NCBI GenBank assembly: GCA_021808105.1
Contig: JAKBCC010000005.1
Span: 1 to 50,077 of the forward strand
Direction: 5' to 3'
DNA: 50,077 nucleotides
Origin: Planctomycetota bacterium
GTDB lineage: Bacteria; Planctomycetota; Phycisphaerae; WQYP01
The notes below the pieces were generated by a model. It saw only the letters and a list, made by a program, of their open reading frames with translations. It made no database searches and had not been told where the DNA came from. Positions 1 through 50,077 of the stretch are shown piece by piece. Position 1 is the stretch's first letter; every line of letters starts with the position of its first letter. The position numbers and the translations under genes were made by a program.

Positions 1-68
1 TACGAGCAGCCGGTCAATAATCCAGCCGCCGCCAGCATGGTTAGCAACTTTGATTTTGCGATTCGCAT
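1..68 (-). CDS. N-terminus of a lipoprotein (gene truncated by window edge)
   Basis: Reverse complement from 68 reads MRIAKSKLLTMLAAAGLLTGCS, a type II signal peptide with LTGC lipobox; 'acaggag' lies upstream of the ATG. Confidence 0.7.
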   Translation of the reverse strand, partial: MRIAKSKLLTMLAAAGLLTGCS

Positions 69-490
69 AATAAAAACTCCTGTCATAACACAATGCTCAA
101 CGTCCCCCTGCTATTGTATGCAACCAAACCACTTTGCATAGCTCCCTTTACCGGTATCAGCGGGATCGTATATTTTTCCCGCTGATTTTCTAAATTCTAC
201 AATTCGCGTAATTCACAGTTTTCGCCGGCGTGGCAATATTTTCGGGCAAGCGGCAAAATCGACGGCATAAATGCCGGGGCTGAGAGAATGGTTCGTCCTG
301 GAAACTCGCACTCCAGTGGCCCGCCTGGATTTATTGCCGCGCCAGTTTTCGCCGCCCACAGGGTGATAATTTGAGAAACATTGCGTTTCGCTTATATTGC
401 ATGGCTTGGGTGGCATTGAACCGGTGCCTGTGGCAGGTATCCGGATGGACCACCGGTTGGAATTGTATGGTTTAATTCTGGAGTTATGAC

Positions 491-1630
491 ATGAATCGTA
501 TGCGTTTGTTTACCCCGGGTCCCACCAGCGTGCCGGAAGAAGTTCTTCTGGAAATGGCGCGGCCGGTATTTCACCACCGCACGCAGGAATACAAAACAAT
601 GTTTGCCGCAGTCAATAAACTGCTGGGGCAGGTATTTCAAACGGCCAATCCGGTGGTGACAATTGCCGGAAGCGGTACGGCGGGCTTTGAATGCGCCATG
701 ATCAATATGATTCCGCAGGGCGGAAAAGTATTGTGCCTTTCCAACGGCAAATTTGCGGAACGCTGGGTCACGATCGCCAAGCGCAACAAATGTCAGATTA
801 CTGAACTTAAAGCGGAATATGGCCAGGCCATAGCACCCGAACAGGTGGCCGATGCGCTTTCCAAAGGCACGTTTGACGCCGTGACGCTTTGTCACAGTGA
901 AACCAGCGCCTGCACGGTCAATGATCTTCAGGCCATTGCCGGCCACGTTCGGAAAACCGATGCGATTTTAATTGCCGACGGAATTACCAGCGTGGGGGCT
1001 ATTCCGGTGAAGCCCGATGAATGGGGCGTGGATATTCTGGTAACCGGCTCGCAGAAAGCAATGATGCTGCCACCGGGGCTGGCGTTCTTGAGCGTATCTG
1101 AAAAAGCGCGCAAGAAAATGGAATCGGTGACGCAGCCGAATCTGTATTTGAGTTTGCCGCACTATCTTAAGAGCCTGGCGGAGAATGATGTGCCCTGGAC
1201 ACCGGCGGTGACGCTGGTGCGCGGATTACACAAATCCCTGGAGCTTATCACGCAGGAAGGCATGGAAAATGTCTGGAAGCGCACAGCGGGGCTGGCCCGT
1301 GCCACACGCAGCGCGGCCACGGCCCTGGGCCTGAAAATATTTTCGAGCAGCCCCTCGGATTCCGTGACTGGAATTCATTATCCCGCAGGCTTTGATGACA
1401 AAGCCTTCCGCGGTGCGCTGCGTAAGCAATTTAACATGAATATTGCCGCCGGGCAGGGTTCCATGGAAGGGAAAATTTTCCGCATAAGCCACATGGGATA
1501 CGTGGATGCGTTTGACACACTGGGGGTTATCAGCGCCCTGGAAGTGGTGCTCAAGCAGCAGGGATATTCCTTTACCTTTGGAGCCGGCGTGGCGGCGGCG
1601 CATCAGGAACTTGCCAAACTGATGCTGTAA
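491..1630 (+). CDS. Class V aminotransferase (serine-pyruvate / alanine-glyoxylate aminotransferase-like)
   Basis: 379-aa ORF; N-terminal FTPGPTSVPEEVL and HHRTQEYK, PLP-lysine region TGSQKAMMLPPGLAF typical of class V SPT/AGT enzymes. Confidence 0.9.
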   Translation: MNRMRLFTPGPTSVPEEVLLEMARPVFHHRTQEYKTMFAAVNKLLGQVFQTANPVVTIAGSGTAGFECAMINMIPQGGKVLCLSNGKFAERWVTIAKRNKCQITELKAEYGQAIAPEQVADALSKGTFDAVTLCHSETSACTVNDLQAIAGHVRKTDAILIADGITSVGAIPVKPDEWGVDILVTGSQKAMMLPPGLAFLSVSEKARKKMESVTQPNLYLSLPHYLKSLAENDVPWTPAVTLVRGLHKSLELITQEGMENVWKRTAGLARATRSAATALGLKIFSSSPSDSVTGIHYPAGFDDKAFRGALRKQFNMNIAAGQGSMEGKIFRISHMGYVDAFDTLGVISALEVVLKQQGYSFTFGAGVAAAHQELAKLML

Positions 1631-1862
1631 GCTATTCCGGATGCGTTGGAATTAATACGGCGGCGGGCACCGTGCGGTTGTGCAGCAATCGTGCAGCGCT
1701 CGCCGCCGATTTTGAGTTATGACATGCTTGGTCCGATGTGCTTAACTTAAGCTCCAGGCGTGTCAGGCCAGGAATTTGTTCAGGTTATTATCCGCGCCAC
1801 GCGCTGATGCTCGGGGCATAGGTGCCATACAACAAAACAAGTTTCTGTGCGTTATACCGTTT

Positions 1863-3737
1863 ATGAATCAGCCCCAGCTTGCAAAACCAGATGCGGCGGC
1901 TTGTGCGCCTACCGCACCACAACCTGATCCTGCGCCGCCCTTGCCGGCAGCCGCAGCGCACCACCGCTGGACGCTGACGCCGGGCCATAAGCGATTTGTT
2001 TTCTGGCTGGGATTTTCCGCGATTTTTGCCTTGGGCGCATTTTTACGGTTTTGGCACTTGGGAAAGCAAACTCTCTGGTGCGATGAAACCGCTACGCTCT
2101 CCCGTGTGTCCGGCAATTTTACCTATATGCTAAATTCTCTCTGGACGCAGGGATTTCCGCCGGGCTGGTACGCCATGCTATGGGCATGGCTGCAATTTCT
2201 AAAAAATACTGTGCATGTTGCTCCGGGTATGGCCACGAGTGCCACAAATCTTAGAACATTGGGGGCGATTCTCGGCACGCTCAATGTGGCGGGGGCCTAT
2301 TTTCTGGCCCGACAATTTATGTCGCGCCGCACCGCCTTGTTTGTCATGCTGCTGGTGGCGGTAAACCCTTTTTTGATTTACTACAGCCGCGATCTGAAAA
2401 TGTATTCGGCGTTTTATCTGATGGTAACGCTGAATATGGCGCTATTTTTCCGATGGCAAAAAGGCCGCCACTGGATATGGGGGCCGCTGTATATTCTTAG
2501 CGGTATCGGCTTGATCGCGTTTGATCTTCTGGGCTGGCTTTTAATTCCGGTTCAACTGATCTGTATGATCTTCAAACGTCGGCACCGTGCGCTGGACATG
2601 CCGATCTGGATATTCTCGGTTGCCGTCATGGGGGCCTGCACGGCCGGCTGGTATAAATATCACAGCGCGTGGCTCAACCGTGCCGTGGTGCAACACGGCC
2701 GCATGGGAATCGGTTGGCTGCCTCGGTATAACCTTATCAACTGGCACACGTTGCTGGGGGCACCCACCATCAATATTCTGGGTATCCTCTGGCCGATTTT
2801 TCCCCCCTCGCAACGGATCATCAGTTGGTACTCGCTGGGTGGGGATTATCGCAATCATCTGGCAACGCGTACGCTGCCGTGGCTGGCCGAATGGGAGCTG
2901 TACCTGGCGATATTGACGATTGTCATTCTCATTACCGGCCTGATCCCGTGGCGACGGTGGCTGGACAAAAAGCAAGACCTGGAGAAGCACCCCGGGCGCT
3001 GGTGGCAGGTAGGAGTTTGGATTTTTCTGCCGACGGTTTATTTCGCCTTGGCCTCGCTGCCGCCGAGCAATCCCTGGTCCCTGTATCCGCACCGCGTGAT
3101 CTGGCTGCAACGTTATATGGGCTTTATGGCCGTGGCGTGGCTGCTGTGGCTGGGGGCCGCCATCGCCCGGCTGCCCGGATGGCCGGTGCGGGTGGTGATG
3201 GGTGCCGTCATGGTTCTGGCCATGCTGGCGTCCTCCCTGACGAATAATTTAATCTGCCGCGGTGAGCCGTGGGATTTTATCAATCGACCGATTATAAAAT
3301 ATTACAATCCCAAAGATCATTTAGGCATGTACATTGCTTATTCCATGGAATCGAATCACCCCAAAGATGATCCGGGGGTATCGCTGCTGGAGTTGCAGCA
3401 TATTCCGCTTAACACGCTTCCCGTATGGCATTTATCTCCTGATTTATGGTACAAAATTCCGCGCTACGACCTGCTGGGAGATAACCCCGATCGCTGGATA
3501 TCCACCATTCGCTGGGCCCATGTCAATAAGGGATTGCACACGCTGGTTCTCGCTGACCGCATGGGCGATATTCATGCCGGTCCGTTAAGCACCCCGGCGG
3601 TGGAAAAGCTTTTAGGCAAGCAGTGGAAGTTGGTGAAGGTCGTGCGGTTTAACTGGTATTTTGAGTGGCAATATTACTTTTATTCCCCCATCCGCGTGCG
3701 CATATTCCGCCGGATTGCCGCCAAAACGCCGGCGTAG
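1863..3737 (+). CDS. Multi-pass membrane glycosyltransferase (GT39/ArnT/PMT-like)
   Basis: ORF 1776..3737; likely start at MNQPQL. Many TM segments, LGKQTLWCDETATLSRV motif early in the protein as in GT-C glycosyltransferases. Confidence 0.7.
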   Translation: MNQPQLAKPDAAACAPTAPQPDPAPPLPAAAAHHRWTLTPGHKRFVFWLGFSAIFALGAFLRFWHLGKQTLWCDETATLSRVSGNFTYMLNSLWTQGFPPGWYAMLWAWLQFLKNTVHVAPGMATSATNLRTLGAILGTLNVAGAYFLARQFMSRRTALFVMLLVAVNPFLIYYSRDLKMYSAFYLMVTLNMALFFRWQKGRHWIWGPLYILSGIGLIAFDLLGWLLIPVQLICMIFKRRHRALDMPIWIFSVAVMGACTAGWYKYHSAWLNRAVVQHGRMGIGWLPRYNLINWHTLLGAPTINILGILWPIFPPSQRIISWYSLGGDYRNHLATRTLPWLAEWELYLAILTIVILITGLIPWRRWLDKKQDLEKHPGRWWQVGVWIFLPTVYFALASLPPSNPWSLYPHRVIWLQRYMGFMAVAWLLWLGAAIARLPGWPVRVVMGAVMVLAMLASSLTNNLICRGEPWDFINRPIIKYYNPKDHLGMYIAYSMESNHPKDDPGVSLLELQHIPLNTLPVWHLSPDLWYKIPRYDLLGDNPDRWISTIRWAHVNKGLHTLVLADRMGDIHAGPLSTPAVEKLLGKQWKLVKVVRFNWYFEWQYYFYSPIRVRIFRRIAAKTPA

Positions 3738-3803
3738 CGGCACAGTGATTTTCCGGGGTTGATAAAGCGCGAGGGTCCACCCGCGACGATGGCCCGCAGG
3801 ACG

Positions 3804-4208
3804 CTATTGTCGCTTATTCAGCAGCGTTCGCATGGCTTCCACGCGGGCCAGGGCTTGTTGCCGCACTTCAGATTGCGACATATCGCCATCGGGCATCGCT
3901 TCAGCTTTGGCCTGTTCGACCTGGAGAAATTCCGGAGTAATGGTAGCTTCGGGGATGGCTTCTTCCGTTATCACGGTCAGAGCGTTATCTTTCATCTGGG
4001 CGTAACCGCCGTGGACGATAAACTGATGAACTCCATCGGGCGTTTCCAGTTTCAGCGTTCCGGTGGATAATTTTGTGGTGATTGAGGCGCGGTGTGTGAG
4101 AATTCCCAACAGGCCGTCATCCGCGGGCACAACGGCAAACGTGGTGGGCGTTTCCAGAACAATGCGTTCAGGTGTTACCACTGACGTATGAAAAGTTTTA
4201 TCCGACAT
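3804..4208 (-). CDS. atpC: F0F1 ATP synthase epsilon subunit
   Basis: MSDKTFHTSVVTPERIVLE...VVPADDGLLGILTHRA...GGYAQMKDNALTVITEEA is the typical AtpC beta-sandwich pattern. Start chosen at MSDK inside ORF 3804..4310. Confidence 0.92.
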   Translation of the reverse strand: MSDKTFHTSVVTPERIVLETPTTFAVVPADDGLLGILTHRASITTKLSTGTLKLETPDGVHQFIVHGGYAQMKDNALTVITEEAIPEATITPEFLQVEQAKAEAMPDGDMSQSEVRQQALARVEAMRTLLNKRQ

Positions 4209-4384
4209 CGTTTCTCCGGGTATTAAGGGGCCAATAAGGCTCTCTGAAAAAAGCTCTCGCCAAGTCCTCCGACAGGCTCTAAGATACCAAATATTGGCGA
4301 AGTTCGCCAAGGCTGGTGTTTGTCAACCCTAATTTGCGGGCGTGACAGAGCACCAAGGTTGGTTTCACATTTAGGAATCGTTCC

Positions 4385-4702
4385 ATGCAGCGTACCGAAC
4401 AAGATGGCATTGTTATATCCTGTGATTTCTGCCAAACCGATTGGGATGGCCAATCCGCCATGATTGAAGGACATCACGGATCCGTGATATGCCTGGAATG
4501 TCTGAAAAAGGCGCTAGAACAAGCGGCTGCGGGGGACGGAAAATATCAATGCGCCCTGTGCTTGCGAATCAATATACCGCCCTCACTGCCCCGCTGGCAC
4601 TTTCCCAACCGCCTGGAGAAACTGGTGTGTCAGGAATGTTTGCACCAGGCCGCCAAGACCATGAGCAAAGCGGAGCATGTAGATTGGACGTGGAAACGGT
4701 GA
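4385..4702 (+). CDS. Small hypothetical protein with several CxxC motifs (putative zinc-binding)
   Basis: CDFC, CLEC, CALC and CQEC motifs in a 105-aa ORF. Confidence 0.55.
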   Translation: MQRTEQDGIVISCDFCQTDWDGQSAMIEGHHGSVICLECLKKALEQAAAGDGKYQCALCLRINIPPSLPRWHFPNRLEKLVCQECLHQAAKTMSKAEHVDWTWKR

Positions 4703-4951
4703 AGCAAGAAGTTGTTGCATCCGAAAAAACGGTACCTGACACCTTTTTCAACAAACGGAACCGGCCGTTAGCCCGACGCGGAAGCGTCGCGGTTGGATGC
4801 GCAATGCGGTCATGGGAAAAGCTTGCATTCTTGTGCGGCACGCGCGGCACCGGTCGCGACGGGCGGGAACGTATTGTGTCAGCGGGGTACCGTTTCCGCG
4901 GACAACTCAACGCTGCCGCATTGAGCTAACGGTGAATCCTCTGTTTGGGTG

Positions 4952-5022
4952 GAGCACCGGATGATAATCCGGTGGTTGATCCGGTGCCGCCAATCAACCA
5001 CCGGGTTATCACCACGGTGCTC
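4952..5022. repeat. 71-nt imperfect hairpin, repeat unit 1
   Basis: gagcaccggatgataatccggtggttgat / atcaaccaccgggttatcaccacggtgctc inverted repeat. Confidence 0.85.
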
Positions 5023-5333
5023 AATGCATGAACGGTGCCAGGTGCCTTTGTTCGAGCGCCGGATGGTTACTTGGCCTACGATCCGCGGGATTGAACCGCG
5101 GATTACGCGGATCACGCGGATACGAGAGACTGGGGTTGGAGAAAACGGCCGTTAGCCCGACGCGGCAGCGTCGCGGTTGGATGCGCAATGCGGTCATGGG
5201 AAAAGCTTGCATTCTTGTACGGCGCGCGGTGTCTTTCGCGAACGATGGGAACGTGTTGTGTCAGCAGGGGACCGTTTCCGCGGACAACTCAACGCTGCCG
5301 CATTGAGCTAACGGCGGGCCATTTGTTTGAGTG

Positions 5334-5404
5334 GAGCACCGGATGATAATCCAGTGGTTGATCTCCTGCCGCCAACCAACCACCGGGTTGCCGCCACGGT
5401 GCTC
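5334..5404. repeat. 71-nt imperfect hairpin, repeat unit 2
   Basis: Same inverted repeat as 4952-5022 with scattered substitutions. Confidence 0.85.
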
Positions 5405-5716
5405 TATACCGGAACGGTGCCAGGTGCCTTTGTTCGAGCGACGGATGGTTACTTGGCCTGCGATCCGGGGGATTGAACCGCGGATTACGCGGATCACGCG
5501 GATACGAGAGACTGGGGTTGGAGAAAACGACCGTTAGCCCGACGCGGCAGCGTCGCGGTTGGATGCGGGATGCGGTCATGGGAAAAGCTTGCATTCTTCT
5601 ACGGCACGCGCGGCACCGGTCGCGAACGGGCGGGAACGCATTGTGTCAGCGGGACTGTTTCCGCGGACAACTCAACGCTGCCGCATTGAGCTAACGGCGG
5701 GTCCTTTGTTTGAGTG

Positions 5717-5787
5717 GAGCACCGGATGATAATCCGGTGGTTGATCTCCTGCCGCCAACCAACCACCGGGTTATCACCACGGTGCTC
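5717..5787. repeat. 71-nt imperfect hairpin, repeat unit 3
   Basis: Same inverted repeat as 4952-5022. Confidence 0.85.
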
Positions 5788-5834
5788 GAGGCATCCTTAA
5801 TTTGGGCGCGACCGATGGAGGATTGGGCATGAGC

Positions 5835-6178
5835 TTATTTTCTGGTCCGTTTTGGCGATTTCGTGATAAGTTCAGGGTCCCATTCCTCCGGCGAGTAAGC
5901 AAGCAGCATGCCCACTTTCCGGACGCCCTGCGATCCAAGCTCATCCTCCAAGGCCTGCCAGATTGCTTCTTGTCGGACGTGGTCTTTTTTCCTCCGGAAC
6001 GATGGGGGATAATGTTGCCTACCAAGCGTCCTCCGACTTCCTGCAAATGATACTCCGGCTCATCCAGTGCGAGCCGCTCGGTCAGGATATTCTCCAGCTT
6101 TTTTTTGTAAGCTTCATAGATCGTTGCATATAACCTCGCATCCTTTAATAACTGCCGAGCAAGCATCGTAAAATTCAC
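5835..6178 (-). pseudogene. Conserved-looking small protein interrupted by a frameshift (partner of the HEPN-like gene)
   Basis: Frame 0 reads MNFTMLARQLLKDARLYATIYEAYKKKLENILTERLALDEPEYHLQEVGGRLVGNII. The protein-like sequence then continues in the -1 frame: PSFRRKKDHVRQEAIWQALEDELGSQGVRKVGMLLAYSPEEWDPELITKSPKRTRK*. The frame-0 continuation is low-complexity and basic. Confidence 0.65.
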
Positions 6179-6575
6179 TTGAAGCCCGCTCCAACTTCCG
6201 CCGGTTATTCAACTCGCCTATATTGTACCAATGACCATGCAACTTCCTATCGGGAATAAACCGCGTGTTGTTCAACCAGAGTCGCGCAATCATCTGAACA
6301 TCGTCTTTTAACAAGCGGCGGTCGGAATAAGCAGCCATGATTCCAAGGTTTTCCGCCAACTTCAGCAGTTCGCGCAGGTCGTGGCCGGTGTCCAAGGGAG
6401 TTTTCCCGGTCGCGTACCCCGAGTCCTGCCGCCAGATCAACGCGCGGAGCATTCCCTCGACCGCGCGTCCCGCCAAATAAACGCTTCCGGAAGAATTCCC
6501 GGCGCGCAATAAAACTCCCGCTTCCGCCAGTCGCTGTTTCGCGCCCTTCCGATAATCGGATTCGCCAACTTTCAT
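6114..6575 (-). CDS. HEPN-like domain protein
   Basis: MKVGESDYRKGAKQRLAEAGVLLRAGNSSGSVYLAGRAVEGMLRALIW resembles HEPN helical proteins; contains RKLHGH (R-x4-H-like). Confidence 0.6.
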   Translation of the reverse strand: MKVGESDYRKGAKQRLAEAGVLLRAGNSSGSVYLAGRAVEGMLRALIWRQDSGYATGKTPLDTGHDLRELLKLAENLGIMAAYSDRRLLKDDVQMIARLWLNNTRFIPDRKLHGHWYNIGELNNRRKLERASSEFYDACSAVIKGCEVICNDL

Positions 6576-6907
6576 GCCACCGCCTTTCCTTTCGATGCTG
6601 CAGGCCGTCGCGGGTGTTCTCCGCCGATGGAGGTACTGCATCAGAGGCACATCGTTGAACAGCCACGCATCGCATATACTCCGCCGATATTGTCCGCTAA
6701 TAATAACGCTTGGCGCAATGGAGTTCCATTTCTATCGTAAATCGCCTTTTTTAAGCTCAACGCCATCTGTGAAGCTCTCTCAGTGAAGCTTTCTTAGGAA
6801 CGCCCATTCTGGAATTGACGGCGGCTGACTTTGGGCTTAGTCTTGCAATCGCAATTAATAGATGAATCCGGCTGGTATGATGCCCAGTATGTTATATATG
6901 AGGCCTT

Positions 6908-7726
6908 ATGATACTGCTAATCATTATCGCATTTATCGCCCTGATTCTGCTGACCGGGGTCCGAATTGCCCAGGAATACCAGCGCGGTGTTGTGTTTCGT
7001 CTGGGCCGGTACATTGGCTTGCGTGGGCCCGGGCTGTATTGGATTTTGCCGCTGGGCATTGACCGATCCGTCACGATTGACACCCGTACACGCACGGTTT
7101 CCGCTGAACAGCAGCAGACCATTACGCGCGACAGCGTAACCATTCGCGTCAACGCTGTGCTTTGGTACCGGATTACCGAATCGTCGAAGGCGGTTATTGA
7201 GGTCACTGACGCATCGTCCGCCGTCTATCAATTGGCATTGACAAGCCTGAGAAATATCATCGGTCGCCACGACCTTGATGAAGTGTTGCAGGAGCGGGAC
7301 AAGATCAACGGCCTGTTGCGTGAAAATATGATTAGTTCAACGGTACCATGGGGAATCACCGTTGAACGCTTTGAAATGAAAGATGTTGAATTGCCTGAAG
7401 CCATGCAGCAGGTCATGGCCATGCAGGCCGAGGCGATACGTGAAAAGCGTGCCCGTATTATCAAGGCGGAGGCGGAACTGGAGGCTTCAAAAAAGCTAAG
7501 CGACGCTGCCCAGCAGATGGCCAATAATCCGGTTGCCATCGAACTGCGACGTATGCAGATGGTAACGGAAGTGGGCGCAGAGAATAACAGCACGACAGTT
7601 CTGATGATCCCCTCGGATTTCGTGACGCTTTCACAAAGCTTCAGCAACTACCTGCGGCAGCACACCTCCACAACCGCCGCTAAAGCTCCCGATGATACGG
7701 CCGCTACCAGTAGTCAAACGTCTTAG
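6908..7726 (+). CDS. Slipin / SPFH-band 7 stomatin-like protein
   Basis: N-terminal TM then EYQRGVVFRLGRYIGLRGPGLYWILPLGIDRSVTIDTRTRTV and a helical RAEAEL-type region. Confidence 0.92.
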   Translation: MILLIIIAFIALILLTGVRIAQEYQRGVVFRLGRYIGLRGPGLYWILPLGIDRSVTIDTRTRTVSAEQQQTITRDSVTIRVNAVLWYRITESSKAVIEVTDASSAVYQLALTSLRNIIGRHDLDEVLQERDKINGLLRENMISSTVPWGITVERFEMKDVELPEAMQQVMAMQAEAIREKRARIIKAEAELEASKKLSDAAQQMANNPVAIELRRMQMVTEVGAENNSTTVLMIPSDFVTLSQSFSNYLRQHTSTTAAKAPDDTAATSSQTS

Positions 7727-7801
7727 CTCCGACGTGACGCACGACTTGACTTTGCGGGGCCGGGCTATGTATCATTTTGTATAGCTAAAGGGGTTTTTCC
7801 A

Positions 7802-8038
7802 ATGCCAATGGTGGTAAAAGTTCGGCGGTGGGGCAACAGTCTGGGGCTGCGGCTGCCCAAATCATTTACCGTAGCCCACACGATTGTGGACGGTACTACG
7901 GTTCGCATTGATGGGCTTCAGGTCGTGGATGCTCAGCCGCGACACCGCAGCCGGCACAAGCTCAAAGATGTGCTGCAAAATTATACCAAGCTGCCACAAC
8001 AACTGGATTTTCCGCCGGTGGGCAGGGAAATTCTGTGA
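7802..8038 (+). CDS. mazE: MazE-like AbrB-fold antitoxin
   Basis: VKVRRWGNSLGLRLPKSF is the classic AbrB/MazE N-terminus; followed immediately by a MazF-like gene. Confidence 0.87.
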   Translation: MPMVVKVRRWGNSLGLRLPKSFTVAHTIVDGTTVRIDGLQVVDAQPRHRSRHKLKDVLQNYTKLPQQLDFPPVGREIL

Positions 8039-8427
8039 GGCATAACACCTATTTTCCAAAACGCGGTGACTTCATCCACTTCCGGGCTTCCCCGTCGGCC
8101 GGACATGAGACCGCCGGCGCACATTTCGCACTGGTCCTTAGCCCGCTGGCTTATCAGAAAAAAACCGGAATGGCAATCGCGTTAATCGGCACAAGCAAAT
8201 TCAAACCCGAATCGCATCCGCGTTATGGAAATACGAAAGTGATTCCGTCCGGATTTATCCCTCCGACATGTAATAATCCCAGCGGAGCGGGAATCCTGTT
8301 TTGTGATGCGGTTCGCCAGATCGACTGGCGGGCACGATCCGCCGCCTATGCCGGCAAAGCATCCCCGGAGTTTGTTGAGGATGCGTTGGATCGGCTGCTG
8401 GCAATGATGGAAGATGATGGTGGGTAA
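8035..8427 (+). CDS. mazF: MazF-like endoribonuclease toxin (GTG start)
   Basis: YFPKRGDFIHFRASPSAGHETAGAHFALVLSPLAYQKKTGMAIA... and LFCDAVRQIDWRAR match the PemK/MazF pattern. GTG at 8035 overlaps the mazE stop. Confidence 0.87.
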   Translation: MRHNTYFPKRGDFIHFRASPSAGHETAGAHFALVLSPLAYQKKTGMAIALIGTSKFKPESHPRYGNTKVIPSGFIPPTCNNPSGAGILFCDAVRQIDWRARSAAYAGKASPEFVEDALDRLLAMMEDDGG

Positions 8428-11400
8428 TGGACAAGTCTGTCCTTTCCGACATCCTGCGCGGTATGGCGGAATCGCCGGTTATTGCGCGTATGGTTGATGA
8501 ACTGTCCCGCAACCGCTACGTCGGTGCTACGGGGCAATGGGGGTCCTGCGCTTTGGCGGCCGCGGCTGCGATACAGGCGCACATGCAACGCAGTGTGCTG
8601 ATTGTCACAGCGCACCTGGATGATGCCGATGATGCGATTGATCAACTGGAATTTTTCCGACCGGGTTGCACGGCGCGTCTCTTTCCGGCATTCGAAGTGC
8701 TGCCCGGTGAATCCAGCATTTCCCATGAACTGATCGCGGAACGCCTGGCTCTGCTGGCGGATCTTGGCTCAGGGAAAACTGCGGATTTTTACGTTGCGCC
8801 CATTCAGGCGTTAATGCAGCCATGCCCCAATCCTGACCTGCTGGCCAAGCAACTGATTTCCCTGGTGCCGGGCGGAAAAATGGATCGCGATGGGCTGGTT
8901 CAATGGCTATCGGGAAATGGATATTCCCGCTTGGAAGCTGTTGAAAATCCGGGCGATTTTTCCGTGCGCGGCGATATTCTGGATGTCTGGGCCGCCGGGC
9001 GTCAGCAACCGGCCCGCCTTGATTTTTTCGGCGATCAAATTGAACGTATTCACAGTTTTGATCCTGAAACGCTGGGGCCGACGGATCCGATCGAGCTTCT
9101 GCGTATAAGCGCTTTGGAAAAGCAGGCCACCTGGCCGAAAGACCAGACGGTCAATTTTATTTCGGCGTTGCCGGAGGAAACGGTTATCTGGCTGATTGAG
9201 CCGCAGGAAATCCAGGAGCAGGGCCGCAGTTACATGGATCGTCTGCCGGATGGCCGGGGCATTTATCCGGCGGAGGCGATTTTTCGTCTGGCGCAGAATT
9301 TTGCGTGGGCGCAAATAAGGCAGTTTGGTCGTGATGATCGCACCACCATTGATCTGCCGTGTCGCTCGGTGGAACAATTTGATACCGAACCAGATGCGGC
9401 ACTGGCTGAATTGGCAGCCCTGGCTGCGGATAATCAGGTGTTTGTCGTGTGCCAGAATCCTTCCGAGCGCACGCGATTAACCGATCTGATCCATGTCAAA
9501 CATCCGGAAGTGCTGGATAAAATTTCCATTCCCGTAGGTGATCTGGCGGTGGGCTTTCGCTGGCAGCTTACCGGTGTAACGGAAAAAAAGACCGGTGCGG
9601 ATCATACACCCACCGATCAGCAGCACTGGCTGATTATGGTGGCACACCATGAATTGTTTCATCGCTATCATCAGCGGCGACGCCTGCGGGCCATTCAGGG
9701 TGCCCGGCCGATTGATCACTTTCTTGATTTGCAGGCAGGTGATTATGTGGTGCATGTGAATCATGGCATTGCGCAGTTTACCGCCATGACCACGTTGGCG
9801 CGCGATGGTCGGCAAGCGGAATACATGACGCTGGTATTTGCCCGCGAGGCGGTGCTGCATGTACCGATCACGCAGATTCATCTGGTGCAGAAATATGTCG
9901 GCGGCGCACAAGGCCGGCCGCCACTGTCTGTATTAGGCGGCACAAGCTGGAATAAACAAAAGGAAAAGGCTTCGGAAGCGGTTGAGAAAATGGCGGCCGA
10001 CATGCTGGAAGTGCAGGCGGCCAGGGAGGAATTTCCGGGCTTTGCCTACGGTGCGGACACCACCGATATGAAGGAATTTGAAAATTCATTCGCGTTTCAA
10101 GCCACGGAAGATCAGTTGCGCTGCATCGCGGAAATCAAGGAAGATTTGCAAAAAAAACGGCCCATGGATCGCCTGTTATGCGGGGACGTGGGCTACGGCA
10201 AAACGGAGTTGGCGATCCGCAGCGCGTTTAAAGTCTGTGAGGGCGGCAAACAGGTTGCCGTGCTGGCTCCCACCACCGTGCTGGTGGAACAGCATGAAGA
10301 GACTTTTCGTCAGCGTATGGCGGGGTATCCCTTTATTGTTGAAAGCGTATCGCGTTTTAAAACCAACAGCCAGATTCATGACATTCTGGATCGCACACGC
10401 AAAGGCAAGGTGGATGTTCTTATCGGCACGCATCGGTTGATCAGCAAAGATGTACAGTTCGCCGACCTTGGGCTGGTGGTTATTGATGAAGAGCAGCGCT
10501 TCGGGGTGGAAAATAAAGAACGCTTGAAAAAATTGCGGCTGACCGTGGACGTCCTGACCATGACCGCGACACCCATTCCCCGCACCTTGCACATGAGCCT
10601 GCTGGGCATACGGGATATTTCTAATCTCTCCACACCGCCGCGTGATCGGCGCAGCGTCGTGACGGAGGTAATGGGATGGGAAAGCGCCAGAATCAAACAG
10701 GCGCTGGAGCGCGAGCTGGCACGCGACGGGCAGATTTATTTTGTGCATAACCGCGTATGGAACATTGAATCTGTGGCGGACAAAATACGGCGGCTGGTAC
10801 CCAATGCCCGGATCGTCATTGGGCATGGCCAAATGCCGGACCATGAACTTGAACAGGTCATGCACACGTTTGTAAAGCGGGAAGCGGATATTCTGGTTTC
10901 CACAACCATTATTGAAAGCGGACTGGACATTCCCACCGCCAATACCATTTTCATTCATGAGGCGGAAAATTTTGGATTAAGCGATCTGCACCAGTTGCGG
11001 GGCCGCGTGGGCCGCTCGCGACACCGCGCCTATTGTTACCTGGTAATCAGCGAAAATAAAGCGTTAAGCGAATCGGCGGCTAAGCGGCTCAAAGCGATGG
11101 AGGAATACGCCTCACTGGGTGCGGGGTTCAAAATCGCCTTGCGCGATCTGGAAATTCGCGGCGCGGGCAATCTGCTGGGTGATGAGCAGTCTGGCCATAT
11201 TGCCGCCGTAGGGTATGAACTCTATTGCCAGTTGCTGGAAGAAGCGGTCAAACGGGTGAAAAATCAACCCATTGACCGGCCACCGGAGGTCAACATTGAC
11301 ATCGGTATTTCCGGAAGTTTTCCGCGCACGTATATCATGGCGGAAAAGCAGCGTATGGAACTCTACCGCCGATTGTCACGGTGCCACTCGATGGAGATTA

Positions 11401-11711
11401 TTGAAGCGTTGCGAAAAGACATCATCGACGCCTTCGGCCCATTGCCCAAAGCCGCGGAAACACTTTTCCAACTTACCGAATTACGCGTGCTGGCCGCCGC
11501 ATGGACGATCACCAACCTGATGAGCCAACCGCCGGATCTGGTCTTTGCCATGCAGGATATCTCCAAGCTGGGACCGCTATTAAGCAAGTCGCCGGGATCG
11601 CTGCGTCCGGTCGATCAGAAAGCCATTCACCTGCGGCTGCCCCCCAATTATTTTGAAGGCCAAACGCTGTTAAATGTTCTACGAAACCTGTTGGCCAACC
11701 CGCCACTTTAG
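8427..11711 (+). CDS. mfd: Transcription-repair coupling factor
   Basis: 1094 aa; LLCGDVGYGKTELAIRSAFK, DEEQRFGVENKERLK, TATPIPRTLHMSLLGIRDISNLSTPPRDR, and a CarD-like GDYVVHVNHGIAQF. Confidence 0.97.
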   Translation: MDKSVLSDILRGMAESPVIARMVDELSRNRYVGATGQWGSCALAAAAAIQAHMQRSVLIVTAHLDDADDAIDQLEFFRPGCTARLFPAFEVLPGESSISHELIAERLALLADLGSGKTADFYVAPIQALMQPCPNPDLLAKQLISLVPGGKMDRDGLVQWLSGNGYSRLEAVENPGDFSVRGDILDVWAAGRQQPARLDFFGDQIERIHSFDPETLGPTDPIELLRISALEKQATWPKDQTVNFISALPEETVIWLIEPQEIQEQGRSYMDRLPDGRGIYPAEAIFRLAQNFAWAQIRQFGRDDRTTIDLPCRSVEQFDTEPDAALAELAALAADNQVFVVCQNPSERTRLTDLIHVKHPEVLDKISIPVGDLAVGFRWQLTGVTEKKTGADHTPTDQQHWLIMVAHHELFHRYHQRRRLRAIQGARPIDHFLDLQAGDYVVHVNHGIAQFTAMTTLARDGRQAEYMTLVFAREAVLHVPITQIHLVQKYVGGAQGRPPLSVLGGTSWNKQKEKASEAVEKMAADMLEVQAAREEFPGFAYGADTTDMKEFENSFAFQATEDQLRCIAEIKEDLQKKRPMDRLLCGDVGYGKTELAIRSAFKVCEGGKQVAVLAPTTVLVEQHEETFRQRMAGYPFIVESVSRFKTNSQIHDILDRTRKGKVDVLIGTHRLISKDVQFADLGLVVIDEEQRFGVENKERLKKLRLTVDVLTMTATPIPRTLHMSLLGIRDISNLSTPPRDRRSVVTEVMGWESARIKQALERELARDGQIYFVHNRVWNIESVADKIRRLVPNARIVIGHGQMPDHELEQVMHTFVKREADILVSTTIIESGLDIPTANTIFIHEAENFGLSDLHQLRGRVGRSRHRAYCYLVISENKALSESAAKRLKAMEEYASLGAGFKIALRDLEIRGAGNLLGDEQSGHIAAVGYELYCQLLEEAVKRVKNQPIDRPPEVNIDIGISGSFPRTYIMAEKQRMELYRRLSRCHSMEIIEALRKDIIDAFGPLPKAAETLFQLTELRVLAAAWTITNLMSQPPDLVFAMQDISKLGPLLSKSPGSLRPVDQKAIHLRLPPNYFEGQTLLNVLRNLLANPPL

Positions 11712-11960
11712 CGGCGTAAAATGTGTCGCTTTCGGGTAACAGGTCCTGCATGGGCGTATTGATTTCCTGTCGCATCGTGGCTTTGAGTGACAGGCGTACG
11801 CCTGCGACAGTATGCTACATCATGCGGGAATACTGCAATCAATATTGTGGTCAGGCGCACCGGGGGACGTTCGGTTATAATTGATTTAGCGAAGCGTGTG
11901 TCCCTGTCAGAAGTTGCTGACGGTTGATCCAATGTGAAGAGTAGTACCCACAGGAGCACC

Positions 11961-13079
11961 ATGATGCTGAAGTCGATCAAAATAGAAAACTTCCGGGGGT
12001 TAAAACGTCTTGAAATCACTGACTTCAGTACCATTAATATCTTCGTGGGAAGCAACGGATCGGGCAAGACCAGCGTGCTTGAGGCATTGGCCGTTCTTGG
12101 CTCACCGGGCAATCCTCACCTGCTTTCCAATTTGGCTGCATGGCGCGAAATGGGGCCGATGAATATCCAGGTTGATTATCCGCTGCGCTCGTTTTTCCGT
12201 GAGCTTAATTCCGGGATCGAGATAAAGTTGTCAGCTGCTACCGAGAAGGGGATCCAGCGGCTGTCGATTACGGGGCAGCAATCGGATATCTCCCGCCTTA
12301 ACGAGCCGGAATTTAACACGAAATCGGTGACAGGCACAATGCAGGAGATCGAAGGCGCGGCCGCTACTTTTCGTCGATCAGCCGAACTTCCTTTCGCTGA
12401 CGGAAATAAAATCGCCGGAGTCAGTTACCATTTTACTGACGAAGAAGGAACTTCGGCCATGGCGAGTGCGACATTGGTTCCAGTTGGTTTACAAGGGGTA
12501 GTTCAGAACGTACCCCGGGCACTGGGTGTGTTTTACATCCAGGGTCGGCGAGCAAGCAGCGTACTGGAAACAGCGGAAGCAATTACCAGGATTACTGAAG
12601 CCGGAGAGGAACAACCGTTTCTTCAAGTGATTCGGGCAATCGAGCCGCGGTGCAAATCCATTCAGGTCGGTTTTCTGGGCGGTCAAACTATTCTCCTTGC
12701 CGACGTCGGTGGGCCAAAACGCTTGTCCATATCCCTGCTTGGCGACGGGTTTTGCCGAGCCTGCTTGATCGCAACAGGCTTGGTTACAAACGGTCCAAAA
12801 CTCATCATCGTTGATGATATCGACGCCGGTCTGCACCACAACGCCATGGAAAATCTCTGGCGGGCCATTTTCCAAATATGCCAGAATCGCGGTATTCAAA
12901 TTTGTTGCAGTACCCATAATGAGGAAATGCTGCATGCTGCGGTGGCGGCCCTCGCGGAATCTCCGGAAAGCCTGAGGCTTATTCGGATAGATCGAGGGAA
13001 GGACGGCAGCGTCAGTTCGGAAAATTACGATTTCATCCATGCGCAGATCGCCAGTCGAAACGGAATAGAGGTTCGCTGA
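11961..13079 (+). CDS. AAA-family (AAA_21/OLD-like) ATPase
   Basis: MLKSIKIENFRGLKRLEI, Walker A GSNGSGKTS, Walker B LIIVDDIDAGLH, and ICCSTHNEEML. Confidence 0.85.
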   Translation: MMLKSIKIENFRGLKRLEITDFSTINIFVGSNGSGKTSVLEALAVLGSPGNPHLLSNLAAWREMGPMNIQVDYPLRSFFRELNSGIEIKLSAATEKGIQRLSITGQQSDISRLNEPEFNTKSVTGTMQEIEGAAATFRRSAELPFADGNKIAGVSYHFTDEEGTSAMASATLVPVGLQGVVQNVPRALGVFYIQGRRASSVLETAEAITRITEAGEEQPFLQVIRAIEPRCKSIQVGFLGGQTILLADVGGPKRLSISLLGDGFCRACLIATGLVTNGPKLIIVDDIDAGLHHNAMENLWRAIFQICQNRGIQICCSTHNEEMLHAAVAALAESPESLRLIRIDRGKDGSVSSENYDFIHAQIASRNGIEVR

Positions 13080-13747
13080 TGAGTCCCTCCCGCAAACCTG
13101 GATTTGCACCTGCTGCCGACAAACCCGTTCTCCTTTTGGTCGAGGGAGCTGATGCGTTCTATTTTGTACTTTCACCGTTTCTATCCAAAAAGGAATTTGC
13201 CGGCATACACCTATATGATTTTGGGTCCGTCAGTGAGTTAAAACTGCAGATGGAGACGCTGGTTAAAGCACCCCGTTTCAAGGAATGTATAAAAGCGATT
13301 GGAGTGATGCGCGATGCGGAAGATAACGTGGAAAGCGCGATCTCTTCAGTTTGCGGAGCGTTTCAGAACGCTGGGATTAAAGCTTCGAAACTTGCAGGGG
13401 AGGTCCGACCGGGCGATCCGGCCTGCGGATTCCACCTTTTTCCGGATAACGGCAATCCCGGTTGTCTGGAAAATGCCTGCCTCCGTGCCTATGGCAATTC
13501 ACGGGACTTGGACTGCGCGCAGGATTTTCTGAACTGCGCGAAGCGAGTGGATAGAAGCCCTAACTGGCGGGCCAAGGCCTTGGTGCACGCGCTGATCGCC
13601 ATTGGTGAAAGCCCGGAGTTGACGCTCGGCGATAGCGCAAAAACTGGTATGTGGGCTTCCGAGTCTCCTGCGTTGATCCTGATCGAGAGTTTCTTGCGGC
13701 ATCTGTGCAACGCGGCGAAATCGCAGCGTAGCATGGGAACAGAATAG
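13079..13747 (+). CDS. DUF3226-like / TOPRIM-like protein paired with the upstream ATPase
   Basis: KPVLLLVEGADAFYF...IKAIGVMRDAEDN: conserved E and DxE/D pattern of TOPRIM-like folds. TGATG overlap with the upstream ATPase stop. Confidence 0.7.
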   Translation: MSPSRKPGFAPAADKPVLLLVEGADAFYFVLSPFLSKKEFAGIHLYDFGSVSELKLQMETLVKAPRFKECIKAIGVMRDAEDNVESAISSVCGAFQNAGIKASKLAGEVRPGDPACGFHLFPDNGNPGCLENACLRAYGNSRDLDCAQDFLNCAKRVDRSPNWRAKALVHALIAIGESPELTLGDSAKTGMWASESPALILIESFLRHLCNAAKSQRSMGTE

Positions 13748-13816
13748 TTTCGGCGGCAAGATTCTTTATTGCTTTTTCTGGCAGTTAATTATCTAACTGT
13801 CCCTAAGGTAGGCCAC

Positions 13817-14833
13817 ATGATTGTTACGGTTCAAATTGATGCCCAGCAGCGGATGGGGTTGTATGGTACGGCGGATCGGAATTTGAAAACGCTGCGCGAA
13901 GTGCTGGGTGTCACGCTGGTGGCGCGCGATGACCAACTTAAAATCAGCGGTGAGCCGGCTGCGGTGGAACACTGCGTGGCAACATTGCATCAGATGCGAC
14001 GATTGCTTAGGGAGCACCGGTCTTTGAATCAGGAACATATTGCGTCCGCAATTCGCCTTGCGGCACCGGAAACGCACGCGCAGCATCCGCCGCTTTTGGA
14101 TGTCACGGTCAGTGGCCGAGCGATTGAACCGCGCACGGCGGGTCAGCGGCATTATGTCAACGCCATGCTTGAACATGATCTGGTCTTTTGTGCCGGGCCG
14201 GCGGGCACGGGAAAAACTTTTCTGGCGGTGGCGCTGGCGGTGAGCATGTTGCGGCAAAATAAAGTGCGTCGGCTGGTGCTGGTACGGCCCGCAGTGGAGG
14301 CCGGTGAAAAGCTGGGTTTCCTGCCCGGTGATATTCAGGCCAAAGTCAATCCGTATTTGCGACCTCTGCTGGATGCTCTGCACGATATGATGCCTTATGA
14401 GCAGATTCGGCGATTCATGGCCAATGACATGATTGAACTGGCTCCGCTGGCCTACATGCGCGGCCGCACGCTTAATGAAAGCATCGTCCTGTTGGATGAA
14501 GCGCAAAATACCACGCCCGCCCAAATGCTCATGTTCCTCACGCGCCTGGGCGAAGGCAGCAAAATGGTGGTCACCGGCGACCCAACACAGGTGGATTTAG
14601 AGCCGGGACAGATCAGCGGCTTAGTCGATGCGCATCGTAAACTTTCCGGAGTCAAGGGTGTAGCATTTATTGAGCTGGGCCGATCCGATATTGTGCGACA
14701 TCGACTGGTACAGAACATTGTTCAAGCGTACAACCGTGAAACCGCCGTCCCGGCCAAGCGCCCCATCGCCGCAACCGGCAGGGCAGAAGCCGCAACGGAC
14801 GCACGCATCGCACCGCCCCCCGAACCGGCATAA
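13817..14833 (+). CDS. PhoH-like ATPase
   Basis: CAGPAGTGKTFLAVALAVSML, VRPAVEAGEKLGFLPGDIQAKVNPYLRPLLDAL, LLDEAQNTTPAQMLMFLTRLGEGSKMVVTGDPTQVDL. Confidence 0.96.
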   Translation: MIVTVQIDAQQRMGLYGTADRNLKTLREVLGVTLVARDDQLKISGEPAAVEHCVATLHQMRRLLREHRSLNQEHIASAIRLAAPETHAQHPPLLDVTVSGRAIEPRTAGQRHYVNAMLEHDLVFCAGPAGTGKTFLAVALAVSMLRQNKVRRLVLVRPAVEAGEKLGFLPGDIQAKVNPYLRPLLDALHDMMPYEQIRRFMANDMIELAPLAYMRGRTLNESIVLLDEAQNTTPAQMLMFLTRLGEGSKMVVTGDPTQVDLEPGQISGLVDAHRKLSGVKGVAFIELGRSDIVRHRLVQNIVQAYNRETAVPAKRPIAATGRAEAATDARIAPPPEPA

Positions 14834-14862
14834 ATGAATTAAGCTGTGGGTTCCCAAGCGAC

Positions 14863-16539
14863 CTAAGCTTGAACCCGTGACTGAATTTCCGCAATAAGTT
14901 CCTGCAACGATGCCCGCGGGTGCAGAGCAATAAAATATTCGCGCCAGGAAGCCACCGCCACATTGCTCTGTATTACTTCCGCCTCGCGCATGTGCTGGTC
15001 CAAGGCGTCAACCTGCGGCTGAAACATCGCCAGCAACTGCGCATTGATTTCTTGAAGATCCTGGAACTTGGCGCGGCGCTGCAACCAATGTTCACCGCGC
15101 CGGCGGTGGTTTTGTCGGTCTTCACCCAATGATCGCGCAACAGCGGAAATAAGATCACGTCGCTGATGGACCGCGCCCAAGGCTTTGTCGGTAAGAGCCG
15201 CCAGCGGTACCAGAAGTTCTGGATTCGATCTCACATGATGGCGCTGCCATTTTAATTGCGGAATGTCGGCTTGCTGCACATCCATCTCCTGTGCCAGAGG
15301 AAGCAGCCAACCTGCGGAGGCACAGCCATAAGCGGGACGGACGCCGAAAAGCTGATCCATTATCCGATCCGTCATTTGGTCATATAACGCTCCGCCGATT
15401 CCATGAATAAAGACATCGGAAAGCAATAATCGCACAAACATCGTCAGCGTCAGCGCCCGGGGCCGGAGATTTAAGCCTGCCTCCGCCAACCGCTGACACA
15501 AAAGTTTACCGCCAGCCGGTAATGGGCCATCCATCAAATCCGCAACGTCAATACGCCGAGATTCAAGCTGCAAATACAAGCCGTTGTTCTGTTGCAGTAC
15601 CAGCCGCTGGCGTGGTTGGTCGTTGCCATAAATCCAGAAGGGGAGTTCAAGTTCGTTTGTGGTAACAGCAAGGTTGGGCATGGGGCGGCCGGGATTGACG
15701 ATGCGATTTTCAGCGCGGTATTGATCCAGCGCGGTATTATAAATATTACACCAGTTGCGAGACTGGCGCAGCCACAGCAGCGCAAAGCCGTGCCACGCCA
15801 CGCCGGAACATAAGTAACTGCATGGCACATGCTGCACGTCTATGCCGAAAGAGTTTTCAAAAGTTCTCCGGGAGCGGCTCATCCAACGCACGTAATGTGA
15901 ATCAGAATCCTGCCGCAGAACATGCGTAAAATCCCCCATCGCGTCGGTTTGGATCAGGGGAAATTGCTCAAGCGTGTGCAGCCACTGCGTCTTTTGTTCG
16001 CCTTGCGGTGCGGATAGGAATTCAGCCGGCAGGGCAGACGCCTCAGCCCATGTTACCGTCTTTTTTTCCAGGCGGGGGCCGTTCCAATGCGGCACGGCGA
16101 ATCCCAGATGATCGACGGTGTCATGATCCACCAGTAAGTCAATGGCCAATCCTCCGCTCCGGGCTGCCAGCGCATGCGCCAAAATGACCTTGCTCCAGAC
16201 GCCGGGATGATAAAACTCCACCTGATGCCCGGTGATAACCCATGGCTTGTTCTGCGAATCCGCGGGGGGCACCGGAAAGCCGGTCTCCTGTGCAAACCAA
16301 ACCATCGCCCGCATCAGTTCCTGTCGCGCCAGGCGTGCAAGGGAAGCGATTTCCGAATCAGAAGCAGCGGCACCGCGGGTGTGGAATGTTGCAGAGGTTG
16401 CCAGAAAATCCGCGAGTTGTCTGGCGGGTGGCTCAATAAGAATGTCATGATGCCGGCGTGGCACGATGATGGCCGCCGGATTGGGAGCAAGGGTTGCCGG
16501 CGCGGACGAAAAAGGGCGTAATTCAGCGGGCGTTTCCAT
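14863..16539 (-). CDS. BshC-like protein (bacillithiol cysteine-adding enzyme family)
   Basis: 558 aa; KPWVITGHQVEFYHPGVWSKVILAHALA...DLLVDHDTVDHLGF resembles the BshC core (VITGQQ.../HDxxE). Function in this lineage not certain. Confidence 0.6.
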   Translation of the reverse strand: METPAELRPFSSAPATLAPNPAAIIVPRRHHDILIEPPARQLADFLATSATFHTRGAAASDSEIASLARLARQELMRAMVWFAQETGFPVPPADSQNKPWVITGHQVEFYHPGVWSKVILAHALAARSGGLAIDLLVDHDTVDHLGFAVPHWNGPRLEKKTVTWAEASALPAEFLSAPQGEQKTQWLHTLEQFPLIQTDAMGDFTHVLRQDSDSHYVRWMSRSRRTFENSFGIDVQHVPCSYLCSGVAWHGFALLWLRQSRNWCNIYNTALDQYRAENRIVNPGRPMPNLAVTTNELELPFWIYGNDQPRQRLVLQQNNGLYLQLESRRIDVADLMDGPLPAGGKLLCQRLAEAGLNLRPRALTLTMFVRLLLSDVFIHGIGGALYDQMTDRIMDQLFGVRPAYGCASAGWLLPLAQEMDVQQADIPQLKWQRHHVRSNPELLVPLAALTDKALGAVHQRRDLISAVARSLGEDRQNHRRRGEHWLQRRAKFQDLQEINAQLLAMFQPQVDALDQHMREAEVIQSNVAVASWREYFIALHPRASLQELIAEIQSRVQA

Positions 16540-16622
16540 GCGATATCTTGATTCCTCTTATGGAAACATACGCGCCGGCAATGAATAATTCAAATCGTTC
16601 GCCGTTAAATGGAACGTCAATC

Positions 16623-17348
16623 TTATCCCGCCGCCAGTGTTTGTCGGCATTCGCTGGAATGCAAGGTACGGAAGAAGACGTTGAGATAATGTCGCAGTCG
16701 GTGATTGGGATTATCCAGCCGGCCGCCGAAGTGCCGATTGGGATCGTTGTAAATCAGGCGGATGGGCAATTCAGAAACACGCAGCGAAGCTTGTGCCGCA
16801 CGCACCCAGAATTCCAGGGGGAAGGCATACCCGGTTTCACAAAGTTCCAGTTTTTCCATTGCGGAAACGCGGTGGGCCTTAAAGCCGCAGAAGCTGTCCG
16901 TGAGATTCAGATTCAGATTGCGATTAATGACTTCTGTGATCAGATGATTGATCAACCGCCGATCCATGGGTGGTTCATCTTTCCGCGATTTGGTAAGCAG
17001 GTAGCGTGACCCGCTGATAATATCGGCATCATCCGCTTGCGCGGCGGCGATAAATTCCGGCAGCGCCGCCGGCTCATGCTGTTCATCGCAATCCATTGTT
17101 ATAACCCAGTCGTAACCATGCTGGGATGAATAATCAAAGGCATCAATCAAACTTTGTCCATACCCCATATTCCGGCGATGGTGCAAGACGGAAATATCGG
17201 ACATTGAACGGAGAATTTCCGGCGTGGCGTCCGTGGAGCCATCATCAATGACCAGTACATCCGCAGTTGTGTGCAGACTGATTTCCCCCAGCACCTTACG
17301 CAGGTAGCGCTGTTCGTTAAAGACCGGAATGGCAATAAGCGTTTTCAT
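16623..17348 (-). CDS. Family 2 glycosyltransferase
   Basis: MKTLIAIPVFNEQRYLRKVLGEI...VLVIDDGSTDATPEIL...WVITMDCDEQHEP. Confidence 0.92.
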   Translation of the reverse strand: MKTLIAIPVFNEQRYLRKVLGEISLHTTADVLVIDDGSTDATPEILRSMSDISVLHHRRNMGYGQSLIDAFDYSSQHGYDWVITMDCDEQHEPAALPEFIAAAQADDADIISGSRYLLTKSRKDEPPMDRRLINHLITEVINRNLNLNLTDSFCGFKAHRVSAMEKLELCETGYAFPLEFWVRAAQASLRVSELPIRLIYNDPNRHFGGRLDNPNHRLRHYLNVFFRTLHSSECRQTLAAG

Positions 17349-17393
17349 CGTCCGCATTTCTCAATGCAAATAGTAGGCTGCTAAACCAAGATG

Positions 17394-18005
17394 TCAAGGC
17401 GCGAAGATCGGATTTTCCAACAGCCACTGGGCCAGTCGCCGCACGGCTTTCCCCCGGTGGCTGATCTGCGATTTCTGCTCCATGGATAATTCCGCAGTTG
17501 TAAGCCCGAGTTCCGGAAGAACAAACAGCGGATCATAGCCGAAGCCATTGTCCCCGCGTGGGATATACCCGATGCCGCCGGCGACGTAATCCGACAGCAC
17601 CACCAGCGGCTTATCGGGCAGAGCCAGCGCCAAAGCACAGATAAATTGCGCATGGCGTTTTTCCGGTGGAACATCTTTCAACGCCGCCAGCAGTTTGCGA
17701 TTATTCGCGGCGTCATCACACGGTTCCCCGGCATAGCGGGCGCTGTAAATTCCCGGTGCGCCGCCTAGCGCATCGACGCAAAGTCCGGAATCATCCGCTA
17801 AGCTAAGCACGTTGCTGTGCGCCGCGTAATGGCGGGCTTTTTTCATAGCGTTGCCGCCAAACGTTGGCTGGTCTTCCACAACGTCCGGAATACCGGGGAA
17901 ATCCTGGAGCGTGAGCAATTCCAGGTCGCGTACACCCTCGGCCAGCAGCTCAGCGTTAATTTCCCGTGCCTTGCCCCGATTGGTTGTGGCAATAAGTAAA
18001 CGCAT
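17394..18005 (-). CDS. rdgB: Non-canonical purine NTP pyrophosphatase (RdgB/HAM1)
   Basis: LLIATTNRGKAREINAEL...LADDSGLCVDALGGAPGIYSARYAGE...GDNGFGYDPLFVLPELGLTTAELSMEQKSQISHRGKA. Confidence 0.96.
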   Translation of the reverse strand: MRLLIATTNRGKAREINAELLAEGVRDLELLTLQDFPGIPDVVEDQPTFGGNAMKKARHYAAHSNVLSLADDSGLCVDALGGAPGIYSARYAGEPCDDAANNRKLLAALKDVPPEKRHAQFICALALALPDKPLVVLSDYVAGGIGYIPRGDNGFGYDPLFVLPELGLTTAELSMEQKSQISHRGKAVRRLAQWLLENPIFAP

Positions 18006-18032
18006 CCCAATCCTTTACGAAGCGCCGCGATT

Positions 18033-18479
18033 TCACGTCGGTTTATCGGTGCATTGTGGTCGGGCACCGGCAGGCAGCGGGGGGGCTTCGATGCCGGCTC
18101 GAGGCAAGGTGCCGTCAAGTTCCTGCCGCCAATGCGCAACATCGCCGGCGGGGCCGTAGCAGTAAATCATTTTCATCGCAGTCGAACCGATGTTGGTAAT
18201 CTGATGAAATACACCGCTGGGAATGTACGCGGCCTGCCCGCTGCGCAAGATTCTCTTTTCTGCACCCAGACACATTTCCGCTTCCCCTTCCAGCACAAAA
18301 TAGACTTCTTCCTGCTGCTGATTATGCCACGGTACCTGGCCGCCGTCCGCATCAAGTGTGACAAACCCCATAGCGAAATGGGTCGCCCCAATGGGCGAAG
18401 CACCACCGACAACATTCTGGGTCTTGCGCCTTGCCGGATACCGCCGGCCTTCAATCTGACTTAAATCTGCAACAATCAT
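18033..18479 (-). CDS. Cupin-domain protein
   Basis: QVPWHNQQQEEVYFVLEGEAEMCLGAEKRILRSGQAAYIPSGVFHQITN. Confidence 0.9.
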   Translation of the reverse strand: MIVADLSQIEGRRYPARRKTQNVVGGASPIGATHFAMGFVTLDADGGQVPWHNQQQEEVYFVLEGEAEMCLGAEKRILRSGQAAYIPSGVFHQITNIGSTAMKMIYCYGPAGDVAHWRQELDGTLPRAGIEAPPLPAGARPQCTDKPT

Positions 18480-18751
18480 GCAAAAATTCCTTAACCGGAT
18501 AACCGAATTTCAAATTATAGTATCGGATGAACTGTGGAATATGTAAATTCAGCGCGGTACGTGCCCGGGAACTGCGGCAATATCTCCGATCCACCCGCCC
18601 GTGCAGGGAAACGTCACATAGCCGCCGGCTTTGCCGGTGGTGGAACGCACGTCACCGGCCACCTGCAGTACCAGCATAGAATAGTGTGATCGTCCGTTGA
18701 TTTACCGTTAGCGCAGCCCCATCCGGAAATATGGCCACGCTCCGGGGCGGG

Positions 18752-19936
18752 CTATGCGCGAGATGCAGCCGCGTCATCCGGCAGAGCATCTAACAGCCGG
18801 TCTATATCCTCGGAACTTTGATAAAAATGCGGTGAGACGCGCAACCGTCCCTCGCGTTCGACAATGATGATTTTCTGCTTTTCCAGATTGCTGATAATCT
18901 CGGCATGATTGTGGTCGCGACTTTTGAAACTTACGATGCCGCTGGTTTCATGATCCCGCCGGCTGGAAATAAGGGTGTAAGATTTTTGTGCCAGGCCGGA
19001 GCAAAGTTGCGTGGTTAAACCCAGGACACGCCCCGTTACAATGTCCCAGCCCATATCGGCAAGCAACTGCATGGAAGCCCCCAGCGCCAGGATGCCGGGA
19101 ATGTTGTGCGATCCGCATTCAAATCTTCGGGCATCGGCACGAAGGGTAAAATCATAGATGCCGTAATCGCTGGCATGAATCACGTTCATCCATCCGACTT
19201 CGGGCCGCAAGGATGTCAGCAGGTCTTTGCGACAGTAAAAAATGCCGGCTCCCTCCGGGCCTAGCAGCCATTTGTGTCCATCCGCAGAAAGAAAATCAAT
19301 GTTCATTGCCCGCACATCCACCGGCAACACGCCGCAGGCCTGTATGCCGTCCACACACAGCAGAATTCCCCGGGTTCGGCAAAACCGGCCAATGGCGGCA
19401 ATATCATGGCGGAATCCGCTGGCGTATTCAACGTGTGACAGCGCAATCATGCGGGTGCGGGGCGTTACCGCATTAAATATGCTTTGAATATCCACGCGGG
19501 CGTCCACCTCCGGCAGCATGATGTGTCTGGCTCCGCAGCGTTGTGCAACATCCATCCATGGATATACATTGGATGGATATTCCACAGAGGTTGAAATAAT
19601 TTCATCGCCGGCTTTCCAGTCCAGGCCGTTAGCGACAAAGGCAATTCCCTCGCTGGTATTTTTTACAAATGCTATTTCCTCCGGCAGGGCACCGATGAAT
19701 TCGGCGGCCAATTTGCGCACCAGTTCAATTTTCTGGTACCAGCGCCCCGTAAGATAGGAATCATCGCGTGCTTCACGCGCAAAACGTTCAATTTCCGCTG
19801 CGGCCCGGCCTGAAATGGGAGCCACGCCGGCATGATTAAAAAAAGTCCACCGGCGGGTAATGGGAAACTCAACCGCGACATCAAAGTCCGCGGGTAACGG
19901 CGGTAATTGCGGTGCGCTGGCGGGAGACATGCTCAT
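18752..19936 (-). CDS. Class V aminotransferase / cysteine desulfurase-like protein
   Basis: WTFFNHAGVAPISGRAAAEIERF...FVKNTSEGIAFVANGLDW...DFLSADGHKWLLGPEGAGIFYCRK. Start within ORF 18752..19996 is approximate (MSPASAPQ or nearby). Confidence 0.88.
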   Translation of the reverse strand: MSMSPASAPQLPPLPADFDVAVEFPITRRWTFFNHAGVAPISGRAAAEIERFAREARDDSYLTGRWYQKIELVRKLAAEFIGALPEEIAFVKNTSEGIAFVANGLDWKAGDEIISTSVEYPSNVYPWMDVAQRCGARHIMLPEVDARVDIQSIFNAVTPRTRMIALSHVEYASGFRHDIAAIGRFCRTRGILLCVDGIQACGVLPVDVRAMNIDFLSADGHKWLLGPEGAGIFYCRKDLLTSLRPEVGWMNVIHASDYGIYDFTLRADARRFECGSHNIPGILALGASMQLLADMGWDIVTGRVLGLTTQLCSGLAQKSYTLISSRRDHETSGIVSFKSRDHNHAEIISNLEKQKIIIVEREGRLRVSPHFYQSSEDIDRLLDALPDDAAASRA

Positions 19937-20020
19937 CAAATCGATTCCTTTTTTTCTCCGACAGTATGACGTGCAAAGCGGAACTTGGCCAGCCAATGAC
20001 GACGTTTTACAGATTCGACA

Positions 20021-22756
20021 TCACTGGTTTGGCCGCGACGCCGGCGCGGCAATGCGATGCGCAATCGCATACATAAGAACATTACACGCCAGCGATTGTG
20101 CGGATTTTGGCATGTAACCGCGAATGCCCCAGGTGCTGGTTCCCAGCAGGCCCGAGGTTATATCCTTTGAGGAAAATACCACCGCCCAGCGGTGATTGAG
20201 GCGAATGCCGAATAATTGGGGCGTGGTGCGGGGCCGATTGACATTCGTACCATATTGTCGGTAGGCCACCTTACGGGCGTTGATACCGCCGGGAATCATT
20301 CCGGTAAACAGCGTACTATGCGATGGAATATCCTGAAGCTTTCTGTCGGGGTAAAGCGATTGAATCAGCAGGGCGCAGGAATTGGTGAATGCGGTCTTGC
20401 CGCCTGTGCTGTCAGCAAAAAGTATTCCGCCACCGTTGAGATACGCGCGTAAGGCTTTGATATCCGAGGGGGAAAAAGATATGCCGCCGACACCTGTGAG
20501 GTGAAGCAGCGGAAATTGGTCGGCCGAAGTGGCGTTAAGTTGTGCCATGGAAATACGATGCAAGGAGACTGCGGTCCGGTCATACGCGGCAACCAGCGCG
20601 GCCAATCGAGGCCACGCACCGGGTTCCGGATTCCAATTGCCATGGAAAGCCAGCAATCCCACGGCCAGTTTTCGCACCGGCAGCTGATTTGGCGTTGGCA
20701 CAGTCAGGCTGTGAAGTCGATTCGCCAGATACCCTTTTCCCGTGGCATACAGATAAAAATTCAGTGGCAATTCCCAGTATTGCTTATGAGTGTGCAACCG
20801 GCTTTGCCAGACGCCGGCCATATCGGAAGGGCTGATGATCCATAAATACCGCACACCATTCGATAGCGCCAGCAGGGGAGTTCCAATATGAAACCATGGC
20901 TGCATGGTCATCAGCGAACTGCCGGCCGCAACGGAATGGAATGCGAAGGAATGATTGACGCATGACTGTCCGGCCTGCACCATCGCCCGACGGAATCGTT
21001 TGGAATTGCCATCACAGGAGCAGACCACCATTCCTCCGGCGTTAATATAGCGTTTTAATTTATTAAGAACTGCGGGCGTAAAATGCGGATTTTTGTGACC
21101 GGTGATCAGCAAAATCGGCGAATCCAGCCACTGACTCACTGGCGAAGCTGTTGTGACCACCTGCCAGTTCAGCGGAGTTTCCATTTCATGGGAAAGATAG
21201 GATGTGATATTGGCGGCATCGCGCTGGCGGGCGTTCCATTGGCCGTAAAAATGGGGGGAATATTGCAACTTATTGATGAACACGGGATTTAAGCCCCGGT
21301 CGAGGATCAGCAGAGCATAGGCGGTGCCAATGACGCGGTTGCCATGCTCCGGAGCTTGAAAATTGGCGGGCCAACTGCCATTGGCCCTCTGCGCATTCAA
21401 CAGGGTGCGAACATAATCTCGGTACCAGTTGTGTTGGCCGAAATATTTTATGCCGCCGGCGAGGCCCACACGCTCGTAGCCATACATGACATACTGATTG
21501 CTCGTGGCGGGGTCAAAATGCGTGTTCAGCCAGCGCAAGGCACGCACAATATTGACATCCGGATGGGGATGAATATTCAGATCAGCGGCATTGATAAACT
21601 CATCGGAAATAAACAGACTGGCAACCCCGGCTGGCGTAAAACTTTGGGGGTGCAGCCGGTCGTTGAGGTATCCCCATGAGCCATCTATATGTTGCGTATT
21701 GCGCCAATGCCCGGCCAGTAATCTCCACTGGGTGTTATGGACCTTCAACCCCGCGTGGGCGCATGCCCACAGGCCCAGTACGCCATATTGCGTATTGGAA
21801 TTATCCCAGGGAAAGCCGGCCTGCCGCTGCCAGGTATAGGAAAAATCTCCACCGGGAATCATGGCGCGAAACAAATATCGGCGGTCGCGCAGCAGGGCCG
21901 CCATGTATTTTTTCCGTTTTACATTAGGCAGCAATGTTAACGCCTGGGCTTGAAAAGACGCGGAATAGGTGGCCCTGGTACTCAGGGTTGCCAGATAGTT
22001 CAAGGCCTGATGCATACGCGGCGAAAAGCTATACAGTTGCGGCGGATGCAGACTTTGATCCACATCAATAAGCGCCTCCAGGACCAGAGCCGTTTCACCG
22101 CCGTGCTCCGGGGCATCGGCCCAATCCAAGCCGACATTCCAGTACTGTTTTCCCTTCTCCCGTGTCAGAAGAAAGTTTACGCCCCGGATAATAGCCCGAA
22201 GCACCTTTCGGCTTGTCGTGCGGTTGATATCAATTGCTGGATCAGCGGCCATCAAGCTTAAGGGGCGCGGCAGAGTTAATGCGACATGCGGATGCGGTAC
22301 AACTCGCGGATGAGCCGCCGGTTTTGGTGATGGGGCGGATTTTTTGGGATTTCGGGCGGACATCTTTGATATAGCGCCGATGCCGATAGGAAGAGGTGCA
22401 AGGCGGTGTTTTGCCCCCACGCGTGCCCCAACCCCGTGCGGTCCTTTTAAGATTACATTCGGCCTGTGCATGGATGTGCCGGCAGGCATAAAAGATACCT
22501 GGCTGTCTGCCACAACAAATGCCGTAATAATGCCGACGAGGATAACGAGCGCCACGGCAATCGTAAGGACAGGGCGGCCGAGCCAGTACAATTCCGTATT
22601 TTTTAACCGAGCCTCGGAACTCAGCGGCATGGCGGCGGGAGTGCCGGAAAGTCGCTGCCAGCATGTGCGGCAAACCACATGCTGTTCCCATACATGCGGC
22701 GTCTCGGACTCTGCCAGCGCGCTGCCGCAATTTTCACAGGTCGTACTTTCCGTCAT
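20021..22756 (-). CDS. DUF4159-domain protein with N-terminal zinc-ribbon and TM segment
   Basis: 911 aa; CENCGSAL...CRTCWQRLSG, a TM, squalene-cyclase-like repeats (WNVGLDWADAPEHGGETALVLEALI), and a C-terminal LLHLTGVGGISFSPSDIKALRAYLNGGGILFADSTGG typical of DUF4159. Confidence 0.75.
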   Translation of the reverse strand: MTESTTCENCGSALAESETPHVWEQHVVCRTCWQRLSGTPAAMPLSSEARLKNTELYWLGRPVLTIAVALVILVGIITAFVVADSQVSFMPAGTSMHRPNVILKGPHGVGARVGAKHRLAPLPIGIGAISKMSARNPKKSAPSPKPAAHPRVVPHPHVALTLPRPLSLMAADPAIDINRTTSRKVLRAIIRGVNFLLTREKGKQYWNVGLDWADAPEHGGETALVLEALIDVDQSLHPPQLYSFSPRMHQALNYLATLSTRATYSASFQAQALTLLPNVKRKKYMAALLRDRRYLFRAMIPGGDFSYTWQRQAGFPWDNSNTQYGVLGLWACAHAGLKVHNTQWRLLAGHWRNTQHIDGSWGYLNDRLHPQSFTPAGVASLFISDEFINAADLNIHPHPDVNIVRALRWLNTHFDPATSNQYVMYGYERVGLAGGIKYFGQHNWYRDYVRTLLNAQRANGSWPANFQAPEHGNRVIGTAYALLILDRGLNPVFINKLQYSPHFYGQWNARQRDAANITSYLSHEMETPLNWQVVTTASPVSQWLDSPILLITGHKNPHFTPAVLNKLKRYINAGGMVVCSCDGNSKRFRRAMVQAGQSCVNHSFAFHSVAAGSSLMTMQPWFHIGTPLLALSNGVRYLWIISPSDMAGVWQSRLHTHKQYWELPLNFYLYATGKGYLANRLHSLTVPTPNQLPVRKLAVGLLAFHGNWNPEPGAWPRLAALVAAYDRTAVSLHRISMAQLNATSADQFPLLHLTGVGGISFSPSDIKALRAYLNGGGILFADSTGGKTAFTNSCALLIQSLYPDRKLQDIPSHSTLFTGMIPGGINARKVAYRQYGTNVNRPRTTPQLFGIRLNHRWAVVFSSKDITSGLLGTSTWGIRGYMPKSAQSLACNVLMYAIAHRIAAPASRPNQ

Positions 22757-22869
22757 CTTGTAACCTGACAGTATTATTCACCATTCACCGGCAAATCAAC
22801 CGGCTCCTGCCGGCCCAACCCAACCCCTCCGATTTTCAAGTAACTGATTATAGCGTCACTGGCCTGGTG

Positions 22870-24048
22870 CTACGCCGTGATTTCGTGCAGGGCTTGAATC
22901 AGCAGATCAATATCTGCTGCGGTATTGAAATGTCCCGGGCTTACGCGCACGGTACCGTCAGGAAATGAATTCAGCATGCGATGGGCGTAGGGGGCGCAAT
23001 GTAAACCCGGGCGGACGGCGATGGTAAAGGATTCATCCAGAATGCCGCCAAGTTCCTGCGGGCTAAAGCCTTCCACGTTAAAGCATACCGTGCCCACACG
23101 GTGCGCAGCGGCATGGGGACCGGTGGGGCCATATATATTCAGCGCAGCAATATCCGCCACGCCATCGATAAATTGCTGCACCAGCGACTGTTCATGCGCC
23201 AGTGTCTTAGCGGGATCATGCTTAATAACAAATCCAGTCGCCGCCTCCAGGCCCGCGATACCCACGGTGTTGGGCGTGCCGCCTTCCAGCAGATACGGCA
23301 TGAGCCGCGGCTGCGTTGCCGTGGACGAATCACCGCCGGTGCCACCCTCACGGAAAGGTATCAAATCATCCATATTAACGGTGGTATGCAGATATAATCC
23401 GCCTGTGCCGGTGGGGCCTAAAAGCGATTTATGCCCCGGAAATGCCAACATATCTACATGCTCATGCGCAATGTTAATTGGAACGGTGCCAATAGTCTGG
23501 GCGGTATCCAGCAAAAACAATACGCCATGCTCGCGTGCGATTTTTCCAACCGCTGCCGCCGGTTGAATGGTGCCCAGCACATTGCTGGCGTGCGTGATGG
23601 CGATCATGCGGGTTTTGGAAGTGATGGCTTTTTTGACGTCTTCAGGATCGATCACGCCGGTTTGCGGCGAAAAGCCGATGCGGGTCAGCGTAATAAAACC
23701 GGCATCAGCCATGCTCTGCAACGGTCGGCTGACGCTGTTATGTTCCAGCATGGTGGTAATGACGTGATCGCCCGATCGCAGAATGCTTTTGAATGCGATA
23801 TTCAGCGCATCGGTGCAATTCATGGTGAAAATAAGCCGGTGGATATCCGTTCCGCCGATGAATTCGGTTAATTGTTTCCGCACGCGATCAAGCATTTTTT
23901 CCGCCGCGACAGCCATGCGATGGCCGGCCCGCCCCGGGTTGGCGGCATCATGCGCAAGAAAATCCGTCATGGCGGCGGCGACTTCCGGCGGCTTAGGCCA
24001 ACTGGTTGCCGCATTATCAAGATAGGTAACATCATTTTGTGATTTCAT
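22870..24048 (-). CDS. Cysteine desulfurase family protein
   Basis: MKSQNDVTYLDNAATSWPKPPEV...HDAANPGRAGHRMAV...DMLAFPGHKSLLGPTGTGGLYL. Confidence 0.92.
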   Translation of the reverse strand: MKSQNDVTYLDNAATSWPKPPEVAAAMTDFLAHDAANPGRAGHRMAVAAEKMLDRVRKQLTEFIGGTDIHRLIFTMNCTDALNIAFKSILRSGDHVITTMLEHNSVSRPLQSMADAGFITLTRIGFSPQTGVIDPEDVKKAITSKTRMIAITHASNVLGTIQPAAAVGKIAREHGVLFLLDTAQTIGTVPINIAHEHVDMLAFPGHKSLLGPTGTGGLYLHTTVNMDDLIPFREGGTGGDSSTATQPRLMPYLLEGGTPNTVGIAGLEAATGFVIKHDPAKTLAHEQSLVQQFIDGVADIAALNIYGPTGPHAAAHRVGTVCFNVEGFSPQELGGILDESFTIAVRPGLHCAPYAHRMLNSFPDGTVRVSPGHFNTAADIDLLIQALHEITA

Positions 24049-24100
24049 GGGTTGGTGACCTCGCATCCAATTTCTGAGAATAATTCCATCGCGCATACTG

Positions 24101-24184
24101 TTAGCCGCGTGTGCTTGCACCGCGCGTTCTTCGGTTGGCCTACCGCTTACTGCGTTTCCGCGCGGTGCAAGCACACGCGGCTAA
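24101..24184. repeat. Perfect 26-bp inverted repeat next to the RAYT 3' end
   Basis: ttagccgcgtgtgcttgcaccgcgcg (24101-24126) and its exact reverse complement (24159-24184). Confidence 0.97.
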
Positions 24185-24186
24185 AA

Positions 24187-24828
24187 TTAGGCCGGGGGTA
24201 TGTCCCGGCGTCCGTTAAACGGTACCACAAACGACCAACTTTGTGGTCGCAATCCGTCTTTAATCGGGTTATTTTCCACATAACGCACCGCGCGGGCAAT
24301 ATCCAATTCCGCATTGAGAAATACGCACCAGTGGCCACGCGCCCAAATCGAAGGGGCCGCCCGTTCCGGGACGTTATTGCTGGCGATCAGCCCTTCTCTG
24401 TGCAGTTGGTGCGTCGCTCGGCTTTTTAAGTGTGATACGATTCGGCCCACGGGGCGGGCGTGTCTGGCCAGAACCAAATGGGCATGGCGGGGCATCACAC
24501 TGCATGCATGAATCATATAACCGCCTTCTTTTGCCGCCCATCCAAACCCCGCGGCAATGGCCCGCGCCTGAAGTCCGGTGAATTTAACAGGTTCACGGGC
24601 TAACTGGGCTTTAGCGTTCTGCCGCGCCGCGACATCATGCGGATCAGACGCTCTGGATCGACCACCGGTAACGGGTGTGGCTCTTCCGGCAACACGGAAG
24701 AGGTCATCCGAACCAACATAATGGGAACCCGACCCGCGGGGATCATTTGGCAGCCAGAATCCATACGCACAGACGACAACGTGCCAGCCGATAATCACGG
24801 GCTTACTCTCCAATTTGGACCGCAGCAT
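24187..24828 (-). CDS. REP-associated tyrosine transposase (RAYT / Y1, IS200-like)
   Basis: MLRSKLESKPVIIGWHVVVCAYGFWLPNDPRGSGS...MIHACSVMPRHAHLVLARH...ARAVRYVENNPIKDGLRPQSW. HxH-type motif and Y1 C-terminal VENNP pattern; start chosen at 24828 inside ORF 24187..25035. Confidence 0.87.
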   Translation of the reverse strand: MLRSKLESKPVIIGWHVVVCAYGFWLPNDPRGSGSHYVGSDDLFRVAGRATPVTGGRSRASDPHDVAARQNAKAQLAREPVKFTGLQARAIAAGFGWAAKEGGYMIHACSVMPRHAHLVLARHARPVGRIVSHLKSRATHQLHREGLIASNNVPERAAPSIWARGHWCVFLNAELDIARAVRYVENNPIKDGLRPQSWSFVVPFNGRRDIPPA

Positions 24829-24839
24829 TCTCGACACAC

Positions 24840-24961
24840 CGCGCGGTGCAAGCACACGCGGCGAAAAAATGATCCTGATATCAAGCGTTCCTGCAACCGC
24901 CGTGAGTTTAAATTCACGCGGCATTTCATCACGTTTTAGCCGCGCGTGCTTGCACCGCGCG
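24840..24961. repeat. Second inverted-repeat pair of the same element, upstream of the RAYT gene
   Basis: cgcgcggtgcaagcacacgcggc (24840-24862) and ttagccgcgcgtgcttgcaccgcgcg (24936-24961). Confidence 0.95.
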
Positions 24962-24970
24962 GCCGCCGCA

Positions 24971-25456
24971 TCACACCGCTGCCAGTCCCTGCACGCGACG
25001 CCATGCGGAAAGCTGCCCGGCGTGGTAGCCCTCATGCCATGTGCCGTACATAAAAATGGTATGGCCGATGGTGGGGAATCGTTCGCGGCGGGCGGGATCG
25101 GGGTGCTCCTGGGCGAGTTGTTCCGGCTTCACGGTTTTGAGCCGCTCAATAATCTGCGCGCGAATCGCCGCCAGATGATCCAGATAAAACTGTTTGGGCT
25201 TATAAAGGGTTTTATCCGCACTGGGGGTGCTGCCCCCGCCGTAAATATCTTTCCAGGTTGGATCCAGGGCCGGAGCCGATCCGCCCAGCAGCGACAGAAA
25301 ATTTGCTTCCACCATCAGCAGGTGCCCCAGCACCCACGCCGGATGGTTGGTTTTGGGAGCCGGCTGCAACGTCATTTGATCATCTTTCAGATCAGCCACC
25401 AATTTAAGCGTGGCATTGCGCGTGTGCGTGATGGTGGCGATAAAAGCTTCGAGCAT
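24971..25456 (-). CDS. DinB-family protein
   Basis: MLEAFIATITHTRNATLKLVADLKDDQM...HPAWVLGHLLMVEANFLSLLGG...FMYGTWHEGYHAGQLSAWRR. Confidence 0.88.
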   Translation of the reverse strand: MLEAFIATITHTRNATLKLVADLKDDQMTLQPAPKTNHPAWVLGHLLMVEANFLSLLGGSAPALDPTWKDIYGGGSTPSADKTLYKPKQFYLDHLAAIRAQIIERLKTVKPEQLAQEHPDPARRERFPTIGHTIFMYGTWHEGYHAGQLSAWRRVQGLAAV

Positions 25457-25507
25457 GAAAAGAACTCCTGAAAAAACGTACCTCAAGACCAAGTTTCGTC
25501 CGCTGAT

Positions 25508-26602
25508 TCAGCTGCCGATATACTTGGCGTAAATCGCCTTGGCCACAGCGGCCTCGTGCGTGCCTTTAATAATAGCTCGGCCATCGGCAAAAAGCGTCAG
25601 TTCATATTCTTTCCGCCGCTCGCCCTGCCCTTCGCCAATAGCACATTTAAGCATAAATTTGTTAAAACTCGGTGTGCCCACCGCCCGCAAATTTTCCGCA
25701 ATGCGGTCAAAATCCACTTTGCCGCCCGAGGGCTGAGAAATTTGTACCGCATTTCGTCCGCATAAAGACGTAGTACTGGAACCGAATTTCCCGGACAAAT
25801 ACTCATAGTTGTGATGTTTGCACGCCGGGCAATCAGCAATTTCCCGTGCCCGTGAAACATTCAATTGCTGGAACCGGTTATCCCACAGGTCAAAGCTAAA
25901 AAGCCGCGTGCTGACCGCATCGGTATTGTCCGTCAGCAACTTCATGGCTTCCATGGCCTGCCAGCTTGCCACCACATTGACCGTCGGCCCCAGCACGCCC
26001 GCCGTATCACACGTCGGGTTCATTCCCGCCGGCGGTGAAGTTTCAAAAATGCAGCGCAGGCATGGGGTAATACCGGGACGGATCACCATGCCCAGGCCCA
26101 TGGCGCTGATGCACGCGCCATAAATCCACGGGATATTGAGTTTGATCGAAACATCATTGATCAAAAACCGTGTTTCAAAGTTATCCGTACCGTCCAGCAG
26201 CAGTTGCTTATCTTTGGCGTATTGTTCAATATTATTATGATTCACATCCGCCACCACGGCCTCCACCTGCACATCAGAATTGATGCCCGCGATTTTGCGC
26301 TGTGCCGCAATTGATTTCGGCAACTGATCTTTGATATCCTGCTGATCAAAAAGCACCTGCCGCTGCAAATTGTTCAACTCAATAAAGTCTCGGTCAATAA
26401 TGGTTATATGCCCGACGCCGGCCCGTGACAGCGTGTTGGCCAACACCGTGCCCAAGGCCCCGCAACCCACCATCAGCACCCGCGCCGCCTTCAGCTTCTT
26501 CTGCCCCTCTACCCCAATAGGTGCCCAAAGCATCTGCCGGTTATACCGCGCCAACGACGGATCCGCTTTTTCAAGTTCCTGTGCTAAATCTGATAACGCC
26601 AT
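25508..26602 (-). CDS. HesA/MoeB/ThiF family sulfur-carrier-activating E1-like enzyme
   Basis: RYNRQMLWAPIGVEGQKKLKAARVLMVGCGALGTVLANTLSRAGVGHITIIDRDFIELNNLQRQ; CLRC and CPAC zinc cysteines; SLCGRNAVQI C-terminal segment. Confidence 0.95.
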   Translation of the reverse strand: MALSDLAQELEKADPSLARYNRQMLWAPIGVEGQKKLKAARVLMVGCGALGTVLANTLSRAGVGHITIIDRDFIELNNLQRQVLFDQQDIKDQLPKSIAAQRKIAGINSDVQVEAVVADVNHNNIEQYAKDKQLLLDGTDNFETRFLINDVSIKLNIPWIYGACISAMGLGMVIRPGITPCLRCIFETSPPAGMNPTCDTAGVLGPTVNVVASWQAMEAMKLLTDNTDAVSTRLFSFDLWDNRFQQLNVSRAREIADCPACKHHNYEYLSGKFGSSTTSLCGRNAVQISQPSGGKVDFDRIAENLRAVGTPSFNKFMLKCAIGEGQGERRKEYELTLFADGRAIIKGTHEAAVAKAIYAKYIGS

Positions 26603-26604
26603 AT

Positions 26605-26859
26605 TTATCCTTCAACTACGCTGCCTTCAATCGGTTCCACCGTCACGCCCTGCTCCCGCAGAAACGTCAGTGCGGCGACTACATCCCGGCTTTCACCCTC
26701 AAACAATACTGCCATGATCCCGATTTCCGCAGTCACGCTGGCCTGCCGAATATCAAAACTCACAGTGGAAAACTGCCGCGCCATACGCCACAGCGCCGGC
26801 GTTTCCACCATCGCTTTACCGTTGAACGTCAGCCACACACGTTTGCTGGTTTTTGCCAT
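26605..26859 (-). CDS. NIL-domain protein
   Basis: 84 aa MAKTSKRVWLTFNGKAMVETPALWRMARQFSTVSFDIRQASVTAEIGIMAVLFEGESRDVVAALTFLREQGVTVEPIE matches the NIL fold pattern. Confidence 0.85.
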   Translation of the reverse strand: MAKTSKRVWLTFNGKAMVETPALWRMARQFSTVSFDIRQASVTAEIGIMAVLFEGESRDVVAALTFLREQGVTVEPIEGSVVEG

Positions 26860-26862
26860 GCT

Positions 26863-27138
26863 TTATCCTCCGGCAATGGCGGGTACGACACTGATATCAT
26901 CGCCATCCTTAACAGGGGTTTGCAGATTATTCAAAAAGCGGATGTCTTCATCATTGACATAGATATTCACAAAGCGATTCAGCTCGCCCGGCTGTTTATA
27001 CAGCCGCTTTTCCATGCCGCTGAATTGCCCGCACATATTTTTCAAGGCCTCATCCACCGTGCCCGCCTGCACCTCCACCATATCCGCACCATTCGTGACC
27101 GATCGCAGAGGCGTGGGAATTCTGATTTTTACTGCCAT
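26863..27138 (-). CDS. MoaD/ThiS-type ubiquitin-like sulfur carrier protein
   Basis: MAVKIRIPTPLRSVTNGADMVEVQAGTVDEALKNMCGQF...FVNIYVNDEDIRFLNNLQTPVKDGDDISVVPAIAGG: C-terminal GG required for thiocarboxylation. Confidence 0.93.
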   Translation of the reverse strand: MAVKIRIPTPLRSVTNGADMVEVQAGTVDEALKNMCGQFSGMEKRLYKQPGELNRFVNIYVNDEDIRFLNNLQTPVKDGDDISVVPAIAGG

Positions 27139-27197
27139 GATGTTCTCCATATTCCGTGCGGTGTTATCCGCGATTAATAATTTTTTCATTCCTTATT

Positions 27198-27226
27198 ACC
27201 ACCGGCATAAAGCCGGTGGCTCGCTA
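27198..27226. repeat. REP-like hairpin (accaccggcataaagccggtggct family)
   Basis: 'taccaccggcataaagccggtggctcgcta' hairpin; related hairpins at 18619, 30211 and 44739. Confidence 0.7.
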
Positions 27227-28498
27227 CACGCCTGCCGGAATCTTTGCCGATGTTAGGGTCGGTTGCGTCTGAAATGTGCTCATCAGCGCATCAAACGCAT
27301 CAAGTTTCGGAGCAATGGAGGTAGGCAGCGCCAACTGATCCACCACCACTTCCACGGTCTTTAATCCATTGCCCGTGATACACACACAGATGCTTTCATC
27401 CCGCGGAATCCGCCCGCTGTTAATTAACTTAATTGTCGCCGCCAGGGTGGTGCCGCCCGCAGGCTCAGTCCAGGTTCCTTCTGTGCGGGCCAGGAGTTTA
27501 ATGGCGTCGACAATTTCGGTGTCCGTCGCGTCTTCACCCCAGCCGCCGGATTCTTTGACCGCCTGTACCACATAAAAGCCATCCGCCGGATTGCCAATGG
27601 CGATGCTTTTGGCGATGGTTTTGGGCTTCTGCGGTTTGATCAGATCATGCCCGGCGCGAATCGCCTCCACCACGGGGTTGCATCCGGCTGCCTGCGCGGA
27701 ATAAATCTTGGGAGCGTTATCCGCCACCAGCCCCAGATCGATAAATTCCTTATATGCTTTATAAATCTTGGGCAAAATGGTCCCGCCTGCCGTCGGGCAT
27801 ACGGTGTGCTTGGGCAACCGCCAGCCTAACTGCTCGGCCACCTCGAAACCAAAGGTCTTGGCCCCTTCGGTATAAAAGGGCCGCAGATTCACGTTCACAA
27901 TCGCCCATTTGTATTTGTCAGCAATTTCTGAACACAGGCGATTAACATCATCATAATTACCGTTAATGCGCACCATGGTGGGGCCAAAAATCAGTGATCC
28001 CAGCACCTTCCCCTGCTCAAGATCATGCGGAATCATGACAAATGCCTTCAACCCCGCAACCGCCGCGTGCGCGGCCACGCTGTTGGCTAAATTACCCGTA
28101 CTGGCGCAGCCCACGGTGTCATAGCCTAATTCAATGGCTTTGGTAATCGCCACCGACACCACACGCTCTTTATAGCTCCACGTGGGATAATTAGCCGAGT
28201 CATCTTTAATGTATAACTCTTTAACTCCCAGAACTTTTTCCAGATTGTGCGCCCGGCGCAAGGGGGTGCAGCCGGAATATAATCCGGCTTTCGGCTCGCC
28301 ATCAATGGGCAGTAAATCGCGGTAGCGCCACAAATTGCGCGGTTTATTCTCTATGGATTCGCGCGTGACCTTGCCGCGCATGGCCGCGTAATCATATTGA
28401 ACCTCCAGCGGCCCAAAACATACTTCGCACACGTGCACGCCTTTTTGCGGGTATTTTTCCCCGCATTCTCGGCACTTGAGTCCCAGCACATACGACAT
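27224..28498 (-). CDS. thrC: Threonine synthase / threonine-synthase-like PLP enzyme with N-terminal zinc-ribbon
   Basis: LKCRECGEKYPQKGVHVCEVCFGPLEVQYDY...ELYIKDDSANYPTWSYKERVVSVAI...GCASTGNLANSVAAHAAVAGLKAFVMIP. Symbol reflects family; actual reaction questioned in findings. Confidence 0.9.
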   Translation of the reverse strand: MSYVLGLKCRECGEKYPQKGVHVCEVCFGPLEVQYDYAAMRGKVTRESIENKPRNLWRYRDLLPIDGEPKAGLYSGCTPLRRAHNLEKVLGVKELYIKDDSANYPTWSYKERVVSVAITKAIELGYDTVGCASTGNLANSVAAHAAVAGLKAFVMIPHDLEQGKVLGSLIFGPTMVRINGNYDDVNRLCSEIADKYKWAIVNVNLRPFYTEGAKTFGFEVAEQLGWRLPKHTVCPTAGGTILPKIYKAYKEFIDLGLVADNAPKIYSAQAAGCNPVVEAIRAGHDLIKPQKPKTIAKSIAIGNPADGFYVVQAVKESGGWGEDATDTEIVDAIKLLARTEGTWTEPAGGTTLAATIKLINSGRIPRDESICVCITGNGLKTVEVVVDQLALPTSIAPKLDAFDALMSTFQTQPTLTSAKIPAGV

Positions 28499-28548
28499 TT
28501 ACAACCTCCGCCCGGCTACACCAGCATGGTGATTGATCCGGAAAATAA

Positions 28549-28606
28549 CGCGGCCTCTTATCAGGATGCACCGTTTTAGGATGCTGATTCCCGATAAGAG
28601 GCCGCG
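28549..28606 (-). terminator. Riboswitch expression-platform terminator
   Basis: RNA sense: CGCGGCCTCTTATC-ggg...cctGATAAGAGGCCGCG followed by TTATTTT. Confidence 0.9.
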
Positions 28607-28632
28607 CGATAAAACCAAAAGAGACGCTGATC

Positions 28633-28771
28633 CGCTTATCTATCCCCAGGTTCGCCGGAAATTCCGGCAAGCGGGAGGGAATTAGCACCCGCTTCTTACA
28701 CCATAAAAGGCGTAAAGATGGGTTGCTGTGCCGTCAACGGGCCCGTCCCTCAGGCACTCTTGATAAGAGCC
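28633..28771 (-). promoter_or_regulatory. SAM-I (S-box) riboswitch aptamer
   Basis: Minus-strand: ggcTCTTATCaAGAGtgcctgAGGGAcgGGCCCgttgacggcacaGCAACC...agcggGTGCTAAtTCCctcccgct...gGATAAGcgg. P1 CTTATC/GATAAG and conserved S-box core motifs are all present in order. Confidence 0.95.
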
Positions 28772-28893
28772 TTATTCAATTGTCACCGCAAATAGTAGAA
28801 TCCTTAACCATTATTGTCAACAGCGCTGCGCAACCATTTGTTGGCAATTACCCTCAATACAACTACAATCCCACTTCATTGACGGAGGTTCAC

Positions 28894-30189
28894 ATGCCCC
28901 AGGAAATCTCGTCTTCATTGCCCGAACTTGGCAACGCTAGCCCGTTGTATGACGCGCCCGATTCCACCGCCGGCATGACCCTGACGCGCGGGTTGTTGCT
29001 GGTTCTGATATGGATTATTTTGGGCGCAGCCATTATTTCAGCTCTGGTGGTGTTCGCCACAATCCGGCACAGCGGCGTTCCCCGCCCCATCGCCCTTTTA
29101 GTACCTCTGGGAATTGTGGGAGTGGCATTATTTGGCGTCCTGATTTATCTGGCATTAGCGGTGATTATCCGCGGGCAGCTTTTGCTGTTCAAATACGCCC
29201 AACTTCTGGGCCGCAGCACGCAGCAGCAGGTGCAAATTTCCACCAATATGGAGCGGCACCTGCTGCACCTGCGAACCGCCCTGGATAAGATGGCGTCTGC
29301 CTCGTCCATTGCGCCGTCTCCTTCACCGCAAAACACACCCGGACCCATGCCGGACTCCCAAGCTGTTGGCGTTGTGACTCTGCCTGCCGGATCGCCGGAT
29401 GCTTTTCCGCAAATCCTGGAACTTCTAACGCAGCTGCGCGATGCCGCTTTGCTGACTGAAACCCAGCGCCGGCAATGGGCGGCGGGTCTGCTGGAAAAGC
29501 GCAAGGCCGTGCTGACTGCGGAAGTTCAAGCCGCCATCCAGGGTGAACAATGGAACGCCGCAGGCAATTTGATCGAAAAAATCCGGGAGAATCTTCCAGG
29601 TGATCCACTGGTCGATACGCTCCGGGATGACCTGGCCCGTCAGCGCGCCGAAAAAGTTCAGCAGGATTTGACGCTGGCGCGTGAAAACGTGCAGCACTAC
29701 ATGGCCATCAACGCCTGGGATCAGGTCCAGCAAATAACCGATCCTCTCGACGCCCGTTATCCCGACGAGCCGGCCATTCAGGAATTGCTCAATCAGGTTC
29801 GGTATGAATACCATGCCTGGCGACGGGATGCTCTGACCATGCTGCTTAGCGACTATAAAGATTCAGTGGATCATCGCCAATGGGTTCGCGCCGGCAGTTT
29901 GGCCCAACAGATTCTGGAGCGCTACCCGGAAGAAAAGCTGGCGGAAAAAATCCGCACCGATTTAACCACCTTGCGGCAAAACGCGGATATTCAGACCCGC
30001 CATGAACTCGAAACGCAATACGCCGATCTTATCAAACGCCAGCGGCATGAAGAAGCCTTCGCCATTGCCCAACGCGTACTGGACGTATACCCCGAATCCG
30101 CCACCGCCCGGGAAATGCAGAAGCATCTGCCAAAACTCACAGAAATTATCAAAAAGGAAAAAGCCCGCAAGCAACCCGCCATCCATTAA
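28894..30189 (+). CDS. Hypothetical membrane protein with C-terminal helical/TPR-like repeats
   Basis: RBS 'acggaggttcac' before MPQEISSSLPEL; two TM segments then repeated helical segments (MAINAWDQVQQITDPLDARYPDEPAIQELLNQV...). Confidence 0.7.
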   Translation: MPQEISSSLPELGNASPLYDAPDSTAGMTLTRGLLLVLIWIILGAAIISALVVFATIRHSGVPRPIALLVPLGIVGVALFGVLIYLALAVIIRGQLLLFKYAQLLGRSTQQQVQISTNMERHLLHLRTALDKMASASSIAPSPSPQNTPGPMPDSQAVGVVTLPAGSPDAFPQILELLTQLRDAALLTETQRRQWAAGLLEKRKAVLTAEVQAAIQGEQWNAAGNLIEKIRENLPGDPLVDTLRDDLARQRAEKVQQDLTLARENVQHYMAINAWDQVQQITDPLDARYPDEPAIQELLNQVRYEYHAWRRDALTMLLSDYKDSVDHRQWVRAGSLAQQILERYPEEKLAEKIRTDLTTLRQNADIQTRHELETQYADLIKRQRHEEAFAIAQRVLDVYPESATAREMQKHLPKLTEIIKKEKARKQPAIH

Positions 30190-30210
30190 CCGACCTGCCA
30201 CCCCCCACAA

Positions 30211-30240
30211 AGCCGCCGGCTCTGCCGGTGGTGGAATACA
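30211..30240. repeat. REP-like hairpin agccgccggctctgccggtggtgg
   Basis: Nearly identical to 'agccgccggctttgccggtggtggaa' at about 18621. Confidence 0.7.
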
Positions 30241-30432
30241 CCATAAAGTATCTCGGAACGGCTCCTGGCTGGACCAAACACGACGATTCGCCCCAATTTG
30301 AAATAATTTCGGCCCTGCCCGAAAAAACCGCCACACCATCAGCGTGGTGCCTGGGAGCCTGTCCGAGTAATCGCCGGGTTGCGATCCCGGCGCGCCGGGA
30401 CGATTTTTGGCCTCTTGGGGCATCGTCGCGCA

Positions 30433-30470
30433 GAGCACCATGGTGATAACCCGGTGGTTGGTTGGCGACT
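30433..30470. repeat. Half-site copy of the 71-nt hairpin repeat core, inverted orientation
   Basis: gagcaccatggtgataacccggtggttggttggcg is close to the reverse complement of the right half of the 5717-5787 hairpin. Confidence 0.85.
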
Positions 30471-30530
30471 CGCGGCAATGCGCCCCGCGCTTTGTACGTT
30501 TCAGCAACATCGGGTAAATTAAAGGCTCAT

Positions 30531-30605
30531 CGGGGCGTAGCTCAGCCTGGCTAGAGCGCCTGGTTTGGGACCAGGAAGTCGCAGGTTCAAATCCTGTCGC
30601 CCCGA
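30531..30605 (+). tRNA. tRNA-Pro (anticodon TGG)
   Basis: CGGGGCG acceptor pairs with CGCCCCG; cctgg-TTTGGGA-ccagg anticodon arm; gcaggTTCAAATcctgt T-arm. Confidence 0.97.
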
Positions 30606-30625
30606 TTTTTGCCAAAGGCAAAAAT
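30605..30625. terminator. Perfect hairpin immediately after tRNA-Pro
   Basis: atttttgcc-aaa-ggcaaaaat, bidirectional-terminator-like. Confidence 0.6.
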
Positions 30626-30754
30626 AGAGCAGGAGTGTTGAGAGAGTAGATAGTAGAGCAAAATGCGGCTGGGACAAAAGAGTGGCTGTCGCCGAAACAC
30701 AGTGCTCCTCCTGCGGTCTACTCTCCACTCTCTACTTTCATGGTGAGATAACCC

Positions 30755-30893
30755 ATGGCCTTCACCTTTGAAAAACTTATCGTCTATCAGAAAGCAATTT
30801 CGTTCGCCGACAGTGTTTGTGCCCGCACTGAAAAATTCCCACGCGGTTACGGCTTCCTTTCAGACCAGCTCAATCGAGCAACCAGTATTACTA
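30755..30893 (+). pseudogene. Truncated four-helix-bundle (23S rRNA IVS-type) protein
   Basis: MAFTFEKLIVYQKAISFADSVCARTEKFPRGYGFLSDQLNRATSIT is the family N-terminus; similarity stops abruptly after about 46 aa. Confidence 0.75.
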
Positions 30894-31039
30894 TTTGCCG
30901 CCTCGTTCACCAGCGACCGATCCCTGCCGGCAGGTGCGATATTGACGGACGCCTGCCGGCTTTTCTGGCTGGAACAACCAGTGATCGCCACCGCGGTTAT
31001 GACCACCAAGCTTATGGCAAAAAAGCGTCCCCTGATCAT
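30860..31039 (-). CDS. Short putative lipoprotein, possibly truncated
   Basis: MIRGRFFAISLVVITAVAITGCSSQ with lipobox; 'aggaggcgggtca' RBS before the ATG. Confidence 0.5.
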   Translation of the reverse strand: MIRGRFFAISLVVITAVAITGCSSQKSRQASVNIAPAGRDRSLVNEAANSNTGCSIELV

Positions 31040-31144
31040 TGACCCGCCTCCTAATTCGCTCTCTGACTCATTTTCGGGTTTCTCCATCCGAACGCGCGAA
31101 CTGGGTTTTGTCTTATGGCACAGCGCAGCCAACACATGTCATAT

Positions 31145-31702
31145 CTAAGCTATTACCCTTTGGAGTTCAGCGCACCCGTCCCGCAAAGACGGAAGATGGT
31201 CGGCCAGTAATCCATTCGGACAGCGTCGGGCAAATTCTTCTGCGGCAGGCGCGCAGGCGCTTTCGCGACCGGATAATTTTGGGTAGTTGTCGTGTTCGTT
31301 GACGGGGGCATCGTTGCCGTGCGCCCGAAGAAAATGGTTAATCCAAGTCTCTGTATTTCGCTTTGGGACAACAATGGCAATTTTTTCATTCTTCATTCGA
31401 GACCTCTGCGCAGCCTGCTTCAGCGCATCGTCATGTTGCCGCTTCCGATCTTCGACCTCACAATTGTCGGCATCGATGATGGAAATCAGACCTTCTGAAG
31501 CGGGAGGGCCGCTGCGCAGGGCCTGGACCTCAATCGGATACCGTTCCAGCACCCACTGCGTGGCGGCACCTTTGCCGCCCGGGCTGTTTTCAATATTGAT
31601 ATCATGCCGATTAATGCCTTTTGCAACTAAGAAACGATAAATGAAAGACCGCCGCTGCCGATCTTCGCACCGGACGATGATTTTGACCCGATTGCTAGGC
31701 AT
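31145..31702 (-). CDS. TOPRIM-like protein paired with AAA ATPase
   Basis: MPSNRVKIIVRCEDRQRRSFIYRFLVAKG...GLISIIDADNCEVEDR: acidic E and DxD pattern. Overlaps the ATPase stop. Confidence 0.6.
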   Translation of the reverse strand: MPSNRVKIIVRCEDRQRRSFIYRFLVAKGINRHDINIENSPGGKGAATQWVLERYPIEVQALRSGPPASEGLISIIDADNCEVEDRKRQHDDALKQAAQRSRMKNEKIAIVVPKRNTETWINHFLRAHGNDAPVNEHDNYPKLSGRESACAPAAEEFARRCPNGLLADHLPSLRDGCAELQRVIA

Positions 31703-32858
31703 GAAGCCAACCCCGCGAAACCAATTCCGCAATACTCAGGGCACCATCCGTATTCGAGATTGCTTGGGATCGGCTTTCGGCATCGCCTGTTCGGTCGATC
31801 CACCGACCTGCACCGACTGCCAGCGAATTGATCAGTTCGGGGTGATGAGAGATCAGGATCGCCTGGCATCGCTGGCTTTGCGTTACGTCCAGCAGCATGT
31901 TCAACCAGGGGTTGATCTCACGAAGGGCAAGAAAATTTTCGGGCTCATCAATGCAAATCGTGCAGTCGTCGCTCGCGGTGTTCAGCAGGGTGTAGAGCAT
32001 CAGAAGCACGCGCTGCCCATCGGATAACTCGTCAAAGCGACAAAAGAAAGGCTTTGCCCGTGCCTCCGCCGACGCCCCACTACGAAACTTCGCTTTGAGA
32101 ATTTTCGTGTCGGCACCATTGGACTCCAAGCTCAGCCCATCAAAGCCGGTTATAGATTCCTCCAGCAGCGGCCGGAGCTTTGCAACTAACTCAAGGTCGA
32201 GGCCCGCCATCCGGCGGAACCACGCCACAAAGTTGGATGCGTCCCAAGCCAATACGGGGCTTTCCTCATCCGATTGGCCGGTGATGACGGCGGGGTTGAA
32301 ACGCGCCACAATGAGGCGATCCATTCGGCTTTTGAACCAGGTCATCAATTGGTTTTCCGCACGCGGTTGGATGGAAGGTAGTGAGGAGCGCGTCCAATCC
32401 GTGAGTTGGGCTGGGCCGCGGCTTCCATCGTCGCGATATAACTGAGCCGTTAATTGATTTCCATTCATAGCCGATTCGAACAGCGGCCGACCATCGTAGG
32501 TCAGCCTTTCGGTTTTGACCCGGCACCGCTTCTGGAAATTCTCTTGTTCTATTTCCAGACGATAAACGTACTCTCCCTGACCATCTTTTCCATCCAATGC
32601 GATTTCAAAGGATTGCAATCCCACGTTCTGCCACCGAGTTCGCGTCGACTCGGGAAATAATTCATTGGTGATCGGGCTGACCGTCATTCCGTTCATCCAA
32701 ACGGCCTCACCGCGAACGAAATCGCGGACAAGCCGCACGACGTCAAAAATCGTGGTTTTGCCTGCACCGTTGGGACCCAGCAGGAGGGTCAGAGAGCCAA
32801 GATCAACGCTAAAGTTAACTAATGTGCGGAAATTACTGGCAAATATTCGTTTAAGCAT
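31695..32858 (-). CDS. AAA_21-type ATPase
   Basis: MLKRIFASNFRTLVNFSVDLGSLTLLLGPNGAGKTTIFDVVRLVR; LSDGQRVLLMLYTLL; CTICIDEPENFLAL; QAILISHHPELI. Confidence 0.92.
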   Translation of the reverse strand: MLKRIFASNFRTLVNFSVDLGSLTLLLGPNGAGKTTIFDVVRLVRDFVRGEAVWMNGMTVSPITNELFPESTRTRWQNVGLQSFEIALDGKDGQGEYVYRLEIEQENFQKRCRVKTERLTYDGRPLFESAMNGNQLTAQLYRDDGSRGPAQLTDWTRSSLPSIQPRAENQLMTWFKSRMDRLIVARFNPAVITGQSDEESPVLAWDASNFVAWFRRMAGLDLELVAKLRPLLEESITGFDGLSLESNGADTKILKAKFRSGASAEARAKPFFCRFDELSDGQRVLLMLYTLLNTASDDCTICIDEPENFLALREINPWLNMLLDVTQSQRCQAILISHHPELINSLAVGAGRWIDRTGDAESRSQAISNTDGALSIAELVSRGWLHA

Positions 32859-33228
32859 AGAAATCAAATCATACCGTGCGTCCAATGGATTGCCAATAAT
32901 AGCTACCGCCGAACTGGCTAACGCCCAGATGTTCTCAACTCCTCAGGCATACTTACTTAATGGGTTACCACTTCTTTCCCCACGCCGCGCCGCCAGGATG
33001 TTGCGATCCCGATGATGCTCTAATGCTTCTGCCGCGAATGTGCTGCGGGAATGACCTGCGTAGTTGCGCTTCTGAAAATCCTTGTTCACCGGATGTCAGT
33101 GCGCCTGCACCATACCGACTTTTCCCGGATTTTTCCCCGGCAGGTGAAATTGTTGGCGTTTATCCCTAGAATTACGAATTGCTATGGAATGCTGCGGCGG
33201 AGATGCTGCGATTTATTGGAGTTTTATT

Positions 33229-34041
33229 ATGACTGAAGCAACTGCATCTGCCGCGTCCGTCGGAGCTAATCCCGCCAGCGGCCGCCCCAGCGTGCCCGCG
33301 TCCGCGCACAGTGCGGTGAAGGATCAATCGGCCGCGACGGGCCAACCGGCGGTGCGGCGGCAATTTGTTTCGTTTTCCTTTTATAAGCTGCTGCCGGAGT
33401 TTCGCCGCCTGCCGCAAACGCAGCAGTCCCAGATGCTGGCAGAATTGGTTGCGCTGGTGCAGAAACAGGATCAGCAGAAAATGCTGCTGATTCCTTACAG
33501 CTGTGTCGGCACGCGCCCGGATGTGGACATCATGTTCTGGAAAATCAGCTACGATCTTGACGTGGTTCAGGAATTCACCGCTGCGATTCATCGGCTCCCG
33601 CTGGGGGGTTACCTCGTTCAGCCCTTCTGCTATCTGGCCCAGAGCAAGCGCAGCACCTACGTGGATAAAATTGATCCTGCCCATGATGACTCGCGCACCA
33701 GTATTGTTCCCGGTAAACGTAAATATATATTCGTGTATCCATTTGTGAAAACACGGGAATGGTATCTGTTAAGTAAGCAGACCCGGCAGGGCATCATGGA
33801 TGAACATATTATGGTGGGCAACCGCTATCCGTCGGTGAAGCTTAATACCACCTACAGTTTCGGCCTGGATGATCAGGAATTTGTCGTCGCGTTTGAGACC
33901 GATAAACCCGGCGATTTCCTGGATCTCGTGCAGGAATTGCGGGAAACCGAAGGCAGCCGCTTCACGGTGCGCGATACGCCTATTTTTACCTGCGTGCAAA
34001 CGCCGATAGAGCATATCGTGCGGCAAATTGCCGCTGTGTGA
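33229..34041 (+). CDS. Chlorite dismutase-family protein (coproheme decarboxylase ChdC/HemQ-like)
   Basis: FVSFSFYKLLPEFRRLPQTQ...GTRPDVDIMFWKISYDLDVVQEF...SYFxx-type region KYIFVYPFVKTREWYLLSKQTRQGIMDEHIMVGNRYPSVKLNTTYSFGLDDQEFVVAFETD. Confidence 0.92.
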   Translation: MTEATASAASVGANPASGRPSVPASAHSAVKDQSAATGQPAVRRQFVSFSFYKLLPEFRRLPQTQQSQMLAELVALVQKQDQQKMLLIPYSCVGTRPDVDIMFWKISYDLDVVQEFTAAIHRLPLGGYLVQPFCYLAQSKRSTYVDKIDPAHDDSRTSIVPGKRKYIFVYPFVKTREWYLLSKQTRQGIMDEHIMVGNRYPSVKLNTTYSFGLDDQEFVVAFETDKPGDFLDLVQELRETEGSRFTVRDTPIFTCVQTPIEHIVRQIAAV

Positions 34042-34115
34042 TGGTTCAGCGGTGCGTTGCATCGATCATCGGAATAAGCCCGTCACACGGCCCGTCGGAG
34101 CATCGGGGAATTTCC

Positions 34116-35072
34116 ATGAATTATAAAACGGGTATCGCCCTTGCCATTATTTTTATTATTATTGCCGGCGTGCTGGTATACATTTTTGTAGGACCTGCCT
34201 CCCTGGGCCAACCAACATATCGCACCCTGGCCCATGGGTTTATGACACCCATTAAAATCGACTACAGCATCAGCGGCCTGACACCGGCTGCGTCCGGTTC
34301 AGGAGCGGGTAAGCTCTACCTTCAGGCGTATCAACAGGTTATTGCGTTATCCAACGATCACAATGCGGTGGCGGACCTTATGGCAACGCGCGGCCCTGCC
34401 GCGTCCCCAAAAATCCAGGCCATTGTTAAGCTCGTTGAACAAGCCGCCCCGGAAACCATGGGGCGAAAATATCTCCTGTTTGCCAAAGGCGTGCGGCTGC
34501 CTGAAGCGTCTGATGTTGTCGCGGATCGTCTGAACGCCATCGGCCAAATGACCGGTGCCTATGCCGCCGGCTGCATCAGCGATAAAACCCCGAAAGCAGC
34601 AGCCAAAGCTTTAACCGCGCTCTTGATTTTTGGCCATCGGCTCTGGCGGCACGGCCTGTTTGTCGATGTGCGAACCTGTGGAATATCGGATATGCAGTCT
34701 GCAGCCGCGGGCCTGCGAATGGTCTATAAATCCGGCCCGACCCAAAATCAATATGAATGTGATGCCGCGACCAAACTTATCGGTGCGATCAATAAAGCCG
34801 CCGCACAGTGGTACAGCAAGATGAAAATCGTTGATGTGTCGAATCCGAATTCCGGTGACATGGCCAATATTGTCCGGCACGACCAGGACCTATCCTGGCG
34901 AATGGAGGCGATGGTTGAATTGGGCATTGCCCGATGGGCCACATCCTACGCTCCGCGCGCTCATGCCATTGCTGCTTTCCTGAACCATTACACCACCGAT
35001 TCCAACCACTGGATCAGGGCCGCGGCAAAAGTCGCTCATGGCATGACGCGCGACTCGCTGACTTCTCTATGA
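34116..35072 (+). CDS. Hypothetical protein with N-terminal TM anchor
   Basis: MNYKTGIALAIIFIIIAGVLVYIFVG followed by a soluble domain of unknown family. Confidence 0.65.
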   Translation: MNYKTGIALAIIFIIIAGVLVYIFVGPASLGQPTYRTLAHGFMTPIKIDYSISGLTPAASGSGAGKLYLQAYQQVIALSNDHNAVADLMATRGPAASPKIQAIVKLVEQAAPETMGRKYLLFAKGVRLPEASDVVADRLNAIGQMTGAYAAGCISDKTPKAAAKALTALLIFGHRLWRHGLFVDVRTCGISDMQSAAAGLRMVYKSGPTQNQYECDAATKLIGAINKAAAQWYSKMKIVDVSNPNSGDMANIVRHDQDLSWRMEAMVELGIARWATSYAPRAHAIAAFLNHYTTDSNHWIRAAAKVAHGMTRDSLTSL

Positions 35073-35124
35073 TCTGTTGACCAATTTTCAACAAAACGTT
35101 AATATCATTTTAAGCGGAGAAATG

Positions 35125-35151
35125 CCACCAACTTCACGCTGAAGTTGGTGG
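35125..35151. repeat. Perfect 12-bp-stem hairpin
   Basis: ccaccaacttca-cgc-tgaagttggtgg, 52 nt after a CDS stop; no T-run on the + strand. Confidence 0.75.
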
Positions 35152-35789
35152 AATCACGCAAAAAAAACAGCGCAGCTCGTTGGGTTGACACAGCTTGCAA
35201 GGTTTCGTAGAAACCTTCCATTTGAGGAAATAAAACAGTCCTCGGGGCGGATATGCAGGCTGGTTTTATGCCGATTCGGGATTCCAATCCCGTTATCAGC
35301 ACGATCCGGGATACCGGGTCGATATAGATTGATGAATGGTGAAACAAGTGTTGTTTTCAGGACGCAATTTCCACTCTCGCGGGCTAACTGCCGCTATTGG
35401 ATCGCTTCTTTCCGGTCTTTGGACCGTGGTGTTGGGTGATCCAGGTGTGGTGTTTCATGCTCAGAGGTTGGATAACAGGCCAATAAGCCGCTACGCCGCC
35501 CTTGCGCGCAGTGGAATTCTTGATTTGTTGACGCTCTGCCAAAGGTCTTGCCCCGTCTGACGGAAAGACTCTCACTTTCGCCCATCATCAAACTAACACG
35601 TGTGCAGCAGGCCTCTGCGTGCCCGCTTGGTTGCGGAATTCACGCAAGATCGCCCAGTCTGTGTCAACCTTCGGTCCGCATGGTGCGGAATCGGATTCGC
35701 GTGCATCCAAAGGCTACGGAAGGCGTGGGTGGAATGGTCATACATTCCGCTTGGGCCGCTCGACAGGCCGCAGATTTAAGAGGTTGACT

Positions 35790-37415
35790 ATGCCCCACTA
35801 TTTCGCGCACGAAATTGTTTCGGCGCTTCCCCTGGCCGCTACCACCGGTTTTGATCCCACGCTGGCCATTGTACTGGCGGCCATCGCCGGTTTGATCGTG
35901 GGATGCATCGGGTTGATGCTGGTATTAAAGGCCGGCGGAAACTCGGCGCTTTCCCGCGGCAAACTTGATGCCGATCGTCTGATTACCGACGCCAAAAGCC
36001 GGTCCGATGAAGTCCTGCGTGAAGCCCAACTTACGGCCAAAGATGCAGCCTTAAAACTCCGTGAGCAGGCTGAACGTGAAACCGACACCATGCGCGAGGA
36101 AATGCGCAACATCGAACAGCGACTCCTGCGTCGCGAAGATACCCTTGATCAGAAGCTTGATACGCTGGCCACGAAAGAAAAAAATCTCGATTCCATTGAA
36201 AAATCCATTCAGGAAAGAAATCGGACACTTCAAGTCAAAGAAAAGCAACTCGACGAATCGTTGGCCCGTCAGAAGGATATTCTGCTGCAGCTCACCAATC
36301 TCTCCGTTGAAGACGCCAGGCAATTGCTGCTGAAGCGCGTGGAAGGCGAAGTGCGCCACGACATGGCGGTGATGGTGGAAAAAATTGAGGAGCAGGCCAA
36401 AGACGAAGCGAAACAGAAGAGCACCAACATTATGCTCCAGGCCATGCAGCGTTACGCCGCGGAAGTCACCAGTGAAGGCACCACCAAATCCGTGATCATT
36501 CCCAGCGATGATATGAAAGGCCGAATCATCGGGCGTGAAGGGCGCAATATTCGCGCTTTTGAACAGGCGACGGGTGTGGATGTCATTATCGACGATACGC
36601 CGGGGGTTATCACGGTCAACTGTTTTGATCCCATTCGCCGCGAAGTCGCCAAGCAGACCCTGGAAAAACTCATCGCGGACGGACGCATTCATCCGGCGCG
36701 TATTGAGGAAATATTCCTGGCAACGCAGAAGGAAATTGAAAACAATATCCGCAATGTCGGGAAAAAGGCGGTCATTGAAGCCAATATACCCAATCTGCAC
36801 CCCCGCATTGTGGAAATGCTCGGACGCCTGCATTACCGCACCAGCTATGGCCAAAATGTTCTCCGCCATTCCATGGAAGTCGCCTACATTGCCCAGATGC
36901 TCGCCGATGAGTTGCGCCTGGATGGCACGCTGGCCCGCCGAGCCGGGCTGCTGCACGACATCGGCAAGGCCATGGATCACGATCAGGAAGGCGGACACCC
37001 GGCGTTGGGCATGGAATTCTGCCGCAAGTTTAACGAACCCGAAGCCGTGCTGAACGCCATCGGCGGCCACCACAACGATATACCTTCCACCACGGTATAT
37101 ACCCCGCTGATTATGGCGGCGGACGCCATCAGCGGTGCCCGCCCCGGGGCGCGGCGTGAATCTCTGGAGCGCTATATTAAACGTCTGCAGGAACTCGAAG
37201 GCATTGCCACCAGTTTCCCGCAGGTGCGTCAGGCGTTTGCCATCCAGGCCGGCCGCGAGGTACGTGTAATTGTCGATCCTGAAAAGTGTGACGACGCCAG
37301 CGCCCGTCTGATCGCCCGGGAAATCGCCAACCGCGTGCAATCTGAACTGACGTTTCCCGGAGAAATTCGGGTGACGGTGTTGCGGGAAATTCGGGCGGTA
37401 GAATTGGCACGATAA
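35790..37415 (+). CDS. rny: Ribonuclease Y
   Basis: TM, long coiled coil, KH domain (SDDMKGRIIGREGRNIRAFEQATGVDVIIDDTPG) and HD domain (AGLLHDIGKAMDHDQEGGHP). Confidence 0.97.
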   Translation: MPHYFAHEIVSALPLAATTGFDPTLAIVLAAIAGLIVGCIGLMLVLKAGGNSALSRGKLDADRLITDAKSRSDEVLREAQLTAKDAALKLREQAERETDTMREEMRNIEQRLLRREDTLDQKLDTLATKEKNLDSIEKSIQERNRTLQVKEKQLDESLARQKDILLQLTNLSVEDARQLLLKRVEGEVRHDMAVMVEKIEEQAKDEAKQKSTNIMLQAMQRYAAEVTSEGTTKSVIIPSDDMKGRIIGREGRNIRAFEQATGVDVIIDDTPGVITVNCFDPIRREVAKQTLEKLIADGRIHPARIEEIFLATQKEIENNIRNVGKKAVIEANIPNLHPRIVEMLGRLHYRTSYGQNVLRHSMEVAYIAQMLADELRLDGTLARRAGLLHDIGKAMDHDQEGGHPALGMEFCRKFNEPEAVLNAIGGHHNDIPSTTVYTPLIMAADAISGARPGARRESLERYIKRLQELEGIATSFPQVRQAFAIQAGREVRVIVDPEKCDDASARLIAREIANRVQSELTFPGEIRVTVLREIRAVELAR

Positions 37416-37428
37416 ATGGAATGCCTCT

Positions 37429-39522
37429 ATGGCTGGTGAATCAGCACACTCCACAAGCCACTTGCTGTCCCTGGATTCACCGGTCCAATTTGCGCTGGGC
37501 GTGGGGCCTAAACGAGCGGAATCGCTTCGTGCTCTGGGCGTGGAAACCTGCGGCGATCTGCTTGTTTTTTTTCCGCGTGATTATGCACAGTCGCAGGGAC
37601 ACGTTGCCGTCCAGCAGTTGCAAAGTGGTCAACTGGCCACCGTTGAGGGAGAAATCATACAAACCCGTGCTATGCGCCGCCGCCCATCACGTTTTGAAGC
37701 ACTGCTGGAAGATCCCTCCGGCCGCTGCGTGCTGACCTGGTTTAATCAAATGTTCATGGCTGAAAAACTGGTCCCCGGTGTGCGCGTTCGGGCTGCCGGA
37801 AAAGTAACATTCTTTAATGGCCGCGCCCAAATGCTTCAGCCCCGCATCGAATTTCTCCACGATGACAGTTCAATCAATCAAGCTCCGGATTTAATACCCG
37901 TTTATCCCGCCTCCGCCGATTTAAGCAGCCGCGTCATCGCGTCGATCATGGAGAAAAATATCCCGCTGCTGTTGCCGCATATTCATGAATGGATTGCCGG
38001 TGACTTATTAACGTCCCGCCGCTTGATTTCGCGCCGGAAGGCCTATGAGCTTATCCACCGCCCCGGGGCATGGAAATTTGTGCAGATCGCCCGGCATTCT
38101 CTGGCGTTTCATGAATTTCTGCTGCACCAGTTAGCCGTGGGCATGAAACGTCACCACCAGCAACAGTTGGAAAACGGCCAGGCTCTGCGGACGGATGATG
38201 TGGTGGACAAACGCATTCGCGCTCTCCTGCCGTTCACCTTAACTGCAGCGCAGGAACGGGTGATCACCCAGTTACGGCACGACCTTGCCGCCCTCCATCC
38301 GATGAATCGCCTCGTGCAGGGTGACGTGGGCAGCGGTAAAACCGTTGTCGCGCTATACGCCATGCTTTCTGCCGTTGCAGCCGGTGCTCAGGCGGCTCTC
38401 CTGGCACCGACGGAAGTTCTCGCGCAGCAACACCTGTTTTCCCTGGAGCAATTTCTGGCTGCAAGCCGCGTGAAAATAGCATTGCTCACGGCCGCCGTCC
38501 CCGATGCGGCCCGTAAGAAAACCCTGGCCGGTATTCAAGATGGTTCCATCGGACTGGTTGTCGGCACCCATGCGATTTTAACCGAGGCGGTGCAATTTCA
38601 TAACATCGCCATGCTGGTGGTCGATGAGCAACATAAATTCGGCGTGCAGCAGCGGGCGGTTATTCGTGGTCGCTATGCCGGCGTGCATACGCTGGTGATG
38701 ACCGCCACACCGATTCCCCGCACGCTGGCCATGGCCGTGTTTGGCGATCTGGACGTGTCAACCATTGATGAACTGCCGCCGGGCCGCCAGCCCATCGCGA
38801 CGCGCGCTGTGCCGGCCGCCCGCAGGGATGAAGTGTATGCCTATCTGCTCAAGCAGGTGCAGGCCGGCCGACAGGGCTATGTGGTACTTCCGGCCATCGA
38901 TGAAAATGCCGCCGAGTTGCGCGGTGCTACGCGGGCTTTTAATGAACTTAAAGCCGGGGCATTGGCCGATTATCGCGTGGGGCTGCTGCACGGGCGCATG
39001 GACGCACCGGCCCGGCGGCAAGCCATGGAGCAATTCCGCACCGGTAAGCTTGATGTGCTGGTTTCCACCAGTATTATCGAAGTCGGCGTGGACGTTCCCA
39101 ATGCGACCGTCATGATTATTGAACACGCCGAGCGATTTGGTCTGGCGCAATTGCATCAGCTGCGCGGTCGTGTCGGTCGCGGCAGTCATAAATCCGCCTG
39201 CATATTACTGTTTGAAAATGATCCACCGGAACCGCCGCCGCGTCTGGCGGCCATGATAAAATATTCCAGCGGATTTGATATTGCCGGGGAAGATTTAAAA
39301 ATTCGGGGCATGGGCGAAATTGTTGGCGAACGCCAAAGCGGCCGGCCTGATATGCTTTTCCCGGATCTGCTCCTGGATCCCTTTTTACTTCCCACAGCGC
39401 GTGAACTGGCACAGACGATTATTAAAGCGGACCCGCATATCATCGCCCCGGAAAACGGCGAATTGCGTCGGGAATTATCCGCACGTTTCAACGATGCACT
39501 GGCTCTGGCGGATGTGGGTTGA
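37429..39522 (+). CDS. recG: ATP-dependent DNA helicase RecG
   Basis: MNRLVQGDVGSGKTVVALYAML, VDEQHKFGVQQRAVIRGR, TATPIPRTLAMAVFGDLDVSTIDELPPGRQPI, GRVGRGSHKSACILLF. Confidence 0.97.
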   Translation: MAGESAHSTSHLLSLDSPVQFALGVGPKRAESLRALGVETCGDLLVFFPRDYAQSQGHVAVQQLQSGQLATVEGEIIQTRAMRRRPSRFEALLEDPSGRCVLTWFNQMFMAEKLVPGVRVRAAGKVTFFNGRAQMLQPRIEFLHDDSSINQAPDLIPVYPASADLSSRVIASIMEKNIPLLLPHIHEWIAGDLLTSRRLISRRKAYELIHRPGAWKFVQIARHSLAFHEFLLHQLAVGMKRHHQQQLENGQALRTDDVVDKRIRALLPFTLTAAQERVITQLRHDLAALHPMNRLVQGDVGSGKTVVALYAMLSAVAAGAQAALLAPTEVLAQQHLFSLEQFLAASRVKIALLTAAVPDAARKKTLAGIQDGSIGLVVGTHAILTEAVQFHNIAMLVVDEQHKFGVQQRAVIRGRYAGVHTLVMTATPIPRTLAMAVFGDLDVSTIDELPPGRQPIATRAVPAARRDEVYAYLLKQVQAGRQGYVVLPAIDENAAELRGATRAFNELKAGALADYRVGLLHGRMDAPARRQAMEQFRTGKLDVLVSTSIIEVGVDVPNATVMIIEHAERFGLAQLHQLRGRVGRGSHKSACILLFENDPPEPPPRLAAMIKYSSGFDIAGEDLKIRGMGEIVGERQSGRPDMLFPDLLLDPFLLPTARELAQTIIKADPHIIAPENGELRRELSARFNDALALADVG

Positions 39523-39531
39523 GGACAGCAG

Positions 39532-40422
39532 ATGGCACCGCCCGATCTATCATGGCCTGATCGAAAGTTACTGACGCTGTTGCGGCGGCTGACAATTTGT
39601 CCGACAGCGGCGGAGCATTCGGCGCAGTATATCGGGCATCGCAGCAAGCGCCGAGGCGTAAGTATAGCGGCCGCAGACGCCAGAGCCTACGTTCAGGGCG
39701 ACGATCTGCGACATCTGGATTGGGGGCAGTTGGCGAAGTTTGATCAGCTTGTGGTGCGGCTGTTTTATGCCCATCATGCCATGCGTGTGACCATTATCCT
39801 GGATTGCTCCGCGAGTATGGCATTGGGAAGTCCGCGCAAATTTGATTTTGCCCGCTCTCTGGCCGCATGTCTAAGTATCATTGCGCTTCATGGTCGCAAT
39901 GAATTAAAACTTTTGCCTGCACCATCGGGCCGCACAGCGCACTGTGTAACCACCTCAGGCGGACAAGATGCGGCGATGGCCGACATTCTGTCGCTGCTTA
40001 AGACGCTTCCGCCAGGCGGAGTCATGGATATGCAGAAATTGCTGCACCGTGCAGCACGACAGAAAACCGACAATCTGATATTGATCTCTGATTGCCTGCC
40101 GCCGCAGAATTTGACGAAGGCCTTCGCCGCACTGGCCGCGCGCTCGCAGCGACTGATCGTGCTGCACACACTATGCCCTGAAGAACAATCGCCACCGTTC
40201 AAACATCCGGTATTATTGCGTGATCCGGAGCTTGGTCGGCGGCAACATATATCGGCGTCAGAAACCGCGAGCATGGCTTATCGCGCCGCATTCGCTCGAT
40301 GGCGTGATGAGGTGTCGGAAAGTGTTAAGCGATGTGGCGGGGTATATCGTTATATATCAACGTCTAATAGTATCGAAGAAGTTCTGGCGCAGCATCTTGC
40401 TGAAGTTCTCTTCACGCAGTGA
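39532..40422 (+). CDS. DUF58-domain protein
   Basis: GHRSKRRGVSIAAADARAYVQGDDLRHLDWGQLAKFDQLVVRLFYAHHAMRVTIILDCSASM. Confidence 0.93.
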   Translation: MAPPDLSWPDRKLLTLLRRLTICPTAAEHSAQYIGHRSKRRGVSIAAADARAYVQGDDLRHLDWGQLAKFDQLVVRLFYAHHAMRVTIILDCSASMALGSPRKFDFARSLAACLSIIALHGRNELKLLPAPSGRTAHCVTTSGGQDAAMADILSLLKTLPPGGVMDMQKLLHRAARQKTDNLILISDCLPPQNLTKAFAALAARSQRLIVLHTLCPEEQSPPFKHPVLLRDPELGRRQHISASETASMAYRAAFARWRDEVSESVKRCGGVYRYISTSNSIEEVLAQHLAEVLFTQ

Positions 40423-40448
40423 AAAAAAGCGGGCCGCTAAAAAAAATA

Positions 40449-40468
40449 AAAAATTCCGGAATTTTTTT
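40449..40468. terminator. AT-rich bidirectional-terminator-like hairpin
   Basis: aaaaaattccggaattttttt. Confidence 0.6.
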
Positions 40469-40547
40469 AATGACAAATGGTCGCAACAGCCGATAATAAC
40501 GATGTCGTGATTTTTGTCTTTTCCAAAATTGAAAGGGGGTGATACAA

Positions 40548-40652
40548 ATGGCGACGAAAAAGAAAGCTGCTGCAAGCAGCAAGAGCACGAAGAAATCTTC
40601 ACCGAAGAAATCTTCCAGCAAGAGCACGAAGAAGTCCGCGAGTCGGAGATAA
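40548..40652 (+). CDS. 34-aa Lys/Ser-rich histone-H1-tail-like micro-protein
   Basis: MATKKKAAASSKSTKKSSPKKSSSKSTKKSASRR*; strong RBS gaaagggggtgatacaa; terminator follows. Absent from the supplied ORF track because it is short. Confidence 0.75.
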   Translation: MATKKKAAASSKSTKKSSPKKSSSKSTKKSASRR

Positions 40653-40678
40653 TTGGTGCTCCATGCGATCTAACGCAT

Positions 40679-40706
40679 CAGCCCGCGAGTGTTCGCGGGC
40701 TTTTTA
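40679..40706 (+). terminator. Rho-independent terminator
   Basis: agcccgcgag-tgtt-cgcgggctttttac. Confidence 0.88.
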
Positions 40707-40841
40707 CTGCGCCCACCGACGATCACAAGCTGCACTGCCGCGTCGCGCCGGTGCCGGCAATTCGCGTCAACCCATGAAAAAATAAACATCAAGCTGCCAC
40801 AGCCACCCGGCCTGGAGACAAATAGTCTGGGTCAGGATGAT

Positions 40842-41723
40842 TTACACCGCCGCTTTGCGCCGGGTCAGCAGCCCCATGGCCACCACTGCCGTAAGCAGCA
40901 GAATACCCGCAGCCGGTTCGGGGGTCGTAACGATGGTAAACTGCGTGTTGTTTTGATAATACGCGGCACCCATGACGCCTGAAATTTGCGACGTGTCGAT
41001 AACGCCATTCGCAAAGCCCAGGTTACCGATGTAGCTTTGTCCCGGTGCCAGCGTGTTTGCCGCCATCGTATAACTGCTGGGCAAGCCGCTTCCGGAATTA
41101 ATAATGTTTTCGTTAATAGTGGTATTATTCAGACCGAAGTCCAAATGCAGGTCATTCGAGGCATTCCATGTAAACGTGTAACTTTGGGTGGGGTCAATAA
41201 CCAGTTCACCGCCCGACCAGTTCGTATTACTGATCGTTCCGATATCTGTCGGATAGGTCACGCCGCTAAGCGCTAATGTTGAATTGTAGGTATTGGGCGT
41301 GCTGGTATTAATGGTGAATGTGTAGTTGCCATCCGGGAACGCGGCATTGAGGTCGGCCGCGGTTGCGTAAAACTGCGAATACTTTAAACGGGTGTTACCG
41401 CCGTTGGCGGCATACGTGACGGTTCCGGTCGCACCAGCCGGCACTGCTAATGTTGAGCTTGCCAGTACCGATCCCGTTGCTCCGTAGGAAATCTGTGATG
41501 AAAACTTGTAGGCATTGGAAGTGCTAAGCGACGGTGTCACATCGCCCGTTTGCAAATATGTCGCGGTTTTACCGACGTCATATTCCCCGACATCCGTCAC
41601 GGCCGCATGAGTTGCTGCGGCCGTCGAGAACGCAGCGGCTGTCGCCATGGCCATGAGCAGGCCCTTGGACCGGTAATTCTGGCGTGAAAAGCCTGTCGTC
41701 GGGCTAGTGTGTGCCTGGTGCAT
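40842..41723 (-). CDS. PEP-CTERM sorting-domain protein
   Basis: N-terminal signal peptide and C-terminal TPEPAAGILLLTAVVAMGLLTRRKAAV: PEP motif, TM and basic tail. Confidence 0.88.
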   Translation of the reverse strand: MHQAHTSPTTGFSRQNYRSKGLLMAMATAAAFSTAAATHAAVTDVGEYDVGKTATYLQTGDVTPSLSTSNAYKFSSQISYGATGSVLASSTLAVPAGATGTVTYAANGGNTRLKYSQFYATAADLNAAFPDGNYTFTINTSTPNTYNSTLALSGVTYPTDIGTISNTNWSGGELVIDPTQSYTFTWNASNDLHLDFGLNNTTINENIINSGSGLPSSYTMAANTLAPGQSYIGNLGFANGVIDTSQISGVMGAAYYQNNTQFTIVTTPEPAAGILLLTAVVAMGLLTRRKAAV

Positions 41724-41940
41724 GATACTTCTCCTTCAAAAATATACGCATTAACGAAAAAAACAGTTCAGGATGAGCACTCTCACCTCATGTCCTTAAG
41801 TATAATCGTGCCATTTACCATTTCAAGACGCCTAAACAGGTGACACCAGATATTCGGCGACAACCTGACATCCCGGGCGATTTTCGGCGATAATAAGCGA
41901 TGTGTAACCTAATAGACCGGGCTTGAATGAAAGGTGCGTT

Positions 41941-42780
41941 GTGATCGATCCTCAAACGCTGCGATTGTCCGAAGTACGCGATTTATTGCGCTTAATGGCA
42001 CAATTGCGCCGCTTGACAGTCCTGCCGGCACTATGGCGCACCACCCTGGCTGAAGGATTGGCCAATATTTTAAATATGTATGTGGTCGCAATTTTTTACT
42101 GCGAGCAGCACGCAGCCAAACCTGATGAAATAACACCCCTGCCGGTCCTTCCGGAAGTTTGCTTTGCCAAACCCGCGCGGGCCCCGAACACCACCGCGAT
42201 TCCAAAACTCTTGCGGACTCATCCCACCTGGGAAAAAATTAAAATATCCCGGCGCGACGGCAGCGCAATAGACAATAACGCCCAGAGTAAATGGAGTGCC
42301 GATGATGCGGTATTCGGGAACTCCCGGGAAAAACCAGCGGTCATTGAACTTAATTTCCATGACGCCCTGCCGCCGCCCCTGGCCTTGCGGGGTATTACCT
42401 ATCTGCTTTATTCCGACCTGATTGAATCAGCTTCGAACGAACCGGCGGTCCTGGTTCGATTTCTGCACAATGAATTGCGCCATCAACTTCTGCATGCCAA
42501 TCTGGACACCGGGCAGAAAACGAAATTGCATGAAGGCCTGCCTAATCGCCAACGACAAATTCTTGATGGGTTACTTTCCGGCGAAGGCGAAAAGCAACTC
42601 GCCCAGGAATTGGGATTAAGTGTTCACACCGTCCACTCGTATATCCGACGTTTGTATCGCCGCTTCGGCGTGTCAAGCCGCGCCGAGCTTTTTGCGGTCT
42701 GTTACTCCGCCGAGGATGTGAACGACTCTTCCGTCAGCGAATCGGCTAAAGGATCAACCGTCGGCAAAGAGGTGCAATAG
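41941..42780 (+). CDS. LuxR-family (HTH) transcriptional regulator
   Basis: C-terminal LPNRQRQILDGLLSGEGEKQLAQELGLSVHTVHSYIRRLYRRFGVSSRAELFA. Start may be TTG 41923 or GTG 41941. Confidence 0.87.
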   Translation: MIDPQTLRLSEVRDLLRLMAQLRRLTVLPALWRTTLAEGLANILNMYVVAIFYCEQHAAKPDEITPLPVLPEVCFAKPARAPNTTAIPKLLRTHPTWEKIKISRRDGSAIDNNAQSKWSADDAVFGNSREKPAVIELNFHDALPPPLALRGITYLLYSDLIESASNEPAVLVRFLHNELRHQLLHANLDTGQKTKLHEGLPNRQRQILDGLLSGEGEKQLAQELGLSVHTVHSYIRRLYRRFGVSSRAELFAVCYSAEDVNDSSVSESAKGSTVGKEVQ

Positions 42781-42953
42781 CGTCTAAAAGGCGGTTAATA
42801 TCAGCCGTTTACGGCAATAATTGGCCATCCGGCGGCGACCTTGCGTCCAACGATTTGGAATCAGACGTAGATTTACGTATAATGCTTCTGTATGGGTCAT
42901 GCTGGCGGAAACAAGCAGGCCCACCAGCCGTCTTTTTTGCGAGGTGATAAACC

Positions 42954-43262
42954 ATGTCAGGGCCTTTTGAGACATTACCATTGGCGTTAGGTTTTGGAAA
43001 TCTTTTCGACGGGCCGGATCTTTTAATTGTTCTGGCTATTGCGTTGATATTCTTTGGAAATCGGCTGCCGGGCGTTGCCAAGAGCCTGGGGCGTTCCATA
43101 TTCGAATTCAAAAAGGGTCTTACCGAAACCCGCGAGGAACTCAATAAAGCGGCCAATGAAGAACCGCCGCTGGAGAAACCAGCCATTCAGGCACCTTCGC
43201 GGAAAACGGCCGACAACCCTTATCAGATTAAACAGGTAACCAACGTCAGCGACGAACCATAA
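42954..43262 (+). CDS. tatA: Sec-independent translocase TatA/TatE-like protein
   Basis: FDGPDLLIVLAIALIFFGNRLPGVAKSLGRSIFEFKKGLTETREEL. Confidence 0.92.
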   Translation: MSGPFETLPLALGFGNLFDGPDLLIVLAIALIFFGNRLPGVAKSLGRSIFEFKKGLTETREELNKAANEEPPLEKPAIQAPSRKTADNPYQIKQVTNVSDEP

Positions 43263-43263
43263 G

Positions 43264-43322
43264 TTTCCATGACTTCATGGAAATGCTCCTTTCATAAAGG
43301 CTGCCACAACGGGCGGCCTTTA
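43264..43322. terminator. Two consecutive hairpins between convergent genes
   Basis: tttccatga-ct-tcatggaaa (43264-43283) then aaaggctgcc-acaac-gggcggccttt followed by attattt. Confidence 0.7.
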
Positions 43323-44630
43323 TTATTTGATAGCTGTGCGGTGCGATCGGGCGTTGGGCGTTGGCGAATAAGAGAAATACCGCTCCACTGCCATCCGATA
43401 GCGAACTGGAATTTTCACATGGTCCGCCGGACTACCCCGGCCCCATCTCAGTTCAACAGACTCCGCCGCAGATTGGCTCGATGGAATATCTGTAATAACG
43501 GCATCGCCTGAATCACCGGCCCGATCTGACACATTGCTCTGGTTGGCCCCCACGGCCGCGTATCTGGTAATGCTTGCGCGGTCACCATCGTCGCCGAATT
43601 CAGAATGTCGGAACATCACCACCTGGCGGCTCAGCCCCGTAGCCAGGTATCTTTCAAGCTGCTGATTTATTTTGCGCAATAGCGGCACGAAATTACCCTT
43701 AGATGAGGCGTGAATCGCATGGGCCGCAGCCAACAACATGGTTTTGGTTTGCGGTCCGACACCGGGCAGTCGCGCCGCAGCCAGTAGTTGCGCTTGCAAA
43801 GCTTCAGCGATGTCCTTGTCGGTACGCGCATCGTTGCCGGTACCGTGGTCGGCGGGGCGGCGGTGTGGCTTTATTTTTGCCGTTTTCAGCAAATGTGTTA
43901 TGGACGCTTGTAGCTGTTTAATGGCATCAGTCGCCCGGTGCTGCGCGAAAAGTTGAGAACGGCTTTCCCTCGGCGCAATTTCCATGGCGGATATTTGTGG
44001 CTTCTGCGCCGACAGATGTGAGTTACGCCCGCTGTTCGCCGCGCGTGCCGCTGTTACCCGCCCTGTCTTGGAGGATCCTTCCGTTCCTGTGTCCCGCCCC
44101 GCATGTGCCATCACGGCTTGCCCCACCCCGGCCGTAACCAACAGGGTGATAAATAACAATCCATTGGCGGCCCAGATTCTCTGATCCGCCGATGTGGAGA
44201 GTAAAATCTTAGTGGCCTGCGCAGGCGGGGTTTGGCAGCGATTCGCTGCGTCAAAAATAATCTTAGCGTCATGGCGGCCTGTCTCCTGGGCAGCGTTTGC
44301 CAGTACGTCCGCGGCTGTGATAAATAGTCCGGGCGCATTGTATTGCTGTTCCAGAAACAGAGCCGCATCAACGCCATTGGCCCAAGTTTCAGTCAGCAAT
44401 CGCACCGCAATGACCATGCCGTTAAGAGCGGTGACATTGAACATTATCTCAAGCACCGTCATATGAAAGTACAGCATGACTATAAGAATCGGGAAGCACA
44501 AAATAAGCCCCATCGCAATCGCCCTTGCAATTCGTCGTGCGAAGACCCGCCGATTCAACTCCCGCTGCGCAATATCCAAGGCACGCACAAGAAAGCGTTC
44601 TGGCAAAGCAGTGTTGTCTGGAATTTCCAT
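43323..44630 (-). CDS. Hypothetical membrane protein
   Basis: 435 aa with TM segments (AIAMGLILCFPILIVMLYFHMTVLEIMFNVTALNGMVIAVRLL; LLFITLLVTAGVGQAVMAHA). Confidence 0.65.
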   Translation of the reverse strand: MEIPDNTALPERFLVRALDIAQRELNRRVFARRIARAIAMGLILCFPILIVMLYFHMTVLEIMFNVTALNGMVIAVRLLTETWANGVDAALFLEQQYNAPGLFITAADVLANAAQETGRHDAKIIFDAANRCQTPPAQATKILLSTSADQRIWAANGLLFITLLVTAGVGQAVMAHAGRDTGTEGSSKTGRVTAARAANSGRNSHLSAQKPQISAMEIAPRESRSQLFAQHRATDAIKQLQASITHLLKTAKIKPHRRPADHGTGNDARTDKDIAEALQAQLLAAARLPGVGPQTKTMLLAAAHAIHASSKGNFVPLLRKINQQLERYLATGLSRQVVMFRHSEFGDDGDRASITRYAAVGANQSNVSDRAGDSGDAVITDIPSSQSAAESVELRWGRGSPADHVKIPVRYRMAVERYFSYSPTPNARSHRTAIK

Positions 44631-44698
44631 TTAACCTATTATACCGTTTGCAGCCCAAGCTTTGAAAATCAGTCACGTTCTGTCTCGCGTCAGCGGGT

Positions 44699-44818
44699 GT
44701 GGCAATTTTTCCGGGCACCCCGCATCAACTCGACCGGCGAGCCGCCGGGTTTATCCCGGTGGGCTTCAGCATTCCTGTGAAAAGACGGCTTTTTTACCCC
44801 GCCCGGAAAAATTGCCAC
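44699..44818. repeat. 120-bp element with perfect 18-bp terminal inverted repeats and an internal REP-like hairpin
   Basis: gtggcaatttttccgggc (44699-44716) and gcccggaaaaattgccac (44801-44818); internal agccgccgggtttatcccggtgggct. Confidence 0.9.
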
Positions 44819-44883
44819 GCCCCCTTCAGCGAACAAGCTATTGTTCGGCACGTCAAACCGGGGTATTGTAATTCGATGCGAAA

Positions 44884-45540
44884 GTGTGCCTGACAAATAA
44901 TTTCGTCGGCCGTATTTCGGAGCGCCCATTGGGTATTGAAGAGCTAACACACCTGGATCAACCGCAGGCGGATAAATGTCCGTCGGCCGAATTGTGGGTG
45001 GATCAGTATGGGGATCTGCTTTTCCGCTATGCGCGCCTGCGAGTGGCGGACCGGGCCAATTGCGAAGAGTTGGTGCAGGAAACATTTCTTGCCGCCTTGA
45101 AGGGAAAAGAGAACTTCAAAGGACAGTGTGAATTCTCCACCTGGCTGGTGGGAATCTTAAAACACAAAATTATGGACCATTTCCGCCGACAGGAACGTCA
45201 TGCCACAGACACGCTTCCCGACGATGAAGCCGTGGATGGGATGTTTTCGCGCTTCGGCAAATGGAAAAAATTTCCGCGCCGCTGGCAAATAAATCCGGAG
45301 GATTCGGCCATCGAATCAGAAGTGCTGCCCATGCTGCAGCGCTGCATGGAGGCGTTGCCGGAAACGCAGCGGCAGGCATTTATTTTAAGCGTCATGGATG
45401 AACAGAATTCTGACGTGGTGTGTAAGACATTAAGCGTCACTTCGACCAATCTCTACGTGTTGCTGCATCGTGCGCGTCTGCGGTTGCGCGATTGCCTGGA
45501 GAAAAAAGGTGTTGGGCACGCCGGTGCGGTGAAGGATTAG
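44884..45540 (+). CDS. ECF-type RNA polymerase sigma factor
   Basis: LLFRYARLRVADRANCEELVQETFLAALKGKENFKGQCEFSTWLVGILKHKIMDHFRRQ...LPETQRQAFILSVMDEQNSDVVCKTLSVTSTNLYVLLHRARLRLRDCL. Confidence 0.93.
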   Translation: MCLTNNFVGRISERPLGIEELTHLDQPQADKCPSAELWVDQYGDLLFRYARLRVADRANCEELVQETFLAALKGKENFKGQCEFSTWLVGILKHKIMDHFRRQERHATDTLPDDEAVDGMFSRFGKWKKFPRRWQINPEDSAIESEVLPMLQRCMEALPETQRQAFILSVMDEQNSDVVCKTLSVTSTNLYVLLHRARLRLRDCLEKKGVGHAGAVKD

Positions 45541-45543
45541 CGG

Positions 45544-45810
45544 ATGTTAAAACTTCCAAAAATACTGAATTGCCGGGCGGCTGCGGAAATGTCCTGCCGC
45601 CGGCGCGACGGCCAGTTGAGCCACTGGGATCGCATGACACTCGCGGTGCATCTCATAATTTGCGCCGGTTGCCGATTAATGGATCGGCAATTTGCTCTGT
45701 TGGACAAGGCCGCCCGCCAATTGGCCTTCCGCAATGCCGGCACCAAAACCTCAGAAAATGGCGCGCTTTCGCCCCAGTCTCGTGAAAGGCTCAAAAAGCT
45801 GATTCGCTGA
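45544..45810 (+). CDS. Small zf-HC2-like anti-sigma protein
   Basis: Starts 3 nt after the sigma stop; contains HLIICAGC (HxxxCxxC); 88 aa with no TM. Confidence 0.7.
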   Translation: MLKLPKILNCRAAAEMSCRRRDGQLSHWDRMTLAVHLIICAGCRLMDRQFALLDKAARQLAFRNAGTKTSENGALSPQSRERLKKLIR

Positions 45811-46324
45811 CGATCAGCGGTACAACCGCTTTGTTCCGCGATCGCCTTGGTCGTTGCCTGCCTTGGCCGGTGCTTGTTTATCCCGTTGCATGGCTGGACA
45901 CCGCCGGAACCGGTACGCCGCAACCTTACCGCCCGGCACCCCGCAACTGCGATTGTGTGGTAAAATGTCTCAGTGACGTTATTCGTGTCCTGTATTTCTA
46001 TGGTAATTCCTCCCGCTGAAATAGTGTTTGCTGAATTTTGATGCCGGGGTGCTATAATTTATCAGGGTGACGTGTAAGAATCAGCGCGGCATTGAGACTA
46101 ACTTGCGCTATGAATGTCGTGAGCCATGAAACAGCAGTCCACCTGACTGGTTAAAAGCGATCCTTCATCGCCTTTTGAGCGGTTGATTGCTTTGTGCGCC
46201 CACGGCATCGATATCCTGCGTAGATGCGATGTTCGCATCCGGGCGCCGCTAATTTTCCGTAATGAACTGTGACAAAATAATTGGGAAGTTAAATGTTCTG
46301 GGATATGGACAAGGGGTAATCTTG

Positions 46325-47587
46325 ATGGCGTCCGAACAATCAAAAGATCAATCATGCGCCGAAGGCTCCGGGCCGGGGTGCGATGTTAGCTCAATTATGC
46401 TTATCGCATTCCTCGGACTGTTTTTATCCGGCTATAACAATTTTATGGTCGCCATCGCCCTGATAGAAATTAAACCGGCTTTCCAGCTTGGGTCGATAGC
46501 TGTGGGGCTGGTATTGGCGGCCACCTTTCTGGGCATGTTAATTGGGGGTGCGACGCTAGGCAGGCTAGCCGACATTATGGGCCGCCGCCCTGTGATGATT
46601 TTAAATATGTGCATGATTGCGGCTTTTGCCCTGTTATCCAGCTTTGCCGCCAATGCGCCGGAATTAATTATCATGCGATTGCTGATGGGCATTGGCATTG
46701 GTGCCGGTTATCCGATTGGTTCGACCTATGTAGCCGATGTCAGTTCCAGCCATGACCGTGGTGCCCGGATGACGTTAGCATTCTGTGGATGGGGCTTTGG
46801 GGCCTTGGCCTGCGGCCTGGTGGGCTGGACCCTGCTGTCCGTGGTTCCACCGACACTGGGATGGCGGCTCATGCTGGCGTCCGGTGCAATACCCGCGATT
46901 ATTGCTTTGGTGGTCATTCGGACCCGCTGCCTGCCGGAATCTCATTGCTGGAAAAGTTCGCAATCGCTGGAGCCTCTGCCTTTCAGGACGCTCTTGAGCC
47001 GCAGTTACCGCACTACAACTCTGGCGGCGCTGCTGCCATGGTTCCTGATGGATCTGCCGGTTTATGGCATTGGTCTTCTGATCCCGACCGTGCTTCTGCA
47101 ACTGCACGTCGGCGGTTCCAACGCTGTGGTTTTAAGTACCTGCGGATTATCTATATTTACCTTGCTGGGGTTTGCGGTTGCGTACTATACCATTGACCGA
47201 TTCGGGCGAAGGCAGCTTCAGATCATCGGCTTTATCGGTATGGCGGTGCTATTTACAATTTTGGCCGTCGCGGGTGCGGGGATCAACAAATTTGCGCTCC
47301 TGGCGATGTTTGCCGGTATCCAGATTTTTATCAATGCGGGGCCCAATACCACCACATGGATTGTCGCGGCAGAAGTTTTCCCGACCCGGTTGCGGGCGTC
47401 CGGACAGGGCAGTGCTACAGCATTTTCCCGCATTGGCGCGGCATCGGGGGCTTTTTTCCTGCCGGTTATCGACGCCAAAGCCGGTCTGGGAGCGGCTTTT
47501 GCGGTAGTTGCCATTGCCAGCGTCATTGCTGCTATAATCACAGGCATCTATTTGCCGGAAACAGCGCGCTGTGACCTTAAGCACTGA
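46325..47587 (+). CDS. MFS transporter
   Basis: GLFLSGYNNFMVAIALIEIK...GGATLGRLADIMGRRPVMILNM...YYTIDRFGRRQLQIIGFIG; 12-TM sugar/metabolite:H+ type. Confidence 0.92.
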   Translation: MASEQSKDQSCAEGSGPGCDVSSIMLIAFLGLFLSGYNNFMVAIALIEIKPAFQLGSIAVGLVLAATFLGMLIGGATLGRLADIMGRRPVMILNMCMIAAFALLSSFAANAPELIIMRLLMGIGIGAGYPIGSTYVADVSSSHDRGARMTLAFCGWGFGALACGLVGWTLLSVVPPTLGWRLMLASGAIPAIIALVVIRTRCLPESHCWKSSQSLEPLPFRTLLSRSYRTTTLAALLPWFLMDLPVYGIGLLIPTVLLQLHVGGSNAVVLSTCGLSIFTLLGFAVAYYTIDRFGRRQLQIIGFIGMAVLFTILAVAGAGINKFALLAMFAGIQIFINAGPNTTTWIVAAEVFPTRLRASGQGSATAFSRIGAASGAFFLPVIDAKAGLGAAFAVVAIASVIAAIITGIYLPETARCDLKH

Positions 47588-47619
47588 AGGGCGCTGTAGT
47601 CAATCAAGGAGTTGAGTTT

Positions 47620-48786
47620 ATGTCCGTTACCATGACCAGTGTCGAGCAGTCGGTGAGGCAAACGTATTCCCTGGCGGCACTGGAAAAACAGGAGAGCCTC
47701 TGCTGCCCTGTATCCTATGATCCAAAATATCTGAAGATAATTCCGCAGGAAGTTCTGGACCGTGATTACGGTTGCGGTGATCCGTCACAATTTCTCCGTT
47801 CCGGTGAAACAGTCCTTGATCTAGGCTCCGGTGGCGGCAAAATATGCTTTATAGCGGCGCAGGTGGTGGGACCGCAGGGGCGGGTCATCGGTGTGGATAT
47901 GAATGATGAAATGCTGTCGCTGGCCCGGGGGAATAAGGCTGCGGTGGCCCAGGCCATGGGGTATGACAATATCGAGTTTCGCAAGGGTATGATTCAGGAT
48001 TTGCAATTGGATCTTGCTGATACCGAAACTTTTTTGCGCAGAAATCCTGTGACCGGGATCGCGGAATTGCAGGCTTTGCAGGCGCATCAGGAAATACAGC
48101 GCCGGCAACATCCGCTGGTAGCGGATGAATCGGTGGATGTAATAGTTTCCAACTGTGTGCTGAATTTGGTTCGACCGGGGGACAAAGCGCGGTTGTTTTC
48201 GGAAATGTTCCGAGTTCTGCGGATGGGCGGGCGGGTTGCCATCAGCGATATTGTCAGTGATGAGGATGTCCCGGAAGACTTGCGGAATGATCCGCAGTTA
48301 TGGTCGGGGTGCATCAGCGGGGCCTGGCGTGAGGATGCTTTCGTGGAGGCTTTTGAGCGGGCCGGATTCTTTGGAATTCAATTAGCCAAACGGGATTCAG
48401 TTCCTTGGCGGACCGTCAATGGCATTGAATTTCGCAGTGTTACGGTGGTAGCCCACAAGGGTAAGCAGGGACCCTGCCTGGAACGCAATCAGGCCCTGGT
48501 TTACGCCGGACCCTGGAAGCAGGTGGTGGATGATGACGGGCATGTGTTTGTCCGGGCCAGGCGCATGGCGGTGTGTGACAAGACGTTCCGCATCATGACC
48601 AATGCGGATGGGCCGTATGCCAGAGACCTATTTGGTATTCAACCGCGGCAGGAAGTTCCCGTGGCCGAGGCGCTGCCGTTTGGGTGCAAAGGCGCTGCGA
48701 TTCGCAATCCGCGACAGACGAAAGGCCTGGATTACAACGCCACAACCGACGCCTCATCTTCCTGCACCACCGATGGCTGCTGCTGA
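47620..48786 (+). CDS. ArsM-like SAM-dependent methyltransferase with Cys-rich C-terminus
   Basis: ETVLDLGSGGGKICFIAAQVVGPQGRVIGVDMNDEML...DESVDVIVSNCVLNLVRPGDKARLFSEMFRVLRMGGRVAISDI; ends CTTDGCC. Confidence 0.85.
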   Translation: MSVTMTSVEQSVRQTYSLAALEKQESLCCPVSYDPKYLKIIPQEVLDRDYGCGDPSQFLRSGETVLDLGSGGGKICFIAAQVVGPQGRVIGVDMNDEMLSLARGNKAAVAQAMGYDNIEFRKGMIQDLQLDLADTETFLRRNPVTGIAELQALQAHQEIQRRQHPLVADESVDVIVSNCVLNLVRPGDKARLFSEMFRVLRMGGRVAISDIVSDEDVPEDLRNDPQLWSGCISGAWREDAFVEAFERAGFFGIQLAKRDSVPWRTVNGIEFRSVTVVAHKGKQGPCLERNQALVYAGPWKQVVDDDGHVFVRARRMAVCDKTFRIMTNADGPYARDLFGIQPRQEVPVAEALPFGCKGAAIRNPRQTKGLDYNATTDASSSCTTDGCC

Positions 48787-48844
48787 TGGGTGAGTTGCTG
48801 TTACGCTTGCTCCAACGCCGCGACCTGCTGAAAAGGATTATTTA

Positions 48845-49864
48845 ATGAATTTATCCATTCTCAACACACCTCCGGAAAATCGCTTTGACCAGCGCCTGCG
48901 CGCTGCGGGTGTGGGGGAATTTACGGGATTAAGTATTCGCACGGTGCAGGTGAACGTGGGATTAAAATGCAATCTGGCCTGCCATCATTGCCATGTTGAA
49001 TCTTCGCCTAAACGCACTGAGGAAATGAGCTGGGAAACCATGGAACTTGTGCTCAAGGCTGCGAAAAAAGCCCAGGCCGCAACCCTTGATATAACCGGTG
49101 GAGCACCGGAAATGAACCCGAATTTTCGGCGCTTTGTCGATGCTGCCATCGCGCAGGGATTGGACGTGATGGTTCGCACCAACCTGACCATTATGCTGGA
49201 AGAGGGCTTCACCGATTTACCTGAATTTTATGCGCATCGTCGTGTGCATCTGGTGGCCTCGCTGCCCTGCTACCTGGAAACCAATGTGGATCGGCAGCGG
49301 GGCAAACATGTTTATCAGGAAAGCGTGGCGGTTATCCAGCGCCTCAATGCCCTGGGATATGGATCGCGTGAGGATCTGGCACTGGATCTGGTGTATAACC
49401 CCGGCGGCCCGTCTCTGCCGCCGGAGCAATCAGCACTGGAGGCGGCATATCGCAAGGAACTTGGAACGCATTTCGGCATACGCTTTACCAAACTTTATAC
49501 CATTACCAACCTGCCCATAGGGCGATTTCAGCATGATTTGCAGCGGCAGGGTTACGCGGAAAAATATCAGGACCTGCTGGAACGGACTTTTAATTCTTCC
49601 ACACTCAATGAACTTATGTGCCGCCATCAGTTACATGTCGGCTGGGACGGCACCCTTTACGATTGTGATTTCAATTACGCCCTGAAACTGCCGGCCAACG
49701 CGGGCCATATCCGGGATTTTGATCCCGCCGCTTTTCTAACCCGCCAAATCGCCACCGGTGCCCATTGCTTCGGCTGCACCGCCGGCGCAGGCTCATCCTG
49801 CGGCGGCAGCCTGGTCGCGGGCGAAGCTCAAGCCGGTCAAAACGTGCAGGGAGCGACGGGGTAA
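48845..49864 (+). CDS. arsS: Arsenosugar biosynthesis-type radical SAM protein (ArsS-like)
   Basis: VNVGLKCNLACHHCHVESSPKRTEEMSWETMELVLKAAKKAQAATLDITGGAPEMNPNFRRFV and C-terminal CFGCTAGAGSSCGGSLV. Confidence 0.9.
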   Translation: MNLSILNTPPENRFDQRLRAAGVGEFTGLSIRTVQVNVGLKCNLACHHCHVESSPKRTEEMSWETMELVLKAAKKAQAATLDITGGAPEMNPNFRRFVDAAIAQGLDVMVRTNLTIMLEEGFTDLPEFYAHRRVHLVASLPCYLETNVDRQRGKHVYQESVAVIQRLNALGYGSREDLALDLVYNPGGPSLPPEQSALEAAYRKELGTHFGIRFTKLYTITNLPIGRFQHDLQRQGYAEKYQDLLERTFNSSTLNELMCRHQLHVGWDGTLYDCDFNYALKLPANAGHIRDFDPAAFLTRQIATGAHCFGCTAGAGSSCGGSLVAGEAQAGQNVQGATG

Positions 49865-49929
49865 AGGCATCAGGACCAGAATTTCGTTGCCTGAATTGCG
49901 GCCACAAGCGTTGCGTCTGTGGTGGACAG

Positions 49930-49966
49930 AGCATCGGATGATAATCCGGTGGTTGATCTAGTGCCG
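49930..49966. repeat. Half-site copy of the 71-nt hairpin repeat core
   Basis: gagcatcggatgataatccggtggttgatctagtgccgcc matches the left half of the 4952/5334/5717 hairpins. Confidence 0.85.
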
Positions 49967-49980
49967 CCGGGGCGGACGGG

Positions 49981-50008
49981 GTTACGGGTTACAGGTTACG
50001 GGTTACAG
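49981..50008. repeat. Four tandem heptamers (gttacgg gttacag)x2
   Basis: gttacgggttacaggttacgggttacag read directly. Confidence 0.9.
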
Positions 50009-50077
50009 AGGAGTTTGGGAGTTTCTGGAAGCGTCGCCGCTCTCCTATTCTGCCCGCCAGGGTAAACCTGCCCGCTC

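Follow-up and report, generated by a model that had tools for sequence, protein, structure and literature searches.

A SAM-I riboswitch upstream of a threonine synthase paralogue points to a probable thiocarboxylate-dependent route to homocysteine

The operon described here lies behind a SAM-I riboswitch in a 50,077-nucleotide stretch of DNA from a Planctomycetota bacterium (the whole stretch is called the window in the following), and it probably encodes a SAM-repressed pathway for homocysteine, the precursor of methionine. Its first gene codes for a paralogue of threonine synthase, termed ThrCL, which we regard as a candidate homocysteine synthase that depends on a protein thiocarboxylate and likely acts on O-phosphohomoserine. 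Homocysteine formation is the step by which sulfur enters methionine and SAM. With somewhat less confidence, we also favor the broader view that ThrCL is a widespread fold-type II homocysteine synthase that uses a CysO-like thiocarboxylate and replaces MetB/MetY in many phyla, that it is switched by SAM-I in several of them, and that it fills the missing step in Aquificales and other lineages that have no known pathway.

The leader RNA and its control

A complete SAM-I (S-box) riboswitch aptamer is found on the minus strand at 28633..28769. In the search of the window, the covariance model RF00162 matches it over its full length (model positions 1-108) with 70.7 bits and an E-value of 1.3e-14, the gathering score being 44.4. 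The class assignment of a preliminary description, which had been made from core motifs in the letters alone, is thereby confirmed, and all motifs quoted in it are present in the order given there. Helix P1 is formed by CTCTTATC (28769-28762) and GATAAGCG (28640-28633) of the minus strand. An intrinsic terminator hairpin (28548..28607, minus strand) with a predicted stability of -40.8 kcal/mol follows, and its tail TATTTTC occupies 28547-28541. The hairpin was not picked up by the terminator rule of the scanner, which is restricted to loops of 3-8; its loop is longer.

The 5' arm of the terminator contains CTTATC, the exact complement of GATAAG in the 3' strand of P1. As indicated by the folding of truncated transcripts, an alternative antiterminator (28593..28641, minus strand) may form, in which 28641-28625, that is the P1 3' strand and the next bases, pairs with 28608-28593 of the terminator 5' arm. 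This duplex is predicted at -14.4 kcal/mol and belongs to the minimum free energy structure of transcripts that end before the terminator 3' arm. The mutually exclusive pairing of P1 and terminator, which had been proposed from the CTTATC and GATAAG motifs, holds for the window and is seen again in its relatives: a terminator arm complementary to the leader's own P1 3' strand occurs in L030, L034, L040, L038, L029, L036, L042 and L087, the last of which lies outside the class. This complementarity is kept even where the P1 sequence differs, as in L030, where GATAAGAA pairs with UUCUUAUC. In the relatives of family f1, several hairpins were missed or misplaced by the automatic terminator finder, and the leaders were judged by eye; most show a CTCTTATC...GATAAGAGG hairpin, while in L016, L017 and L019 CTCTTATC is kept and a clear terminator was not seen on this inspection.

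As terminator and antiterminator compete for the P1 3' strand and the terminator 5' arm, also in the relatives, the expression platform is by its architecture a transcription-attenuating SAM-OFF switch. With abundant SAM, the aptamer would bind its ligand and close P1, leaving the terminator free to fold and to end transcription. At low SAM, the 3' strand of P1 would instead pair with the 5' arm of the terminator, and transcription would continue into the operon. The putative promoter of this transcript is a sigma-70-like TTGACA-17-TACTAT element at 28792..28820 (minus strand) with 10/12 consensus matches. A promoter scan found no minus-strand promoter between the hairpin and the start codon at 28498, a region in which such an element had been named as an argument against the switch. 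Besides the window switch, no RF00162 match was found in the host genome, the assembly of which is 94.6% complete.

On the other strand, a divergent promoter (TTGGCA-17-TACAAT, 28841-28869) faces the gene of a TPR-like protein (28723-30189, plus strand), whose listed TTG start falls within the riboswitch and is probably too early. A tRNA gene is located close to the operon at 30531-30605 (plus strand; RF00005, 67.4 bits).

The genes of the operon

ThrCL (27224..28498, minus strand) has 424 aa and is a fold-type II PLP enzyme of the PALP family, in which K110 is the PLP lysine by homology. It is followed on the same strand by the gene of a ThiS/MoaD/CysO-like sulfur carrier (26863..27135) with 90 aa from the conserved start, the longest open reading frame beginning at 27189. 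This carrier ends in AIAGG, it is also SAMP1-like, and among proteins of known structure it matches best to 4n6e_B and to the CysO protein of Mycobacterium tuberculosis, 3dwg_C. The next two minus-strand genes code for a NIL-domain protein of 84 aa (26605..26859; PF09383), which is kept in the operons of relatives, and for a ThiF/MoeB E1-like adenylyltransferase of 364 aa (25508..26602; PF00899, NF009123). Three parts of a thiocarboxylate system are encoded together, namely a Gly-Gly-ended carrier of the ThiS/MoaD fold, an E1-like activator and a PLP-dependent acceptor enzyme, ThrCL. A JAB/JAMM protease was not found within this operon; JAB genes are present in the operons of other phyla (L091, L110).

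Further downstream on the minus strand, a DinB-superfamily protein of 173 aa (24971..25492; PF12867), which is an operon member in related families, and a cysteine desulfurase family protein (22870..24174; TIGR01977) are separated by the gene of a REP-associated tyrosine transposase (24187-25035). Since DinB and desulfurase genes occur without a transposase between them in family f18 and in other f1 genomes, the transposase looks like an insertion into the operon, and the desulfurase probably belongs to the transcription unit as the sulfur donor. The desulfurase gene is contiguous with the operon in L043, L057 and L058 and lies near it in L045 and L069. The carrier, its E1 and the desulfurase support the earlier suggestion that the operon makes or handles sulfur amino acids.

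Proposed pathway

In the pathway that we consider most probable, ThiF would adenylate the C-terminal GG of the CysO-like carrier, and the cysteine desulfurase would provide the sulfur that converts it to a thiocarboxylate. Enzymes of this kind are supplied by protein thiocarboxylates in M. tuberculosis, where CysM works with CysO, and in the methionine pathway of Wolinella (both cited in PMC6225789). Homoserine dehydrogenase and a kinase of the TIGR02535 type would supply O-phosphohomoserine, the most likely activated homoserine for ThrCL.

Threonine synthase removes the γ-phosphate of its substrate and adds water at the β-carbon. A thiocarboxylate or sulfide that adds at the γ-carbon of a threonine-synthase-type intermediate would give homocysteine, and ThrCL may thus place the carrier sulfur onto the γ-carbon instead of water onto the β-carbon. 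For the NIL protein, an accessory or methionine-sensing function is probable, and a role in sensing or in sulfur relay is a guess. NIL domains occur in methionine ABC transporters. They are also part of the DUF39 homocysteine pathway (PMC5764234).

ThrCL and the canonical threonine synthase

The preliminary description had called the first gene a threonine synthase, and in so far as a PF00291/TIGR00260 protein starts at 28498 this holds; the protein is, however, a distinct paralogue, and the canonical thrC lies elsewhere in the genome. It could nevertheless be an ordinary threonine synthase, with the SAM switch tuning the threonine branch of the aspartate pathway. Indeed, ThrCL scores 267.2 bits against the TIGR00260 thrC model (cut-off 167.1), and the proteins of known structure that are closest to it are threonine synthases. 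The closest curated model is PRK08197 (NF006050), for which it falls narrowly below the cut-off (297.6 vs 303 bits).

The substrate site argues against this reading. The catalytic lysine motif is kept and K110 is invariant, but the canonical substrate-site motifs NS.NP.R.EGQKT and GSFKDRGM are absent. The ThrCL versions are VN[VI]N[ILM]RP[FY]Y[AT]EG[SA]KT and S[FY]K[DE]RVV, with key columns that are invariant or nearly so among 94 sequences. In Thermus ThrC numbering, the replacements T88L, S155N, N157R and R160Y are each found in 93 or 94 of the 94 ThrCL sequences. A tree of 118 sequences places every one of these 94 in a single clade with a long stem and an SH-like support of 0.95, separate from canonical ThrC, from the threonine synthases of the PDB and from PRK08197-like paralogues. 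In Nitrospirota, ThrCL and a canonical thrC stand side by side in the same operon, and hence ThrCL is not the threonine synthase there. A cell would also seem to gain little from repressing threonine synthesis at high SAM; in plants, SAM activates threonine synthase. Finally, ThiS/ThiF and the loss of MetY described below would be left unexplained, and we therefore think that an ordinary threonine synthase is unlikely to be encoded here. More distant PALP proteins of the class (L048-L053, 32-38% identity) were considered as ThrCL and rejected, as they fall outside the ThrCL clade and as both ThiS and a riboswitch are missing from their surroundings.

Some of the swapped positions are presumably the phosphate-holding residues of threonine synthase. 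As several residues of the substrate pocket have changed, O-phosphohomoserine is not certain as the ThrCL substrate, and the altered pocket could reflect either a new grip on this compound, with R206 being invariant in ThrCL, or another leaving group. Alternatively, ThrCL could be an enzyme that forms homocysteine with free sulfide, or from another activated homoserine (acetyl or succinyl), with ThiS/ThiF serving a different purpose such as tRNA thiolation. The exchange of what we take to be the phosphate site speaks for such an enzyme, as do those ThrCL genes that have no neighboring ThiS. On the other side, no MetX was found in the host genome, the most constant neighbor of ThrCL is ThiS, followed by NIL and ThiF, the carrier is CysO-like, and this operon type also includes a ThiS-fused cysteine synthase (L080). 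This variant consequently has little probability in our view.

Methionine and threonine genes of the host

The host assembly of 3.86 Mb encodes four PALP proteins, which are cysK, trpB, the canonical thrC and ThrCL. No known homocysteine-forming enzyme was found in searches for PF01053, DUF39 and MetX: for the MetB/MetC/MetY family (PF01053) there is no true member, the best match reaching 28.1 bits over a part of the profile only, and DUF39 (HcyBio, PF01837) and MetX gave no match. A partial PF01053 match within the window (C172:23494-23811) is the cysteine desulfurase. The genome does contain a homoserine dehydrogenase gene, directly followed by a gene of the TIGR02535 "proposed homoserine kinase" type (C205; L146:1393-1857, partial at the end of the stretch). 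Judged from these two genes, the host can make homoserine and probably also O-phosphohomoserine.

The same inventory bears on the reading that the operon is mainly a cysteine-making system of the CysO/CysM type with ThrCL acting on O-phosphoserine. The CysO-like carrier and the cysteine synthases found in many such operons are compatible with it. The host possesses cysK, however, the control is by SAM and not by cysteine, and the neighbors belong to the homoserine pathway. Many operons also contain a separate CysK/M beside ThrCL, which indicates that ThrCL is not that enzyme. Among the readings considered, a cysteine system seems to us very improbable, and the homocysteine pathway remains the preferred one.

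ThrCL within the class

Searches for ThrCL, PF01053 and RF00162 were compared across 151 genomes of the class, in which proteins of at least 55% identity were taken as ThrCL orthologues. These occur in 43 of the genomes. A true PF01053 member is missing in 33 of the 43 genomes with ThrCL and in 4 of the 108 genomes without it (Fisher p 4e-20, a value not corrected for shared ancestry). When family f6 is considered by itself, it is missing in 12/17 genomes with and in 0/5 genomes without ThrCL (p 0.01). Both ThrCL and a PF01053 enzyme are present in 10 of the 43 genomes. Draft genomes underlie these comparisons.

RF00162 matches shortly upstream of ThrCL and on the same strand in 42 of the 43 genomes, and so homologous operons do carry the switch, a check that had been proposed for this DNA; the exception, G061, has an incomplete ThrCL match. 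Eleven genomes without ThrCL (G020, G029, G037, G050, G070, G076, G082, G106, G112, G124, G136) have a SAM-I riboswitch upstream of a PF01053 gene instead, and the PF01053 match in these spans about 1250 bases, the length class of MetY. It thus appears that the regulated slot holds either MetY or ThrCL. The ThiS gene adjoins ThrCL or lies one or two genes beyond, and its product ends in AIAGG.

Two genomes (G103, G121) contain two ThrCL copies each, every copy with its own SAM-I riboswitch. In G060, a second RF00162 match is found away from ThrCL (G060:C1:71292-71394, minus strand).

ThrCL in other phyla

A scan with one genome per species yielded at least 594 related stretches, the best 80 of which show 53-96% identity. 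Among the matches listed, ThrCL spreads over more than 10 phyla. It was found in Planctomycetota, Binatota, Acidobacteriota, Omnitrophota, Nitrospirota, Nitrospinota, Mariprofundus, Rokubacteria/Methylomirabilota, Poribacteria, Verrucomicrobiota, Elusimicrobia, Margulisiibacteriota and Hydrogenobacter. RF00162 matched upstream of the gene or operon in all 11 loci tested from several phyla, which had been preselected by a motif search.

The commonest neighbors on the same strand are ThiS, NIL, ThiF and cysteine synthase (CysK/M). Sets of further neighbors vary and include canonical thrC, TusA, sulfite reductase (also TusA-fused), JAB peptidase, PAPS reductase and ATP sulfurylase, and on the homoserine side homoserine dehydrogenase, aspartate kinase and TIGR02535 (555 bits, above the cut-off). 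The cysteine synthase at L080:5659-6759 possesses an N-terminal ThiS domain, that is a built-in sulfur carrier. TIGR02535 is found in ThrCL operons of Nitrospirota (L133:10025-11281), and together with its position directly after the homoserine dehydrogenase of the host this supports the assignment as a homoserine kinase.

In Acidobacteria, Poribacteria and Hydrogenobacter, ThiS mostly does not adjoin ThrCL (L114, L125, L126 and L105; L094 and L124; L140, respectively), though those genomes that were tested do encode ThiS-family proteins. Several of the acidobacterial ThrCL copies stand beside homoserine dehydrogenase or aspartate kinase, and some have a SAM-I switch. A true PF01053 member is missing in 9 of 20 named ThrCL-containing genomes, which are Hydrogenobacter, Geothermocultor, five Nitrospirota, Mariprofundus and one deltaproteobacterium; DUF39 is likewise absent from eight of these nine and present in Geothermocultor only. 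The other 11 have both ThrCL and a PF01053 enzyme, and the function of ThrCL could therefore differ among genomes.

Relation to known systems

The full aptamer, the exclusive pairing of P1 and terminator and a methionine-related operon downstream are as in other SAM-I riboswitches, whereas no threonine synthase paralogue was found among the targets reported in the open-access literature. ThrCL itself shares with ThrC (TIGR00260, PRK08197) the fold, the PLP lysine motif and an N-terminal cysteine-rich stretch as in PRK08197-type proteins, but differs in its swapped substrate-site residues, in forming its own clade and in coexisting with a canonical thrC.

The pathway of Wolinella succinogenes reportedly consists of HcyS, HcyF and HcyD with MetY. 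As proposed here, a sulfur carrier and an E1-like activator feed homocysteine formation in that organism; the PLP enzyme there is the fold-type I MetY and here the fold-type II ThrCL, and in our case no MetX was found in the genome and no JAB protease in the window operon. Protein-thiocarboxylate-dependent methionine synthesis in W. succinogenes is ascribed to Krishnamoorthy and Begley 2011 in the passage of PMC6225789 that cites it. The CysO/CysM/Mec+ system of M. tuberculosis resembles the operon in the carrier (3dwg_C), in the fold-type II PLP partner, in the JAB proteins of other phyla's ThrCL operons and, by analogy, in a phosphorylated amino-acid substrate. The partner here belongs to the threonine synthase and not to the cysteine synthase branch, and the proposed product is homocysteine. 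The pathway of DUF39, NIL-ferredoxin and COG2122 likewise involves a NIL-domain protein, but the host has no DUF39, and its NIL protein stands alone beside ThiS, ThiF and the PLP enzyme.

Implications

No earlier report of the ThrCL system or of a SAM-I-controlled threonine synthase paralogue was found in the open-access literature, subscription papers and preprints being outside the search. Operons that combine ThiS, JAB and E1 genes with those of cysteine synthase and O-acetylhomoserine sulfhydrylase were listed by Iyer et al. 2006 (PMC1779556), with no threonine synthase partner among them. Homoserine kinase has been noted as missing for Bacteroides (PMC5764234, PMC7311316), a question on which the genomic context of TIGR02535 bears. 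Price et al. 2018 (PMC5764234) concluded that at least one homocysteine pathway is still undiscovered and named Aquifex aeolicus, Pyrolobus and Acidimicrobium in this respect.

Our genomic comparison suggests that the ThrCL gene set is an unrecognised and widespread bacterial route to homocysteine. As ThrCL is present in Hydrogenobacter, a member of the Aquificales, which lacks a PF01053 enzyme and DUF39, the question of the missing pathway becomes testable with one gene. If the proposed function is true, many genes of Planctomycetota, Nitrospirota, Omnitrophota, Acidobacteriota, Mariprofundus and other bacteria that presently are likely listed as thrC carry the wrong annotation, and their hosts would be wrongly called methionine auxotrophs.
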